Assembly: GCA_034231615.1 (NCBI GenBank)
Contig: CM067298.1
Span: 20,155,478 to 20,219,477 of the forward strand
Direction: 5' to 3'
Length of the DNA stretch: 64,000 nucleotides
From: Meghimatium bilineatum
Lineage: Eukaryota; Mollusca; Gastropoda; Stylommatophora; Philomycidae
The stretch's first letter is position 1. Every line of letters begins with the position of its first letter. A program made the position numbers and the translations under genes. A model generated the notes under the pieces. That model was not told where the DNA came from, searched no databases, and worked only from the letters and a program-made list of their open reading frames with translations. Shown here piece by piece: positions 1-64,000 of the stretch.

Positions 1-179
1 ACAGAACGCCGCCTTTCAAATAAGGTTTTATGGTTCTGATGCAATATATTTATCTGGGTCAAGACGAGTGCACTGGTTTAGACATCAGAGAAGGATGTTC
101 TCTTCACCTTATAGTTGAATCTCCAATCACACTGTTATACTGATGGTGCCGTCATATTTCTTCTCATTCTATTCAATGC
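1..179. other. Unassigned AT-rich sequence
   Basis: No open frame, repeat or family similarity was recognised in this short left edge of the window. Confidence 0.5.
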
Positions 180-640
180 CATGTATAATCGATTCGTTAA
201 AGACTGTTAAATTATCTTCATAGTCGATTCTTAAGTCTTTCTATTGTCTTCCATCTGCTTTTGCTGTTAGGCGGCGCAGGTTTGGATGGCAATTAATTTT
301 TGGGGTATTGTGCGTTTAATCACTTCATATGTAATAACATTGTGATGTCTTAGAGCGTTGGTATTTCCTTCAATCCACCGTCTTTTTGGTCTTCCTCAGT
401 ATCGTGCTGTTTCCATTCCCATCTTGTGTGCTTTTGCTTCTGTCCAGCGTTGATTAATTCTTATTATGTAGTCGAATAATTTCAATCTATGTTTTTCAAT
501 ATCTATAATATAATAGGCATGTTCTATCAGTCTTTCCGGAACGCTCCATAAATATTGCATTACGTCACGGAATTCCATACCACATTCAATCAAAATTATT
601 GGTGTCTTGACGTTATTCAAAGCAGACGACATTTTTTTAT
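180..640 (-). mobile_element. LINE C-terminal remnant (post-RT region)
   Basis: Minus-strand translation reads as the region that follows the reverse transcriptase domain in many invertebrate LINEs: RLKLFDYIIRINQRWTEAKA, then a GRPKRRWIEG box, then HHNVIT. These correspond to the usual 'LRLFGHIxRMN...GRPKRRW' pattern. Stops interrupt the frame, for example just before the GRPKRRW box, so the copy is dead. A related copy lies at 51490-51850; both contain the DNA string tgtcttagagcgttggta. The LINE clade cannot be assigned by eye. Confidence is high that this is LINE-derived and low for exact ends. Confidence 0.75.
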
Positions 641-744
641 ATAAATGTTATTGATGCGCTAACACGTAAACTTCTGTATCGGCTGTTGGTTAGTTATATT
701 AAACACATTATATTTAAAATGTAGATATTATTTGCTTTAAATGA

Positions 745-1085
745 TGAATGAAGATGATCCAATTGTAAGAAAGCGTCAAGAAACAAAAATAAGAAAAGCT
801 AGATGGTTGAGTCGTCGAAGTCAAGAGTCTCTCACTCGAATGCTGTAGAACGTACATAAACTGAAAGAGAGATGCACAATTTGTTAAAGAAACGCTTAAA
901 CAAATACAAACACGATTTGCTAAAAGGATGCTGATGTCCATCGGCGTGGATCTAAGCTAGAATCACCATCGCAAAGAGAAAATCGACAAGCTATGAATAG
1001 AGAATACCAACGTCGTCACAGACATCATGAAACTGTTGAGCAAACACAGAGACGTCGACCTGCAGATTCCGAGGCTCACTCATTG
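745..1085 (+). mobile_element. Arginine-rich repeat-protein remnant (possible transposon ORF)
   Basis: Broken plus-strand frames encode Arg/Glu/Gln-rich segments: RKRQETKIRKARWLSRRSQE near 750-830 and NREYQRRHRHHETVEQTQRR near 990-1060. The recurring R-x-E/Q-x-x-R-R pattern resembles Arg-rich N-terminal repeats I associate with proteins of some animal DNA transposons such as Helitrons, but no catalytic domain is visible here. Stops and frame changes show it is not functional. A low-complexity host exon remnant is the alternative. Confidence 0.35.
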
Positions 1086-1094
1086 TTACATCAT

Positions 1095-1485
1095 CATCAT
1101 CAAGTGCCGTCTCCGCAACGAAGGTTGGCTGCAACGTATCTCCAACATCTCCTGTCTCTTGTCTTGGTGGTACACTCTGCTAGACTGTAACCTGTCCATC
1201 GTGTAATGTTACTCTCCCACTTGTATCTCTGCCTACCTCTTGCTCGCTTCCCTTTGACTTTACCCTCAAGTAAGGTCTTCAATAAGGTGTCATGTCTTTT
1301 AATGTGTCCAAAGTATTTTATTTGCCTGATCTTTATTTCTCTTAGTAGTTCTTTCTTCATATTAAGTGTCTTAAGCACCTCTTTATTTGTTTTCTTCTCT
1401 TTCCATGAACTCATTGTTACAAATGCGTTGAAGTCAAGCAATTTCAAATGTAGCACCAAATTTTGCAGATGATCGTGTTGCTGCA
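1095..1485 (-). mobile_element. LINE 3' end, family A (C-terminal remnant)
   Basis: A 128-codon open frame on the minus strand carries the typical post-RT LINE pattern: IKYFGHIKRHDTLLKTLLEG, then GKRARGRQRYKWESNI, then WTGYSL and TKTRDRRCWRYVAAN. The element ends in a short GAT repeat just after the stop (plus strand catcatcatc near 1090). The copy is 5'-truncated; the sequence before NKEVLKTLN is poorly conserved. A second copy of the same family lies on the plus strand at 47260-47725 and differs by a 36-nt insertion, which makes this copy the intact-site reference. Confidence 0.85.
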
Positions 1486-1691
1486 CATAACTGTGGAATT
1501 TTCGACATTATATGTCAATGTTATGATGCACAATTTTTTTTGATGTACGTCCTAACGATGGCGAGTTTACACGTTTTTGCCGAAAGGGAAAGATCATTGC
1601 TACCAAAGCCACAAGACATCCATGGTAATAAGCTGGAGTAGCCTATCCTGAGTTCCTGCGCTTGGTACTCTCTGATAATACACATTCTAAA
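1486..1691. other. Unassigned spacer
   Basis: Spacer between two oppositely oriented LINE ends. No supported feature was seen. Confidence 0.4.
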
Positions 1692-1945
1692 TGCATCAAA
1701 AGACAACAAATCAAAGGTTTTCACACGCTTCTAGACTACCAACAGATAGCATGCCACAAATGGCCATGACACACGGACATCATGGCTATAAATCTAGACC
1801 ATGTGAAATATGGATCACATATCACAGAAGTCACAGGAACAAGCTTACAAACAGCACACAAGTAGGCCAGCTCCAGAGAACTCTTCCAACCCTGACGCCG
1901 CAAGGCAAACAAGGGCCAAAGCGTATAGATAGATAGACGTCACCA
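1692..1945 (+). mobile_element. LINE 3' end, family B (short copy)
   Basis: Plus-strand frames read FSHASRLPTDSMPQMAMTHG followed by a decayed RPxxIWI box, then TGTSLQ. The same pattern appears in the better copy at 41690-42080. Shared DNA continues past the stop (ggcaaacaagggcca) into a short GATA-type tail (tatagatagatag). The arrangement is that of a 5'-truncated LINE copy with a microsatellite-like 3' tail. Confidence 0.75.
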
Positions 1946-2002
1946 TCTAGACTATCATTTCATTTAATGATTTTTTTTCTGTAACGTTGATTCTTTAATC
2001 AC

Positions 2003-2235
2003 TCTGTTCAATTCTCTATTAATTGCACAGTCTCATTTTCAGTCTAACTGTCCAATTCTCTATTAATTGCACAGTCTCATTTTCAGTCTAACTGTTCCAA
2101 TTCTCTATTAATTGCACAGTCTCATTTTCAGTCTAACTGTTCAATTCTCTATTAATTGCACAGTCTCATTTTCAGTCTAACTGTTCCAATTCTCTATTAA
2201 TTGCACAGTCTCATTTTCAGTCTAACTGTTCAATT
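2003..2235 (+). repeat. Minisatellite, alternating 44/45-bp units
   Basis: Five near-identical units carry gtctaactgt(t)ccaattctc and attgcacagtctcattttca. Start-to-start distances alternate 44, 45, 44, 45, set by one extra t in every second unit. The repeating period is therefore an 89-bp dimer. Confidence 0.9.
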
Positions 2236-2766
2236 CAATATATAAGTGTTTCTCCAATCACGTTTCCCTATTCCAATAAAAAAGGCTAATCACTGGAAAC
2301 ACTGGAAAATACATATACATCGATGTTTTGACCAAAAGGTCTTTAATAAAAACACACAATAAAACACATTTTAAGAGCGGCACTGCTCACGATTACAACA
2401 TAGCTAATTGGGATATATGCCAGAAATTACGAGGAACTTTGAAGATACTGGAAATTTAAAAAAAAACTATAATGATAGCAACAAAACAAAACGAAGTGAA
2501 TATTGACAGAACACAACATTATTATTACACAAATGTTCTATCTTAGAGATTGTAGTGTACCAAAATGATGTATATACAGGTTCTCAAAACAATATTGAGT
2601 CCGGGCATTAGAGGAGAACGATTTAATAGCATGATATTCTGGGCATCACAGGGACATCAATGGTCAACGCTGTTGAAATAGTCAGCAAAGGGAGTCCAGG
2701 ACTACCTCCTGCATGTATCCTAATTATCTCTGGTATGTGACCGTAGAGAGTGTTGTTCCTTACTAA
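2236..2766. other. Unassigned AT-rich sequence
   Basis: No gene or element was recognised except a short conserved motif on the minus strand at 2320-2360, listed separately. Confidence 0.4.
2320..2360 (-). other. Copy of dispersed GGTCGAAAC-type motif
   Basis: The minus strand reads attaaagaccttttggtc followed by aaaac. GACC-TTTT-GGTC can form a 4-bp stem with a 4-nt loop. Related copies with GTCGAAACGTTGA occur at 37424, 43825 and, more weakly, elsewhere. Function unknown; see findings. Confidence 0.4.
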
Positions 2767-2769
2767 ACA

Positions 2770-2793
2770 GACAGAGAGAGAGAGAGAGAGAGA
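2770..2793 (+). repeat. (GA)n microsatellite
   Basis: Uninterrupted GA dinucleotide tract of about 24 bp. Confidence 0.9.
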
Positions 2794-2827
2794 AGATAGT
2801 GAGCAGGAGAACACATGAAAATATAGG

Positions 2828-3083
2828 TTACATATAGAGATAGAATAAACTATAGAGAGATATAATAAACTATAGAGAGATTGAATAAACTACAGAGAGA
2901 TTGAATAAACTATAGAGAGATAGAATAAACTATAGAGAGATAGAATAAACTACAGAGAGATTGAATAAACTACAGAGAGATTGAATAAACTATAGAGAGA
3001 TAGAATAAACTATAGAGAGATAGAATAAACTATAGAGAGATAGAATAAACTATAGAGAGATATAATAAACTATAGAGAGATTG
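2828..3083 (+). repeat. 20-bp minisatellite
   Basis: About 12 copies of gagagatagaataaactata. Units differ at a few sites (taga/ttga/tata and tata/taca), with variant types interspersed. No open frame of interest. Confidence 0.95.
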
Positions 3084-4004
3084 GGATAGTGACGGTTTAC
3101 AGCCTTGAGATAAAATAAGAGAGATGGTGCATGTTCTTGTGTTCTGTAACCGTGACAAAATATGACAGAAAAAACTGATATGATGTTATTTATTGTTAAA
3201 TTGTTAAAAACAAAAAATAAAAATCCTAACAAACAAATGAAAACATCAACAAATAACTTGTGAAAGATACCAGTCGAATTGTTAAATCTGATAACGATTT
3301 TCCAGAGACCGCATATATTTTCAGTTGAATAGATCTGTAAATGGAAGTGTTCAACTAGCTGAGATTCAAGGCTTGTGGCTAGAATTTGTGTTATTTTATG
3401 TGTATTATCTTCGTGAAATCCTTTGAAAAAAGCTCTGGCCTAAGGAGAAATTTTTCTTTCTCGTCGTAAACTGAGAAATGATGTAGATTTGATTCGTGTC
3501 TTTTTTCAACCTTCCTATATTATCGCTCGACCTTTCTATTCATCCGAAATTCATGAGAATTCATCTGAAAATTACATTTTTCACTTTATCACTCTGTGGT
3601 CGCAACTATTTTTCATGTTTGATAATACAAACTTTGGTCATATCTGGTGTTCTGATTTGATAATACACACTCTATGTTATAGATAATGCGAATGAATAAT
3701 GGTAATGAAGAAAGACTACTCAATTGAACAGAATTGCTGACAAGAAGTGACTGAAAAAAAATCTTCTTTGCCAAAAGGTATTTTTGTTGCGAAAAAGTAT
3801 AGATTTGCATGTACATAATATTCAGCTGGAATGCTATCAGCTATGAATGCAAGTTATCAATATCGCACACTGGATGAGCCTATATCTGCTCATATTTCCG
3901 TCTTATTAAATCCGTCAGGATATAACGGCTCATATTTCCAGTTCGGTGTTGATTTATCAGATATTAAAAAATAATTTTCTTTCCTGGTCGTGTTAATCTC
4001 ACTC
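3084..4004. other. Unassigned AT-rich sequence
   Basis: About 0.9 kb without a recognised gene, element or repeat. Only short unremarkable open frames are present. Confidence 0.4.
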
Positions 4005-4141
4005 TAAATAGGTCTCAAAAGGGCTCAATAAATAGGTCTCAAAATGGCTGAATAAATAGGTCTCAAAAGGGCTCAATAAATAGGTCTCAAAATGGCTGAA
4101 TAAATAGGTCTCAAAAGGGCTCAATAAATAATGCTCAAAAG
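4005..4141 (+). repeat. 24-bp minisatellite (48-bp dimer)
   Basis: Two unit types alternate: ggtctcaaaagggctcaata and ggtctcaaaatggctgaata, each followed by aata. This gives a 48-bp higher-order period over about 5.5 units. The array ends exactly where a SINE begins. Confidence 0.9.
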
Positions 4142-4376
4142 GAGTAGATGATTGATTTCGGTGGTATTCTCCGGCTACCACATATGTAACTCTGTTCCTG
4201 GCAACGAAACGGCACAACCACCTGCCGAGAATACCACTAGTAGCACGTAATCACGTAGCTTCAAGCGACAATCTTCACGGGGTCTCCTAAAAAAGTCTAC
4301 TTTAAGAACAAAACGTTTCTAGCGACATTCATGACCTCATGAGCACAAAGTGCCGGAAATACTGCTACATCAGAAA
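4141..4376 (-). mobile_element. tRNA-derived SINE, family 1 (decayed copy)
   Basis: It aligns by eye along its length with the element at 34711-34943. Shared landmarks on the plus strand are gtagatgattgatt, catatgta, gagaat, cgtagct and tctacttt, ending in gctacatcag. On the minus strand the head is tRNA-like: a degenerate box A (tgatgtagcag) lies where the second copy has tggtgtagtgg. Box B is badly decayed (catgaatgtcg). The 3' end abuts the 24-bp minisatellite. Confidence 0.6.
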
Positions 4377-5106
4377 GATCCCTACAGTCTTTCACAATCT
4401 TGAGAGTTATCCCGATTCACCTTTATTGAAAATCTTCTGAACGGCTACAATCTTACGCAATCTTGAGAACGACAACAATTCACATTTATTGAGTCTTCTG
4501 AAGGTGTGAATCAATGGACAATTTTGTAATGTCGAAACAGATACGATTCTTCTAAATACTTTTGTATCTGCCACAAAAAGCTCATGTACTGTATCATATT
4601 CAGCACTCGTAGAGAGGTTTTAACATATTGACTTCCATCTAATACAATTCAGGTAAGATGCTCTTTCAACAAAACATTTTTCATTACGGTTTCTCTAAAC
4701 AACTCACGAATCTCAACGAATTGACCTGTTGCCATCAGAGAAGTAAATATTTAATCATTCTGAAATGTATTTTGTTCACTGTTGTCTTTGACGACACATT
4801 TCCATGTTATAAGAAATAATACTGGTCATCACACGTTTTTCCATGCTGTCTCTTATGTCTTTTTAGCATTTTTCGTAGTTTTCTGGGGATTGAAGTTACG
4901 GAGTTACGTGCTATGACTACTCTTAACAGACGGCATGTCGCTTCTTCGGAAGAGATGAACTGCATATGGATAACCTGAGTGCAATGAAGTCACTCCTCTG
5001 CGCCTTTCAACCCCTTCTTTCTTTATATGAACCAAAAATAGTTTTCTTGTTTTCTTTCACATATAATGTTCTTTCACTTAACACTTTTTGATTAATCTTT
5101 TTCACT
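4377..5106. other. Unassigned sequence
   Basis: No feature supported. A few short direct similarities (cacaatcttgagagttatc / cgcaatcttgagaacgac) suggest an old local duplication near 4395-4500. Confidence 0.4.
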
Positions 5107-5108
5107 GA

Positions 5109-5470
5109 TTCTATTATTCTCAATTTCGTTCTATAGAACCCCATTTCGAAGGAAGAGATTCTCTTATTCTTACTAATTCTGGATCATTATACAGCCCATA
5201 CTATGGTCATGCAGGAGTCATAGGTGAAGAAAGAGCAGACTCATTAGCGGGAAATTATGTGGTTGATGGCACACTTTTAAAAAGAGATAGGGCCAATGTA
5301 ATAAGGACAGTCATTGATTTACTACACAGTGAAGAAGAAGACCCGGGTGGGGGGCCAAAACGTGTACATGCAAAAGAAAATAACAGAAATGATGATAACG
5401 AGGGGCTAGGAGAGAAAGTGTGCCCTCTTAAGAAAGATCCAAAGATCACAAAATCAAAGTCTGACTGAGA
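5109..5470 (+). mobile_element. LINE RNase H domain remnant (C-terminal half)
   Basis: The plus-strand frame from about 5109 to 5468 is open. At 5202-5255 it reads YGHAGVIGEERADSLAGN, which matches the GH-x-G-x-x-GNE-x-AD-x-LA signature at the end of RNase H domains in LINE polyproteins; E replaces the usual N of GNE. It continues RANVIRTVIDLLHSEEE. RNase H in such elements degrades the RNA strand of the RNA:DNA hybrid during retrotransposition. The N-terminal catalytic part is not visible upstream, so this is a fragment. The 48-bp minisatellite starts just after it. Confidence 0.75.
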
Positions 5471-5507
5471 CTTTCAGGTAGCATACATTGTGTGGCTGCT
5501 GGAAATA

Positions 5508-5927
5508 AGAGGGTGAGCAATTATGAGAATGTCTTGTGTACCATGATGGAAAGACGAGGGTGAGCAATTATGAGAGTGTCTCGTGTGCCATGATGGAAAT
5601 AAGAGGGTGAGGGACTTATGAGAGTGTCTCGTGTGCCATGATGGAAATAAGAGGGTGAGGGACTTATGAGAGTGTCTCGTGTGCCATGATGGAAATAAGA
5701 GGGTGAGGGACTTATGAGAGTGTCTCGTGTGCCATGATGGAAATAAGAGGGTGAGGGACTTATGAGAGTGTCTCGTGTGCCATGATGGAAATAAGAGGGT
5801 GAGGGACTTATGAGAGCGTCTCGTGTGCCATGATGGAAAGAAGAGTGTGAGGGACTTATGAGAGTGTCTCGTGTGCCATGATGGAAATAAGAGGGTGAGG
5901 GACTTATGAGAGTGTCTAATGTGTCCA
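5508..5927 (+). repeat. 48-bp minisatellite
   Basis: Nearly nine copies of a unit containing aagagggtgagggacttatg and tctcgtgtgccatgatggaa. Because 48 is divisible by three, minus-strand frames stay open across the array (168 and 135 codons, e.g. repeated SHKSLTLLFPSWHTR). No start context, flanking coding sequence or substitution pattern supports a gene. Confidence 0.95.
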
Positions 5928-6448
5928 TGATTCCCCCCCCCCGCCCCCGGAAAAAAACTGTATTTAGTAACGTTTCTCAAACATTATGCTGAAAAATTTG
6001 CACAGAAAAAATCTGCATGGCATTTTGTAAATGAATATAGTGTTAGAAATTTCTTTCTTTCAAAGTAAGTAGGCCTACAGTGAAAATGGTTCATGTTCTA
6101 GCTATATGTACAATCACTGAAAACATGAAATCCCATGAAAACTAAAACCAATAAACAAAAAATGTAAACTCTGTAAGAAAATAGAGACTATGAGATTTAT
6201 GAAACTTAAACTTATTTTGGTAATAATAAATAAGTGAATTTTTGTTTTTGATGATTTTGGGTAGGTCTAGGCCTGTAATTAAGAATAATGAAAAATCATA
6301 ATACAATGAATTTGGTTTCTGGACTTGTCTGACTACGCTAATGGGCACAGTTCTCTAGGACGCTGTTAGAAAAATATGTTATGCGCATAGTTTTCTGTAA
6401 GAAAGTATCTTAATTTGATGGTCTCTCACATTTTTTGACTGCGAATTC
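5928..6448. other. Unassigned sequence with a C-run
   Basis: Contains a C homopolymer near 5934-5942 and then AT-rich sequence with no recognised element. Confidence 0.4.
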
Positions 6449-6615
6449 CTCTTCTTCTTCAGCGTTGATTCTCAAACTCCCACTATATCTCTGTTGTAGC
6501 TGCCAATGGTCCTACTAGATTTCCAACAGGATGTAGTCCAGAGAACAGAAATGCGCTATTTGCCGTTGTATTTGCACAAATGGCCCAACACATTCGTCTT
6601 CGAGTCTTCGACGTG
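6449..6615 (-). repeat. Family G dispersed repeat, copy 1
   Basis: Read on the minus strand it ends in gaagaagaag. Landmarks on the plus strand are cttcttcttcagcg, ttctcaaactcccac, caggatgtagtccagagaac and then aaatggcccaacacattcg, which matches gccttttggcctgacacat of the copy at 11297. It belongs to the subfamily carrying an extra segment (agatttccaacaggatg), as do the copies at 8188 and 50115. Confidence 0.75.
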
Positions 6616-6639
6616 GATGCGAATAAACGCTGCGAATAA

Positions 6640-6785
6640 TTTTTCTTATTTCCTAATATTTTGCTTCTTTCCTGAACTTACTATATTTTGCTTTTTCTTT
6701 AATTTACTATATTTTGCATATTTCCAGAACTCACTATATTTTGCTTATTTCCTGAACTTATTATATTTTGCTTCTTTCCTGAAAC
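6640..6785 (+). repeat. 27-bp minisatellite
   Basis: About five diverged units built on ctatattttgcttatttcct plus gaactta. Divergence between units is higher than in most arrays of this window, suggesting an older expansion. Confidence 0.75.
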
Positions 6786-7029
6786 TACTACGGAGGATGC
6801 TAATAAAAGCTCCAATCACATTGTCTTCTTCTCTTTGTTTCTTTTCTAGATCTTTACGTAAAAACTCTCATGATTAATTGAATACCCCTTCTTACAATAT
6901 TTTCATAAAATATATTTAACACTCGTGCCTTTCGTCCGTTCTTGGTGTGTGCAGTAGTGTTATTATGTGGTATTTTTTCACCAATCACTCGTTGATTGGG
7001 TTCGATCATATGAGTACATTTGTACTACC
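6786..7029. other. Unassigned spacer
   Basis: No supported feature. Confidence 0.4.
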
Positions 7030-7330
7030 TGTGTACAGACAGAAATCGACGCCCCAGTGATCTATTTTCTTCGTGTCTGAGTATATAAATATTCCTCCAA
7101 AGCGTGTTTTATAATGTTCTTGTCTATTTCATCGATATTGAAATCTCCTAAAATTACTATTTTCAGTATTTCCATTTCCTGTTGGACAAATTGTTGCTTC
7201 CTTTATGTATTTAATATTTACATGACATATTTCGATTCCAAGTTTGTTTTCGTAGGTTGAAATTTCTATCGAATAATTTGTCAATTATAGTCTTCTTTCA
7301 TCTTGTTTAATCGGTTTCATCTTTCAAAAG
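7030..7330 (-). mobile_element. LINE endonuclease-domain fragment
   Basis: The minus strand reads KIVILGDFNIDEIDKNIIKH followed by ALEEYLYTQTRRK and a stop. GDFN at 7137-7148 is the conserved GDFN/GDxN motif of the apurinic-type endonuclease that nicks target DNA for LINE insertion. Only this internal part is recognisable. It could belong to a LINE or to a similar element that uses the same endonuclease fold. Confidence 0.55.
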
Positions 7331-7894
7331 GGAAACTGATTTTTTCCCTTGAATTTCACTGATCACATTGCGTATACTTTGTATCGATATTCAATGAAAG
7401 TCAAGAAATAGTATAATTAATTTTGTAGGATATCTTAAGTCCACAGAACTGTATAATTAACGAAGGGTGCTTTTCGTAGTCACAATGTGGCTGCGCTTTT
7501 GGCCATCATATTAATTCAGACTCCTTGTAATACTATTGTGATATTGATGTAGGGAGATCTAACCTTCTCATGTGACACAGCAAACCAGACTCTCAACATA
7601 TGAACTTCTCTATAACTAATGACAACAGATATAAATTACTGTCAATTACGGAAATTAGTGTTCCACAATTGGAGTATAACACGCAAAGGGTAATCGCAAA
7701 TTAATTTCCTTAGGGAAAGTATATGTCAATGTAGTTCAAATTAACTATCATCAACTGCGGGACCTTGGATGTATAAATGTGCAGGAACATTGACGCTCAG
7801 GTAGACCCCCCCCCCCACATAATCCATAGGACTATACAAGTTAGTGTAGTGTTTGACAAATTTTATTGTGTCATCGCCCACTTTCGTATAAATT
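7331..7894. other. Unassigned sequence
   Basis: AT-rich sequence with a C-run at about 7807-7816. No element identified. Confidence 0.4.
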
Positions 7895-8155
7895 AAATAG
7901 GAATAGTCGCCCATATGTTGCCGGGGCCCGAAAAGGAACAAAGAATAACGACAATGTTACCTGTCAAGAAAATCGTAAGAGGTAACTAATGCAATTTTAT
8001 GGTGTAGTTGATTGTTCCATCCAATATAAGGTCATAGTGACCAGGATTTCATGCTGAAGTTGGAATTGACGGCCAAAAGGCGTAGATACGCCACTAAGCT
8101 GTAAGCCATAACACAACACATTCCATTCCCAGGACTACATCAAGCTGATCTGTAG
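7895..8155 (+). repeat. Family G dispersed repeat, copy 2
   Basis: Diverged copy in the same orientation as the one at 42234. Landmarks: cgcccatatgttgccggggc near the start, gtaagccataacacaacaca and cccaggactacatcaagctg near the end. The GAA tail is missing here and follows in the next entry. Confidence 0.7.
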
Positions 8156-8187
8156 AAACCATTGTCACCGTTTGTATTAATTATATA

Positions 8188-8286
8188 TTTTCTGGACTAC
8201 ATCCTGCTGGAAATCTATTTGGACCATTGTCCTGCTACAAGAGAGATCATGTTGGAGTTTGAGAATGAACTCTGAAGAAGAAGTAT
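8188..8286 (+). repeat. Family G dispersed repeat, copy 3 (3' end only)
   Basis: Carries ctggactacatcctgctgga, then ctatttggaccattgtcctg, and ends gaactctgaagaagaag. It repeats the 3' part of the preceding copy, so the two may be a partial tandem duplication or two independent insertions. Confidence 0.7.
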
Positions 8287-8787
8287 TGTATATATAAACT
8301 GACGTTCTCCCCATAACATTGTAAAAATGATAAAATCCGGAAAAATGTGAAAATGTGAATTTTAAACATTTCATATTTTTAAACAAAATAAATACAACAT
8401 TTATGCTTTTTTTAAAATGTGAAACAGCTAATTTGTATTTTACTTCATTAAAATAAATTTCTATTGCTAGTAAAATCATGGTATATATTTTCATAACCCA
8501 GTAAGGCACATGCTTTAGTCAGTACTCATTATTAACAAAAGAATTACGATCAAATCATAAAGCTCTTGGAAACCATAGTCGTTGACCACCTAGCATGGTC
8601 AAATCAGTGTAGGTATTGAAAGGTTAGAAAAAAGTAGAACACTGCAGAAAGATTGTACCTCGGTTCTAGCAAATGCAACGATGGACAACGCAGAGCAGAA
8701 TTAAAGATACGCCTTGAGATGGTTTTATCTGATATGTCAAGGCTAAACTTAATTTGGAAAAACAACATCAGTGTTTGAGTGAAAATC
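8287..8787. other. Unassigned AT-rich sequence
   Basis: No supported feature. Confidence 0.4.
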
Positions 8788-9265
8788 CAACTTTATAACT
8801 CACTAGTACTTTCTATTGTATTGTATGGTGGCGAACGTTGGACACTCACTACACACATGAAGAGACACAGACAATACTTCACAGACGAATTCTGCACATC
8901 TCTTATAGAAAGCATAATACAAGTGTGTCGTAAAGAATAAAATAGAGATACACACAGGTCCACAAGAATCGTTACTTTCAATAGTGAAACGACGAAAACT
9001 TACATGATTTGGGAATGTATGCCGTCATGATTCCTTGTAAAAAACATTAATGCAGGGAACCATAGAAGGTGAAACACGCAGAGAAAGATGAATAAAAGCA
9101 TGGACAGACAACATCAAGGACTGGAAAAGACAGGATTTTTCCTCACTGATTTGCATCATTGTATACAGAAATCTCTTGAGGCCTCTGTGTGCTGAATCAT
9201 CCAACGTGGTACTCCTATGACCCTGACTAGTTACGGGAATATAGGATAGAATAGCATTGTACATC
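8788..9265 (+). mobile_element. LINE 3' end, family C (degenerate)
   Basis: Plus-strand frames piece together the end of the RT region and the C-terminus of a LINE: LVLSIVLYGGERWTLTTHMK (consensus LYGCETWTL), a decayed TWFGHVTRH region, then RRGRQRKAW-like and DRNLW-like positions, broken by stops and frameshifts. The pattern is the same as the C-terminal part of the long copy at 55990-58450. Confidence 0.75.
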
Positions 9266-9454
9266 GAAGGTTGTGATTTCCTGTATAATTAATTAAAAGT
9301 CCTCAATGAAACGCAGAGTACCTCCAACGCGATGGATAAAAGTTGAATAACAAAGAACTTTGCTGGAAATTTGAAATAAGCAAAAACCAAAGGAGAAATC
9401 AAACTGCGTTCCTTCATCTCAAGACCTGCTTCACTCCTGTTCATAATGCAACAT
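9266..9454. other. Unassigned spacer
   Basis: No supported feature. Confidence 0.4.
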
Positions 9455-9787
9455 ATTAAAGGAAAAACCCATAATGAACTTTTCAGCTATCTGAAGACAC
9501 ATATTGAACTTTTCAGCTATCTGAAGACACATATTGAACTTTTCAGCTATCTGAAGACACATATTGAACTTTTCAGCTATCTGAAGACACATATTGAACT
9601 TTTCAGCTATCTGAAGACACATATTGAACTTTTCAGCTATCTGAAGACACATATTGAACTTTTCAGCTATCTGAAGACACATATTGAACTTTTCAGCTAT
9701 CTGAAGACACATATTGAACTTTTCAGCTATCTGAAGACACATATTGAACTTTTCAGCTATCTGAAAACACATATTGAACTTTTCTGA
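9455..9787 (+). repeat. 30-bp minisatellite, almost perfectly homogeneous
   Basis: About 10.5 copies of cttttcagctatctgaagac plus acatattgaa. Full units are identical except for one aag to aaa change in the last complete unit. Frames on both strands stay open (LFSYLKTHIE and KFNMCLQIAE) because 30 is a multiple of three. The homogeneity suggests recent expansion or conversion. Confidence 0.97.
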
Positions 9788-10682
9788 AGACACAAAATCA
9801 GACTATTTCAATGACATTCATCTATGTTTGAGAAGGAGGAACATCATCTGAACATAGTTATTTAATGAACCCTTTAGCACCCTATAATGTCTATCATTTT
9901 CGGGTTGGGTGATGTACTAACTTTAAGAAACTATGTATTGGTGGCACCATAGAAAGGACATATTTTGGCGACTTAGAAAACTCTGAATTTTCTAACTTGA
10001 GTAGACACTAGTATACAATTTTACAGGCAAAGCTAGCTCACTTATCCTGATTAATATTTTAACCAAAAAATGTCCAACTAAAAACAATTAAAAATGATTT
10101 CAATCAACATTTACGCTACGATTTGAATTTTGTGTTTTTGATGTTGTTCTTAAAATTAAAGATTTCTCTTGTTTTACTTCATAACTTTCGTAGAGGAACC
10201 ACATTGGAGTTGATTCAGAATCCGCTCTCCACTACTTGATTACGAAGGAAGTTCTTATTTATGATGTTGACTGTTTTGTAATTTAGTTTTTGTAATAATC
10301 AATTTAGTAATATGAAAATATTTGTGGAAAAATATTTGTGTAATAAAGAGTGTAACGAATTGCTGTCACATCAAAAATTGACAAAAATATTTTGAAAGCT
10401 CTAAAAATATCAACTGTCATTAAGAATTATTAGAAGTTATTTAATTTTTCTTGCTAAATTTTCGAATGTGTAGCAATGTTTTTCGCCTATGCAAGCTCAA
10501 TGGAGAAAGATGTGAGACAAGTTCACTAATGAATCTGTCAGAAATCTTTGATTTGTGCAATTATAACTTCAGAGAAATGTCTTGTCAACATTTTCATAGT
10601 TTCTAAATATACTAAAACAGTGTTGAAATTCAACCTTCAAAGAAGTATACAAGTATGGTCACACAAGAATACAAATAATGAG
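9788..10682. other. Unassigned AT-rich sequence
   Basis: About 0.9 kb with no gene, SINE or MITE recognised. Confidence 0.4.
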
Positions 10683-11160
10683 TTATATTCTCTATGTAAG
10701 CTGTGCAGTAAGAGTGCATATGTGCTATCTCTATGTAAGGTATACAGTAAGAATGCATATGTGATATCTCTATGTAAGCTATACAGTAAGAATGCATATG
10801 TGATATCTCTATGTAAGCTATACAGTAAGAATGCATATGTGATATCTCTATGTAAGCTGTGCAGTAAGAATGCATATGTGCTATCTCTATGTAAGCTGTG
10901 CAGTAAGAGTGCATATGTGCTATCTCTATGTAAGATATACAGTAAGAATGCATATGTGATATCTCTATGTAAGCTATACAGTAAGAATGCATATGTGATA
11001 TCTCTATGTAAGCTATACAGTAATAATGCATATGTGATATCTCTATGTAAGCTATACAGTAAGAATGCATATGTGATATCTCTATGTAAGCTATACAGTA
11101 AGAATGCATATGTGATATCTCTATGTAAGCTGTACAGCAGGAGTGAATATGTGCTTTTCA
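10683..11160 (+). repeat. 39-bp minisatellite
   Basis: About 12 units of ctatgtaagctatacagtaa plus gaatgcatatgtgatatct. Variants at fixed positions (tatac/tgtgc, gat/gct) are arranged in blocks. Three different frames are open across the array because the unit is 13 codons long; none has independent support as a gene. Confidence 0.95.
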
Positions 11161-11296
11161 TTTCCTGTAAGTAAGAAATATTAAAACTTTATTTTTGTTA
11201 AGGATGTTAAAAAATATTTTAGCAAAATAATTTGTTTTAAGTGTATTTCTTTTTTATGTGAAAATAGTCAGATCATTGTTGTTTCCTGTGAAAATG
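11161..11296. other. Short spacer
   Basis: No feature. Confidence 0.4.
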
Positions 11297-11590
11297 AGGT
11301 TCTTCTTCTTCTTCTTCTTCTGTGTTTGTTCTCAAATTCCTGAAGATTAGCAGGATGTAGTCCGGAGAACGGAATGAGTTGTGTCATGGTTTACAGCATT
11401 GCTGCGATATCTGCGCCTTTTGGCCTGACACATCCGGCTTCAGCATGGCTTTGGGTCACTGACCCTATATGGGATGGGACAGCCAACTCCATCCCATAAC
11501 CTCCTTAGTCGCCTTTTACGACATGCATGGAAGGTAAACAGTTTTGCTATTCTTTGCTCCCCTTTCGGGCCCTGGCAACACACGGGCGAA
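11297..11590 (-). repeat. Family G dispersed repeat, copy 4 (long, well conserved)
   Basis: Aligns over about 290 bp with the 42234-42516 copy in opposite orientation at roughly 90% identity by eye. Landmarks on the plus strand: cttcttcttcttctgtg (complement of the GAA tail), gatgtagtccggagaacgga, catggtttacagcattgctg, ccttagtcgccttttacga and ctcccctttcgggcc. No open frame or internal pol III promoter was seen. Confidence 0.85.
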
Positions 11591-11679
11591 AATGAGATTA
11601 ATATATACGCTTTTTAAATATATAATGTATCCTCCTTTTTTCTGTAAAAAAACATTGCCGTTTTGTCCTCTTTTGACTA

Positions 11680-11905
11680 GAGGTAGATATGATAGCTTTA
11701 CAGAACTAAAGATATAATTTGTCAGTCTGTGACGGCCAAGGTACCAAGTTCGATCCCCACCACAGGAAATTGTGTTTTCGACCAACAAGAAAGCAATGGC
11801 AAACTACTGAACGTATTTATATTGCCTAGAAAAAACACTACAGCCAAATAATTCTGGGTGATGGCGACGTCTTGAGTGGAATACGCTACACATATCAACA
11901 GGGCA
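11680..11905 (+). mobile_element. tRNA-derived SINE, family 2, copy 1
   Basis: The tRNA-like head has a box A-like tagctttacag at 11693-11703 (consensus TRGYNNARNNG, one mismatch) and a box B-like aagttcgatcc at about 11747-11757. The body matches the reverse complement of 63105-63330: gtctgtgacggccaag, agaaagcaat, then ctgaacgtatttatattgcc and tagaaaa. SINEs of this kind are transcribed by pol III and copied by a LINE reverse transcriptase; here that is inference from structure. Confidence 0.75.
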
Positions 11906-11987
11906 GTGTTTCTATACAATCATGCAATTGGAAAAGTTGAAAATCAGAACATTAGGAGTTAACTAAGATAAAACAAGTGTTTTTGAA
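11906..11987. other. Short spacer
   Basis: No feature. Confidence 0.3.
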
Positions 11988-12135
11988 ATCAAATTGAAAT
12001 TATGTACTGAGATGTGGCTGGATATTCTCACGGGATTCAAATTGAAATTATGTACTGAGATGTGGCTGGATATTCTCACGGGATTCAAATTGAAATTATA
12101 TACTGAGATGTGGCTGGATATTCTCACGGGATTCT
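11988..12135 (+). repeat. 48-bp tandem repeat, three copies
   Basis: Three near-perfect units containing caaattgaaattatgtactg and ggatattctcacgggatt, with one g to a change in the third. Confidence 0.95.
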
Positions 12136-12204
12136 GCTATTGTCATGAATGATTATGAATAGTGAAATTAGGGGACAGGAATTGCAGTTGTAGAGTAGAA
12201 GTTT

Positions 12205-12560
12205 TAATTTAAGGTTATCATTTAACTGGGAGAATGGCTATATTATTTTGTATAGTTCTGAGGTTATCATTTAACTGGGAGATTGGATATATTATTTAGT
12301 ATAGCTCTGAGAGGTTATCATTTAACTGGGAGAATGGCTATATTATTTAGTATAGCTCTGAGGTTATCATTTAACTCGGAGATTGGATATATTATTTAAT
12401 ATATCTCTGAGAGGTTATCATTTAACTGGGAGATTGGATATATTATTTAGTATAGCTCTGAGAGGTTATCATTTAACTGGGAGAATGGCTATATTATTTA
12501 GTATAGCTCTGAGGTTATCATTTAACTGGGAGATTGGCTATATTATTTAGTATGGCTCTG
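12205..12560 (+). repeat. 49/51-bp minisatellite
   Basis: About seven units of gaggttatcatttaactggg followed by agattggatatattatttag and tatagctct. Some units carry an extra ga, giving a 49- or 51-bp length. Subtypes agaatggcta and agattggata are intermixed. Confidence 0.93.
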
Positions 12561-12745
12561 AATCCGATGGCTGGTGCTGGAATTCAGAAAAAAACATCAA
12601 CCATTCTAATTCCATCTGGCGACAGAAAAAATCAAACAGAGGAGTTGAGAAGATATTCTCTCTAGTAAGCTCTGCGAAAATCAAGGCACTTAACAAAATG
12701 CAACGGAATTTATGTGACGCCATTGTATGAATAAGGGCAGAACCA
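12561..12745. other. Spacer upstream of the 42-bp array
   Basis: Unique sequence. A 76-codon minus-strand frame crosses it but shows no recognised domain. Confidence 0.3.
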
Positions 12746-13852
12746 TTGCTTTCAAATAATTGTTGTACGGATTTCATTTCAACTGTAAAAATCTTAACAA
12801 AAATCTCGTACTTTGCTGCTGACGAGTTTCATGTTTTATGCCCCACTTCTTCAAGTGAAGATGACAAGGTTCATGTTGTAGACCTCACTTCTTCACGTGA
12901 AGATGACAGGGTTTATGTTGTAGACCTCACTTCTTCAAGTGAAGATGAAAAGGTTTATGTTGTAGACCTCACTTCTTCAAGTGAAGATGACAGGGTTTAT
13001 GTTGTAGACCTCACTTCTTCAAGTGAAGATGACAATTTTTATGTTGTAGACCTCACTTCTTCAAGTGAAGATGACAATGTTTATGTTGTAGACCTCACTT
13101 CTTCACGTGAAGATGACAGGGTTTATGTTGTAGACCTCACTTCTTCACGTGAAGATGACAGGGTTTATGTTGTAGACCTCACTTCTTCAAGTGAAGATGA
13201 CAATGTTTATGTTGTAGACCTCACTTCTTCAAGTGAAGATGACAGGGTTTATGTTGTAGACCTCACTTCTTCAAGTGAAGATGACAAGGTTTATGTTTTA
13301 GACCTCACTTCTTCAAGTGAAGATGACAGGGTTTATGTTGTAGACCTCACTTCTTCAAGTGAAGATGACAGGGTTTATGTTGTAGACCTCACTTCTTCAA
13401 GTGAAGATGACAAGGTTTATGTTTTAGACCTCACTTCTTCAAGTGAAGATGACAGGGTTTATGTTGTAGACCTCACTTCTTCAAGTGAAGATGACAGGGT
13501 TTATGTTTTAGACCTCACTTCTTCAAGTGAAGATGACAGGGTTTATGTTGTAGACCTCACTTCTTCAAGTGAAGATGACAAGGTTTATGTTGTAGACCTC
13601 ACTTCTTCAAGTGAAGATGACAGGGTTTATGTTGTAGACCTCACTTCTTCAAGTGAAGATGACAGGGTTTATGTTGTAGACCTCACTTCTTCAAGTGAAG
13701 ATGACAAGGTTTATGTTGTAGACCTCACTTCTTCAAGTGAAGATGACAGGGTTTATGTTGTAGACCTCACTTCTTCAAGTGAAGATGACAAGGTTTATGT
13801 TGTAGACCTCACTTCTTCAAGTGAAGATGACAAGGTTTATGTTTTAGACTAA
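12746..13852 (+). CDS. Open frame across a 42-bp minisatellite (Ser/Asp-rich repeat, doubtful gene)
   Basis: A 368-codon frame starts at an ATG at 12746 with about 30 unique residues (including CC at codons 6-7). It then runs through about 24 units of the 14-residue repeat VYVVDLTSSSEDDR, and stops right after the array. SSSEDD would be an acidic casein-kinase-2-like site if translated. Against a gene: most between-unit changes alter the amino acid (V/L from gta/tta, R/K/N, S/R), no splice context or upstream exon is visible, and the open frame follows from a unit of 42 bp. It could be the repeat-rich last exon of an unknown gene. A spliced transcript joined to it would show that. Confidence 0.2.
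   Translation: MLSNNCCTDFISTVKILTKISYFAADEFHVLCPTSSSEDDKVHVVDLTSSREDDRVYVVDLTSSSEDEKVYVVDLTSSSEDDRVYVVDLTSSSEDDNFYVVDLTSSSEDDNVYVVDLTSSREDDRVYVVDLTSSREDDRVYVVDLTSSSEDDNVYVVDLTSSSEDDRVYVVDLTSSSEDDKVYVLDLTSSSEDDRVYVVDLTSSSEDDRVYVVDLTSSSEDDKVYVLDLTSSSEDDRVYVVDLTSSSEDDRVYVLDLTSSSEDDRVYVVDLTSSSEDDKVYVVDLTSSSEDDRVYVVDLTSSSEDDRVYVVDLTSSSEDDKVYVVDLTSSSEDDRVYVVDLTSSSEDDKVYVVDLTSSSEDDKVYVLD
12838..13852 (+). repeat. 42-bp minisatellite
   Basis: About 24 units of gtttatgttgtagacctcac plus ttcttcaagtgaagatgaca. A minority of units have ttcacgtgaag, which creates a CACGTG palindrome inside a 12-bp perfect palindrome (cttcacgtgaag); these lie in the first third of the array. Variants aagg/aggg/aatg follow gac. 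Confidence 0.97.
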
Positions 13853-14299
13853 ACCTCAAGGGAAGACTACCGCAATGAACATTATTGTATTATATGAACA
13901 TAATTGATGGATGGAAAAACTGTTTTATTGCTACTTTTTTGAGGTGCGTTAGATTTTTCATTATATCTAAAATCGAGAAAACCTGTTCTAATTCTCTGTT
14001 CAAGGATATTATTGTTGGACACGTTAAATAGTGTTACTCCTACCTCCTTATCTAGTACAGATAAATTAGGACAGGCATTGTAGTAGTAGTACTTTAAGTA
14101 GTGCATTAAGATTCAGTAAATGAAGTCTTTCTGGTCGACAAATAGTTATATGTGTACTATTTTCAGATGTAATCAAGTTTTCAGAAAATAGTACTTGCAC
14201 GTGATTGACGGAACCGGGAGGGGGTTTTGGAGCTACATAGGGGGTAACGATACATAAATAGAAAGAGACAAACATGGTAAACAAATAACTGGATATACA
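13853..14299. other. Unassigned sequence
   Basis: AT-rich, with a G-rich patch (gggagggggttttggag near 14215). No recognised element. Confidence 0.4.
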
Positions 14300-15143
14300 T
14301 ACAAACAAATAGAAACAGTCAAAGAGAGAGAGAGAGATAAACATCAAGAAAATAAAGGAACACGATAAAGTAAGAGACAATGAAAAAGACAAAGAGAGAG
14401 AGAGAGAGAGAGAAATAAAAAGAAACTAGAAAGAGAAGAAAAAACTAATAACTAGAAAGAGGAAAATAACAGATCAGCTCTCTGGTATGTTATTAGAGAA
14501 ATAAATAACTAGAGAGAAATAAAAACTAGAAAGATACACATAAAGAAAAGAAAGAGAGAAATAAGTAACTAGAGAGAGACGGAAAGAGTCAAAGAAAGAA
14601 ACAAATTCGTAACTAGGAGACAAAGAAAAAGATAAATAAATAACTAGAAATAAATAAATAAATAACTAGAAGGAGACAAAGAAAGACATTACTAGAAAGA
14701 GACAGAAAGAGAGAGAACCATAAACAACTAGCGATAGCAAAGAGATAAAGAAAGAGACATAGACAGAGAAAGGAAGAGAAAGATACAAAGAAATAGATAA
14801 AGAAAGAGATAAAGCGATAAAAATGGACACAAAGATAATGAAAGAGATAAAGGGGCGAAGAAAGCGAAAAATAAATAGATAAGCAAGGAAGACATAAACA
14901 ACTAAAGCTAAAGAATAGGACAAAGAATGTATTAAATACAGAGAGAGATAAAGAAAAAGATAAATAAAGACATAAAGAAGATGATAAGAAATAGTTTAAC
15001 AAATAAATACAGAGAGAAATGTTGCGTGAGATAAGTATAAAGGGAGAGCGAGAGAGAGCGCGAGAGAGAAATAGAAGGAACCTGAGAAATAAATAAATAG
15101 AAAGATATCTAAAGAGAGAGAGAGACAAGTAGGAAGGAACAAT

Positions 15144-15176
<33 letters not shown>

Positions 15177-15180
15177 CAGA
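14300..15180 (+). repeat. Purine-rich low-complexity tract with (GA)n cores
   Basis: About 0.9 kb is almost entirely A and G on the plus strand, with recurring agagaaataaataactaga-like words and perfect GA runs at about 14319-14337, 14392-14412 and 15148-15176. The complementary strand is pyrimidine-rich, giving Ser/Leu/Phe-rich open frames that are compositional artefacts. Confidence 0.9.
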
Positions 15181-16184
15181 GGAAATCCAAGTAGAAATTG
15201 TATAAATGCAGTTGATTAAGACAGATAATTATACCGTCAATTATACAGCACGCCAAAAAAGGCAATGAATGTTGAATAATTTTACTCGACAAAATCACTC
15301 ATTCAATAATTAAGTCAAGCTAATGAGCTAACTACTGGGCATGTGTGTACATCGACTAGTTAACTATTCAACTCTTTACCATTATTCCACTCTTAATTTA
15401 GTAACATGTTAATGTCACCATGTAGAATAATGACTCTTAACGGCTGCATCCCGGGTTAGGAGCCACAGACGTTGTCTTTTGTTTAAGAATCTAACGAAAT
15501 TAATTAGTGCCCATTTTAACCTAATCCAGACAACCAGAACATCTAGTGTTGTTAAAATAAAGAAAACTCACAAAAGTGAGTGAATGGGGGAGAAAAACAG
15601 TGATTAAAAAAAAGATGGAACGGTGGATACAGGTAATGGTACTGTCGTATGCAGGCAACCATCGTAATGTATAAACAATGAAACAACTTCTACAAGAATT
15701 TTACAAGAGATAATTAAGGGTTGCAGAGACAGAAAGACAGATAGGAAAGTTTCTGGATGGGTACCGTGTATACGCCGTGGATAGCGGCTCAACGGAGGTC
15801 TCTTGATCTATCGACTAAAAAATCCTTCAAAATATCCTATCTCGCGTCACTAAGAGAGGCTGCTCAGGTGTCGCTAGTAAATGTAAGGAACGAAAGTCTT
15901 TCGTAGTGACGCACATTAGTCAGTGTAATGACGTGTAACTGTGGATATTTAAAAAAAGGCCCGGTGTGCTGATGATTAATATGTAGTTGTTTCGTCTTCT
16001 CTTTAGTGCGCTGTGGCCAAATCGCATACGTGATTTTACTTACCAATTTTAAATTTCATGTCTAATGAATTATTTTCAACGTGAGTTAATATATAAGCCT
16101 TATATTATTAATTCATCAGATATCCTCCATACTAATACTAATATTCCTTCGAATTGGAACATGTAGAGCCATTGGAGGAAATAA
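15181..16184. other. Unassigned sequence
   Basis: About 1 kb with no supported gene or element. Confidence 0.4.
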
Positions 16185-16290
16185 AACAACGACACAGCGC
16201 ATTTCTGTTCGCGAAACCACATCTTGCTGAACATCAAGCAGAACCTTTGTACGAGAGGGATCTGGTGAGAATTTCAGAACAGACTTAAAA
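16185..16290 (+). repeat. Family G dispersed repeat, copy 5 (diverged fragment)
   Basis: Contains gcgcatttctgttcgcgaaa, ccacatcttgctgaacatca and ctttgtacgagagggatctg, matching the 3' part of the family with point changes; the tail is decayed to atttcagaacagac. Confidence 0.5.
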
Positions 16291-16904
16291 AAAAAACCGA
16301 AAATATTCCAAACCAACATAAGTGATCTTGTTTAGCACACAGTGTGCGAATGCTATACAATATATAATCCATGTTAGAGTATAAACTGTGTATGGCTTGT
16401 ATTGGTGATATGTGATGGTAAGATTAACTCCAGTTATTGGATGGTGGTCTGTTACCATCTCTACTGATTTTTACGCTACCGCTGAAGAGATAAGCGCGTG
16501 GTTTCGTTAATTGAAAACGTTCATTTCCCAAACCAGAAGTATGTTGCAAGTATCACACATACTTGTCTTCCAGTCTTGATTAATCCCTGAATAAATTTTC
16601 ATCTGCTGTTTTTATGAGCAGCAACACGTAATTTATTTTTGACGTACGGTTCTGTTTGTTTTCAAATGCTCAAACTATTTCATGGTTGACAAATCTGTTA
16701 TTGGATTTGTCAAATGCTATTGAGAAATGATTTGATTATATTGAATCGTCCTGTTTTTAATTCCTGTTAACGAATTTATTTTTGTTTAAGTTCTCCATTT
16801 TGTCGGTTTATTGAATGTCTCATTTATTTCTTTAATATTACTTTTTTAATATGTGTATGCTATTGTTAGGTGTCCAGATTCAGATTATTCCAGTTAGAAG
16901 TGTT
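16291..16904. other. Unassigned AT-rich sequence
   Basis: No supported feature. Confidence 0.4.
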
Positions 16905-17205
16905 GTGTTCTTTGAATTAGATATTCCATGCTCTTTTAATTAGATGTTTCATGTTCTTTGAATTAGATGTTCTTTGTTATTTTAATTAGATATTCCATGC
17001 TCCTTGAATTAGATGTTCTGTGCTCTTTGAATTATATGTCCCATGTTCTTTTAATTAGATATTATGTGCCATTTGAATTAGATGTTTCGTGTTCTTTGAA
17101 TTAGTTCTACAGTGTTCTTTAAATTATGTGTTCCGTGTTCTTAGAGTTAGAAATACTATATTATTTTAATTAGATGTGTTGTGTTATTTGAATTAGATAT
17201 TCTGT
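16905..17205 (+). repeat. 23-bp minisatellite, diverged
   Basis: About 13 units built on ttagatgttccatgttcttt plus gaa. Heterogeneous units suggest an old array. Confidence 0.85.
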
Positions 17206-17409
17206 GTTGTTGTGTAGCTTTAAAAATAATGAATTCTCACTTCTTTTATTTAATAGAATATTCCAAAGAGCCGTTCCAAACGTTTTGGATGCCGTATGTT
17301 TGCATTCCCTAGAAATCGTACACTCTGCTTGGTGTTTGTTGTATTGCACCCAACCTGTCAATTATATATTCACCCATAGTCTGGTATAGTATGCCAACAT
17401 AACACACAC
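17206..17409. other. Spacer
   Basis: No supported feature; open frames on both strands here lack recognisable domains. Confidence 0.35.
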
Positions 17410-18205
17410 ATCATCAGGAAGTATATCGTGACACACTCCTTACATTATCAAGGAGAATATCCTGACATAATACATATATTATCAGGAGCATACATTGATA
17501 TAATACATACATCGGCAAGGAAAATAACCTGACATAATACATACTTCGGCAAGGAAAATAACCTGACATAACACATACTTCGGCAAGGAAAATAACCTGA
17601 CATAATACATACTTCGGCAAGGAAAATAACCTGACATAATACATACATCGCCAAGGAAAATAACCAGACATAATACATACATCGGCAAGGAAAATAACCT
17701 GACATAATACATACATCGGCATGGAAAATAACCTGACATAATACATACTTAGGCAAGGAAAATAACCTGACATAATACATACATCGGCAAGGAAAATAAC
17801 CTGACATAATACATACTTCGGCAAGGAAAATAACCTGACATAATAGATACATCGGCAAGGAAAATAACCTGACATAATACATACATCGGCAAGGAAAATA
17901 ACCTAAAATAATACATACATCGGCAAGGAAAATAACCTGACATAATACATACTTCGGCAAGGAAAATAACCTGACATAATACATACATCGGCAAGGAAAA
18001 TAACCTAAAATAATACATACATCGGCAAGGAAAATAACCTGATATAATACATACATCGGCAAGGAAAATAACCTGACATAATACATACATCGGCAAGGAA
18101 AATAACCTGACATAATACATACTTCGGCAAGGAAAATAACCTGATATAATAAATACATCGGCAAGGAAGATAACCTGACATAATAAATATATCGGCAAGG
18201 AGCAT
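17410..18205 (-). repeat. 34-bp minisatellite open in all minus-strand frames
   Basis: About 22 units of gacataatacatacatcggc plus aaggaaaataacct (plus-strand reading). The unit is not a multiple of three, but its complement has no stop in any frame, so several overlapping minus-strand frames up to 238 codons exist (MYYVRLFSLPMYVLCQVIFL-like). Variants acatc/acttc and gacata/aaaata/gatata are mixed along the array. Confidence 0.95.
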
Positions 18206-18234
18206 AACCTGGACAGGATACAGTTCATAGTCTT

Positions 18235-18370
18235 TCAAAACTCCCGCCGTTCGTGAGCTGCTTCTGAAATATAAAATTTCAGTGGATTTCGATATCCATC
18301 GTCTTCGTGGCATACCTATTTTTGCTTTTTCTTTATGGTCTTTATATGATGTCATGTGGGGGGTGCAAAA
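18235..18370 (-). mobile_element. Possible LINE C-terminal fragment
   Basis: The minus strand reads KAKIGMPRRRWISKSTEILY, which resembles the GRPRRRW box of LINE C-termini with G-M replacing G-R. It is short and without flanking support. Confidence 0.35.
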
Positions 18371-18374
18371 GTTC

Positions 18375-18570
18375 TCACATTGCTATCATGTGGACCCACG
18401 GTTAGCAGATAACCAAGATCCTCCTAAAAGTATTTCTTCGTGGTGCACACTGGAAACAGAAATGTAGCAGCTCATGTCGTCTTACAGTTAACACAATTAG
18501 GCTGGTGTCTACGGATGTTAGGCCGTAGATGGAATGAGAATTGCCTGCAAAGAGATAGACAATATCCCCG
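18375..18570 (+). repeat. Dispersed repeat H, copy 1
   Basis: Aligns loosely with 35330-35500: shared gcagataaccaa/gcagatagccaa, tcgtggtgca, ggtgtctacg/cgtgtctggg and then gagatgaaatgagaa-like sequence. Type of element unknown. Confidence 0.5.
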
Positions 18571-18693
18571 ATACCTTTAAGCCAACAACAACCAGCAGAA
18601 CTTTCGACAAACAATGAAGTAAGACGTCTTTGAATTTCGTCTCGGTCAGCCAAATATGCGGAAATATTGGAGGAGCGGCCAATATCAATGTCC

Positions 18694-21386
18694 AGATATG
18701 GGTAGATCTCGCTAAGATATGGGTGGATCTCGCTAAGATATGGGTAGATCTCGCTAAGATATGGGTAGATCTCGCTAAGATATGGGTGGATCTCGCTAAA
18801 ATATGGGTAGATCTCGCTAAGATATGGGTGGATCTCGCTAAGATATGGGTGGATCTCGCTAAGATATGGGTGGATCTCGCTAAGATATGGGTGGATCTCG
18901 CTAAGATATGGGTGGATCTCGCTAAGATAGTGGTAGATCTCGCTAAGATATGGGTGGATCTCGCTAAGATATGGGTAGATCTCGTTAAGATATGGGTGGA
19001 TCTCGCTAAGATATGGGTGGATCTCGCTAAGATATTAGTAGATCTCGCTAAGATATGGGTGGATCTCGCTAAGATATTGGTAGATCTCGCTAAGATATGG
19101 GTAGATCTCGCTAAGATATTGGTAGATCTCGTTAAGATATGTGTAGATCTCGCTAAGATATGGGTAGATCTCGTTAAGATATGGGTTGATCTCGCTAAGA
19201 TATGGGTAGATCTCGCTAAGATATGGGTAGATCTCGCTAAGATATGGGTGGATCTCGCTAAGATATTGGTAGATCTCGCTAAGATATGGGTGGATCTCGC
19301 TAAGATATGGGTGGATCTCGCTAAGATATGGGTGGATCTCGCTAAGATATGGGTGGATCTCGCTAAGATATGGGTGGATCTCGCTAAGATATGGGTGGAT
19401 CTCGCTAAGATATGGGTGGATCTCGCTAAGATATTGGTAGATCTCGCTAAGATATGGGTGGATCTCGCTAAGATATGGGTGGATCTCGCTAAGATATGGG
19501 TAGATCTCGCTAAGATATTGGTAGATCTCGTTAAGATATGTGTAGATCTCGCTAAGATATGGGTAGATCTCGTTAAGATAATGGTAGATCTCGCTAAGAT
19601 ATGGGTAGATCTCGTTAAGATATGGGTAGATCTCGCTAAGATATGGGTGGATCTCGCTAAGATATGGGTTGATCTCGCTAAGATATGGGTGGATCTCGCT
19701 AAGATATGGGTGGATCTCGCTAAGATATGGGTGGATCTCGCTAAGATATGGGTGGATCTCGCTAAGATATGGGTGGATCTCGCTAAGATATTGGTAGATC
19801 TCGCTAAGATATGGGTAGATCTCGCTAAGATATTGGTAGATCTCGTTAAGATATGTGTAGATCTCGCTAAGATATGGGTAGATCTCGTTAAGATATGGGT
19901 AGATCTCGCTAAGATATGGGTGGATCTCGCTAAGATATTGGTAGATCTCGCTAAGATATGGGTAGATCTCGCTAAGATATTGGTAGATCTCGCTAAGATA
20001 TGGGTAGATCTCGCTAAGATATTGGTAGATCTCGCTAATATATTGGTAGATCTCGCTAAGATATGGGTAGATCTCGCTAAGATATGGGTGGATCTCGTTA
20101 AGATATGTGTAGATCTCGCTAAGATATGGGTAGATCTCGTTAAGATATGGGTAGATCTCGCTAAGATATGGGTAGATCTCGTTAAGATATGGGTAGATCT
20201 CGCTAAGATAAGGGTGGATCTCGCTAAGATATGGGTGGATCTCGCTAAGATATTGGTGGATCTCGCTAAGATATGGGTGGATCTCGCTAAGATATGGGTG
20301 GATCTCGCTAAGATATGGGTGGATCTCGCTAAGATATGGGTGGATCTCGCTAAGATATTGGTAGATCTCGCTAAGATATGAGTAGATCTCGCTAAGATAT
20401 TGGTAGATCTCGTTAAGATATGTGTAGATCTCGCTAAGATATGGGTAGATCTCGCTAAGATATGGGTGGATCTCGCTAAGATATGGGTAGATCTCGCTAA
20501 GATATGGGTAGATCTCGCTAAGATATGGGTGGATCTCGCTAAGATATTGGTAGATCTCGCTAAGATATGGGTGGATCTCGCTAAGATATGGGTGGATCTC
20601 GCTAAGATATGGGTGGATCTCGCTAAGATATGGGTGGATCTCGCTAAGATATGGGTGGATCTCGCTAAGATATGGGTGGATCTCGCTAAGATATGGGTGG
20701 ATCTCGCTAAGATATTGGTAGATCTCGCTAAGATATGGGTGGATCTCGCTAAGATATGGGTGGATCTCGCTAAGATATTGGTAGATCTCGTTAAGATATG
20801 TGTAGATCTCGCTAAGATATGGGTAGATCTCGTTAAGATATGGGTAGATCTCGCTAAGATATGGGTAGATCTCGCTAAGATATGGGTAGATCTCGTTAAG
20901 ATATGGGTAGATCTCGCTAAGATATGGGTAGATCTCGCTAAGATATGGGTAGATCTCGTTAAGATATGTGTAGATCTCGCTAAGATATGGGTAGATCTCG
21001 TTAAGATATGGGTAGATCTCGCTAAGATATTGGTAGATCTCGCTAAGATATGGGTGGATCTCGCTAAGATATGGGTGGATCTCGCTAAGATATGGGTAGA
21101 TCTCGTTAAGATATGGGTAGATCTCGTTAAGATATGGGTAGATCTCGCTAAGATATGTGTAGATCTCGCTAAGATATGGGTAGATCTCGTTAAGATATAG
21201 GTAGATCTCGCTACTGATATGGGTAGATCTCGCTAAGATATGGGTAGATCTCGCTAAGATATGTGTAGATCTCGCTAAGATATGGGTAGATCTCGCTAAG
21301 ATATGGGTAGATCTCGCTAAGATATGGGTAGATCTCGCTAAGATATGGGTAGATCTCGCTAAGATATGGGTAGATCTCGTTAAGAT
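18694..21386 (+). repeat. 21-bp minisatellite, about 128 units, with higher-order structure
   Basis: Units are atatgggtggatctcgctaa plus g; variants change tggg to ttgg or tgtg, gtgg to gtag, and gct to gtt. Because the unit is seven codons, the plus strand stays open for 583 codons (18630-20381) and 266 codons (20400-21200) encoding IWVDLAK heptads. These end only where TGG becomes TGA or TAG. A marker pair of variant units (ttggtagatctcgttaag then tgtgtag) recurs at 19121, 19520, 19835, 20402 and 20780, always a whole number of units apart, showing block duplication. Many units contain the palindrome agatct. No recognised protein family. Confidence 0.97.
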
Positions 21387-21399
21387 ATGACGATCCTAA

Positions 21400-21560
21400 G
21401 AGCACATTTTGAATCTGGAAAAAGGAAAACGCGCAAGAGGGCAGCGTTGTGTATGCGAAACGATATTATGGCAACGAATCTATAACAGATCAGCACGAGA
21501 CCGACTAGCAGAAGTGCTGTTCATGTTCGAGAACACACATAAGTCGACATGTCCCATCAT
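21400..21560 (+). mobile_element. Probable LINE 3' end remnant
   Basis: Frames around 21425-21540 give GKRARGQRCV and then NRSARDRLAEVLFMFENT, resembling the 'GKRxRGRQR...SARDRxAWRxMVANT' ending of LINE C-terminal regions. It begins directly after the 21-bp array. Confidence 0.45.
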
Positions 21561-24062
21561 AATTAACCCCAATTAAAATAGGAGTCATGTCTCGGGTATT
21601 GGATAGGCCAATATAAACATGTACTTCTGATTATGGAAAACAGCTTTGAATACCGTTCCCTATTTAACATAGGAAAAGCATGAACAAATGTCGGAGAGCA
21701 CATTGTTAAAAACGTATGTCCAAAGCAGTAATGAGACTCAGACTCTGGATGTTGTGAGCAACGTAGACGGGAAGCAAAACTTTGTCTTCGAGGAAATTCA
21801 AAATCTAGTCTAACTCGACTGTCGCTCAAAATGGCTAAAGTAGAGAGAAATGGGTTCAGTAACCAAGGGCATAGAGGGAAATGTCTCTCTTACACAGGTT
21901 TTGTTCGCCGACTGCGAAGCTTCTCGTCCAGGTTAGGCGCATTCTACCAACGTCTTTGGGAAATAAACGGAATGGGGAGAATCAAAACACAGGCCGTGTC
22001 AGGCGAATTGTTGGAAGACCATTACAGACGAAAGCAGCGAGTGCGTGAGAAATGCTCAGGTCAAATTATTCCAGAAACCCAACCTGTTTGGCACAGGTTT
22101 TGCACAATCTAGCAATGTGTATTCCTGAGTCTAATTCGACTGCCTACGTTGCCCAACATGGCTCATATAGAAAATATTTGGTCTGGCACCTGGGGCTGCG
22201 AAGAGTGGTAATGGAATGGTCATCCTAGAAGTGGAATAGCTTATTAGCTGCGAAGCTCCTCGTCTGGGGAAAGACCAAAAATGGGTGACCCAGGCAAACT
22301 ATTAGCTCATCTCGTGACATGTATCTCCTCTGAGTAGAAGGCTCCTTCGATAGGCAATGCACCTAAGCAGAAAGCTGAAGTCTCCTGAATATGAAAGAAA
22401 GCTCTGTAAACCTCCCCACTACATATAATAAATAAGAGCTTATCGCTCGCAATTACTTGGGTTAGCAAAGAAGAAGTAAATGATGTGATGTCGTTTGATA
22501 TGACACAATATTTTTCTAGAGATAACCTTCCTGTTTAGACAGTTTTCTTTTACATTAAAATCTCTCAGGATTGGTGATTCTTTTTGGTCAATGAAGGTTC
22601 TTCTGTAACATTTTGTTTCGCGTGTTGCAATGGGAACATCAATCGCAGAGCTTACCCCCGACAGTTTTCAGTTCACAGTTTTTAAGAATTTTTTCGCCCG
22701 TAAAAGGTTTTATTGTTTTGGAATGCCAGAACACACTTGTTTGTATCCCTCACAAGAAGGGGTGGGACATGTACTAGCATTATATTACTGTAAACACTAT
22801 ACCTAACCCTACCCCCTCCCATGGTCCTAAAATCTAGACGTATCATGCAGTAGTACCAACTTTCTGCAACTGACGTATTTTCTTAATTCCGTTAAAATCT
22901 CGCTATAATAGCGAAATATAGGGGATAAGCTTTGCAATTATAGAACGGAATTTTCTGTTACTTGTATAGTTGATTGTCCAAGAAACACATCCGCATACTG
23001 CTACTGGGAATATGCAGGCTCGTATACACTACATACATACATAATAATTGTGTACATCACATCTCAACCGAGACATGGAACTATGTAAATAAATAGTTAA
23101 AGCATGAACATTTTCCAGAACAATTAAAACAAGAATTACCAGAATTTCCATGGCAGCTTCATGGCTGCTGATTAAATTAAGCGAAAAAGGATGCAAACAT
23201 GAATCTCTCAATAAACACAAAAATGGAAATATAAAATTATCAGGAAGCACAGATAACTAAAATATTTAATCAGAAAGAGACAGAAGTGTGACGTTCTGGG
23301 AAAACCGAGCGAAAGAAATGTAATGTTTTCAGCCAAAACAACAACAACAACAATAAAACCAACAGATCATTGAAGTTTTGAGACCAAAATATAAAACACA
23401 GAAAAAAATGTGATGATTTCTGCAGAACAATTGTCTACTTGTAAAGCTTTCCGTTAACACAAATATCAGTCATATTACAGAATTTTCATTATTGATGCAG
23501 TCTGTGTAATAGAATAAAACATTTGAATTGTGACAAAATACTGTCTAATCTCACGTCTCACGCAATCTTTTTTATTTATTTTACTAATCAATCTTCAACA
23601 ATATTAAGTTTATGGTGCCATTCTTAATGTTTCTGTTGTACTCTGTATGTCATACGACAATGACCTTTATGGTTTTGATCAAATTATTTATAGAATGAAA
23701 TCCATCGGGTAATAGAGCAACACTTGGCCTTACATCTCTTCATGTCCATGGTCATCTCACACTGAAATAAATGGCTTGTCGCTACAGAGTATGTGTTGAA
23801 GGCGGTACCAGTTTAGCTGTTTCTAACATATAAACACTTCTCTATGACTGGACTTACACCTTATATCTATTTACATGAATTGTACCCACCGTCATCTGAC
23901 AAATGTGAACTATGTATCCACGAATACTTTCATGATAAAATCTCGTGGCTCTGATTATTTTCTTTATTCAATCTTCTATACTAGTAAGTTTCAATACTTG
24001 CATTTTCTAGTCAAGAAGATTCAAGACTGAGAAAAATTAATTTGTTCTTGTGTTGTTATTAC
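21561..24062. other. Long stretch without recognised features
   Basis: About 2.5 kb. A 93-codon plus-strand frame (21831-22112) and a 73-codon minus-strand frame (23029-23250) show no known domain. An ACA/AAC microsatellite of about 20 bp lies near 23338. No SINE, TIR pair or tandem array was seen. Confidence 0.4.
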
Positions 24063-24412
24063 CAACCGTCCACAAATTACGTTAACAATATTTGGCCACT
24101 TTTTGGCACCCTCAATCCGCATCTCAAAATTTCTGGGATCCGCTCCCTTCCCCTCTTAATTATGTCAAATATTTTAACCCTCATTTCCATATAAATAATG
24201 TTTTTAGCAGTACAAGTAAGAAATATTTTTTGTTCTTCTGATGTTCGAAAAATATTTCACGTTCAAATAATTTCATTTGATGTATAGAAAACAGTTTTGT
24301 TGATGTCGACTTTTGGTATTCCTAATCTCCCTATGTCAACAATTGTTAAAACTTTAAAGACCCCCCCCCAACCCCCTTAATTGCTGACGCAATTTATAGA
24401 CATGCTCTTACT
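24063..24412. mobile_element. Mariner-like MITE, copy 1
   Basis: About 350 bp bounded by inverted ends: ccgtccacaaattacgttaa on the left and gacgcaatttatagacatg on the right. The left part also contains ttaattatgtcaa, which recurs in the copy at 38770-39105. The 'gtccataaattacgtca' end is typical of a widespread palindromic MITE group that I associate with Tc1/mariner elements. No transposase is encoded. Confidence 0.65.
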
Positions 24413-24570
24413 GAACTGATTGAGATTTATTGAAATGAAATGTGAGTTTGAAACCGCTGTGTTGCTGAATCTTGAAAGGCCCTGAATTTTGGGCCCTGAT
24501 GAAATATTCGCTGAAATATATTCAGCCAAGATGTAAAACGTGATCCTTCCTATTTAATTATCTATACCAG

Positions 24571-24757
24571 TATTTCTCAAACTGTTTGTTTCCGTGGATC
24601 TGAAATTTATTTCCAAATCTGCTATGGATCGGCGTAGGTATTGAGGGTCAAAGATCTTATATGGTGTATATAACCACTTGCATTGACGACATGTGGACTA
24701 GTCATAGATGACACGCGGACCGGCAACGGCCTACGGACTACCACTTTGAAAAACACT
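24571..24757. mobile_element. hAT-like MITE (diverged TIRs)
   Basis: The left end cagtatttctcaaactg and the right end ccactttgaaaaacactt are imperfect inverted repeats of the hAT-type 'CAGTGTTTCTCAAAGTGG' terminus. Sub-terminal gtggatct and gcggaccgg also correspond. The 8-bp target duplication is not clear. Confidence 0.55.
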
Positions 24758-24864
24758 TCTCTACATTCTACATCCTACACAACAAATAGGAATTTAGAAG
24801 CGAAAAAAGTAAAAAATTCATCTTATGTGATAGCGATTTACTACCAGGTGTCTAATTTATATGT

Positions 24865-25100
24865 TTTTATGTAACACAGGCATGATTCTATAGGATTATA
24901 ACACTTTACATGTTCGTCTGTAACAAACATCATTCTATAGGATTATAACACTTTATATGTTCGTCTGTAACAAACATCATTCTATAGGATTATAACACTT
25001 TATATGTTCGTCTGTAACAAACATCATTCTATAGGACTATAACACTTTATATTTTCGTCGATAACACAGACATCTTTCTATTGGATTATAACAATTATCA
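24865..25100 (+). repeat. 47-bp minisatellite
   Basis: About five units of acaaacatcattctatagga followed by ttataacactttatatgttc and gtctgta. The last units are more diverged. Confidence 0.92.
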
Positions 25101-25344
25101 ATAAAAGATTAGACAGGACCAAATTGAGATTATGCTGCTAATGTCTAATTCTGTATGAACAGAAACGATTCAAAATTTCAGCACTTTAATACTTCATTTA
25201 CCGAACTGAAAATACGTGGTGCTAGAAAACCTCTTACGAGACTTAAGAGAGATGAACATTGATGTAATGCTACTAAACATACCATTTCAAGCTACCACAA
25301 TCACATAACGACTAACATTTTCAACTAATGACTAATTCTTATTT

Positions 25345-25510
25345 TTGTCAAAGAGGGGCTGACCATAAATTATGTCATTTATTAATCGTTGGGGGGGGGG
25401 GGGGGTTGTAAAATGTTACAGTTGTCGAGAAGGGGAAGGGTTATCACAATATTGTTTACACAAATTAAATTGTTTGAATTTGAATTTACGAGATTTTCTT
25501 CTAAAAATGT
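25345..25510. mobile_element. Mariner-like MITE, left-end fragment
   Basis: Begins ggctgaccataaattatgtc, then a G run of about 17 at 25390-25406, then tgaatttgaatttacg. It parallels the left half of the copy at 38770. The right end is missing and the 37-bp array follows. Confidence 0.55.
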
Positions 25511-25690
25511 GAATCAACTATATAATATAATCTGTGTAGTATATATGAATCAACTATATAAAGTAGTATGTTTAGTATATTTTGAATCAACTATATAAAG
25601 TAGTATGTTTAGTATATTTTGAATCAACTATATAAAGTAGTATGTTTAGTATATTTTGAATCAACTATATAATGTGATATGTTTAGTACT
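25508..25690 (+). repeat. 37-bp minisatellite
   Basis: Four to five units of gaatcaactatataaagtag plus tatgtttagtatatttt. The array begins inside what would be MITE interior sequence. Confidence 0.92.
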
Positions 25691-25739
25691 TTTTCTGCTT
25701 TAGCGATTTCAGAAAGAAAGGGAGTTTAACATCTGCAAT

Positions 25740-26100
25740 GGAAAAGAACATATCGACTTTCAGAACGAAGTGCTACAGGATATCATGGACAGAATGACGA
25801 GCCAAAGCAGACGTCCACAAAGACTTTAATATAGAAGAAGCCAATCTCCTCAAGCCACAAAAAACTAAAGGTAACATGTTTGGGCATTTAAAGACACAGT
25901 TGTTTAGAAAGGTAAATCATGGAAAGAAAGTTCCGGGAAAGAGAACAATAGGCAGACCAAGACTACAATGGATACGTGACATCGAATACCTTGTGAATAT
26001 GACATTAGAAGAAGATGGGCAACTTGCATAGAATCGATTGAGAGGTTTACAGAATGACAGTGAGGACAACGATCTGTAAAGGACACGTCACGTAGATGAA
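25740..26100 (+). mobile_element. LINE C-terminal remnant
   Basis: Frames give NMFGHLKTQLFRKVNHGKKV, then GKRTIGRPRLQWIRDIEYL, then NRLRGLQND, matching the FGHxxR...GKRxxGRPRxxWxxDI pattern of LINE C-termini. Stops break the frame upstream. Confidence 0.75.
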
Positions 26101-27670
26101 TAGTAGACTATCTCTAAACAGGATGTATGTGTTAAAAAGTTGTTAAATAATTGTCAGATTTACCTGCGTGGTTATTTGATATACAATACGTTTCTCAACT
26201 CTATCATTAAAAAATACTTGGAAACGTGGAAACAGGGTAATGATGTGTTGCTAATCAATGGAGACATACAAGGAAACACACGATCTAAGTTTCGACCAAA
26301 AGACCTTTATAAGGAAAATAACATAACTATGAGTAAAGAACGATAACATAATAGGAAAAAAAATAACATGGAGAGAAATCCTTTATTTTTTCTTTGTTAG
26401 CGGTTATGATGTGATTGTGAACAGTGTAGTTCTTTAGTCGCAGTGTGTTATTATGTCAGAGCACTTTTAAAGCTTACTTACTCACAGTGCGCCTTATGTG
26501 GGCTACACATATATACTGATAACACACATCCTGGATTAATAAGATGTAGGAACATTTATTCACAAAAAATGTATGCAGCAGCTATATTAGTCAGCCGTGC
26601 ACTAAATCAAATTCTTAAATTTCCTTCTAAACTGAGAGAAACTTTAAACTGGCCGCTGCTGTTGATCGAGTGAATATCGTGACCTTTTTAGGACATAATT
26701 TGTTGTATTGAACATGGATGTTAAAATCTCTCTTGTTCTCTCCATCTCTCTTATTCTTATATTTCCATATGAGCATAAAATATGTCATATCTTATACCAC
26801 AATTTCTTACAAAACAGACGTCGTCACATTATCTTGTATTCTTTATAACGAATTTTTGGTCGCAAAGTTGATTTTGTGTACTCTATTCCTCCGGTGATTA
26901 GCAAATCACTATTACTTTGTTTCCAAGTTTTACCTCTCGGCGTATAGATTTGCTGAAATCTTTACCTATTAGTGAAAATAATATTTCTGCACCGTCTCGT
27001 GGTCAACGTTATGAAGACTATTCAATAACAAAGACAACGGAGAAGAGATAAAATACATTTGAAACAAAAATAATGTCTTAGAACTACGTTAGAATAATGA
27101 ATAATAGCGACTGAAATCAAACAAGCATATACAAATATATAATAAACAATGAAATATTTCTACAACAATAAGAAGAAAAAAAACATACTTACATCTGGCA
27201 TTAACTTAAAACCAATGAAAATAGACTGACTACAAATATTAAACTAAGTTTCAAAGAAAGAAAGAACTATTCTCCACAGAACAAAGATCTAAGATGGCAA
27301 AACTATGGATCTTGATAGATAGATAAATATGCAGATATATAAATATATATATATATATATTGAAGGGTAACGCACTAGAATAAAAAGCTAGATTCCATAA
27401 AAACTGTGAAGGAATATTTGCAAGAAAAACTTTGTGTAATATCGCAAGCAAGTGCACTAATTCTGTCAACAGGAAATTGATGAAAGCGATAAAGTTTATT
27501 ACTCTATCAAGATTATATGAAAGGTAAAACCGGTATACTATATTAATAAGGACGAGTTTACGATATGTTCAATACAAACACTGATTTCTAGATAACAAAA
27601 CAATCGTGTGGGATTCACACGTCACAGAAACAGTTGGTTGTAAACTATAACGTTTCTGAGAGTTCCATTA
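26101..27670. other. Unassigned AT-rich sequence
   Basis: About 1.6 kb without a recognised gene. It holds a GATA/TA microsatellite patch near 27313-27360 and two weak copies of the GGTCGAAAC-type motif (26288-26318 minus, 26856-26886 plus). Confidence 0.4.
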
Positions 27671-27995
27671 CAGCAGGAGTCGGCAAAACACATGGCTGTC
27701 TGAAATAAATGACAGCTGCCCAGAATTAATTAGGCCTTTATTCGTTACTTTGTTTGATTTTGTTGTTCATTCAGTCGGGCACTATTTATATACTTGGAGT
27801 CGCATGCCAAAAACAGCCAAGGCAACCCTAAGTATATAAATAGTAACCAACGGAAAACACAACAATAAACAAAAACGCAACGAATTAAGTCCTAATTAGT
27901 CTTGTGCAGAGGTCTTCTATACAGCAGATGGTCATGTAACACGTTTATTGGAATCTACCATTAGATGGCACGAGTAAATTCGTAGATTGCCAGTC
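27671..27995. mobile_element. Foldback (long inverted repeat) element
   Basis: Two arms of roughly 100 nt flank a spacer of about 35 nt. The innermost 17 nt match almost perfectly (actatttatatactt / aagtatataaatagt). Outer matches include ttaattagg.cttnattcgtt. The edges cagcaggagtcggcaaaa (left) and gattgccagtctc (right) are imperfect inverted repeats resembling hAT-type ends. No open frame. Confidence 0.65.
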
Positions 27996-29864
27996 TCATT
28001 TAAAACTAGATATTTGCAAAAAAAGTAATCATTAATTTTATCTTTGACTTCGAAAGGTATAAGAAAAGGGACTGACTACCATATTTTTTTTAAAGGTATA
28101 CCTTGCTGGAGACATACCTACGACTCTGTGTATGGTTCGTATACAATTCCGTAGATGAGGAAAGTGGTTCAGGAATGTTTTACAACTAGCCCCCTCCCCC
28201 GCAACTATATTCTGCAAAAAGGATCACTTACTTTCTTAAGAAAAATAGGTAAACTACAGACAGAAAGTGGCGTATGACCTTTTTTATTTAGATAAATCCC
28301 ACACCCACTTACTGCCCTATATACGACCACGCTTAAATATGTATTTGACCTTTTTTTGAAGTACTCATTTAAGACCGTTGTTGTCATTTCAAAGGGAATA
28401 GATGGTCTCACAATGTGAGGACTTAAGACTAGATAACCCAGTGCTTCCAGTTTGCAGACTCTTTCCTTACAGTGCATTTTCTAGGTTTAATGGTGTAAAG
28501 TGGGTCACGGACGTGATACCCAGTTTGATAAATTTTCATAAGTATCTCTCAAAAAATGATAATATTGTAAAAAAAAATCTCTGTAATGTTTGTTTATAAG
28601 CAATTGTATCCGTGACATGACAAAACTCAAACTATATTCATGCATAGGTAGAAAGCCATGATGAACATATCAGGCCGGTATTTAATTAACATAAATATGC
28701 AATGTAGGGCCAGATGGTCACGTTCCAGGCGGACGAATGAAGAAGAATTAAAAGTTGTTTTTTATGTCAACACTCGTTAGACTGTGTCCACCGTTAACTC
28801 AATTTACCTCTAAATAGTTTTGCTGTCGGCAAATAGTCATTAATCATTTAAGAATCAATTTGTTGCAGAATATTAGGGCATTGCAACTGGTCACACCATT
28901 TGGCTAACTTTTAATTGATCTGTGCTTTTTATTGGCGAATGACACAATGTGCATACAAAGTGACCACTGAACAAGATCAGATCATTAAATATAACGAAAT
29001 AGACCGAATCTTTCGGTCATGTGGTATATAAACTGAAGTAAGGTCTTGGTTAAGAATACATTGTTGGTCAAAAGTTTTTGGTCTGTAAAGTGTGTCCTAT
29101 CAGTGAAGGGACCAATGTTAATTAACGAGTGCCCCCATTTGTAAAATGTTTCCTAAATAGGGTTCAATGTGGGCGTCAATAACAAGCCCCAAAGTTAGGA
29201 CTCTTGTTTCAGAATTTGTATCTTACTTTGCAAGAAAATGTTTCAAGAACAGAACTATATTTAGCTATAACTGGGTTTCTATCAGTAAGCTGTCCTTGTT
29301 CCATGGAACAGAGTTAAGCCTAGCAATGACTGACATCCGTCATCACCTTAAGTGGCACTCAGACTTTAGTTTAAATGTTCTTCTGTCAATCTTTTGTAGC
29401 ACAGCCATAGTTTTTAAGGTCACTAAATTGCAATATCTAAGTCGAGGAAAGGAGAACAAAACATAGAAGCTCGTTAACGAAACGTTCATAAAAATCAGAA
29501 CATTGTTACAGATTGTAAATATTGATTGTTCACAGATTGATGCCATGTGACCTCATCCAATAGGAAAGAGATAATATGTGTGCGATATATGGATAATGCA
29601 TTATAACAATTACGTCGATATATTTTTTTTTGCTAGCCATTAATTCTTAGATTATTTATATTGAGACAAGAAGAAATGTGATTTTCATGAATGAATGTCG
29701 AGAACACAATTGTTTTGTAATGAAGATATATTTAAGACGGTAGTTCCTCCTTCGCGAGCGAAGATGAGAATGACATGAAAAACAACAAATGTGATGCACA
29801 AGTAGAAAAAAACAACAAATCTTTTGTGATTGTCTAATTTAGTTTGTGAGTTCGTAGATGCCCG
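27996..29864. other. Unassigned sequence
   Basis: About 1.9 kb without a supported gene. Open frames of 65-99 codons on both strands have no recognised domain. A small hairpin (gaccgaa...ttcggtc at 29002-29018) is followed by gtatataaac at 29024, and similar hairpin sequence recurs at 38190. Confidence 0.35.
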
Positions 29865-30300
29865 ATGAGTCCGATTCTTGCCAGGAAAGTTCTATTGCAG
29901 TGCATGCAGGAGTGTAGAGGGTTTGGAGTAGGAGAGTTTTCGGATTTGTCCTTCCGCTTTCGTGATTTGTAAATTGCCCGCAGTGTTCTTTCCTTTTCAA
30001 ATTAAGTGATGTCAGCAGTGATCTGGGTGTGCCAATCTAGCGACCCAGGGCTGCAGTCTCCCAGGTCCCAGGATCGATGCCGCAGTGCTTGAGAGAGTTT
30101 TTTTAGGTGGCACTTGAAGCGCTTTGTTTGCCCGCCGTCTGAACGTTTACCATCATACAGCTTCCCATTGAATAATCTATTTGGAAGACGGTTGTCTGGC
30201 ATACGGACGATGTGACCAGTTCAGCGGGTTTAGGACCTAATCAGCAGGGCATGCATGCTTTGCATATAGGATTTTTGAAGGCTTTCCGTGCTTGGTACAC
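29865..30300 (-). mobile_element. LINE C-terminus with C2H2 zinc-finger remnant
   Basis: The minus-strand frame 30202-30002 reads MPDNRLPNRLFNGKLYDGKR, then SDGGQTKRFKCHLKK, matching the 'RMPDxRLPKxLxYGEL..GKRxxGGQxKRxKDxLK' segment of one LINE group. After a stop and frame change it continues to CMHCNRTFLARIGLIGH at about 29865-29920, the CxxC...H core of the C-terminal zinc finger found in that group. The final His region is cut off. Confidence 0.8.
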
Positions 30301-30329
30301 GATCCTGGTAACGAAAACAAAAAGAGAGA

Positions 30330-30560
30330 TGTAGCCAACATTCATTGGGACATATAAATCTACAAGAAGAGAAACAAAACGCTAGCATAAATCATAACAT
30401 CAAGCAATTGAAAAGCAAGAACAGTAGCATAAGATCAAGAAAGATGCTGGGCAGCTTGACAATGTTGCATGCTGGAATTTCGGAAATCGAAATAATTTAT
30501 AGCACAAGAGACAGACAGTTGTGGACTGACATCTTCTTCTGCGTTCGCTCTCATATAACA
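30330..30560 (+). mobile_element. Possible LINE C-terminal remnant
   Basis: A plus-strand frame (30345-30599) includes RSRKMLGSLT and STRDRQLWTDIFFCVRSH, loosely resembling the 'DRxxWRxxI' ending of LINE C-termini. Evidence is limited. Confidence 0.4.
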
Positions 30561-30905
30561 ACAACATATATTTCGTGTGATTTCCGCCGGGGAGCGTGAA
30601 GTACGTTGTGCTGCAAGTTTCAAAGTAGAACTGTGATTATTTTCACCCCGGTCGGCCACTTGTGATCAGGACGTCCGAGGTCCAGCACATCCGTTTTCGT
30701 CATTCCTTTATTTCGGGTTTGGTCCCTAGTCCGTGACAGCCTGTGTATCTGTCACCGGGCACGCTGGTGTGTAGTGCCTCTTCGCCAAGACGCTTATCGA
30801 GCGCGTCTATCTGGTACGAGGTGTTCCACCGTCTATGAACCCATCTCGTGCAATTGGACGCGCTCTGCCTGTGTCCATCGGGTACGGAACCGCACTCCAA
30901 TGGGT
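30560..30905 (+). repeat. GC-rich dispersed repeat R, copy 1
   Basis: About 340 bp clearly more GC-rich than its surroundings. It aligns with 48100-48430: gtgatttccgccgggg, gtacgttgtgc, agcacatccg, gtgacagcct.tatctgtc, acgaggtgttccac and cgggtacggaaccg. No domain was recognised on either strand. Confidence 0.75.
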
Positions 30906-31269
30906 GTTAGTTATCCTACGAAGACATTTGTTCTCGAAACTCAGTAATTAATTTCTGAAGATAAAGAACTTTTCCAGCTCTCGCATCCATATGATAGCAC
31001 TGGAATAACGCAGGAATTAAATAAGTACATTTATGTGCGTGTGCTGATTGACTTTGATCTTCAGATATTAGACTTGTTAAAGGCACTTGATGCTAGTGCA
31101 ATGCGAGTTGTAATTTCTGTCATGACATCACCGTCGAGTGTTAATTTGCTTCCTCGATAGGATATACAGATAAACATACAGTACATGATATTAATAAAGT
31201 AGATGTGTAGGTTTTAATATTAGGGAATTTGATGTGCGGAAAATTAGTGAGGTACATGTCGGTTGTAAT
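30906..31269. other. Unassigned sequence
   Basis: No supported feature. Confidence 0.4.
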
Positions 31270-31610
31270 AATATTCATAATGAAACAGATGTTAAAGATA
31301 TTAATTGAATAGATGTGCAGACCTGGTATTGAAGTAAATGTTTCAAATATTAGTGTAAAAGATGTGCAGGCCTGGTATTGAAGTAAATGTGTCAGATAAT
31401 AGTCTAGTAGATGTGCAGACCTGGTATTGAAATAAATGTGTCAGATAATAGTCTAGTAGATGTGCAGACCTGGTATGGAATTAATGTCTCAGATATTAGT
31501 GTAGTAGATGTGCAGGCCTTATATTGAAGTAAATGTCTCAGATATTAGTGTAATAGATGTGCAGGCCTGGTACTGAAGTAAATGTTTCAGATATTAGTGT
31601 AGTAGATCTG
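31270..31610 (+). repeat. 49-bp minisatellite
   Basis: About seven diverged units of agatgtgcagacctggtatt followed by gaagtaaatgtttcagatat and tagtgtagt. Confidence 0.9.
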
Positions 31611-31887
31611 AGGAGTAGTGATAATCAACTTTTAGAAATAATAAAGAAAACAAATCATATATGTAACGTGCATTCTTAACAGAACACAACTAACGACGTG
31701 TCTATATCAGATGTTGAGAACGTGTAATCGATTGAAAACGTTGATAGATAGAAACCTAAAAAGAATGATAGACTGTTAAACATGCATATACATAAATAGG
31801 TACACAGGTAGACACACTGACCTGACATTTAGTTTAACAGGTGGATATACAGATATATAGAGATATAGATAAAAGATATACACGTGA

Positions 31888-31896
31888 AATATATAT

Positions 31897-31980
<84 letters not shown>
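31888..31980 (+). repeat. (TA)n microsatellite
   Basis: About 90 bp of TA dinucleotide, broken once by taatat near 31905. Flanked by GATA-rich sequence. Confidence 0.97.
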
Positions 31981-31983
<3 letters not shown>

Positions 31984-32189
31984 GTATAGGTAGATAGATG
32001 AATGGATGGATAAATTAGATAGATAGATTTCATAGACTGATAGACATATAAATGTAAACATATAGATTTAGACAATATTTATAAAAATGTTTACTAGTAG
32101 ACATATAGGTAGATAAATGATATATGAATAAATATTAGATCATATGAAGATATTATTGTGCCTAGAAATTTCCAATGGATTAACCGAAC
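31981..32189. other. GATA-rich spacer
   Basis: Degenerate GATA/TAGA words and no other feature. Confidence 0.4.
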
Positions 32190-32611
32190 TTTTTCTCTAG
32201 GATTGTAACTTTTATTTTTCCGGTTGCAACATACGGCTGTGAAACATGGACTTTAAGTAAAACAGCGGCAAAGAGGATCAACGCCTTCGAGCTGAAATGC
32301 TACAGGAAGATACTTAGAATATCATGGAAGGATAAAATCAAATACTCAGATATTATAAAACACACTGAATATTCCAGAGTGTTGGTTACTAAACACAATA
32401 ACAAAAAGAAAACTACGCCTGTTTGGTCATATAAAGAGACATAACTGTTTAGAATGACAAATAATGGAGGGAAGAGTACCTGGGGAGAGGAGAAGGGGCA
32501 GACCAAGAAGACGATGGACTGACGACATTAAAGATAACATGAATACATCGCTAGAAAATGCAAGCAACATCGCCCAAGACAGAGAGAGGTTCAGAGAGTT
32601 CATTGGGAAGA
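32190..32611 (+). mobile_element. LINE 3' end cut by the scaffold gap
   Basis: Near 32225 the frame reads TYGCETWTLSKTAAKRINAF, then ELKCYRKILRISWKDKIK. After frameshifts it reaches MEGRVPGERRRGRPRRRWTD and DRERFREFIGK at 32611, where the N run starts. YGCETWT and GRPRRRW are hallmark positions of LINE C-terminal regions. Confidence 0.85.
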
Positions 32612-32711
32612 NNNNNNNNNNNNNNNNNNNNNNNNNNNNNNNNNNNNNNNNNNNNNNNNNNNNNNNNNNNNNNNNNNNNNNNNNNNNNNNNNNNNNNNNN
32701 NNNNNNNNNNN
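32612..32711. other. Assembly gap (100 N)
   Basis: Exactly 100 unresolved bases, a conventional placeholder for a gap of unknown size. It follows a LINE terminus directly, so repeat collapse is the likely reason for the break. Confidence 0.99.
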
Positions 32712-34269
32712 GTAATACACAAACGTCTGTCCGATTATTTCTATTCGCTCCGCCAGTTTGTACAAACAAATAAACACAGTACGTATAGATTAACCAGAAA
32801 GGAGCACAGCTCATAGATTTTATCAGAGAAGAAATTTTATAAAGCTTAAAAAGAAATGAATTACCGTATAGTTGTCTATCTAAATCTGAGATAATATGTT
32901 GGTTCAGCCGTACACTTTTCAAATGGTCATACACCATGATATATCATCTATTTTCATCACCGTCTCAAAACCAATATCATATATCACGGTTTGTTATAAT
33001 AGGAAAGCTATAATTTGCACATTTCCAGGATAAACAGATATTATACAGCTTTACATGAAAGGAATATGTTACCAAGGTAAACAGTCTATATTGCTCAATA
33101 TGACTTGAATACAGGTGAAACAATCAATATAATATGATTACATCAATATAATTTGTACTATGATGCAGTCCATATATATTGCAGCAATATAAGTAATATA
33201 AGAAGTGCATCAAGTGCAAACATGTCATCATGAAAATGTAAAAATAAAGCGATCATCTGGTCCTTTAAGAAAAATGCTCAGAAAATCTTGCTAAAAAATA
33301 TATTCAGCAACGAAATTGCAATATATTGAAACAGAGATGTGGGATTAAAACCTTATTTTGGCTATGCACACAGCTGTCAGCGGTAGACATGCGTACACTT
33401 TGTTTTTTAAGCTATATGTGCATTATAAGATTTGGGCGGTAGAAGAAATCTGTTTTCGAATTTTATTTCATTACAACATATTTGTTAGCAGTTTACATTT
33501 CTAACTTAATTTATTATGCGAAGAATATAATCTCCCAGATAAGGAAATCATTCCAAAAGTTAAGATTGATCATATGTGATAGATTCTGTCCTGTTGAAAT
33601 GAGAAAACTGTTCTACCTTGTTAAATATATTCACATCCGACTGGGACTTTAAGTCTGCATACTCTTAGATTGCTGCTGGAACGAAGGGGGATGCACTCTT
33701 GGGAGTGCACCTTTGTGTCATGATGCTCGTTTCTAATCAAAAATCAAATATATTCTATAACGACAAATGGAGTTTTCTTAACCCGCAATACTTGAACAGG
33801 AACACATCAGCAATGGAGACATGACACATCACATATTAAACAATATATTACAATAAAATTACTAAAACATACACAAGAATTTCGGAGATGGTACACAAAT
33901 AAGAATAATAATAATAATAAGACATAACCCGCTAGAGTCTTATAGGAAGCACACTGGAGACATCATCACACACATCCCTCCAAACACTTGTCTTCATCCA
34001 TTCGGACGGGGGTAGAAAATAATACCGGGACCAATTCTTGGTATTGGTCAATGCAGGTTATTCTTTTTCCACCTTTTCTCCCTAACGCTCGACTGTTCCG
34101 TGGAAAATATATTTGGAAAGTGAGCAGTTTCTCGTTACATGTCGAAAAGAAACAAATTTACAGAATATTATTTATTTGTGCCAATACTTTAATGTAGCAT
34201 GTAAATCGAAAGAATTGTTCTCGGTGGCGTCCAACTCCTCTTCGAGACTTGGCTTATTGGCAAATTACA
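32712..34269. other. Unassigned AT-rich sequence
   Basis: About 1.6 kb. Only an AAT microsatellite near 33900-33922 and a small perfect hairpin (tgcactc-ttgg-gagtgca near 33690) were noted. Confidence 0.4.
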
Positions 34270-34420
34270 AGTAATACGGCAAATCTCTGATAATATCTTG
34301 ACAGAACGTGTCTGATGTTATTGTTTCTTATAATATCTTGACATAACTTATCTGATGTTATTGTTTCTGATAATATCCTGGCAGAACGTTTATGATGTTG
34401 TTCTTTCTGATAATGCCAGT
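34270..34420 (+). repeat. About 41-bp tandem repeat, three copies
   Basis: Units contain tgataatatcttgacagaac and tgatgttattgtttc with moderate divergence. Confidence 0.85.
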
Positions 34421-34710
34421 GGTAAAACAAGGACAGATAGAACAGTAATGGCGTGTGTTTTATCATATAAGAGGAGATAAAGTAACCCTATACGACGATG
34501 AATTTAGGATATGACAGAGTGTCTGACAGAAGAGTCTTGTTTACAGCTGGTCAGCGGGCATTAAATATTGGGAATATATTCTTGGGAGAGGGTGGGGACC
34601 CACAATTTTTTGGGATGGCATAAAGAAAGCACGTAAACGTGCGACGTAACAAACTCGTCTTAAGGGGGAGACAATAAAGTAACAGTTTTGAACGTTAAAA
34701 AGATTGAATA
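34421..34710. other. Unassigned spacer
   Basis: No supported feature. Confidence 0.35.
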
Positions 34711-34943
34711 GGCGTAGATGATTGATTGTATTGTACTCGGATTACGGCATATGTATTCCGTCCCTCTCAGGAAGCGACGCGCTGCCTGCTGAGAATGTCA
34801 CTCATGGCATGAAACTCGTAGCTCCTAACAGTGCTCACCGTGATCTCCGAAAAACTCTACTTTGTAGATAAGACGTTGTAAGTGGGATTCGAATTTGCAA
34901 CCTTTTGATCCCAAAATGAATGGTTTAACCACTACACCAGGAA
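34711..34943 (-). mobile_element. tRNA-derived SINE, family 1 (better copy)
   Basis: On the minus strand the head has a perfect box A, tggtgtagtgg (34929-34939), and a near-consensus box B, aattcgaatcc (34885-34895), spaced as in tRNA genes. A tttgggatc stretch lies in the anticodon-loop position, most like tRNA-Pro, though stem pairing was not verified. The body runs left to gtagatgattgatt. The copy at 4141-4376 is its decayed sibling in the same orientation. Confidence 0.75.
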
Positions 34944-34984
34944 GACGCGTACATTTACGTAATTCTACCATTGTTCTTTTCTTT

Positions 34985-35130
34985 TCGTGTTTTATGTTAT
35001 GTTATTGATACATTTCTGTAGTGAGAACGTGGATTAATGCGTGTTTCAGTACTCAGAAAAATTATATTAACGTGTTTTATGTTATGTTATTGATACATTT
35101 CTTTAGTGAGAACGTGGATCAATATGTGTT
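34985..35130 (+). repeat. About 75-bp direct repeat, two copies
   Basis: Both copies share cgtgttttatgttatgttat and gatacatttct.tagtgagaa, followed by cgtggat. Confidence 0.88.
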
Positions 35131-35329
35131 TCCAGTAATTAGCAAAATTTCATTAAAATGTTTAAATTATTTGCCTGTTGCATTATAGTTTTTTGCAATT
35201 CTAACATATTATTTGTTCATATACCTGTTGCATTGTCTGTTAACGTTCTCATATGATACTGTCCTTTATTTTTGTATATGTCATATTATTATTCCTAATA
35301 TTTGTTCTAGTCTTCAACAGACTTCACAC

Positions 35330-35500
35330 TGGTCCTGTGCAACTGTCATGGCCAGCAGATAGCCAATTTCCATAATGTAAGTTCTCGTGGTGCATCCTGG
35401 TGTAATAAATCGTTTGGATGCTCTGTGAATATCCTGGCCATCAACTTAGGGGTCGTGTCTGGGCAGTGTAGACTGAGATGAAATGAGAATATATTGCACA
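35330..35500 (+). repeat. Dispersed repeat H, copy 2
   Basis: Partner of 18375-18570. Shared words: gcagatagccaa, tcgtggtgca, cgtgtctggg and gagatgaaatgagaata. Element class unknown. Confidence 0.5.
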
Positions 35501-35699
35501 CAAGAAAGCATTACCTCTTATTGTCACTTTTTGCTGTGCACAAACAGACAAAAACAATGTCCAATGATAATGAACTATTGCAATAGCTGGCCTGGACTAC
35601 AAGACGCATATCTCAAATTTGAAAGACTAGGGCAAATTTCGCGACGAATATCGATCTATCGAGTACATAGTGAAGACAGCACAGAAGTAGTGAGCTGAT

Positions 35700-36660
35700 C
35701 GTAGTGAAATTGGGGCTTATTCGAGTCAACGAATAATGGAAGTCGTATAGAAAGTTAAGTTCAAGGCAGAGAACAAAAATGATGTTATTTTTCATAAGTA
35801 TTGACAAGAAATAACAAATGTAGGATGAAACATCTGATTGGTACAGTGTGAAAAAAAGGAGTCAGATAAGGTAATGTCAAATCACCATATCTATTCAATG
35901 TACGTAGAGAGTATTATGAGGAATGTAAGATGCGACTAGCAGCGAGGTAATTTATACCCACTCAATATCGGAGATAACAAGTTATCAGAACTAAAATATG
36001 TCGATGATACAATAATAATGTCCAGCACACACACACACAAAATAAAATTACTCTTCAATTCCAATGAAGGACACCGTGAAAACTGAAATCTATTTCTAAA
36101 CGAAAGTAAGAACAAGATTATAACGAGCGACAAAACCATTAGCACGTTCTTAATCTCGATCAATAATATGACCTGAATTAATCTATCCATTTTGAATACC
36201 TTAGTTCTCTTAAAAGCAATAAAGAGGAGTGCTATGAAGAGGTCAGATGGAAGTTGGCCATTACATTAAATAAACTGATATAAATAAAACAGTGGACAGT
36301 AACAAAATAGCAAAACTAACTTTTCTTAGTTGCAATGTGGTATGAATCTTGGACAATCACCAATAAAGTGAGAAACAAAATTGCAGTACAACGTTACAGA
36401 AAAATCGGAATAACACGGACCAAAATAAAATCACCATATAGTACATTTTGAGAAAACTTAAAGTAAAATAAAACTGACAAACAACAAGGTTCTATAGGAT
36501 ATTGCACTATTATGCTCATATCAATCGACATCACGGTCTAGATCATAATGGAGGGAATAATGCAGGGCAAGAATGAAGAGGTAGGCTATAAAGAAGATAA
36601 ACGGAAAATATCAAATACCATCTGAGCCTGGTATTCACAGAATCAGGAAGATCGACTCAA
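35700..36660 (+). mobile_element. LINE reverse transcriptase remnant
   Basis: Broken plus-strand frames follow the RT palm order: KKRSQIR and SPYLFN-like residues near 35850-35905 (consensus KRGVRQGCVLSPYLFN), then MYVESIMRN, then ELKYVDDTIIMSS at 35988-36026. YVDD is the catalytic YxDD box with A replaced by V. Downstream come LFLNESK-like residues, WYESWTIT near 36340 (consensus YGxETWT) and RYRKIG. RT copies element RNA into DNA at the nicked target. Many stops; inactive. A MITE sits just downstream. Confidence 0.8.
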
Positions 36661-36697
36661 GATCGCCAAATGTTTTGAAAGGATGTGATAACTGTAC

Positions 36698-36898
36698 ATC
36701 CTGTCCAGGGCCGGACTTAGGCCACTGCAACCTATGCGGCCGTAGTGGGCTCCGCACTTTCATAGGCCCCGCGTTAATTTATTTTCTAATACAAAATCTT
36801 AATTTTTGCTTATTATCCTTATCCCTACCCAGACTGGGCCCCGCGCAATCCGTTTCGCATAGGGCACCGCAATTGTTAGGGCCGGCCCTGATCCTGTC
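36698..36898. mobile_element. hAT-type MITE with perfect 8-bp target duplication
   Basis: The element occupies 36706-36890 (185 bp). Its ends are cagggccgg and ccggccctg, a perfect 9-bp TIR with further imperfect matching inside (cctatgcgg / gcatagggc). It is flanked by the direct repeat atcctgtc at 36698-36705 and 36891-36898. An 8-bp duplication and a CAGGG terminus fit the hAT superfamily. No coding capacity, so it would need a transposase in trans. Confidence 0.9.
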
Positions 36899-37084
36899 CA
36901 TGATATGCTACAAGTTGATGATGATTTATATTTTTTGGTGTCACTATAATTGTTGGTTATATTATTGAATTATTTGAAATTTTTAATTACATTTTACTTG
37001 AAAATTTGTTCCTTTTCCTTCCAAACAATGCACCGGAAGTTAGTGAGATTATCGCTAAATGCATGTAAGTTCTTAGTGTATTCG

Positions 37085-37200
37085 ATACTCTCCATGGACC
37101 TGTTGACAAATACACTTATTGTAATCAATACTGTCCATGGACCTGTTGACAAATACACTTATTGTAATCAATACTGTCCATGGACGTATTAGAAAATACA
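37085..37200 (+). repeat. 43-bp tandem repeat, about 2.5 copies
   Basis: Units contain ctgtccatggacctgttgac and aaatacacttattgtaatca. Confidence 0.9.
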
Positions 37201-38769
37201 CTTGTAAACAGAGTAGGCAGACGATTTATAAGCCTCAATTTAGAGAACACATAGCAAGTGGATTGAAAGCTTTGCCACAAAATATCTCCAACACGATAAA
37301 TACATATAAAGAATGACTATCGATTTGATTTGTATGTACTCTCTCCATTCGATGCTTGCTTATCTTCTGTCGAGAATTTCTGCTCATCAACTACAAGCTA
37401 TAACGATTCTTTGTTTATCTTATCTTGATAAAGGTGATTATGGTCGAAACGTTGATTCTGTGTGCTCTCCATAAAATTGCTATTTAACCCTTTTTATGAT
37501 TTCCATATTTGTCAGAAATTATGAGAAAACCGTGTGAAATAACTCTGGTTCATAGTGACCTTTACATTTATACCTCATTTCTTATATTCAAATAATGATT
37601 TTTATTATTTAAATGCAATATTCGGTGTTATTTGTAAATACTTCACTTATCTCTGTTGCCCAACTCAGACTAATATGCGATGTTGAGTTGTAGCTTTCAT
37701 TAAATTTAGTGTCAACATCTGTAATACTATGAATGGTATTAACGTGTCGTCATTACAAACGCAGAATGAAACTACACGGATGACGAATAACAAAGAAGTA
37801 CTAGATTTAGAAGTGTGTAGTGGAATGATTGTAAACAAATCAGTGAACGGGAGACTGCAGATAAACTCTGCACCAATTGGTAAGTAAATATAGGAAAACT
37901 ATATACAAATGGTTAAATAGCAAATAATTACATTTCTATTTAACCTTTTTTATATTTATTTTCATATATTACTTACCAATTGATGCAGTTTTACCGCATC
38001 CCACTCTCATTCAGCATGTTAGCCGGTAACTAACAAAGTACCAACTGCGTAATTTCTTCAGCATTTACTAAGCATTAATGGTTCTATCACTCTACCTTCC
38101 CAGAACAGAAACTCTGGTACCCTTTCCTGATTGCTCGGCGGACCGCAGGAGTTAATTGTAAAATATATCATTTGCAAATCACATTTGAGGACCGAATTGG
38201 AATCTTCGGTCACGTGGTCAGCAAACGGCTGACTTTAATATGATATAAGTCCAAGTGAGTGATTAGACTACTATAGTATATAGAAGTATATTAGAAGAAT
38301 TGACAGCTGAACGTTGTTTGGAGTGTTTTATTGATGTTTTTTTTCCAGACATTACTTACCCACACCGTAAAAAGTTCGTGGTGGTTGAATATAGTGTTTT
38401 ATATGCTATTTTAGTCAATATTTACTGAACTTGTTCATGTGATTTGCACTTGTACAGTGCATTACTTGGAGAATTTTCGCTGAAATCTGTAACTTATTTT
38501 TAATTATTCTTCTGACGTCTTTATAATTTGTGCAATACCATGTTAACACTGAGTATTGCCATTTATCACTAATGTGTTATGGTTCAAGATTGATACAAAA
38601 ATAATCGCAATCATGTGATAGAATTGAAAGATTTCATAAAGTTCGAATTCATCCTCCTTTCGAGTTTTTTTTAGTACATCCATTAGCATTTTTGCTGTGC
38701 TATGAAACTGCATTATTGTGTTCTGTGCAAGCGCTGGGGTCAACCTTACATAAACTATTTTATTGTGGT
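37201..38769. other. Unassigned sequence
   Basis: About 1.6 kb without a gene. It holds the best copy of the GTCGAAACGTTGA motif (37424-37462), an imperfect inverted pair near 37870-37990 (caattggtaagtaa / ttacttaccaattg), and a hairpin gaccgaa...ttcggtc at 38190-38211. Confidence 0.4.
37424..37462 (+). other. Copy of dispersed GATAAAGG...GTCGAAACGTTGA motif
   Basis: Reads cttgataaaggtgattatgg followed by tcgaaacgttga. It matches the minus strand at 43825-43859 at both conserved blocks. Possibly the terminus of an unrecognised retroelement. Confidence 0.45.
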
Positions 38770-39105
38770 TAGAGGCTGTAGATAAATTATGTCGATAGTT
38801 AATGATTGGGGGGGGGGGGTGGGGGAGGGGGTGGGAATAAGTTTGACAGCTGTTTAAAAAAAATGGTTGACATGGTTGACGGTATTTTTTTAAATATATT
38901 TATACAATGTTTTGAATTTGAAACATCTTTATACAAATGTGAATAAAATGTACCTAGTTTATTCTACATTTGGTGTTTAAAAATATATTAGGGAAGGAGG
39001 ATTTTTGTTGTTGACATAATTAAGCAGGGGTGGGAGTGGATGTCCAAAGAGTTGTTTTTGGCACCAAAACAAGAGTGGTTGTCCCTGACGCCTCTAACCA
39101 AATTT
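38770..39105. mobile_element. Mariner-like MITE, most complete copy
   Basis: Outermost inverted ends ggttagaggc / gcctctaacc match over 10 bp. Just inside the left end is tgtagataaattatgtcg; the opposite half carries gacataattaagcagggg. A G-run (ggggggggggg near 38808) follows the left end, as in the fragment at 25345. No open frame. Confidence 0.7.
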
Positions 39106-39400
39106 CGCTGTTGCATATTAGCACTTTGATTTGTGCCCTGTACAACAGTTTCCCTCGTTTTTACCACTTCTACTGTTAGATTGTATTTATTCTACACTAA
39201 ACAAAAAATGTATTTTAACACCAGGGTATTTGGAAATCAATGTTTACAGTTTCCAATAGATTTAAGGTACATATATCCAATTGTACCGTCTCGTTAGACG
39301 GACTGCTCCATTCTATTTTTAGGTCTCATTTCAGTTTTATTCACAGTGACAAAAAATTGTAAATATTCTTTGTAAATATATACAAGTAAAAACTTGTACA
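39106..39400. other. Unassigned spacer
   Basis: No supported feature. Confidence 0.35.
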
Positions 39401-39401
39401 A

Positions 39402-39478
<77 letters not shown>
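39402..39478 (+). repeat. (TA)n microsatellite
   Basis: About 75 bp of uninterrupted AT dinucleotide directly abutting a truncated LINE end. Confidence 0.97.
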
Positions 39479-39483
<5 letters not shown>

Positions 39484-39622
39484 TATTGGCCAGAGGAAAC
39501 AACACTGGAATCAAAGCTCTATGGGACACTGTATGAACTACAAAAGACAGTGAATTTTATTAAGGAGACAGAATTACAGATATAGACATGTTTCAAGTGA
39601 ACGAAAGAAGAAGAAGAATATA
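39484..39622 (+). mobile_element. LINE 3' terminus, RNase H-bearing family D
   Basis: The in-frame peptide YWPEETTLESKLYGTLYELQ continues KTVNFIKETELQI to a stop at 39583-39585, followed by gaacgaaagaagaagaagaa. The same ending (KLYGSLEELSNTTTFI, then gaacgagaagaagaag) closes the longer copy at 59045-60165. The fragment is severely 5'-truncated, as is usual for LINEs. Confidence 0.8.
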
Positions 39623-39753
39623 TAGATTAAACAGATGGAACTAAATGTTTTAAATGTTTTCTAATGAAGACAATTTGTCCCTGATTATTTTAGTTCCCTG
39701 CCACATATTCGTAGTTTTGAGTGATACTCTACGTATTTTTACCGCTTCTTGAT
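39623..39753. other. Short spacer
   Basis: No feature. Confidence 0.3.
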
Positions 39754-40105
39754 AGGGGCAAATTATATATGGATACATAGGGACAAATTATATATGGATA
39801 CATAGGGGCAAATTATATATGGATACATAGGGACAAATTATATATGGATACATAGGGACAAATTATATATGGATACATAGGGACAAATTATATATGGATA
39901 CATAGGGACAAATTATATATGGATACATAGGGACAAATTATATATGGATACATAGGGACAAATTATATATGGATACATAGGGACAAATTATATATGGATA
40001 CATAGGGACAAATTATATATGGATACATAGGGACAAATTATATATGGATACATAGGGACAAATTATATATGGATACATAGGGACAAATTATATATGGATA
40101 CATAG
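39754..40105 (+). repeat. 25-bp minisatellite, left part
   Basis: Fourteen units of ggacaaattatatatggata plus catag, nearly identical, with gggg for ggga in two early units. The array is split by a SINE and resumes at 40403. Confidence 0.97.
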
Positions 40106-40402
40106 AGGAGCGCGGTAGTCTAGTGGATAGTGAGCGTGCTTGCTATCATCTGGTTACAGCGTGCCAGGTTCGAAACTACGTCCGGACATTAAAAAAAATC
40201 CGGGTTGCGATTTCTCACTTGACACGACCACTCCTCCAGTCGACTCAGCTGTAAATTAGTACCTGACGCATGAGTTAGGGAAGGTAAAAAAAACAGCAAG
40301 GAAGGGAACTGGCCACCCCACCTATTAGTTTCTGCGGCTTAGTACATGAAGAGTTATCTTCATCCCCGACGGCAGATGCCATGGGACCTACCTTTACCTT
40401 TT
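40106..40402 (+). mobile_element. tRNA-derived SINE, family 3, inserted in a minisatellite
   Basis: About 297 bp. Box A tagtctagtgg (40116-40126) fits TRGYNNARNNG exactly. Box B ggttcgaaact (40167-40177) is close to GGTTCGANTCC, with tRNA-like spacing. The body (acttgacacgaccac, gtcgactcagct) is followed by a 3' end of acctacctttaccttttt. It is flanked by tacatag on both sides (40099-40105 and 40403-40409), which may be the target duplication, although this word also occurs in every host repeat unit. Confidence 0.85.
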
Positions 40403-40531
40403 TACATAGGGACAAATTTTATTTGGATACATAGGGAAAAATTATATATGGATACATAGGGACAAATTATATATGGATACATAGGGACAAATTATATATG
40501 GATACATAGGAAAAAATTATATATGGATACA
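40403..40531 (+). repeat. 25-bp minisatellite, right part
   Basis: Five more units of the array at 39754. They are more varied (gaaaaa for gacaaa, ttttattt), as expected at an array edge. Confidence 0.93.
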
Positions 40532-40633
40532 TCCAACTATCATTAAGAAAACTGCAATTTTTAAACCTTTTCTGAGTAAGTGTAACAAAAATATGTCTCG
40601 TCCAATTTTTAAGTTATTCTTGATAATTGTACT

Positions 40634-41275
40634 TTGCTAATTAATGTTCAAGACAATGTTATTGTGGATAAGTGTACCGTGTTGATTAATGTTCAAGACA
40701 ATGTTATTGTGGATAAGTGTACCGTGTTGATTAATGTTCAAGACAATGTTATTGTGGATAAGTGTACCATGTTGATTAATGTTCAAGACAATGTTATTGT
40801 GGATAAGTGTACCGTGTTGATTAATGTCCAAGACAATGTTATTGTGGATAAGTGTACCGTGTTGATTAATGTTCAAGACAATGTTATTGTGGATAAGTGT
40901 ACCATGTTGATTAATGTTCAAGACAATGTTATTGTGGATAAGTGTACCATGTTGATTAATGTTTAAGACAATGTTATTGTGGATAAGTGTACCATGTTGA
41001 TTAATGTTTAAGACAATGTTATTGTGGATAAGTGTACCATGTTGATTAATGTTTAAGACAATGTTATTGTGGATAAGTGTACCATGTTGATTAATGTTTA
41101 AGACAATGTTATTGTGGATAAGTGTACCATGTTGATTAATGTTTAAGACAATGTTATTGTGGATAAGTGTACCATGTTGATTAATGTTTAAGACAATGTT
41201 ATTGTGGATAAGTGTACCATGTTGATTAATGTTTAAGACAACTTTATTATAGATAACTGTACCTTGCTGATTAAT
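40634..41275 (+). repeat. 45-bp minisatellite with a sharp variant boundary
   Basis: Fourteen units of gttgattaatgttcaagaca followed by atgttattgtggataagtgt and accat. The first seven units carry caag (one with gtcc), the last seven all carry taag. This c to t change ends a 110-codon plus-strand frame because CAA becomes TAA. Frames on both strands are artefacts of the 15-codon unit. Confidence 0.97.
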
Positions 41276-41579
41276 GTTCGATTCAAATTTATTGTAAAAA
41301 CGTGTAAATAATATGTGAATGAGTAAAACTAAGGATAGAGTAAGGCTAAAGAGGCAGTAAATGTCACTATCAGAAGAATGTTAGTATAAGCAGAATATAA
41401 TTAAAATATTTTGATATCTTAACGCTCAAATACAGTTAATACAGATCTATAAACTCATCAATAATTTATATAAAGAAACAGAGAATAATTGAGAAAAACG
41501 AAGACAAATATCCACACTTGTTGTTTTACATAATTAACGTGCTTATTTTACATTGAGAAACGTGTGTATATGATATATC
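41276..41579. other. Unassigned spacer
   Basis: No supported feature. Confidence 0.35.
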
Positions 41580-41630
41580 TATACCAGTGTTTCTCTGTTT
41601 CATATCACCGTCCACTTTCTATATACTTGT
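41580..41630 (+). repeat. 52-bp repeat unit separated from its array
   Basis: Carries accagtgtttctctgtttca and caccgtccactttctatata. Related units stand at 42086-42190, on the other side of the LINE end, so the LINE appears to have landed inside this tandem repeat. Confidence 0.65.
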
Positions 41631-41633
41631 ATC

Positions 41634-41754
41634 AGTATTCTTCGTAGACATGTCATTTCTGCTGTCACTATTTTTCTTTTGTCTTGGACAATAACAGCTC
41701 AAGACAAGAAAAATAGTGACAGCAGAAATGACATGTATACGCAGGAAGAATACT
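41634..41754. repeat. Long hairpin (inverted repeat) at a LINE junction
   Basis: Left arm 41634-41686 and right arm 41700-41754 are reverse complements apart from two small indels and about one mismatch. The loop is 13 nt. The core match spans acatgtcatttctgctgtca and its complement. The right arm runs into family B LINE sequence. Confidence 0.92.
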
Positions 41755-42080
41755 CAGTGTCATTAAGAGATAGAATTAGAAACGATAACATCAAACAGAT
41801 AACCATAACTATACCAATATTTGTACACATCAGAAGAGAACAGATCAATTGGTTTTCATACACTTCCAGACTACCAACAGATAGTATGCCACAGATAATC
41901 ATGGCACATAGACATAACGGCTATAACGCTAGAGACAGACCCCGTAAAATATGGATCACAGAAACCAATGAAGCCACAGGAACAAGCTTTCAAACATCAT
42001 CCAAGAAGGCCATCTCCAAAGAACTCTCCCACCCCTGACGGCGAAAGGCAAACAAGGGCCACAGCGTATATATAGCTAGA
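41690..42080 (+). mobile_element. LINE 3' end, family B (better copy)
   Basis: A 119-codon frame (41679-42038) includes RREQINWFSYTSRLPTDSMP, then AHRHNGYNARDRPRKIWI and EATGTSFQ. The consensus would be 'QLRWFGHVxRMPxDxxP...RPRxxWxD'. After the stop come ggcgaaaggcaaacaagggc and a GATA-type tail, as in the copy at 1692-1945. This copy is 5'-truncated at the hairpin. Confidence 0.8.
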
Positions 42081-42085
42081 TAGTG

Positions 42086-42190
42086 TTTCTCTCACGCTTT
42101 CCTGCCACCAAACACTTTCGTATATATTTATACCAGTGTTTCTCTAACTCTTTCATGCCACCGTCATTTTCGTATATATTTTATAGACCA
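42086..42190 (+). repeat. 52-bp tandem repeat, two units
   Basis: Two adjoining units of (c/t)agtgtttctctnactctt with gccaccgtcattttcgtata. Confidence 0.8.
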
Positions 42191-42233
42191 ATACTTTCTC
42201 ACCCAAACCAACTGTGCGTATATATATATCTTT

Positions 42234-42516
42234 AGTATCGCCCGTGTGTTGCAGGGGCCCGAAAGGGGAGCAAAAATAGTAACACTGTTTACCTTCCATG
42301 CATGCCGTAAAAGGCGACTAAGGAGGTTATGGGATTGAGTTGGCTGTCCCATCTCATATAGGGTCAGCGACCCAAAGCCATGCTGGAGTCGGATGTGTCA
42401 GGACTGAAGGCGCAGATATCGCAGCAATGCTGTAAACCATGACAATACGCATTCCGTTCTCTGGACTACACCCTGCTAATTTGCAGGAGTTTGAGAACGA
42501 ACACAGAAGAAGAAAT
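42234..42516 (+). repeat. Family G dispersed repeat, copy 6 (reference copy)
   Basis: Starts cgcccgtgtgttgcaggggc and ends gaacgaacacagaagaagaa. Contains gcatgccgtaaaaggcgact, gtcagcgacccaaagccatg and gttctctggactacaccctg. About 280 bp, no open frame, no A/B box. It aligns with 11297-11590 along its length. Confidence 0.85.
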
Positions 42517-42574
42517 ATCTTTAGTATAGAATTGAGGGGGGGGGGAGCAGAGGTTTTACCTAGAAAAATAAACT

Positions 42575-42680
42575 TCTTCGATATGAAACTCCTGAAGTTT
42601 AGCAGGATAGACAAGAATAAAGAATGTACGTAGTTCAGAGTTTTTTTTGTTTCATGGTTTACAGCTCTGTTGCAATATCT
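42575..42680 (-). repeat. Family G dispersed repeat, copy 7 (fragment)
   Basis: Tail-to-tail with copy 6. Plus-strand landmarks: cttcttcg, aactcctgaagtttagcagg, tcatggtttacagctctgtt and gcaatatct. Confidence 0.6.
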
Positions 42681-43565
42681 AGAAAACAATTCCTTCGGTT
42701 TTGTGAAATTTATGCTGACTTCTTTTCTCACAACTGGTCACTTAATCTCGATTGCTTCATATCCTCATTAAAGAGCCCATTTTTACATATCAAGCAAACT
42801 GGTAAAATTGTTAATGATAAAAACAATGAACTTATATTTAAAGTATTCAAGATTGTACTAACACCACTCTTTGTTTGGTGATATTCATAGTCGAGGAAAG
42901 AAAGTATACAAGCAAAAGTATGATTCACGAAAACTCCCTGCTAGATTGTCAGATTCCTAAAAATGGTACTCCTATAATTTAATATAATATTTAATATATT
43001 ACTCGTATAACTGATTTTCTGCAAGAAGCACCTGTTGAAAGCTAGAACACCTTTTCCTGTTATGCGATGCATTGAGTTTACAATACTAATTTCCAGGTTT
43101 CACCGCATGTTTAAGCAAATGATTGATGTTTTTAAAATGTTTTAGATTATTTTAAGTTTAATACAACTGTTGAAAACAAACCAAACATTGTTTTGTCAAT
43201 ACATGCCAGTAATTAGTTTGAATAAATCTAATTGGTTCAGGTTTCAGGTAAAGTTCAATTAACATAAAGAGACGTGAACAAGTTATCTATCTGAATATAC
43301 CATGTTGTACGTATTTTTAATATTTTGAAGAGAGTTGATGTATTCAGTCTTTCCTGAAGCTCAGATCATACATTGACTTCTTCTGTCCATGGAATTGACT
43401 TCTTGTGACCACGGAATTTAACACCCCCTCACCCTCACCCTCTGAAATCTCTCATTGCCACCAATGGGTGTTTCCCGTCAACTTTGCAAACCTCTTTATG
43501 ATGTATACTACTACTTATGCATGCAAAGAAATGCACAAATGTGTGTCATAAAATGAGGTATCTGT

Positions 43566-43598
<33 letters not shown>

Positions 43599-43824
43599 TA
43601 ATAGATCGATTATACTGTGGTAACTACAGTATGCCATCCATAAACAAAGATAAAATTGTTCAGTTATAAAGACACAAAGATCTGGTTTATAAAATGCGAG
43701 TTAATTACTTTTAATGAGTGCAGAGCAAATAAAAGAAAAACTGTCTATTTTTTGTGTGGTAAATGAAAATTAGTAAAATAAAAAAAAGGTTTAAAATCAG
43801 TTTTACAAATAGGACAAATATACA

Positions 43825-43859
43825 GGTTCAACGTTTCGACTGTTATACCTTTATCAAAA
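43825..43859 (-). other. Copy of dispersed GATAAAGG...GTCGAAACGTTGA motif
   Basis: The minus strand reads ttgataaaggtataacagtc followed by gaaacgttga, matching 37424-37462 at both blocks. Confidence 0.45.
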
Positions 43860-44674
43860 TAAGGATAAACACGCAGATTGGAATAGAGTAATAAAAAATA
43901 CATTGGAGAAATGTGCAGTAAGCCTTATATGCGAAATGTTAATCAAGGCCGCTTTTCATATACTTTTCTTTCTTTCGTCCCCAGTAAATCCTTAGTCTTT
44001 CATAAAAAAGCACAAACATCCTACCATAATTCTCTATTCTAAATAATTTGTTGTTAATGTGATAATCTTATTCCTTACCGTTCCTTAATATTATAATTCC
44101 ACACTTTCCATTAAAGTACCGTTTTTCTTGAACATCAATTGTTGCCACATACAGAATAATCTTTGGCAAAAAAATTATGCTTCGTTACATGGCCAAATGG
44201 TATCAGTTTGCAAAGTTAGTATAGAGGAGACTTCAATCGTATTGACCTGTAAGAGAATTTATCTTTTATTTTGCATGGGAAAGAAATCGATTGATTGAGA
44301 ATACATTTACCTCTTATCGTGAGATACGCTTCCTTCAACCATGGGCGTTAGTCTAATTTGGTTATATTCGAGCTTTACTATCAACAACAAAAATAAATAG
44401 TGTAGGTAGATCGTCTAGTAATACCGTCACTACGACCTCGGACAAGAACTCAAGAAGAGTTAAGATAAAATCCAAGTCGCTGTATTATTTATACTAGTGC
44501 CGTCAGGATGTGAGATCTGCCTCCTTAACCAAACGGTCACGAACAACCACATCTGCCCCCTGGTTACAATAAAGATACGTCACGGAATGATCAGTTCGAA
44601 GGATATGATTTAAGATGCAAAATAATTCCACCATGACTCTCTCTTCTCAATAATTTGTTGGATCGTGGTACCTT

Positions 44675-44740
44675 TGATTTTCAGATCATTGTGCTAAGAC
44701 CCTGCACCACAGACGATAAACCTAGGTACGTCCTTGAAAA
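44675..44740 (-). other. Possible tRNA-like SINE head fragment
   Basis: The minus strand has tggtgcagggt (box A, one mismatch at the end) about 42 nt before a poor box B (aggtaccacgatcc). Weak and unsupported by a second copy. Confidence 0.25.
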
Positions 44741-45919
44741 TCGATATCTATTGCAGTTTGATACCCTTAAGCCATTTGGTCTTGATACCGATCATTCATT
44801 TATTTAGATATTGCGGGTTATTTTGTCGTTTGTGTTGCTTACATATATAGTTATTTTATTCCGTTCAAGTTCCCTTTATATTTTTTAATGCGCGTCTCCA
44901 TGACAATACTTGTGTATGCGTACGTCATTGTTACCGTGTACTGTTCAGCGTCAGTCGTCTAATGCGTTTATGATAGTGCTATTATTTCTACTGTATATTC
45001 AATGTGTATTTTGTATTTTAGAGTGAAAAAACAACCACACTAAGGTTGAAACATTGAAAATGTCTTTTATATTGTGATTTGTAATTTTTCGTACCAACAC
45101 GCAATGGTAAGATACATACGTCGGTACATTGATTGTTCATTTTTTCAAATCTTGTGTTCTACGTAGGCAATATGATTTAACATAAGTACACAGAACATCA
45201 AATGACAATTTGGTCACATGGTGATACGACTTCAACATTTACAATCATAACGCGCGTTATTTTGTATGAGTTATGACAGCAGGATGTCAGCAGTTCATAG
45301 GTTATCCGTTCTCACTCTAAATAAATCTATCAGTGTGTATTGTTCGACAATTACAATTCGATGCTGATTGCATTCCTTGATAATTGTAGTAGGCTCAGAG
45401 GATCAAATGCACACCGTAGTCTCAACTTCCTTATGTACAGCGCTGATGATATCCATGAGCATGGTTTGTGTCAACAAGGAGAGACTGACAAATCTATCAC
45501 TGCAGTTCATATTATGTGTCTGACCATTGAGAAACTGACAAATCTATCACTGCAGTTCATGTTATATGTATGCACATCTGTGCTATTTGTCAATGTTTTC
45601 ACTATAGTAACTATTTTGATGTATCCATTTATCCATTCAGATTTATAGCTGTCTATCAATGTTTATATATATCTATATGGTTCCCTAACTAGCTGCCTAA
45701 CTATCTACCCACCAACCTACCGAAATATATATCTAACTATCTACCTACCTATCTACCTAACTATGTGCGCACCCACCCAAACGTTACCATAGACTAAATT
45801 TGAAATGATGTGTATGTAATAATTGTGACTTCCGGTAAAATGCTGTATTTTTCTATGGCCTGTTCTTTATAGGAGTTTCGGACAGGATTTAGGCACCAAC
45901 GTTTTAAAACAAGCTCTCA

Positions 45920-46140
45920 CTGAACTTTAATACATTCATCGATTTCAAGAGATGTTCTTTAAGGTACGAGGGATGTGGAAGAAGAAGAGGTGTTCAGACA
46001 AAGGCATGGCTAGATAATATTAAAGACCGGATGGGGTATGATGTTCCCAAACTCATCAGGACAGTAGAGGATATAGATGCGTGGAGATCGTTCTGCATCA
46101 CATGTCACAATGTGACACCCCTACAACCTTGACAGGTTAT
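45920..46140 (+). mobile_element. LINE C-terminal remnant
   Basis: The frame reads GVQTKAWLDNIKDRMGYDVP, then KLIRTVEDIDAWRSFCI, matching the 'GRQxKAWxDNIKxxTG...EDRDAWRSF' pattern of LINE C-termini, ending at TPLQP and a stop. Confidence 0.8.
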
Positions 46141-46192
46141 GTGTATTACTATTACTATTACTACTATTATTACTATTATTATTATTATATGT
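46141..46192 (+). repeat. (ATT)n microsatellite
   Basis: About 50 bp of attact and att units directly downstream of the LINE end; it may be its 3' tail. Confidence 0.85.
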
Positions 46193-46234
46193 AAAAAATA
46201 TGACGTCATTGAATCTTTCGTATTTGAATGGTTA

Positions 46235-46640
46235 ATGTACAGCGTACAATCAGCAGAATAGTGATAAATTATATCGAGGCAACAGAGATGGGGTTTTATA
46301 GAAGAATGTTAAGAACACCATGGACACATGGTAAGCGTAATGAAGATATCTTGATAGCAGTTCATTAAACAAAGAGAGAGTTGTTTACCCACATCAGACA
46401 GAGACAGTTCATATTTTTTGGACCGATGTTAAGAATAAGCTTAAAGATGTAACACATTATAACAACAGGCAATTTGAAGAGCGAGAGGGATAATAGAAGA
46501 CCAATAGAGGAGGTGCTGGATAACCTGGCATTATCGCATAGGAGAACATCTGTGTGGGAAATTATTGACACTGCACAAAACAGGAGCCTGTGGAAAGACA
46601 TGATAATGAACGCCACACGGTATGGACCGTAAGATGAAGT
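46235..46640 (+). mobile_element. LINE C-terminal remnant
   Basis: Frames read GFYRRMLRTPWTHGKRNEDI, then RQRQFIFFGPMLR, then HRRTSVWEIIDTAQNRSLWK with DMIMNAT. The pattern is 'MWFYRRMLRIPWT...RQFxFFGHVxR...DRSLWR'. Two small frameshifts. Confidence 0.8.
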
Positions 46641-47259
46641 GTGCAAAATAATGACTCAGCTGGTTGCTGTCAGTATAGAGTTCACTTGTATTCTCTGAAC
46701 AAGAAATAACTTTATTGTGCTACGAGACACGTAACCCAATGTGCAACTGACATGAGCAGTAGTTCTTTTGTCATATATGTTTTACTGTAAATAACGTCAC
46801 ACGAGATTTCACAAAACACCCACAATTCCTGTGATGTACTACTATCATCAATGTAAACGAGTGAATTGTGACTTTGCAAACACCCTATATAATCACACTC
46901 AGTGTAAGGAAACAACAACCTCACTGCAGTTTTGTTGATTTTGTTATCGTGTTATGTACTTTGTAGAAACTCTCCTTACATATTTCTGTTTCTTCCCCGT
47001 TTTTTTCCTGTTGTATCAGCCCTCACATCTTTAGTGCGTTATGTTGTTCCCAATTACTGAGGATTTATCTTGTGATTAAGAGGAGAAAAGGAGTGGCTAA
47101 TAGTACCTTCAATGACATGAAGAAAGAAGGCACATCTAAGCAAATTACAAACAAGTTAAAAATGAGAATAGGACTGGCAAAAAGTACCTGTAATGACACG
47201 AGGAAAATAGTAACTTCTAAACAAATTACAAACAAGTTAAAAATGTGAATTATGAAATG
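46641..47259. other. Unassigned sequence with a short direct repeat
   Basis: A 77-bp direct repeat lies near 47075-47245 (aaattacaaacaagttaaaa in both copies, with taatagtacctt/aaaaagtacctg upstream). No gene. Confidence 0.45.
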
Positions 47260-47725
47260 CTACATCTATTCTATATTAATGTATGGATCAGAAACATGGA
47301 CACTAAATAAACAGTTGGAAGGCAGAATTGATGACTTTGAGATGTGGGAATATAGAAGAATAGGGAGAACATCACTGGAAGAGTAGAAAACAAAGAGGCT
47401 CTAAAAACACTTAATATGAAGAAAGAATTACTAAGAGAAATAAAGATCAGGCTAATAAAATATTTTGGATACATTAAAAGACATGACACCGTATTGAAGA
47501 CCTTACTTGAGAGAATGTAGAGAAATCTCTCGAATTTTGAGGTTAAAACTTGAGGGTAAAGTCGACGGGAAGTGAGCAAGAGGTAGGTAGAGATACATGT
47601 GGGAGAGTAATATCACAAAATGGACAGGCTACAGTCTAGCAGGGTGTACCACCAAAACAAGAGATAGGGGATGTTGGAGGTCTGTTGCAGCCAACCTTCG
47701 TTGTGGAGATGACACTTGATGATGA
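47260..47725 (+). mobile_element. LINE 3' end, family A, with a 36-nt insertion
   Basis: Frames read SILMYGSETWTLNKQLEGRI, then ALKTLNMKKELLREIKIRLI with KYFGYIKRHDT, then YMWESNITKWTGYSLAGCTT and DRGCWRSVAANLRCGDD, followed by a tgatgatgatgat tail. It is the same family as 1095-1485. A 36-nt segment (47512-47547) interrupts the codons for KTLLEGKV and is flanked by acttgag on both sides; the sister copy has a single acttgag. Confidence 0.88.
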
Positions 47726-48099
47726 TGATCTTGTGATTGCAGAAGCTCACTACCAGAGTCAATAACACACACGGAGAGTATAATAAGCCTTCAACATGTC
47801 ATCTGTGAATGGCTGCTTTATCAAATTAAATTAATTTTTTCGAAAAAGGGTGAAAAAAAATCTGAAGCAGTTTTCTTTTATTTAGCTTCTAAACAAAAAA
47901 GAAATAACAAACGGTCCTCAAGACAAAGAAGTGCTAATAATTGTCACAACAATGCTCGAGTGAGCAGAGATAAACGAGAATTTAGCGTGCGAATCTCACG
48001 GTCAAGTAGAAAGTATTACGGCATGCTAATCGATTCCAATATTTTATCCTGTCCAAATAAAAACATTTTAATCCTTCCCAGCAAATGTTTGTTTGTTTG
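47726..48099. other. Unassigned spacer
   Basis: No supported feature. Confidence 0.35.
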
Positions 48100-48435
48100 T
48101 TTTGCGTTCGCTCCATTGTAACCCTCACGGATATCCGTGCGATTTCCGCCGGGAGCGTGATTACGTTGTGCCACCGTTATGCGCCTTGTAGGCCTAGCAC
48201 ATCCGATTTCGGCATGTCTTGACAATTCGGGTGGGCTACCCTTAGCCTGTGACAGCCTCTATATCTGTCTCCAGGCACGCGTAGTGGCGACTCTTCGCCC
48301 AGACGATTTTTGCTCTCGTCTGACTCGCACGAGGTGTTCCACTGTCTATGAACTTGCCTCGTGTAATTGGACGTGCTGTGCCTGTGCCCATTCGGTACTG
48401 AACCGTTTCTCATCTGTGAGCCTGGTTCCTTAAGG
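48100..48435 (+). repeat. GC-rich dispersed repeat R, copy 2
   Basis: Aligns with 30560-30905 in the same orientation: gcgttcgctc, gcgatttccgccgggagcgt, gattacgttgtgcc, gtgacagcctctatatctgt, cacgaggtgttccactgtct and gtgtaattggacgtgctgtg. It continues into a tandem region. Open frames occur on both strands but have no recognised domain. Confidence 0.75.
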
Positions 48436-48474
48436 GGAAGAACTCAACAGAAGAGTTGGACCCTGGCTCTTTCG

Positions 48475-48560
48475 TCCTCTTAGCCAAGGTGTCATTCACC
48501 GACATCGTGTACCCCTTGTCCAAGTTCGAGTCTCACACCACGCGTTTGAGAGCAAGGCGT
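48475..48560 (+). other. Possible tRNA-like (SINE) head inside repeat R
   Basis: tagccaaggtg (48481-48491) fits box A exactly, and aagttcgagtc (48522-48532) fits box B at 9 of 11 positions, 41 nt apart as in tRNA genes. It could be chance in GC-rich sequence. Confidence 0.4.
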
Positions 48561-48900
48561 TCTCGAGCTGAGCGTCCCTGTCCCAATAGCGCCTGAGCCC
48601 ATCAGGTACCGAACCCTTTCTCTCTTCAAGTGTATTTCCGGTATAGGAAACCTTGACAGTAGAGTTGGGCCAGGACAAACATCGTTGTCCCTTTTGTGCC
48701 TGAGCCCATCGGGTACGGAACCCTTTCTCTCTGCAAGTGTACTTCCGGTATAGGAAACCTTGACAGTAGAGTTGGGCCAGGACAAACATAGTTGTCCCTT
48801 TCTTGCCTAAGCCTATCGGGTACAGAACCCTTTCTCTTCGCGAGCATATTTCCGGTTTAGGACGGCTCGACATTAGAGTTGGATTAGGTCTTCTTGCTTT
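48560..48900 (+). repeat. 107-bp tandem repeat
   Basis: About three units with tatttccggtataggaaacc starting at 48631, 48738 (acttccgg) and 48845 (atttccggtttagg), exactly 107 bp apart. Each contains cagtagagttgggccaggac and cccatcgggtacggaaccct. Minus-strand frames are open across units with no known domain. Confidence 0.9.
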
Positions 48901-49450
48901 ACCAAACGCCAATGAATGGGTCTGGGTCTCTGCCTGTAAGAAACACAGGTAACTAGAAGCTCGTCTCGAGCTGACGGAGCTTGTAGTTCCCCTTTCCTAG
49001 GGACTTTTCACTTTCTATTTGCAGTTCGCGCTGCCCTCTAGCGCTGTTCTGCCCTTTCATTGTTTCATTGTACTCGGTATGAAATCTATTTGTCTCTCGC
49101 CATGCATCTACCTTTACGTGCATTTTACATTGGCCGCCCCTCCAATGTTCGGACTGGACTGACTAGCTTCACTGTATGTCGACAGTGTCGCTATATGTGG
49201 TGATGCTGGTGGTGTCGGAGATATTGTCTGTCTCTTGTGCAGTCAAATCTCTTTCCATCTGCTACCTCCACATTCTCGGACACGATCCCCAAATGATTTG
49301 GCCAGAATCAGCTCGAGCTGCTGTATTTCTGCTTCCAGGGTGCACAGCGTGGAGGTACATTTGGGATCTTGGTTATCTGCTAACCCTGGGTCCGTCTAGA
49401 GCAATGCGTTCCCTTTGCACCCCTCCCAGCACATGTTTTTTATTCACTAC
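48901..49450 (-). other. GC-elevated segment with coding-like minus frame
   Basis: Base composition stays richer in GC than the surroundings. On the minus strand near 49340-49250 a frame reads CTLEAEIQQLELILAKSFGD, an amphipathic, coiled-coil-like run, but it soon meets stops. It might be the gag-like start of an LTR retrotransposon or unrelated unique sequence. Not assigned. Confidence 0.25.
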
Positions 49451-49689
49451 TTCAGAAGAATGAGTTTAAATCTATTATATTTATATTGTAAAATATGTTT
49501 TGTAGGCGTCATATTTAAAGATAGCTGAACGTTGATCAAGTATCGCGATCAGAGCACACACAACACACTTACCACCGCAGATAATTTATACAATAATGCC
49601 AACATTGGGGATGTCTGATATTACATTATCATTTAGACGCCAATTTCTACCACTTCATCCATTGTCATCTTCTGTCAAGAGTTCAAAAT

Positions 49690-49955
49690 CTCTGTTCCCG
49701 CACCTCCCCCCCCCCCGGTAAAAAAAAACCACACCACTTAACATGAAAAATTTAGATAAAACTATTACCATTTCTTTTAAACATTTTAAGAAAAAACTTT
49801 CAAATAGAAACAGTTTAACAGCTGCTTAAAAAAGGATTGGTGACGCTGACTTTTAGTCAAACCCTGTCACAAGTCAAAATCTCCCCTTGTCCAAAACTGT
49901 TAAACGTTTTCAGACACACTCCCTCTCCTAATTGATGACGTAATTTATGAACAGC
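49690..49955. mobile_element. Mariner-like MITE, right-end copy
   Basis: The right end reads gatgacgtaatttatgaaca, like the inverted end of the copies at 24063 and 38770. A C-run lies near 49709. The left end is unclear and probably lost. Confidence 0.5.
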
Positions 49956-50114
49956 TTCTTTACAGTATTGTTGACCTGTGCTTAATTCTGGCAGTCTACA
50001 AAACCAAATTCAGGCACGTCAAATGGTAGAATGTTTCAGACACAGAATGTACTACTATGTTGCTCGAAAATTGTCGATATTTTGTGCTGGTTTATTTTTA
50101 TAACTAAATATAAA

Positions 50115-50230
50115 CTCCCACTGGATCTCTTGTATCAGGACAATTGTCTTACTAGCTTTCCAACAGAATTTAGGTACATACTATAAAGTGGTACAACACA
50201 TCTGATTTCGGTAGCGATATGTATAAATTT
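50115..50230 (-). repeat. Family G dispersed repeat, copy 8 (fragment)
   Basis: Plus-strand landmarks: aaactcccactggatctctt, ggacaattgtcttactagct and ttccaacagaatttagg, then acatctgatttcgg. It is the extra-segment subfamily, as at 6449. Confidence 0.6.
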
Positions 50231-50815
50231 AATTTTTTACAAATTCCACTTCCGGACGGATGTCTGCACCCATATTGCTAGTAAGGTCAATTTGTTCGAC
50301 AACCAGTGTATCGGTTCGCTCGCGCAGCACTCTGATCTGCTTGGCACATATACGAATGTTTCACAGTAAACGTTTCTTTACCCATAACGTTTTACCGCTG
50401 TCTGTATCGTTATATAACTTACTACAGAATTTATCTAACGATGTTGTGTCCTGTTTGTACGAGAATTCTTACACAGACTTCAACTAAAAACTGTTTTAAT
50501 ATTATTATATACACAGTAAACAATAGAAATACATATTGCGAAATGAAAGCATGACGAAGTAATTGAAGAGAGTATGGATACACATGTGTGTACAGTTTGG
50601 TTTGTAAGAATTGTAACTTCTCAGACCTAGTATCTCAGAAGTGAAATAATAAACTAAAATGTGACTATCGTATGTGTTATTTGGTGGGTTTGAACATATG
50701 GTATGTGTACATAGTGATTCTGGTTTAATCTTTTGTTGTGTGTGCGCAGAGGAACTGGTTTAATTCTTTGCTGGGTGTGTTGTATGATGAATATAATCTT
50801 CTGTTTATAGTATAC
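50231..50815. other. Unassigned sequence
   Basis: No supported feature. Confidence 0.35.
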
Positions 50816-51390
50816 TGAGTTTAAGCATTTGCTGGGTGTGTGTAGTGTGCTGGACGTAAGCATTTGCTAGGTGTGTGTAGTGTGCTGGACGTACGCATTT
50901 GCTGTGTGTGCAGTGCGCTAAAAGTACGTATTTTCTCGGTGTGTGTAGTGCGCTGGACGTAAGCATTTACTGTGTGTGCAGTGCGCTAAAAGTAAGTATT
51001 TTCTCGGTGTGTGTAGTGCGCTGGGCGTAAGCATTCGCTGGGTGTGTGTAGTGTGCTGGACGTAATCATTTGCTGTGTGTGTAGTGCGCTAAAAGTAAGT
51101 ATTATCTCGGTGTGTGTAGTGTGCTGGGCGTAAGCATTTGCTGTGTGTGTAGTGTACTGGACGTAAGCATTTGCTTTGTGTGTAGTGTGCTGGACGTAAT
51201 CATTTGCTGTGTGTGCAGTGCGCTAAAAGTAAGTATTTTCTCGGTGTTGTAGTGTACTGGACGTAAGCATTTGCTGTGTGTGTAGTGTGCTGGACGTAAG
51301 TATTTTCTCGGTGTGTGTAGTGTGCTGGACGTAAACATTTGCTGGGTGTGTGTAGTGTGCTGTACGTAAGCTTGTGCTGGGTGTGTTTAA
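50816..51390 (+). repeat. 33-35-bp minisatellite
   Basis: About 16 units of aagcatttgctgggtgtgtg followed by tagtgtgctggacgt, alternating with a second type (gcagtgcgctaaaagtaagt, attttctcggt). Minus-strand frames (TLHTQQMLTSSTLHTPR) are artefacts. Confidence 0.92.
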
Positions 51391-51489
51391 AATGATAAGA
51401 TAAACTGTTTTTCTGCTAAGAATTTTGTAATGCTTTATTCTAAGCACCCCGCTTTGCATTTATAATTATAGAACAATGGTGGTTAACTA

Positions 51490-51850
51490 TTGATAACTTA
51501 CATAATCTTTCTGTCTATTGTCTTTTCTCTACGTTTGCTGTTAAACGTCACATGATTTAACGACCTTGATTTTTAGTCTTAGGCACGTTTGGTCACTTTA
51601 GATGCATTAGTAGTATAATGTCTCAGAGCGTTGGTAACTCTTTCAACCCACTTTCTTGATCTTCATCTGCCATTTGATGTTTCTACTCATATTGTATGCT
51701 CTTGCTGCTAGGGAATTTGGGTTAATTCTCATTAAGTTGCTGTACCAATACAGTCTCTGTTTTTCAGTATATTTGACCACAAACTTTTTCCCAACATTTC
51801 GTGTAATATCTTTATTCCTCACATGATCTCTTTTGTTCTGCTTGCTCATG
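51490..51850 (-). mobile_element. LINE C-terminal remnant
   Basis: The minus-strand frame reads KQRLYWYSNLMRINPNSLAA followed by RAYNMSRN, fitting 'QRLxWYGHLMRMNPxSLAARAYNM'. It then reaches a decayed GRPKxRW position. DNA further left (ctcagagcgttggta) matches the copy at 180-640. Confidence 0.75.
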
Positions 51851-52383
51851 TTCTTATACGTCTCATTTCACATGTCGTAAGCTGTTTCTCTTGTTCGTTA
51901 GCTAGTGTTCACATCTAAAATTGATAACACATTGTTGGTACGAAGATTGAATTTATGATTTGCCGTTTGGTATCGATTATGATAATTGTGACTCAATATT
52001 GGTGTGTAAGCTCACAAGTTACGTAGTTGACTTGTTTTACATTCGTGTCTCCATCTTTCGTCCATTATTTTGTCGTTTGTAAAACTGACCCCAAAATGTT
52101 TATATTTCTATAAAACACACACAATACATCACAAAAATGACCACGAAAAACATAGTATACAGTACAATGACTAAGAACAAAATTGTGTTGAAATCAGAAG
52201 TTGTGGTATATACTAGTTCTATGTGATTAACTGAAATATTTTAAAGACTTTTAGCAAGATATTTTGACTTCGGTACATTCAATCAGAACATATTGTAACT
52301 GTACAATAACAACGTCATTATATTACATCAACATAAGGTAATTTTTGCGTGAAACACGTAACAACAATTGTACTTACACAAAG
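51851..52383. other. Unassigned sequence
   Basis: No supported feature. Confidence 0.35.
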
Positions 52384-52712
52384 CACAGGTTTTTAGAACG
52401 TCCCACGACGGACTATCATTAAACCTAAGGGGTTGTAAGCAGTTAAGGATTTACCTATAAGCTAAACCAGCTATAGCTTAGGGCTCCCACTTTCTAAAAA
52501 AACACTAAAAAATCATATTTAGCACTGACATATAATATCTGGACTTATAAAGGGCCCCATATCTCAAATAGCCTAGGGCCTTATCTAATCTAAATCCGGC
52601 GTAGGCTGTAAGGGAAAGTAAGTTGTTCAGATCATATTCATAGAATCATAGGACCCCCCCTAGTTTTAGTGATAGTCCGTCGTGTCGAAGTGGGACGTTC
52701 TAAAAACCTGTG
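52384..52712. mobile_element. TIR element (329 bp) hosting a nested MITE
   Basis: Inverted ends cacaggtttttagaacgtcc and ggacgttctaaaaacctgtg are identical over 23 bp (52384-52406 and 52690-52712). They continue, after a 6-nt indel, through gacggactatca / tgatagtccgtc and on to a G/C-rich block (ctaagggg / ccccctag). Outside the ends, tacttac / gtaagta also pair, so the true border could lie further out. No coding capacity; superfamily not assigned. Confidence 0.85.
52440..52607. mobile_element. MITE nested inside the 52384-52712 element
   Basis: Imperfect TIRs: left ggatttacctataagctaaa ... tatagcttagggctccc, right gggccccatatctcaaatag ... ctaatctaaatccgg. The GGATTTAG / CTAAATCC core with GGGCCC is the style of the hAT-type MITE at 36706. 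The arms match over about 45 nt with scattered changes. Target duplication unclear (tgtaag adjoins both sides). Confidence 0.65.
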
Positions 52713-53389
52713 TCTTACGTAAGTATATTACATCAAAAGAAGGGGCAAATTCCTGATCTTTTCAAGACCAGTAAAACGGTAACGTATAAGCTGTCCAAAC
52801 TGCGCGCCTCACGCAGATATCTGTGTGGCCGCTGCCAGAACGACTTTGTCGTGCAGTCGGTATATATATGCGTTCCTCTCGTCCTGAATGATCATTGAAA
52901 ATGCCAGTATTCAACGGTTTGTTTCTGGAATTACTTATGGGACATTAGAGAGATCACTTGAAGTGTGTGTGCTGTTACATATATATGATTGACTATGTAG
53001 GTGCTGCTTGGTGATAGACTGTTAAGGTAACTAGCTGACGGCTGATAGTAAAATGTAATCAATTGGTTAGACATGAATAGGTCGATTGATTGCGATATTG
53101 TTTGATATATGATTAGTTACCGTGTCTGAAAATATTATCACGGTGATTGTTGTTAGTGCGTCTTCAACACTTGTTTCCGCTAGAGACATACAGGGGAAAG
53201 GGGAAAATGAAGGTTCCAATATTCAATATCTCTTTTAGTTATTGTAAGATAATATTTTTATTATATAATTACAGGTCTTTGTGTTTCTTGTTTCTTTAGG
53301 TAATAGAGCTCTTATATCCTTTTTGTGAAATGTGGAGCAGTCTCTGGAGTTGTGAAGAAGATATCAACCAGTAGTTTGTAAAGCGGATG
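52713..53389. other. Unassigned sequence
   Basis: A 62-codon frame (52710-52898) has no known domain. Nothing else recognised. Confidence 0.35.
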
Positions 53390-53765
53390 TTTTTTTTATA
53401 GAGTTTTGAAGACACTTCAACCATCAGTAGTTTGTAATGTGGAGATTTTCATAGTTTTTAAGACGTCATTAACTGTAGTACTGTGTAATGTGGAGATTTT
53501 CTATAGAGTTTGAAAAATACATCAACTGTAGTAGCGTGTACTGTGGAGATTTCTCTAGAATTTTGAAGAAAATTTCAACTCAATTATCAGTAGTGTGTAA
53601 TGTAGAGATTTCTATAGAAATTTGAAGAAAATTTCAACTCAACTATCATTAGTATGTAATGTGGAGATTTTTCTAGATTTTTGAAGAAGACATCAACTGT
53701 AGTAGTGTGTAATGTGGATTTCTCTAGAATTTTGAAGACAATTTCAACTATCAGTAGTGTGTAAT
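53390..53765 (+). repeat. About 55-60-bp tandem repeat, diverged
   Basis: Seven or so irregular units with agtagtgtgtaatgtggaga, tttttctagaattttgaaga and catttcaact, with length differences between units. Confidence 0.85.
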
Positions 53766-53959
53766 GATTGTCGAAGGAGCCTCATACTCAGAGAAGGTAA
53801 AAAAAGCCCATTAATATATATGAAGCCATGTGAATCCTCCCCATTGAAAAGTCTCCATATATGTGCAGGTGATCTGCTCTTGCTTGATGGATGGTCTGAT
53901 GGGCAGCAGGTCAGACGTTCAGTTCTACCTCATACGGCAATGATATTAGAAAGTATATA

Positions 53960-54225
53960 AATATTCTATTCTGTTTCTGGTATACATTTGTCAGATGCAT
54001 GTTGCATCATCGTGTGACATGTTCTTTCCAGAGCGTATTCTTCTATATGGAGCTTCTGAACACCTCGCGATCCTGGGCAAGTTGACCTGCCTCCTTCAGG
54101 GACATGTTTAAGCAATCATACAAAACGTTTGTCTATCGTCGTCTTGGGCGGCCTATTCCTCTGCTGCAGTTTACTCCTCCTTCTGCTATTAGTCTTCATG
54201 TTGCTGAAGGAGTATTATTGACAAT
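53960..54225 (-). mobile_element. LINE C-terminal remnant
   Basis: The minus strand reads GIGRPRRR with a stop in place of W, then TNVLYDCLNMSLKEAGQLAQ and DREVFRSSI, then NTLWKEHVTR. This fits 'GRPRRRWxDxIKxxLNMSL...AQDRxxFRxxI', the same subgroup as 32190-32611. Confidence 0.8.
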
Positions 54226-54513
<288 letters not shown>

Positions 54514-54519
54514 ATTATG

Positions 54520-55725
54520 TTTCTCTCTAAGGGCGATCCGAATTTTCCAATCTCGCGCAGGTATAGATCGACTATGATTCACACTTTTGAAAAATATTCT
54601 CGCCGGACAAGTTCTCTAAACGCATGAACTATGTCAGACCGATCCATTAATGTAGATATTGTCACCCATTACACGTAATACCTGCATGTACTGAAATTAC
54701 TATAAATGTAATCTTTCTGCGTCATAGATGTGATAACAGCATCCATTGACGGCGAAAGTCTCCCGCTCCAATTGTTCTGATCAGATTCATAGAATCACTA
54801 CGATTTCATAAGAATAGTTTTGCGATATCTGCCATACCATTGTCTCCGTCACAGCTTGTATCTCCATCAAAAGATTTCTCGTACTTGTAGTGAAGACACA
54901 GATCTATGACAGTTTTCCCACCAGGCCAGTCCGGAAAACACAAGCAAAATGTTAATGATGAATGACTGACTCACCTTGTAGGTTATTATATCATCAAGTA
55001 CAATGTTATTGTCAATGAGCGCTCAGACTTCTGTATCCACGTCTTCGAATTCTTTGTCCGTGGATATTTTATCGAGTGTGATTAGCACAGATAAGGTAGC
55101 ACGTTATAAAGACGGAGTGTGTATCCACGGTTCCTCAAGATCAATGGAAACACAATTGATCAATGATATCTTCTGCCTGTCCAACCATACTCTGCCGCTT
55201 TTGAGCCTGGATCATATCACATGAAAGGGATGTATGAAGTGTATCGGCACCAAGCTTAAGTTTCGCACGAGCACGCCACATATTAATTCTGTCAGATACG
55301 GTCGGAAAATCGAGTACAAATCTCATTGCCACACATGCTGCATCCTTAGTGCATCTCAAGATGATACATATGGTCACGTTTTGAATCTTGTATAGCCTGG
55401 TGATTTGTATATCACTAACCGTGAATATTGGACACAAGTATTCTATACGCAATACATCACTTATATATTAGTGCGAGTTTATGCTGGGGAATGTCACAAT
55501 GCTATTAATCCCAATGCCGATAGATCTTTGTAGGCTTTGTTTATGAATGGTCAATATGTGATTTCAAGGAAATACGGCGGTCGAATGTCACTCCCAGATG
55601 TAGGTATTGGAAAAATGTCAATCCAATTAAATTTCACTACTGGGGTATCTGTACTGATGTTGCGATTGTTCAGCGAGAACCAAGTGAGAACAACCTTCTT
55701 CTGGTTAATCAATATTTAAAAAAAT
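54520..55725 (-). mobile_element. LINE copy, RT thumb to C-terminus (degenerate)
   Basis: Reading leftwards: INQKKVVLTWFSLNNRNIS near 55720, HINKAYK-like residues (FINKAYKDLSALGLIALWHS) near 55540, then a 103-codon open frame (55452-55141) with LYKIQNVTICIILRCTKDAA and LDFPTVSDRINMWRARAKLK. These fit 'LDKVQNxALRLITGAxKSTP...PLSDRRDxxxARAxLK', the thumb-to-RNase H linker of Jockey-type LINEs. Further left, clear RNase H residues were not found, but [16 protein letters not shown] near 54575 resembles the terminal region. Broken by stops. Confidence 0.7.
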
Positions 55726-55989
55726 AATTTATATCGTTATATTTATACTTTATTTATATCATTAGGTTCAATTAGTTGCAGAGAAAGTAAGCAGTGGAAA
55801 CCAGGGAGGCTGTTCCATGTGTACGTTGCAAAATAAATCCTTAGTGGCGCCACAACCGAAATTATTTTAGCGTTTGTTGGTGCACACGAGTTTGCTCAAT
55901 CATCATATTATCAAATCAGAGTGTTATCTATTAACGATCACAACGCATTTTTTCCAGTTAAACGAATCAATCAATCATAAAGAAAGTTA
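55726..55989. other. Spacer between two LINE copies
   Basis: No supported feature. Confidence 0.3.
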
Positions 55990-58450
55990 GGGTCGTAGGG
56001 TACCACATTGGGTGCTTCAGCATACAAGAGTCCTCCAGCGATTTCTCCCTTCAGTGATGTGGATGAGTGAGGAAAAATATTGTCATGTTCATTCCTTGAT
56101 GTTGTCTGTCCATGTCTTTATACGCCTTCCTCTGCTTCTTTTCCCATTGACGATTCCCTACAGTATCGTTTTTGACAAAGAATTATGTCTGCATTCATGT
56201 CCAAACCATGCTAATTGTCGCAGTTTCACTGCTGAAAGCAATGGTTCTTGTAGACCTGCATGCATCTATATTTTATTTCTTACGTACGCATTTGTCTTGT
56301 GCTCTCTAAAAGCCTGTAGTCGTCTATCCATGTCCGTAGCGTGTTCATCTCTCACAGCCATGCAGCAGAGCAGAAAGCACGCGTGAGTTATAGAGTTTTA
56401 TTTTCAGTCCAGCACTCATGGTGTGGTTTTTTTTTCAAATTAAATTTAGCCTTGGCATAGAGGCTAGAGCCATCTCCAGCCTTATTTGTAATTATGTTTT
56501 ATTTGTAATTATGTTTTTATTTGTAATTATGTTTTTATTTGTAATTATGTTTTTATTTGTAATTATGTTTTTATGTGTAATTATGTTTTTATATGTAATA
56601 ATGTTTTTATTTGTAATTATGTTTTTATGTTATTATGTAATTATTTGTGTAAATATTTTTTTTATCGCTGCATATGCTAGATCCGGGATATTTGAAAGTA
56701 TTCACCTCTTCAAGCTTATAACCACACATTATGATGTTGGCCTATTTTTCTGTATTAACCAATATCTAGCTCTTTTCTGTGTTGATTTCCATTTCGTACT
56801 TGCTGGTAACTTTTTCCAACTTTGCTGTTAGCTCTTGCAATGATTGTTCTGACCCAGCTATACGATCTGTATCATCAGCGATAAGCAAGTTACAAATAAG
56901 GTGAGATCGGATCGATATAGACGTTTTGTAATCATGCAGTGTCTCTTGTATGATGTGCTCTAGGTATATGTTGAAAAAATACTGGAGACATTATGCATCC
57001 TTGTCGACCTCACACATAATTTTTTAAAGAACTCTCCAATTGTATTATTTGATAAGATAGAATTACTTGCATTTTTGTAAAGTATTCAACAATGTCTATG
57101 ATTGTGGTTTCAAATTTAAATTGTCTCAGTATATGCCACAGACCATCATACAAAACACAGTCAAAGGTCTTTTGCACAATCAAAGTAATTGTGGTATAGA
57201 TAACGTTGTTGCTGAGATATTGTTAATTAATATTCTGATGCTAAAAAATATTTGTGCAACAGTGCTTCTGTTTATTCTGCAAACAGCTTGTTATTCTGCA
57301 ATTAATTATTCGGATTTGTGCTTTATTCTGTTAAGTAGTATTTTGAGCATCACTTTATTCGGGTGCGTTATAAGGCTAATGGTTCTGTAATTCTTACACA
57401 CTTTCACATTTCCTTTCAAGGGAATTTCCATACAGAGGGCCATTATTTTGTGCTCCATATATTCTGGCAGATTTTGGTCATAGTATTTACCACATTAATG
57501 CCCCTAGTATTTCAAGAGTTCTGTTGGAATGTTGTTTACACCAAGTGACTTCACTACTTTCATCGTTCATATTGTCTCTTTTATTTCATCTACTAGAATT
57601 TATGCATTTTCTTTTTCTCTGTTGCTTAGTTCAGAATTCTAAAATAGTGTGTAGTCATGATTTTACATACAGTTATACAGCTCCTTGCAATACTCTGTCC
57701 ATCTTTTGACTATATCTGTTGTTTCATTGAGTATCTTTCCGCGTTTGTCTTCTATCGTAGAATTTTTGGTCTGTTTTGCTGTGTTATCTTTCTTAGCGTG
57801 TCTTATGCTACCTTACTGTTTCCGTGTTTAAAATCTTGTATTTATGGTTTCTTATTGTTCCTCTAGCAATGCTTCTTTTGCTTGTTTTATTTTCCTTTTG
57901 ATATTTTGGTTTATTTTGCTATGTTCCTTTGCCATTTCATGGCGTAGGCTTTCTTAATCGTTTTTTCATTTCTCTCAATTCATTACACAATTTCACGATA
58001 TCATCGGTTACCCAAGGTTTGTGTGTTATTCCTCGTGTCCCTAATGTTTCTCCTGCTGATTCTAATAAAGTTTCTTTCATGGCTTCTGTGAGAGAGTTAA
58101 CATCTTCATTTACAAGGTTTAGCGCTGCAAATTTTTCTGCTACTGTTGCCTCAAATATTTTTGCTGCTATTTCTGGATCTTTCAATTTTTCTAGATTAAA
58201 TTTTAACCGTGTTCATATGTTTTGAGTATGATTCTTTTAAAATGTAATTTTGATCGTCAATGGAACCATTCCATGGTCCCTACCGATGTCAGCTCCTATA
58301 ACAGTTCGTGTTTGTGCTGTGTTTATGGTGAACTTGAATTTTTTCGATGTAAGAATGAAATCAATTTGCCCAAATGCCTGCAACCAAATTTTAATAGTTA
58401 ACTAATGCTTCTGAAATCTGCTGACTGAATTCATAGCTGCTATAGTTACA
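55990..58450 (-). mobile_element. Longest LINE copy: endonuclease end, RT and C-terminus, family C
   Basis: Reading leftwards from 58400: GQIDFILTSKKFKF and RTVIGADIGRDHGMVPLTIK (end of the endonuclease domain, with the conserved DH). Next an 82-codon linker frame at 58185-57937 (MKDPEIAAKIFEATVAEKFA). Then RT motifs LKGNVKVCKNYRTISLITHP and NKVMLKILLNRIK near 57400, and NLLIADDTDRIAGSEQSLQE with IADD at 56872-56883 in place of YADD/FADD. Last come MALASMPRLNLI near 56465 and KLYNSRVLSALLHGCER, with an RQRKAYKD-like C-terminus ending near 55990. It lacks the 5' end and has many stops. An 18-bp minisatellite interrupts it at 56483-56640. Confidence 0.88.
56483..56640 (+). repeat. 18-bp minisatellite inside a LINE copy
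   Basis: About nine units of atttgtaattatgttttt (18 bp) sit between the LINE segments FKYPGSSI and MALASMPRL. The plus-strand frame is open because the unit is six codons (FVIMFL repeats). Confidence 0.92.
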
Positions 58451-59044
58451 TTACCTACATTCATGTACCAATAACTGCTAATATCATGGATGGACATGTG
58501 CATTGAATGTGACTTAAAAACCGAACATGTCCTAGCACAACAGAAAAGAACATGTGAAAGCTATAAAAACGTTTTGATTTAAAAAAAGACAAATGCTATT
58601 ACCACGAGTGAGGTACAAATAAAAAAGTCACTTAGGCAGTTCTATGTTGGCTATGCAAGATCCATAAGTTACTGTCTCTCTCTCTAGACCAGGGTTTCTC
58701 CAGCATTTCAGACTTCGAACACAGACACATCGAGATTATTATTACTGAGGACGTCTGCTGTATGACATATAAAATTAAGTGAACGAACTTTGACCTTCTT
58801 AGAGGTAAAGTTTATAACTGAAGGCTTAGTATCTTAAGGTATAAGGACACCCCTCCAAATCCAACATGCGACATATAAATAAACATAGAACTGTTAAACA
58901 TCAGACGAGAAAGAGCTCCGAAAGACAGTATAGTAAGAGATAAAGCATCCAAATAGTGTTATTGAAAAAATGTGGAAACCTAAGGTAAATAATCCTGTAT
59001 ATATCACAGCTACACATTAGAAAAAGAAGTACAGAAAGAATATT
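58451..59044. other. Unassigned sequence
   Basis: No supported gene. ccagggtttctccagcattt at about 58689 resembles a hAT-type left end, but no partner end was found. Confidence 0.35.
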
Positions 59045-60165
59045 ATTTTCCAGAGGGGATATAACTATATCATGCCTTAGTCCACAACCAAATAAACAAC
59101 TTAAACATAATTTCTCGATAAAACTAACATAGAAGATACGCTGACTTAAATCTTAAAACATGTTAACTGGAAATGATAGATTATACTGATGGATCAGCAG
59201 TCAAAAGAGTGCAGAGCTGAGGTGCTGAAGTGTACATGAAATATCAAGAAAATGAAAATGAATCCACATGTTTACCAACTGGATTCTTCTGCTTCAACTG
59301 CTCTGCGGAAGTACAGGCTCTAGTTTAGCATCTCCGCTTAAATTATGAAAAATATTTTTTTTAAACCAATGTAAAAGCTGATTTCTCTTATTTCTTATTT
59401 GTGAAATATTTCTCAAACTTTTGGCAACGATGAACTGCCAGACCTGAAGGAAGTCATACGAGAAATGAGCGTCGAAATGGTAGTGCTGCAATGGATACCC
59501 TTCCACTGTGACATACCAAGAAATGGAAAGGCAGATATGCTAGAAAAAAGATGAAGCAACACAGGAACATAAAGACAAGAATATAACCTACCAGGAAACA
59601 AGTGCTACCAGGAAACAAGGGCTACCAGGAAACAAGGGCTACCAGGAAACAAGGGCTACCAGGAAACAAGGGCTACCAGGAAACAAGGGCTACCAGGAAA
59701 CAAGGGCCCTCATCAAAGCTATTAGGAAAGTCGACCATCGGAACATAAAGACAAGAATATAACCTACCAGGAAAGAAGGGCCCTCATCAAAGCTATTAGG
59801 AAAGTCGACCACCCCCCACCCCCCAAAAAAACAAAAAACTATCATTTTCTCGACAGAGCTGAGCAGTTAACATCTTCTGCATAAGGACAGGACACAATAG
59901 AGTTAACATTTATTTAAATAGACTAAGACTAGTTCCATAACTTCTGTGTACATGTGAACAAGCAGCACACGGAACATATCATGCGAAACTTCACTACACT
60001 AAACCAGTTAAGAGAGCAGTACTCGCCCACAGAAACAGATATCCAAAGAAAGCTGTATGGGAGCCTTGAGGAGCTTTCAAATACAACAACATTTATTTAA
60101 AAAGACCTCACATTTGCTGTGTATAAATGTTAAACTATGAACGAGAAGAAGAAGAAATTGAAACG
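59045..60165 (+). mobile_element. LINE copy with RNase H domain, family D
   Basis: Broken plus-strand frames give YTDGSAVKR at about 59174 (the RNase H start, with the first catalytic Asp) and CFNCSAEVQAL (consensus SNYxAExxAL, catalytic Glu). After an unrelated or decayed stretch come MVVLQWIPFHCDIPRNGKAD and MLEK (consensus QWIPxHCxIxGNExADxLAK). Then NITYQE, LIKAI, IRTGHNR-like sequence, TEHIMRNFTTLNQLREQYSP and KLYGSLEELSNTTTFI. The end is gaacgagaagaagaaga, as at 39590. Position 59588-59710 is expanded into a minisatellite. Confidence 0.85.
59588..59710 (+). repeat. 17-bp minisatellite inside the RNase H linker
   Basis: Seven units of taccaggaaacaagggc (first has gtgc). It arose from LINE codons TYQE. 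A larger duplication follows: cataaagacaagaatataac plus ctaccaggaa occurs at about 59571 and again at about 59741, each followed by gccctcatcaaagctattag. Confidence 0.93.
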
Positions 60166-60310
60166 TTAGATAACTGCCAACATAAATTAATCATTATTTA
60201 AATATCATTTATAACTCATCAGTTGAACTGTTTTTAAGCATATGTTGCCTGTATATACTACGTCTTAATTATAAAGAATGGCCTCTGCGACATAAGAGCT
60301 ACTGACAATT
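60166..60310. other. Short spacer
   Basis: No feature. Confidence 0.3.
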
Positions 60311-60457
60311 GGGAAATCAAATCTTCTTGATCTTTATGAGTTATTTGACTATTTCTGTGACTTTCATCGGTCACTTTGATTGTACTTTGTGTGACAGCAA
60401 ATGAAGTTCACAGAAATAGTTAAATCATTCATTTTAGAAGTTTTTGATTACCCATTA
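60311..60457. mobile_element. Foldback element
   Basis: Arms 60311-60367 and 60401-60457 are imperfect reverse complements. The inner 25 nt match best (tttgactatttctgtgactt against its complement in caaatgaagttcacagaaat). The 33-nt loop contains a smaller gtcac/gtgac pair. No coding content; possibly the hairpin remains of a MITE. Confidence 0.6.
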
Positions 60458-61861
60458 ACAAATACGTTTTTTAATCCGAGGGACACGCGAACCCTGGGGT
60501 TGAGCTGAAATAAAATAGTCAAATTATGCAAGTGGAGCTGCTGTTCACGCTGTTACATTTTCAAGGTCTTTTGCTTTTATTCATTAGTGAACTGAATGTA
60601 TTTACATTTCTATATTATATTTTAGTTTCTTACGTAAATTATAATTTAGATATTTTCGTTGAAGAAGTATCTTAGTCAATATATCTGTTATTACAAATAA
60701 GTGCTACATTCTGTTAGTTTTATGCTTTCATAATTTGTTATTCCATCTTTCTGACTTTTTCTAACATGTCCATGTAGTAGATTTTCTCAGAATGATGCAA
60801 GTTTTCCAAATGTCCCCACCCCTTAAATGGTTTGTCCTTAATGCCGCACCCGACAATGTATTTTGATTGATGTCTCTGATGCGGCAGCCTCACTGCATCT
60901 TCCCACGGTGCGGCCCCGTTTCTATCAATATACATTTAAACTGTCACTTGTACCTGTGCCGTTGAACGTAGTGGGTGGGGGGGGGGGGTGGATAAAGAGG
61001 ACTTATGAGTTGTGTGACCATTTATTTCGCAGTGCCCATGGTCAGCCAGTGTGTCTTTACGGTTTATTTTATGTTTTATTTCATTTTTAGTTGTTCCTCC
61101 ACTCTTAGTTTACTATTGTTGTAATAATTCATATCTATTCTTGTTTGTTGTTTCTACTCTTTGATTTTTGATTAAAAAATTTTGCATATGTCTTGGTATA
61201 TTTATGTTTATCCTTTTATTCATTAGTCTTTTTTAAATTTTTTTCTGTCATCTATTTAATCACGAAGTCATAAATGTGTTAATCACATCTAGTGATTTGT
61301 GCTTAGTGATGAGTAATTTGTTGTTGGTATTTTAATCTTTTATACTTTTGTGTTTAATTTAATTATGTCTTCTTTATATTTCAAGTATGTTCACTTGATT
61401 AGATAAACCTGTGTGTCTATGAGTTCACACTGTTATTATCATATGAAGTGACTTGTCAGTATATCACAATGAGTTCAAAAATAGTGAAGTCATATCTGTT
61501 TCTCCAGATTTATGTTCCTGTATTGATTTCTCCTAGCTATGTTAGAATTAGTCTTTTATGGTTATTATTATGATTGTTAATGAACGTCTTTATTGAGTCA
61601 TTTCTTTCAAGTCCAGTAATCATTTTGTTTATAGATGGGCGGTTCCTGATTTGTTTCCACATGACGTGATTATTTCAGATACATAAAAAATACAAAATAA
61701 CAAAACGAATTGGTAATTCTTACAATACAAAGACCACATAGTAGAAGGAAAAGACACAAACGAATATAACAAAACAAATCAAATCAGATCGTCTTTTCAA
61801 TGAAATGGGAGTTATTACGTAAATGATAGACGGCACAAAGGGGACAGCTGATCTTCTTATT
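60458..61861. other. Unassigned AT-rich sequence
   Basis: About 1.4 kb. A 65-codon minus-strand frame (60738-60935) lies in slightly GC-richer sequence and includes YIVGCGIKDKPFKGWGHLEN; it was not recognised. A G-run lies at about 60974-60987. The rest is T-rich. Confidence 0.4.
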
Positions 61862-62135
61862 GTGCGTTCCTTTTCAAACACATGCAGATCATCAAGATGT
61901 AGTTCGGAGAACGAAATGCTTCGTGCTTTGGTTTACAGCTTGGCTGCTAGGTATACTTTTTTCTTACATAAAACGTATAATTTTAGCATCTCTTCTGGGT
62001 CATTTTGACTCCGTATGCAGTGGAGCAGCCAACTCCTCCACAAAATCCCACTTTGTCGCCTCCCACGATATCCTTGGCAGGGTAACAGTGTTGCCATTCC
62101 TTTCTCATTCTCCAGGCCCCACCAAAACACGGCTG
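61862..62135 (-). repeat. Family G dispersed repeat, copy 9 (long, diverged)
   Basis: Plus-strand landmarks in family order: ttttcaaacacatgcagatc, aagatgtagttcggagaacg, tttggtttacagcttggctg, cagccaactcctccacaaaa, ttgtcgcctcccacgatatc and aggccccaccaaaacacgg. The tail position shows gtgcgttcc without a clear GAA run. Confidence 0.7.
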
Positions 62136-62589
62136 GTAAAGGCGATAGACCTTCGATTGGTGGAAACAGCGATTCAGTTTTTGTGTGCTTATGATAAACC
62201 ATGACATGAGTTCGGTGGTGAATAAACACATGGATCCTTTATTTTGTGTTGTGTTTATTTGTATTTTGTTATAACGTTTCAACCATTAATCAATAGAGAA
62301 ATTGCAACACAACTAAGATCTTACATGCACAAATTGTAACACAGGGTAATGTCGTTGTGGAAATGCATAACATTTTGCACTTATTGAAAAAAGACACAGA
62401 TTACGACATTCATAGTCCGATTTATTCAGAATCTTCACGTGATGTTTGTACATATCTGCAACTTTTGTTGCTGAACATTTCCATAGCACATATCTATCAC
62501 CTGAGTGTTTACGTGAGTGCTACTAAATCGTACTCCAAGTATCACTGGACTCGGTGTGTAATTTTAAGTATTTAGGCGAAATGTTTTCA
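62136..62589. other. Unassigned sequence
   Basis: No supported gene. A weak copy of the GAAACGTT motif lies at 62268-62285 on the minus strand. Confidence 0.35.
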
Positions 62590-62660
62590 GTGATTATTTC
62601 AAAGGATAAACCGTTTGCCTTGTGCAAGATATCGCGTGTTCGAATCCTGCATATGACTTT
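62590..62660 (+). other. tRNA-like fragment (box B only)
   Basis: tgttcgaatcc at 62637-62647 matches box B at 10 of 11 positions. The preceding ccgtttgccttgtgcaagat resembles an anticodon arm, but no good box A is present about 43 nt upstream. Probably the decayed head of a SINE. Confidence 0.4.
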
Positions 62661-63104
62661 TTGATGTTGTTTCAGAGATCCCTTAAGAGTTATCGCTTGA
62701 AGCTACTGATATACGTACTGAGAGTACATATGAAAATAAATGAGTACAATGAATTTATTTTTCTACGTATTATGAATTATTATTTGTTTCAGGAGCGCAT
62801 CTTTGGAGCCACAAGAAAAACCTTGAAATTTTATTATTTTGTATTATAATCGTCCAAACAATTCATATATTTATATGTATGCGCCCCTTGTAATGCCTTT
62901 TCTGGTTCATGGGTGTCAAATTATAGTACAATGTGGTAAAACCCCATCTTGCAATTCAAAATATACCAATTTGATATTGGATGTGCTAAACTGAAAGCAG
63001 TATATACCTGAACTATTCTTTAAACCACTACACAGTGTATCCCCTTTGTCCTTACTACATCCAGTAACCTTTATTTGAATTCATACCTTGTGAAACTGCG
63101 TTTC
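62661..63104. other. Unassigned sequence
   Basis: No supported feature. Confidence 0.35.
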
Positions 63105-63330
63105 AACCCATCGGCCACACAATACACTAAGCTTATGTGTAGTGTATCGTATCAAGAATGTAGTCGTCACTCCAGCATCTTTTGGCTGGAGATATTTTCT
63201 AGGCAATATAAATACGTTCAGTCGTGTGATATTGCTTTCTAAACGGTACGCGGGGACATTTGTCTGAGACGAGATTCGAACACATTAACTTGGCCGTCAC
63301 AGACGCGCTGCAAACTGAGCTTACAAAACG
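63105..63330 (-). mobile_element. tRNA-derived SINE, family 2, copy 2
   Basis: The minus strand carries aagctcagttt (box A-like, 63312-63322), gtctgtgacggccaag, and gttcgaatctc (box B, 63271-63281). Then come agaaagcaat, actgaacgtatttatattgc and ctagaaaat, which match the plus-strand copy at 11680-11905 in the same order. Opposite orientation and no LINE at either edge. Confidence 0.75.
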
Positions 63331-63823
63331 ATTTATTAATTTTCTCAGTAGAATTATTTCAGATCCCTGACTAAAATTTATGGCAATGGTCGGCAACTTA
63401 TAGTCCGCGGCGTCACCCTGCTCGCCGACTCAAATTTTCAGGCCCGCTAGTACTCAGAGATCGTAATTGCTGACTCGCTGTACTTTTTAAAAGAGGAATG
63501 CAAGTGTATCTTTCGCTTTCTCTAGAATCACATAGCCGTAATAAATTGTATAAATTTGTCTGTTCGTAAATATACACATGTTTCATGACCACAAGTTAAA
63601 CCATTTAACATTGTACATCGAGTAATATTAACGTGTATAATTGAGCTTTTATGTAAGCTTTATTTTCGTACAAAGCAGCCAGCTGTATTTTATTTGTATC
63701 CGCCATCAGATAAAAAACGATTACTGACTTCTTGTGTATGTATGATATAGGGTGTCTATAAAGACGGTGTTCACTGAGACCATACAGAATCATACGGAAT
63801 ACTCACAACTTATATGACGTAGT

Positions 63824-63829
<6 letters not shown>
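63331..63829. other. Unassigned sequence
   Basis: caatggtcggcaactta at 63385 resembles a hAT-type end, but no partner was found. No gene. Confidence 0.35.

Positions 63830-63884
<55 letters not shown>
63830..63884 (+). repeat. (TA)n microsatellite
   Basis: About 55 bp of uninterrupted TA dinucleotide. Confidence 0.97.
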
Positions 63885-63888
<4 letters not shown>

Positions 63889-64000
63889 TACACAGCCTTT
63901 TTGTAGATAATCGGTACATTATCAAATCAGCGTACATAGAGTGTTTATTGTGATGTATTTTTAAATAATCTCTATGGAAGTATGTCTAAGGTTAACATTA

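Follow-up and report, generated by a model that had tools for sequence, protein, structure and literature searches.

The locus raises two questions: where a 21-bp minisatellite of more than a hundred units in Meghimatium bilineatum came from, and how its variant units came to stand in their present order. We address both with the window, the whole stretch of 64,000 nucleotides that was analysed, and with the rest of the genome assembly.

Units and variants of the array

The minisatellite occupies positions 18694-21389 of the window. TRF reports a period of 21, 128.3 copies, 94% matches and 0% indels, in agreement with the about 128 units of 21 bp counted in a first-pass annotation of the window. 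The array and its blocks are as follows.

18694..21389, no strand assigned: 21-bp minisatellite, 128 units and a terminal partial unit GATATG
19115..19513, plus strand: block B1, 19 units, with the variant pair at its start, a near-copy of B4
19514..19828, plus strand: block B2, 15 units, a near-copy of B3b
19829..20395, plus strand: block B3, 27 units, the last 15 of which (B3b, 20081-20395) are in register with B2
20396..20773, plus strand: block B4, 18 units, a near-copy of B1
20774..21214, plus strand: block B5, 21 units, up to a one-base insertion

Each unit was coded as one letter. The resulting string contains 19 letters, one of which is the out-of-frame unit after the insertion and another the array end, and six of which are common (a, the GTG form, 46 units; b, 29; c, 15; d, 11; e, 9; f, 5). 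In the first 120 units, variation is found only in columns 1, 5, 6, 7, 10, 18, and 21, which is 7 of the 21 columns. The variant pair TTGGTAGATCTCGTTAAGATATGTGTAG is f followed by e, 5 out of 5 times. It recurs at five places, as the first-pass annotation had noticed, with starts at 19119, 19518, 19833, 20400, and 20778, each two bases to the left of the position first given. Its spacings of 399, 315, 567, and 378 bp were correctly read as 19, 15, 27, and 18 units. Their being exact multiples of 21 carries no weight as evidence for blocks, as it had been taken to do, because the only indel of the array is one inserted base at about 21214-21215, and there is none before 21214. Within the first 120 units, 8 have T in column 7; in 7 of these cases the unit directly before carries T in column 18 (Fisher p 1e-5), and in 7 the unit directly after does, so the variant pair belongs to a linked three-unit word. 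Two units look like hybrids and occur once each, one having the GTG form with a GTT end and the other combining TTG and GTG; these could also come from recurrent mutation.

Blocks of many units are repeated

Blocks B1 (19115) and B4 (20396), which are 61 units apart, differ at 2 of 378 bases over 18 units, and blocks B2 (19514) and B3b (20081) differ at 8 of 315 bases over 15 units. The distances of these two pairs are 3.5 and 8.0, against shuffle means of 14.5 and 18.2, and none of 200 shuffles of the unit order was as good in either case. Among the 26 block pairs compared, there were 7 for which no shuffle was as good. B0 had no good fit to any of its seven partners (25 to 158 of 200 shuffles as good), and for the pairs of B5 other than that with B0, 2 to 25 of 200 shuffles were as good. 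From 20795 on, B5 carries the GTG (or GTT) form in column 10 in 0.1 of its units, compared with 0.4-0.55 further left.

The off-diagonal blocks that the first-pass annotation proposed to look for in a self-alignment of the unit string are present: the best off-diagonal alignment scores 25.2, and the maxima are 13.1 among 100 plain shuffles and 18.8 among 100 doublet-preserving ones. The longest exact repeat of units is 14 units (294 bp), at 19199 and 20480. None of 300 plain shuffles equals it, but 7 of 300 doublet shuffles do, the other 293 falling short; with slightly different ends of the string it beats 200 of 200 shuffles of each kind. A constant higher-order period is absent, as the blocks measure 19, 15, 27, and 18 units. 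Over lags 1-64, unit identity is highest at lag 61 (0.41), with a second value of 0.32. The higher-order block structure first proposed for the array therefore holds in the sense of multi-unit duplication and fails in the sense of a constant period.

Forward simulations were run with single-unit slippage and with larger blocks. The array contains 13 repeated mixed 4-unit words, a number that single-unit slippage reached in 0 of 58 and 0 of 50 runs. Identical units are neighbours in 33 of 119 cases (28%), with 24.9 expected at random (p 0.026), and every listed simulation setting averages at least 44%. Two properties were scored together in runs with 12-22 unit types, for settings with at least 15 such runs: identical neighbours at most 5 points above the observed level, and enough repeated 4-unit words. 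Both were seen in 1 of 293 runs with a mean block of 1 (all settings, including random conversion), and in 0 of 285, 5 of 279, and 18 of 229 runs with mean blocks of 2, 4, and 8. The self-alignment, the near-identical blocks, and the simulations together support the proposal that multi-unit blocks were duplicated and that single-unit slippage was not the only process. The poor fit of the simulations to neighbour identity suggests that something mixes the variants more than these models do. We read the history of the array as block copying that may have been accompanied by frequent conversion-like patching, as argued for MSY1, for which the excerpted text of PMC2599865 proposes gene conversion by synthesis-dependent strand annealing.

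The array lies inside a dispersed element

Judged from the homology of its flanks, the array is inside one copy of a dispersed element, an origin that the first-pass annotation had missed.

18358..22479, plus strand: host copy of the dispersed retroposon-like element, about 1.45 kb without the array
18346..18357, plus strand: putative left target-site duplication ATGATGTCATGT, an 11/12 match to 22480-22491
22480..22491, plus strand: putative right target-site duplication ATGATGTGATGT, with one mismatch to the left word
21384..21389, plus strand: terminal GATATG, which is the seed's second word and is followed directly by the right part of the element (ACGATCCTAAGAG)

The species' own genome (1.61 Gb, 32 contigs) was searched with the array and its edges, 40 of 1331 first-look candidates being scored, and several places with both edges adjoining were found. 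We fetched 8 loci from this search and 18 further matching places, and dropped L003, L024, and L025, which have no element flank. Homology to other copies mostly breaks off around 18341-18360 at the left edge and around 22464-22468 at the right edge; in a family with 43-bp arrays it runs past the element edges, unlike in most fetched copies. An 11/12 match between the putative duplications was found in 3 of 9 copies and in 0 of 72 cross pairs. The word adjoins both element ends in this locus (L001) and in L020, and in L012 the right-hand word is found about 30-45 bases past the element end. Several copies carry AAC- or AAG-like tails when viewed by eye. In five of six copies the longest open stretch measures 86-113 codons; in the sixth, L017, which has an insertion, it measures 172. 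Terminal inverted repeats are not evident in 6 of 6 copies (best 12-base end match 7-9/12, with no shuffle control), which speaks against a DNA transposon or MITE. From these features, we call the host element retroposon-like and leave it unclassified.

A second fragment of the element is located in the window, in opposite orientation and about 70% identical (18392-18575 versus 49167-49434). The window also contains frames at 1100-1507 (minus) and 32184-32715 (plus) that we take to resemble tails of non-LTR retrotransposon proteins, and neither has a Pfam match at E 0.1.

Flank-selected copies of the element hold at most one unit

A second genome search used the right flank as a query free of the array, and 40 of 6867 first-look candidates were scored. 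We read the 27 copies whose match starts within the first 7 query bases, leaving out three other copies and later starts. Not one of these 27 has more than a single unit at the site. In several, the site is altered by small deletions or insertions or carries several changes, and TRF detects no array there in any of the 27. Their majority sequence is TGTCAATGTCCC-GATATGGGTAGATCTCGCTAA-GATATGGTGATCCTAAGAG, that is, GATATG-GGTAGATCTCGCTAA-GATATG, one unit between two GATATG words 21 bp apart; single copies vary. The array variant b is the majority unit of these 27 copies, letter for letter. Ten further loci (L009-L018), a biased set chosen by array similarity, have one unit each with 0-3 changes in it. 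Elsewhere in the window, the best match to the seed is 16/21, and shuffles reach 15-17.

Genome-wide, the one-unit site has 275 matches with up to 3 mismatches (138 plus and 137 minus) and its reversed-pattern control 0. A few of these are array ends, among them that of L002 and, with exactly 3 mismatches by our own count, that of the present array. The two-unit pattern has 172 plus and 3 minus matches (control 0), and the 100 matches listed are all in this array or L002. By our own count, this array accounts for 126 tandem pairs, L002 for 46, and L020 for 3. Since these three loci sum to all 175 matches, the 21-bp unit occurs in tandem at three places, or roughly 1% of the sites that are close to intact.

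A pair of GATATG words 21 bp apart is a textbook seed. Three signs of minisatellites derived from transposable elements (TEs) were found here: the element without an array elsewhere, a bounding direct repeat, and an incomplete last unit. A direct repeat of 5-10 bp that bounds the unexpanded unit is the seed criterion in the excerpted text of PMC6947457, and an incomplete last unit is given as a feature of the slipped-strand model in that of PMC3389668.

All 128 array units retain the CpG of the unit, as do 11 of the 24 single-unit copies that could be aligned there, a further 3 being gapped. Of the 13 copies that lost it, 8 have TG or CA instead. Outside the CpG, 47 of 501 aligned positions in the 27 copies depart from the majority form (9.4%), and the window outside the array is CpG-depleted, with an observed/expected ratio of 0.73. 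The retention of CpG in the array and its frequent loss in the copies suggest that the units coalesce recently relative to the age of the element, or have been homogenised. Alternatively, the array may lack methylation.

Probable birth in place and its alternatives

These observations suggest, with high confidence, that the minisatellite arose where it now stands, within a single copy of an old dispersed element, a reading drawn from one assembly. The first duplication would have come from mispairing or unequal exchange between the two GATATG words. Afterwards, with more homology available, entire multi-unit blocks could have been copied. The near-identical blocks 61 units apart, the hybrid units, and the mixed order of variants would be explained by copying of the gene-conversion type or by template switches between repeats out of register. 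This origin would match the direct-repeat model as summarised in the excerpted texts of PMC6947457 and PMC3389668, which describe this mechanism for minisatellites derived from Alu and other TEs. A point against it is that, according to PMC3389668, only 6% of the tandem repeats that derive from TEs in humans are accounted for by the two established models of initiation.

The element might instead have carried an expanded array when it moved, with the one-unit copies as later contractions. The young family shows that arrays can travel in this way, as it carries 43-bp arrays at 20 loci that are mostly 93-97% identical. For the 21-bp array, we consider this quite improbable, as at most one unit is present in all 27 flank-selected copies, three loci account for the 21-bp tandem-pair matches, and L001 and the longer flank pieces of L002 share 74-79% identity, a level also seen in other copies. 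It is also unlikely, to a lesser degree, that the block order is partly an artefact of assembly. The window has 100 Ns, and B1 and B4 have 294 identical bases in common, which is beyond short-read length; against this, the genome is assembled in 32 contigs, the lengths shown being 25-136 million bases, and the blocks are set apart by private variants.

Two functional readings of the array were also weighed. That the array codes for an IWVDLAK-repeat protein is hardly conceivable. The plus-strand frame is open for 587 codons from stop to stop, but two frames on the minus strand run even further without a stop (904 and 786 codons), and array frames stay open because the unit length is divisible by three. 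In addition, the plus frame is interrupted by a TGA at 20379-20381 and shifted near 21214, 3 of 4 common variant sites alter the residue, and this frame, the only one scanned, has no Pfam match at E 0.1. The suggestion that the frame may be incidental is thus borne out by its interruptions, by the longer minus-strand frames, and by the residue changes. Pfam matches of the frame of a neighbouring 42-bp array look compositional and were set aside.

It is highly improbable that the unit is a functional protein-binding or recombination motif kept in phase by selection at two helical turns. Only the unevenness of the variable columns, a post-hoc hand count, speaks for function: variation in 120 units is limited to the seven columns above, 14 change events fall in at most 7 columns (p about 0.01), and 0 of 10 rarer events fall in columns 11-20 (p about 0.001). 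Against it stand the arrays of 18-, 20-, and 43-bp period found at this site. The periods of 31 tandem arrays of the window also speak against it, as they do not favour multiples of 10.5 bp (Rayleigh R 0.04); these arrays have periods of at least 10 and were taken as one hand-chosen row each from 67 TRF rows, with several short rows dropped. The first proposal of a two-helical-turn role for the 21-bp period is thus left unsupported. Moreover, the unit outside its CpG is no better conserved among the 27 copies than the 31 adjacent bases (9.4% against 8.6% divergence), and three units show no strand-folding signal beyond shuffles (z 0.38 and 0.18). No match to RNA families or, with the bacterial code, to tRNA was found, and an exact 26-base pattern has 0 matches in prokaryote contigs and 0 in viral contigs. 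The array is most likely neutral, with no demonstrated function.

It is worth noting, as a side observation, that the 31 arrays make up about 17.8% of the window. One of them, a 107-bp array at 48591-48882, seemingly has the same unit, in opposite orientation, as L027:1288-1584 on another chromosome (compared by eye).

Other arrays at the same site

The same site of the element bears other arrays: 25.7 copies of a different 21-bp unit in L004, 22.9 copies of 18 bp in L006, 16.7 copies of 20 bp in L021, and 43-bp arrays at 20 loci of the young family (by TRF in 16 and by alignment in four). One site is thus shared by the 21-bp unit of this study (three loci), another 21-bp unit, 18-bp and 20-bp units, and a mobile 43-bp unit. 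The other arrays adjoin the same flanks, except that no right flank was recovered in L004 and no left flank in L006. Their differing units and the age of their flanks lead us to regard them as probably independent births, and they seem to use partly different seed words. The stretch around GATATGGGTAGAT might be a hot spot for minisatellite birth, with a motif that may stall forks or attract breaks, but we hold this tentative reading to be rather doubtful. All of these loci were found by array similarity and cannot measure the expansion rate of other element sites. Among the titles listed in literature searches, none concerns repeated minisatellite births at one element site, which is no proof of absence.

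The young family is dispersed, at least about 5 kb long, and mostly 93-97% identical between loci (L033:983-4841, oriented, and L005, L007, L008, L022, L023, L026-L032, and L034-L040). It contains sequence related to the host element (65-70%) and up to four minisatellites (17, 43, 34, and 25 bp) at matching places, with copy numbers that vary by locus. In L013, at about 1948-2430 (oriented), a different part of the element (window 18434-18461) recurs about 14 times at a spacing of mostly 34 bp, which makes a second array site in the host element.

Comparison with known systems

The array is a TE-born minisatellite of a known kind, and no new mechanism is needed. The locus offers an unusually complete picture of minisatellite birth, with hundreds of matches to the unexpanded seed, a few expansions both small and large, and a CpG that marks the expanded units as homogenised or young compared with the element, and forms a natural replicate series for asking why about one seed in a hundred expands. 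Work by Jurka and Gentles, and by Haber and Louis, is cited in the literature on TE-derived minisatellites.

In higher-order repeat satellites, multi-unit blocks recur, and recurring blocks are common to those and to the present array. Unlike in such satellites, the block length here varies, the array is short, and tandem pairs are found at three loci only. With human MSY1 and INS (PMC2599865, PMC2674676), the array shares a variant-unit map and block duplications, the latter described for some alleles of both in PMC2674676. Observed MSY1 length mutants change by 1-3 units, whereas the blocks here, seen in one assembly, have 15-19 units. The closest likeness is to minisatellites in Alu, B1, MaLR, and other TEs, in which, according to the excerpted texts of PMC3389668, PMC6947457, and PMC9659126, the array also lies within a copy of a dispersed element and a short direct repeat bounds the seed. 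Our array differs from these in that its host is not assigned to a named family and in that the same site also bears arrays of 18, 20, 43, and another 21 bp.
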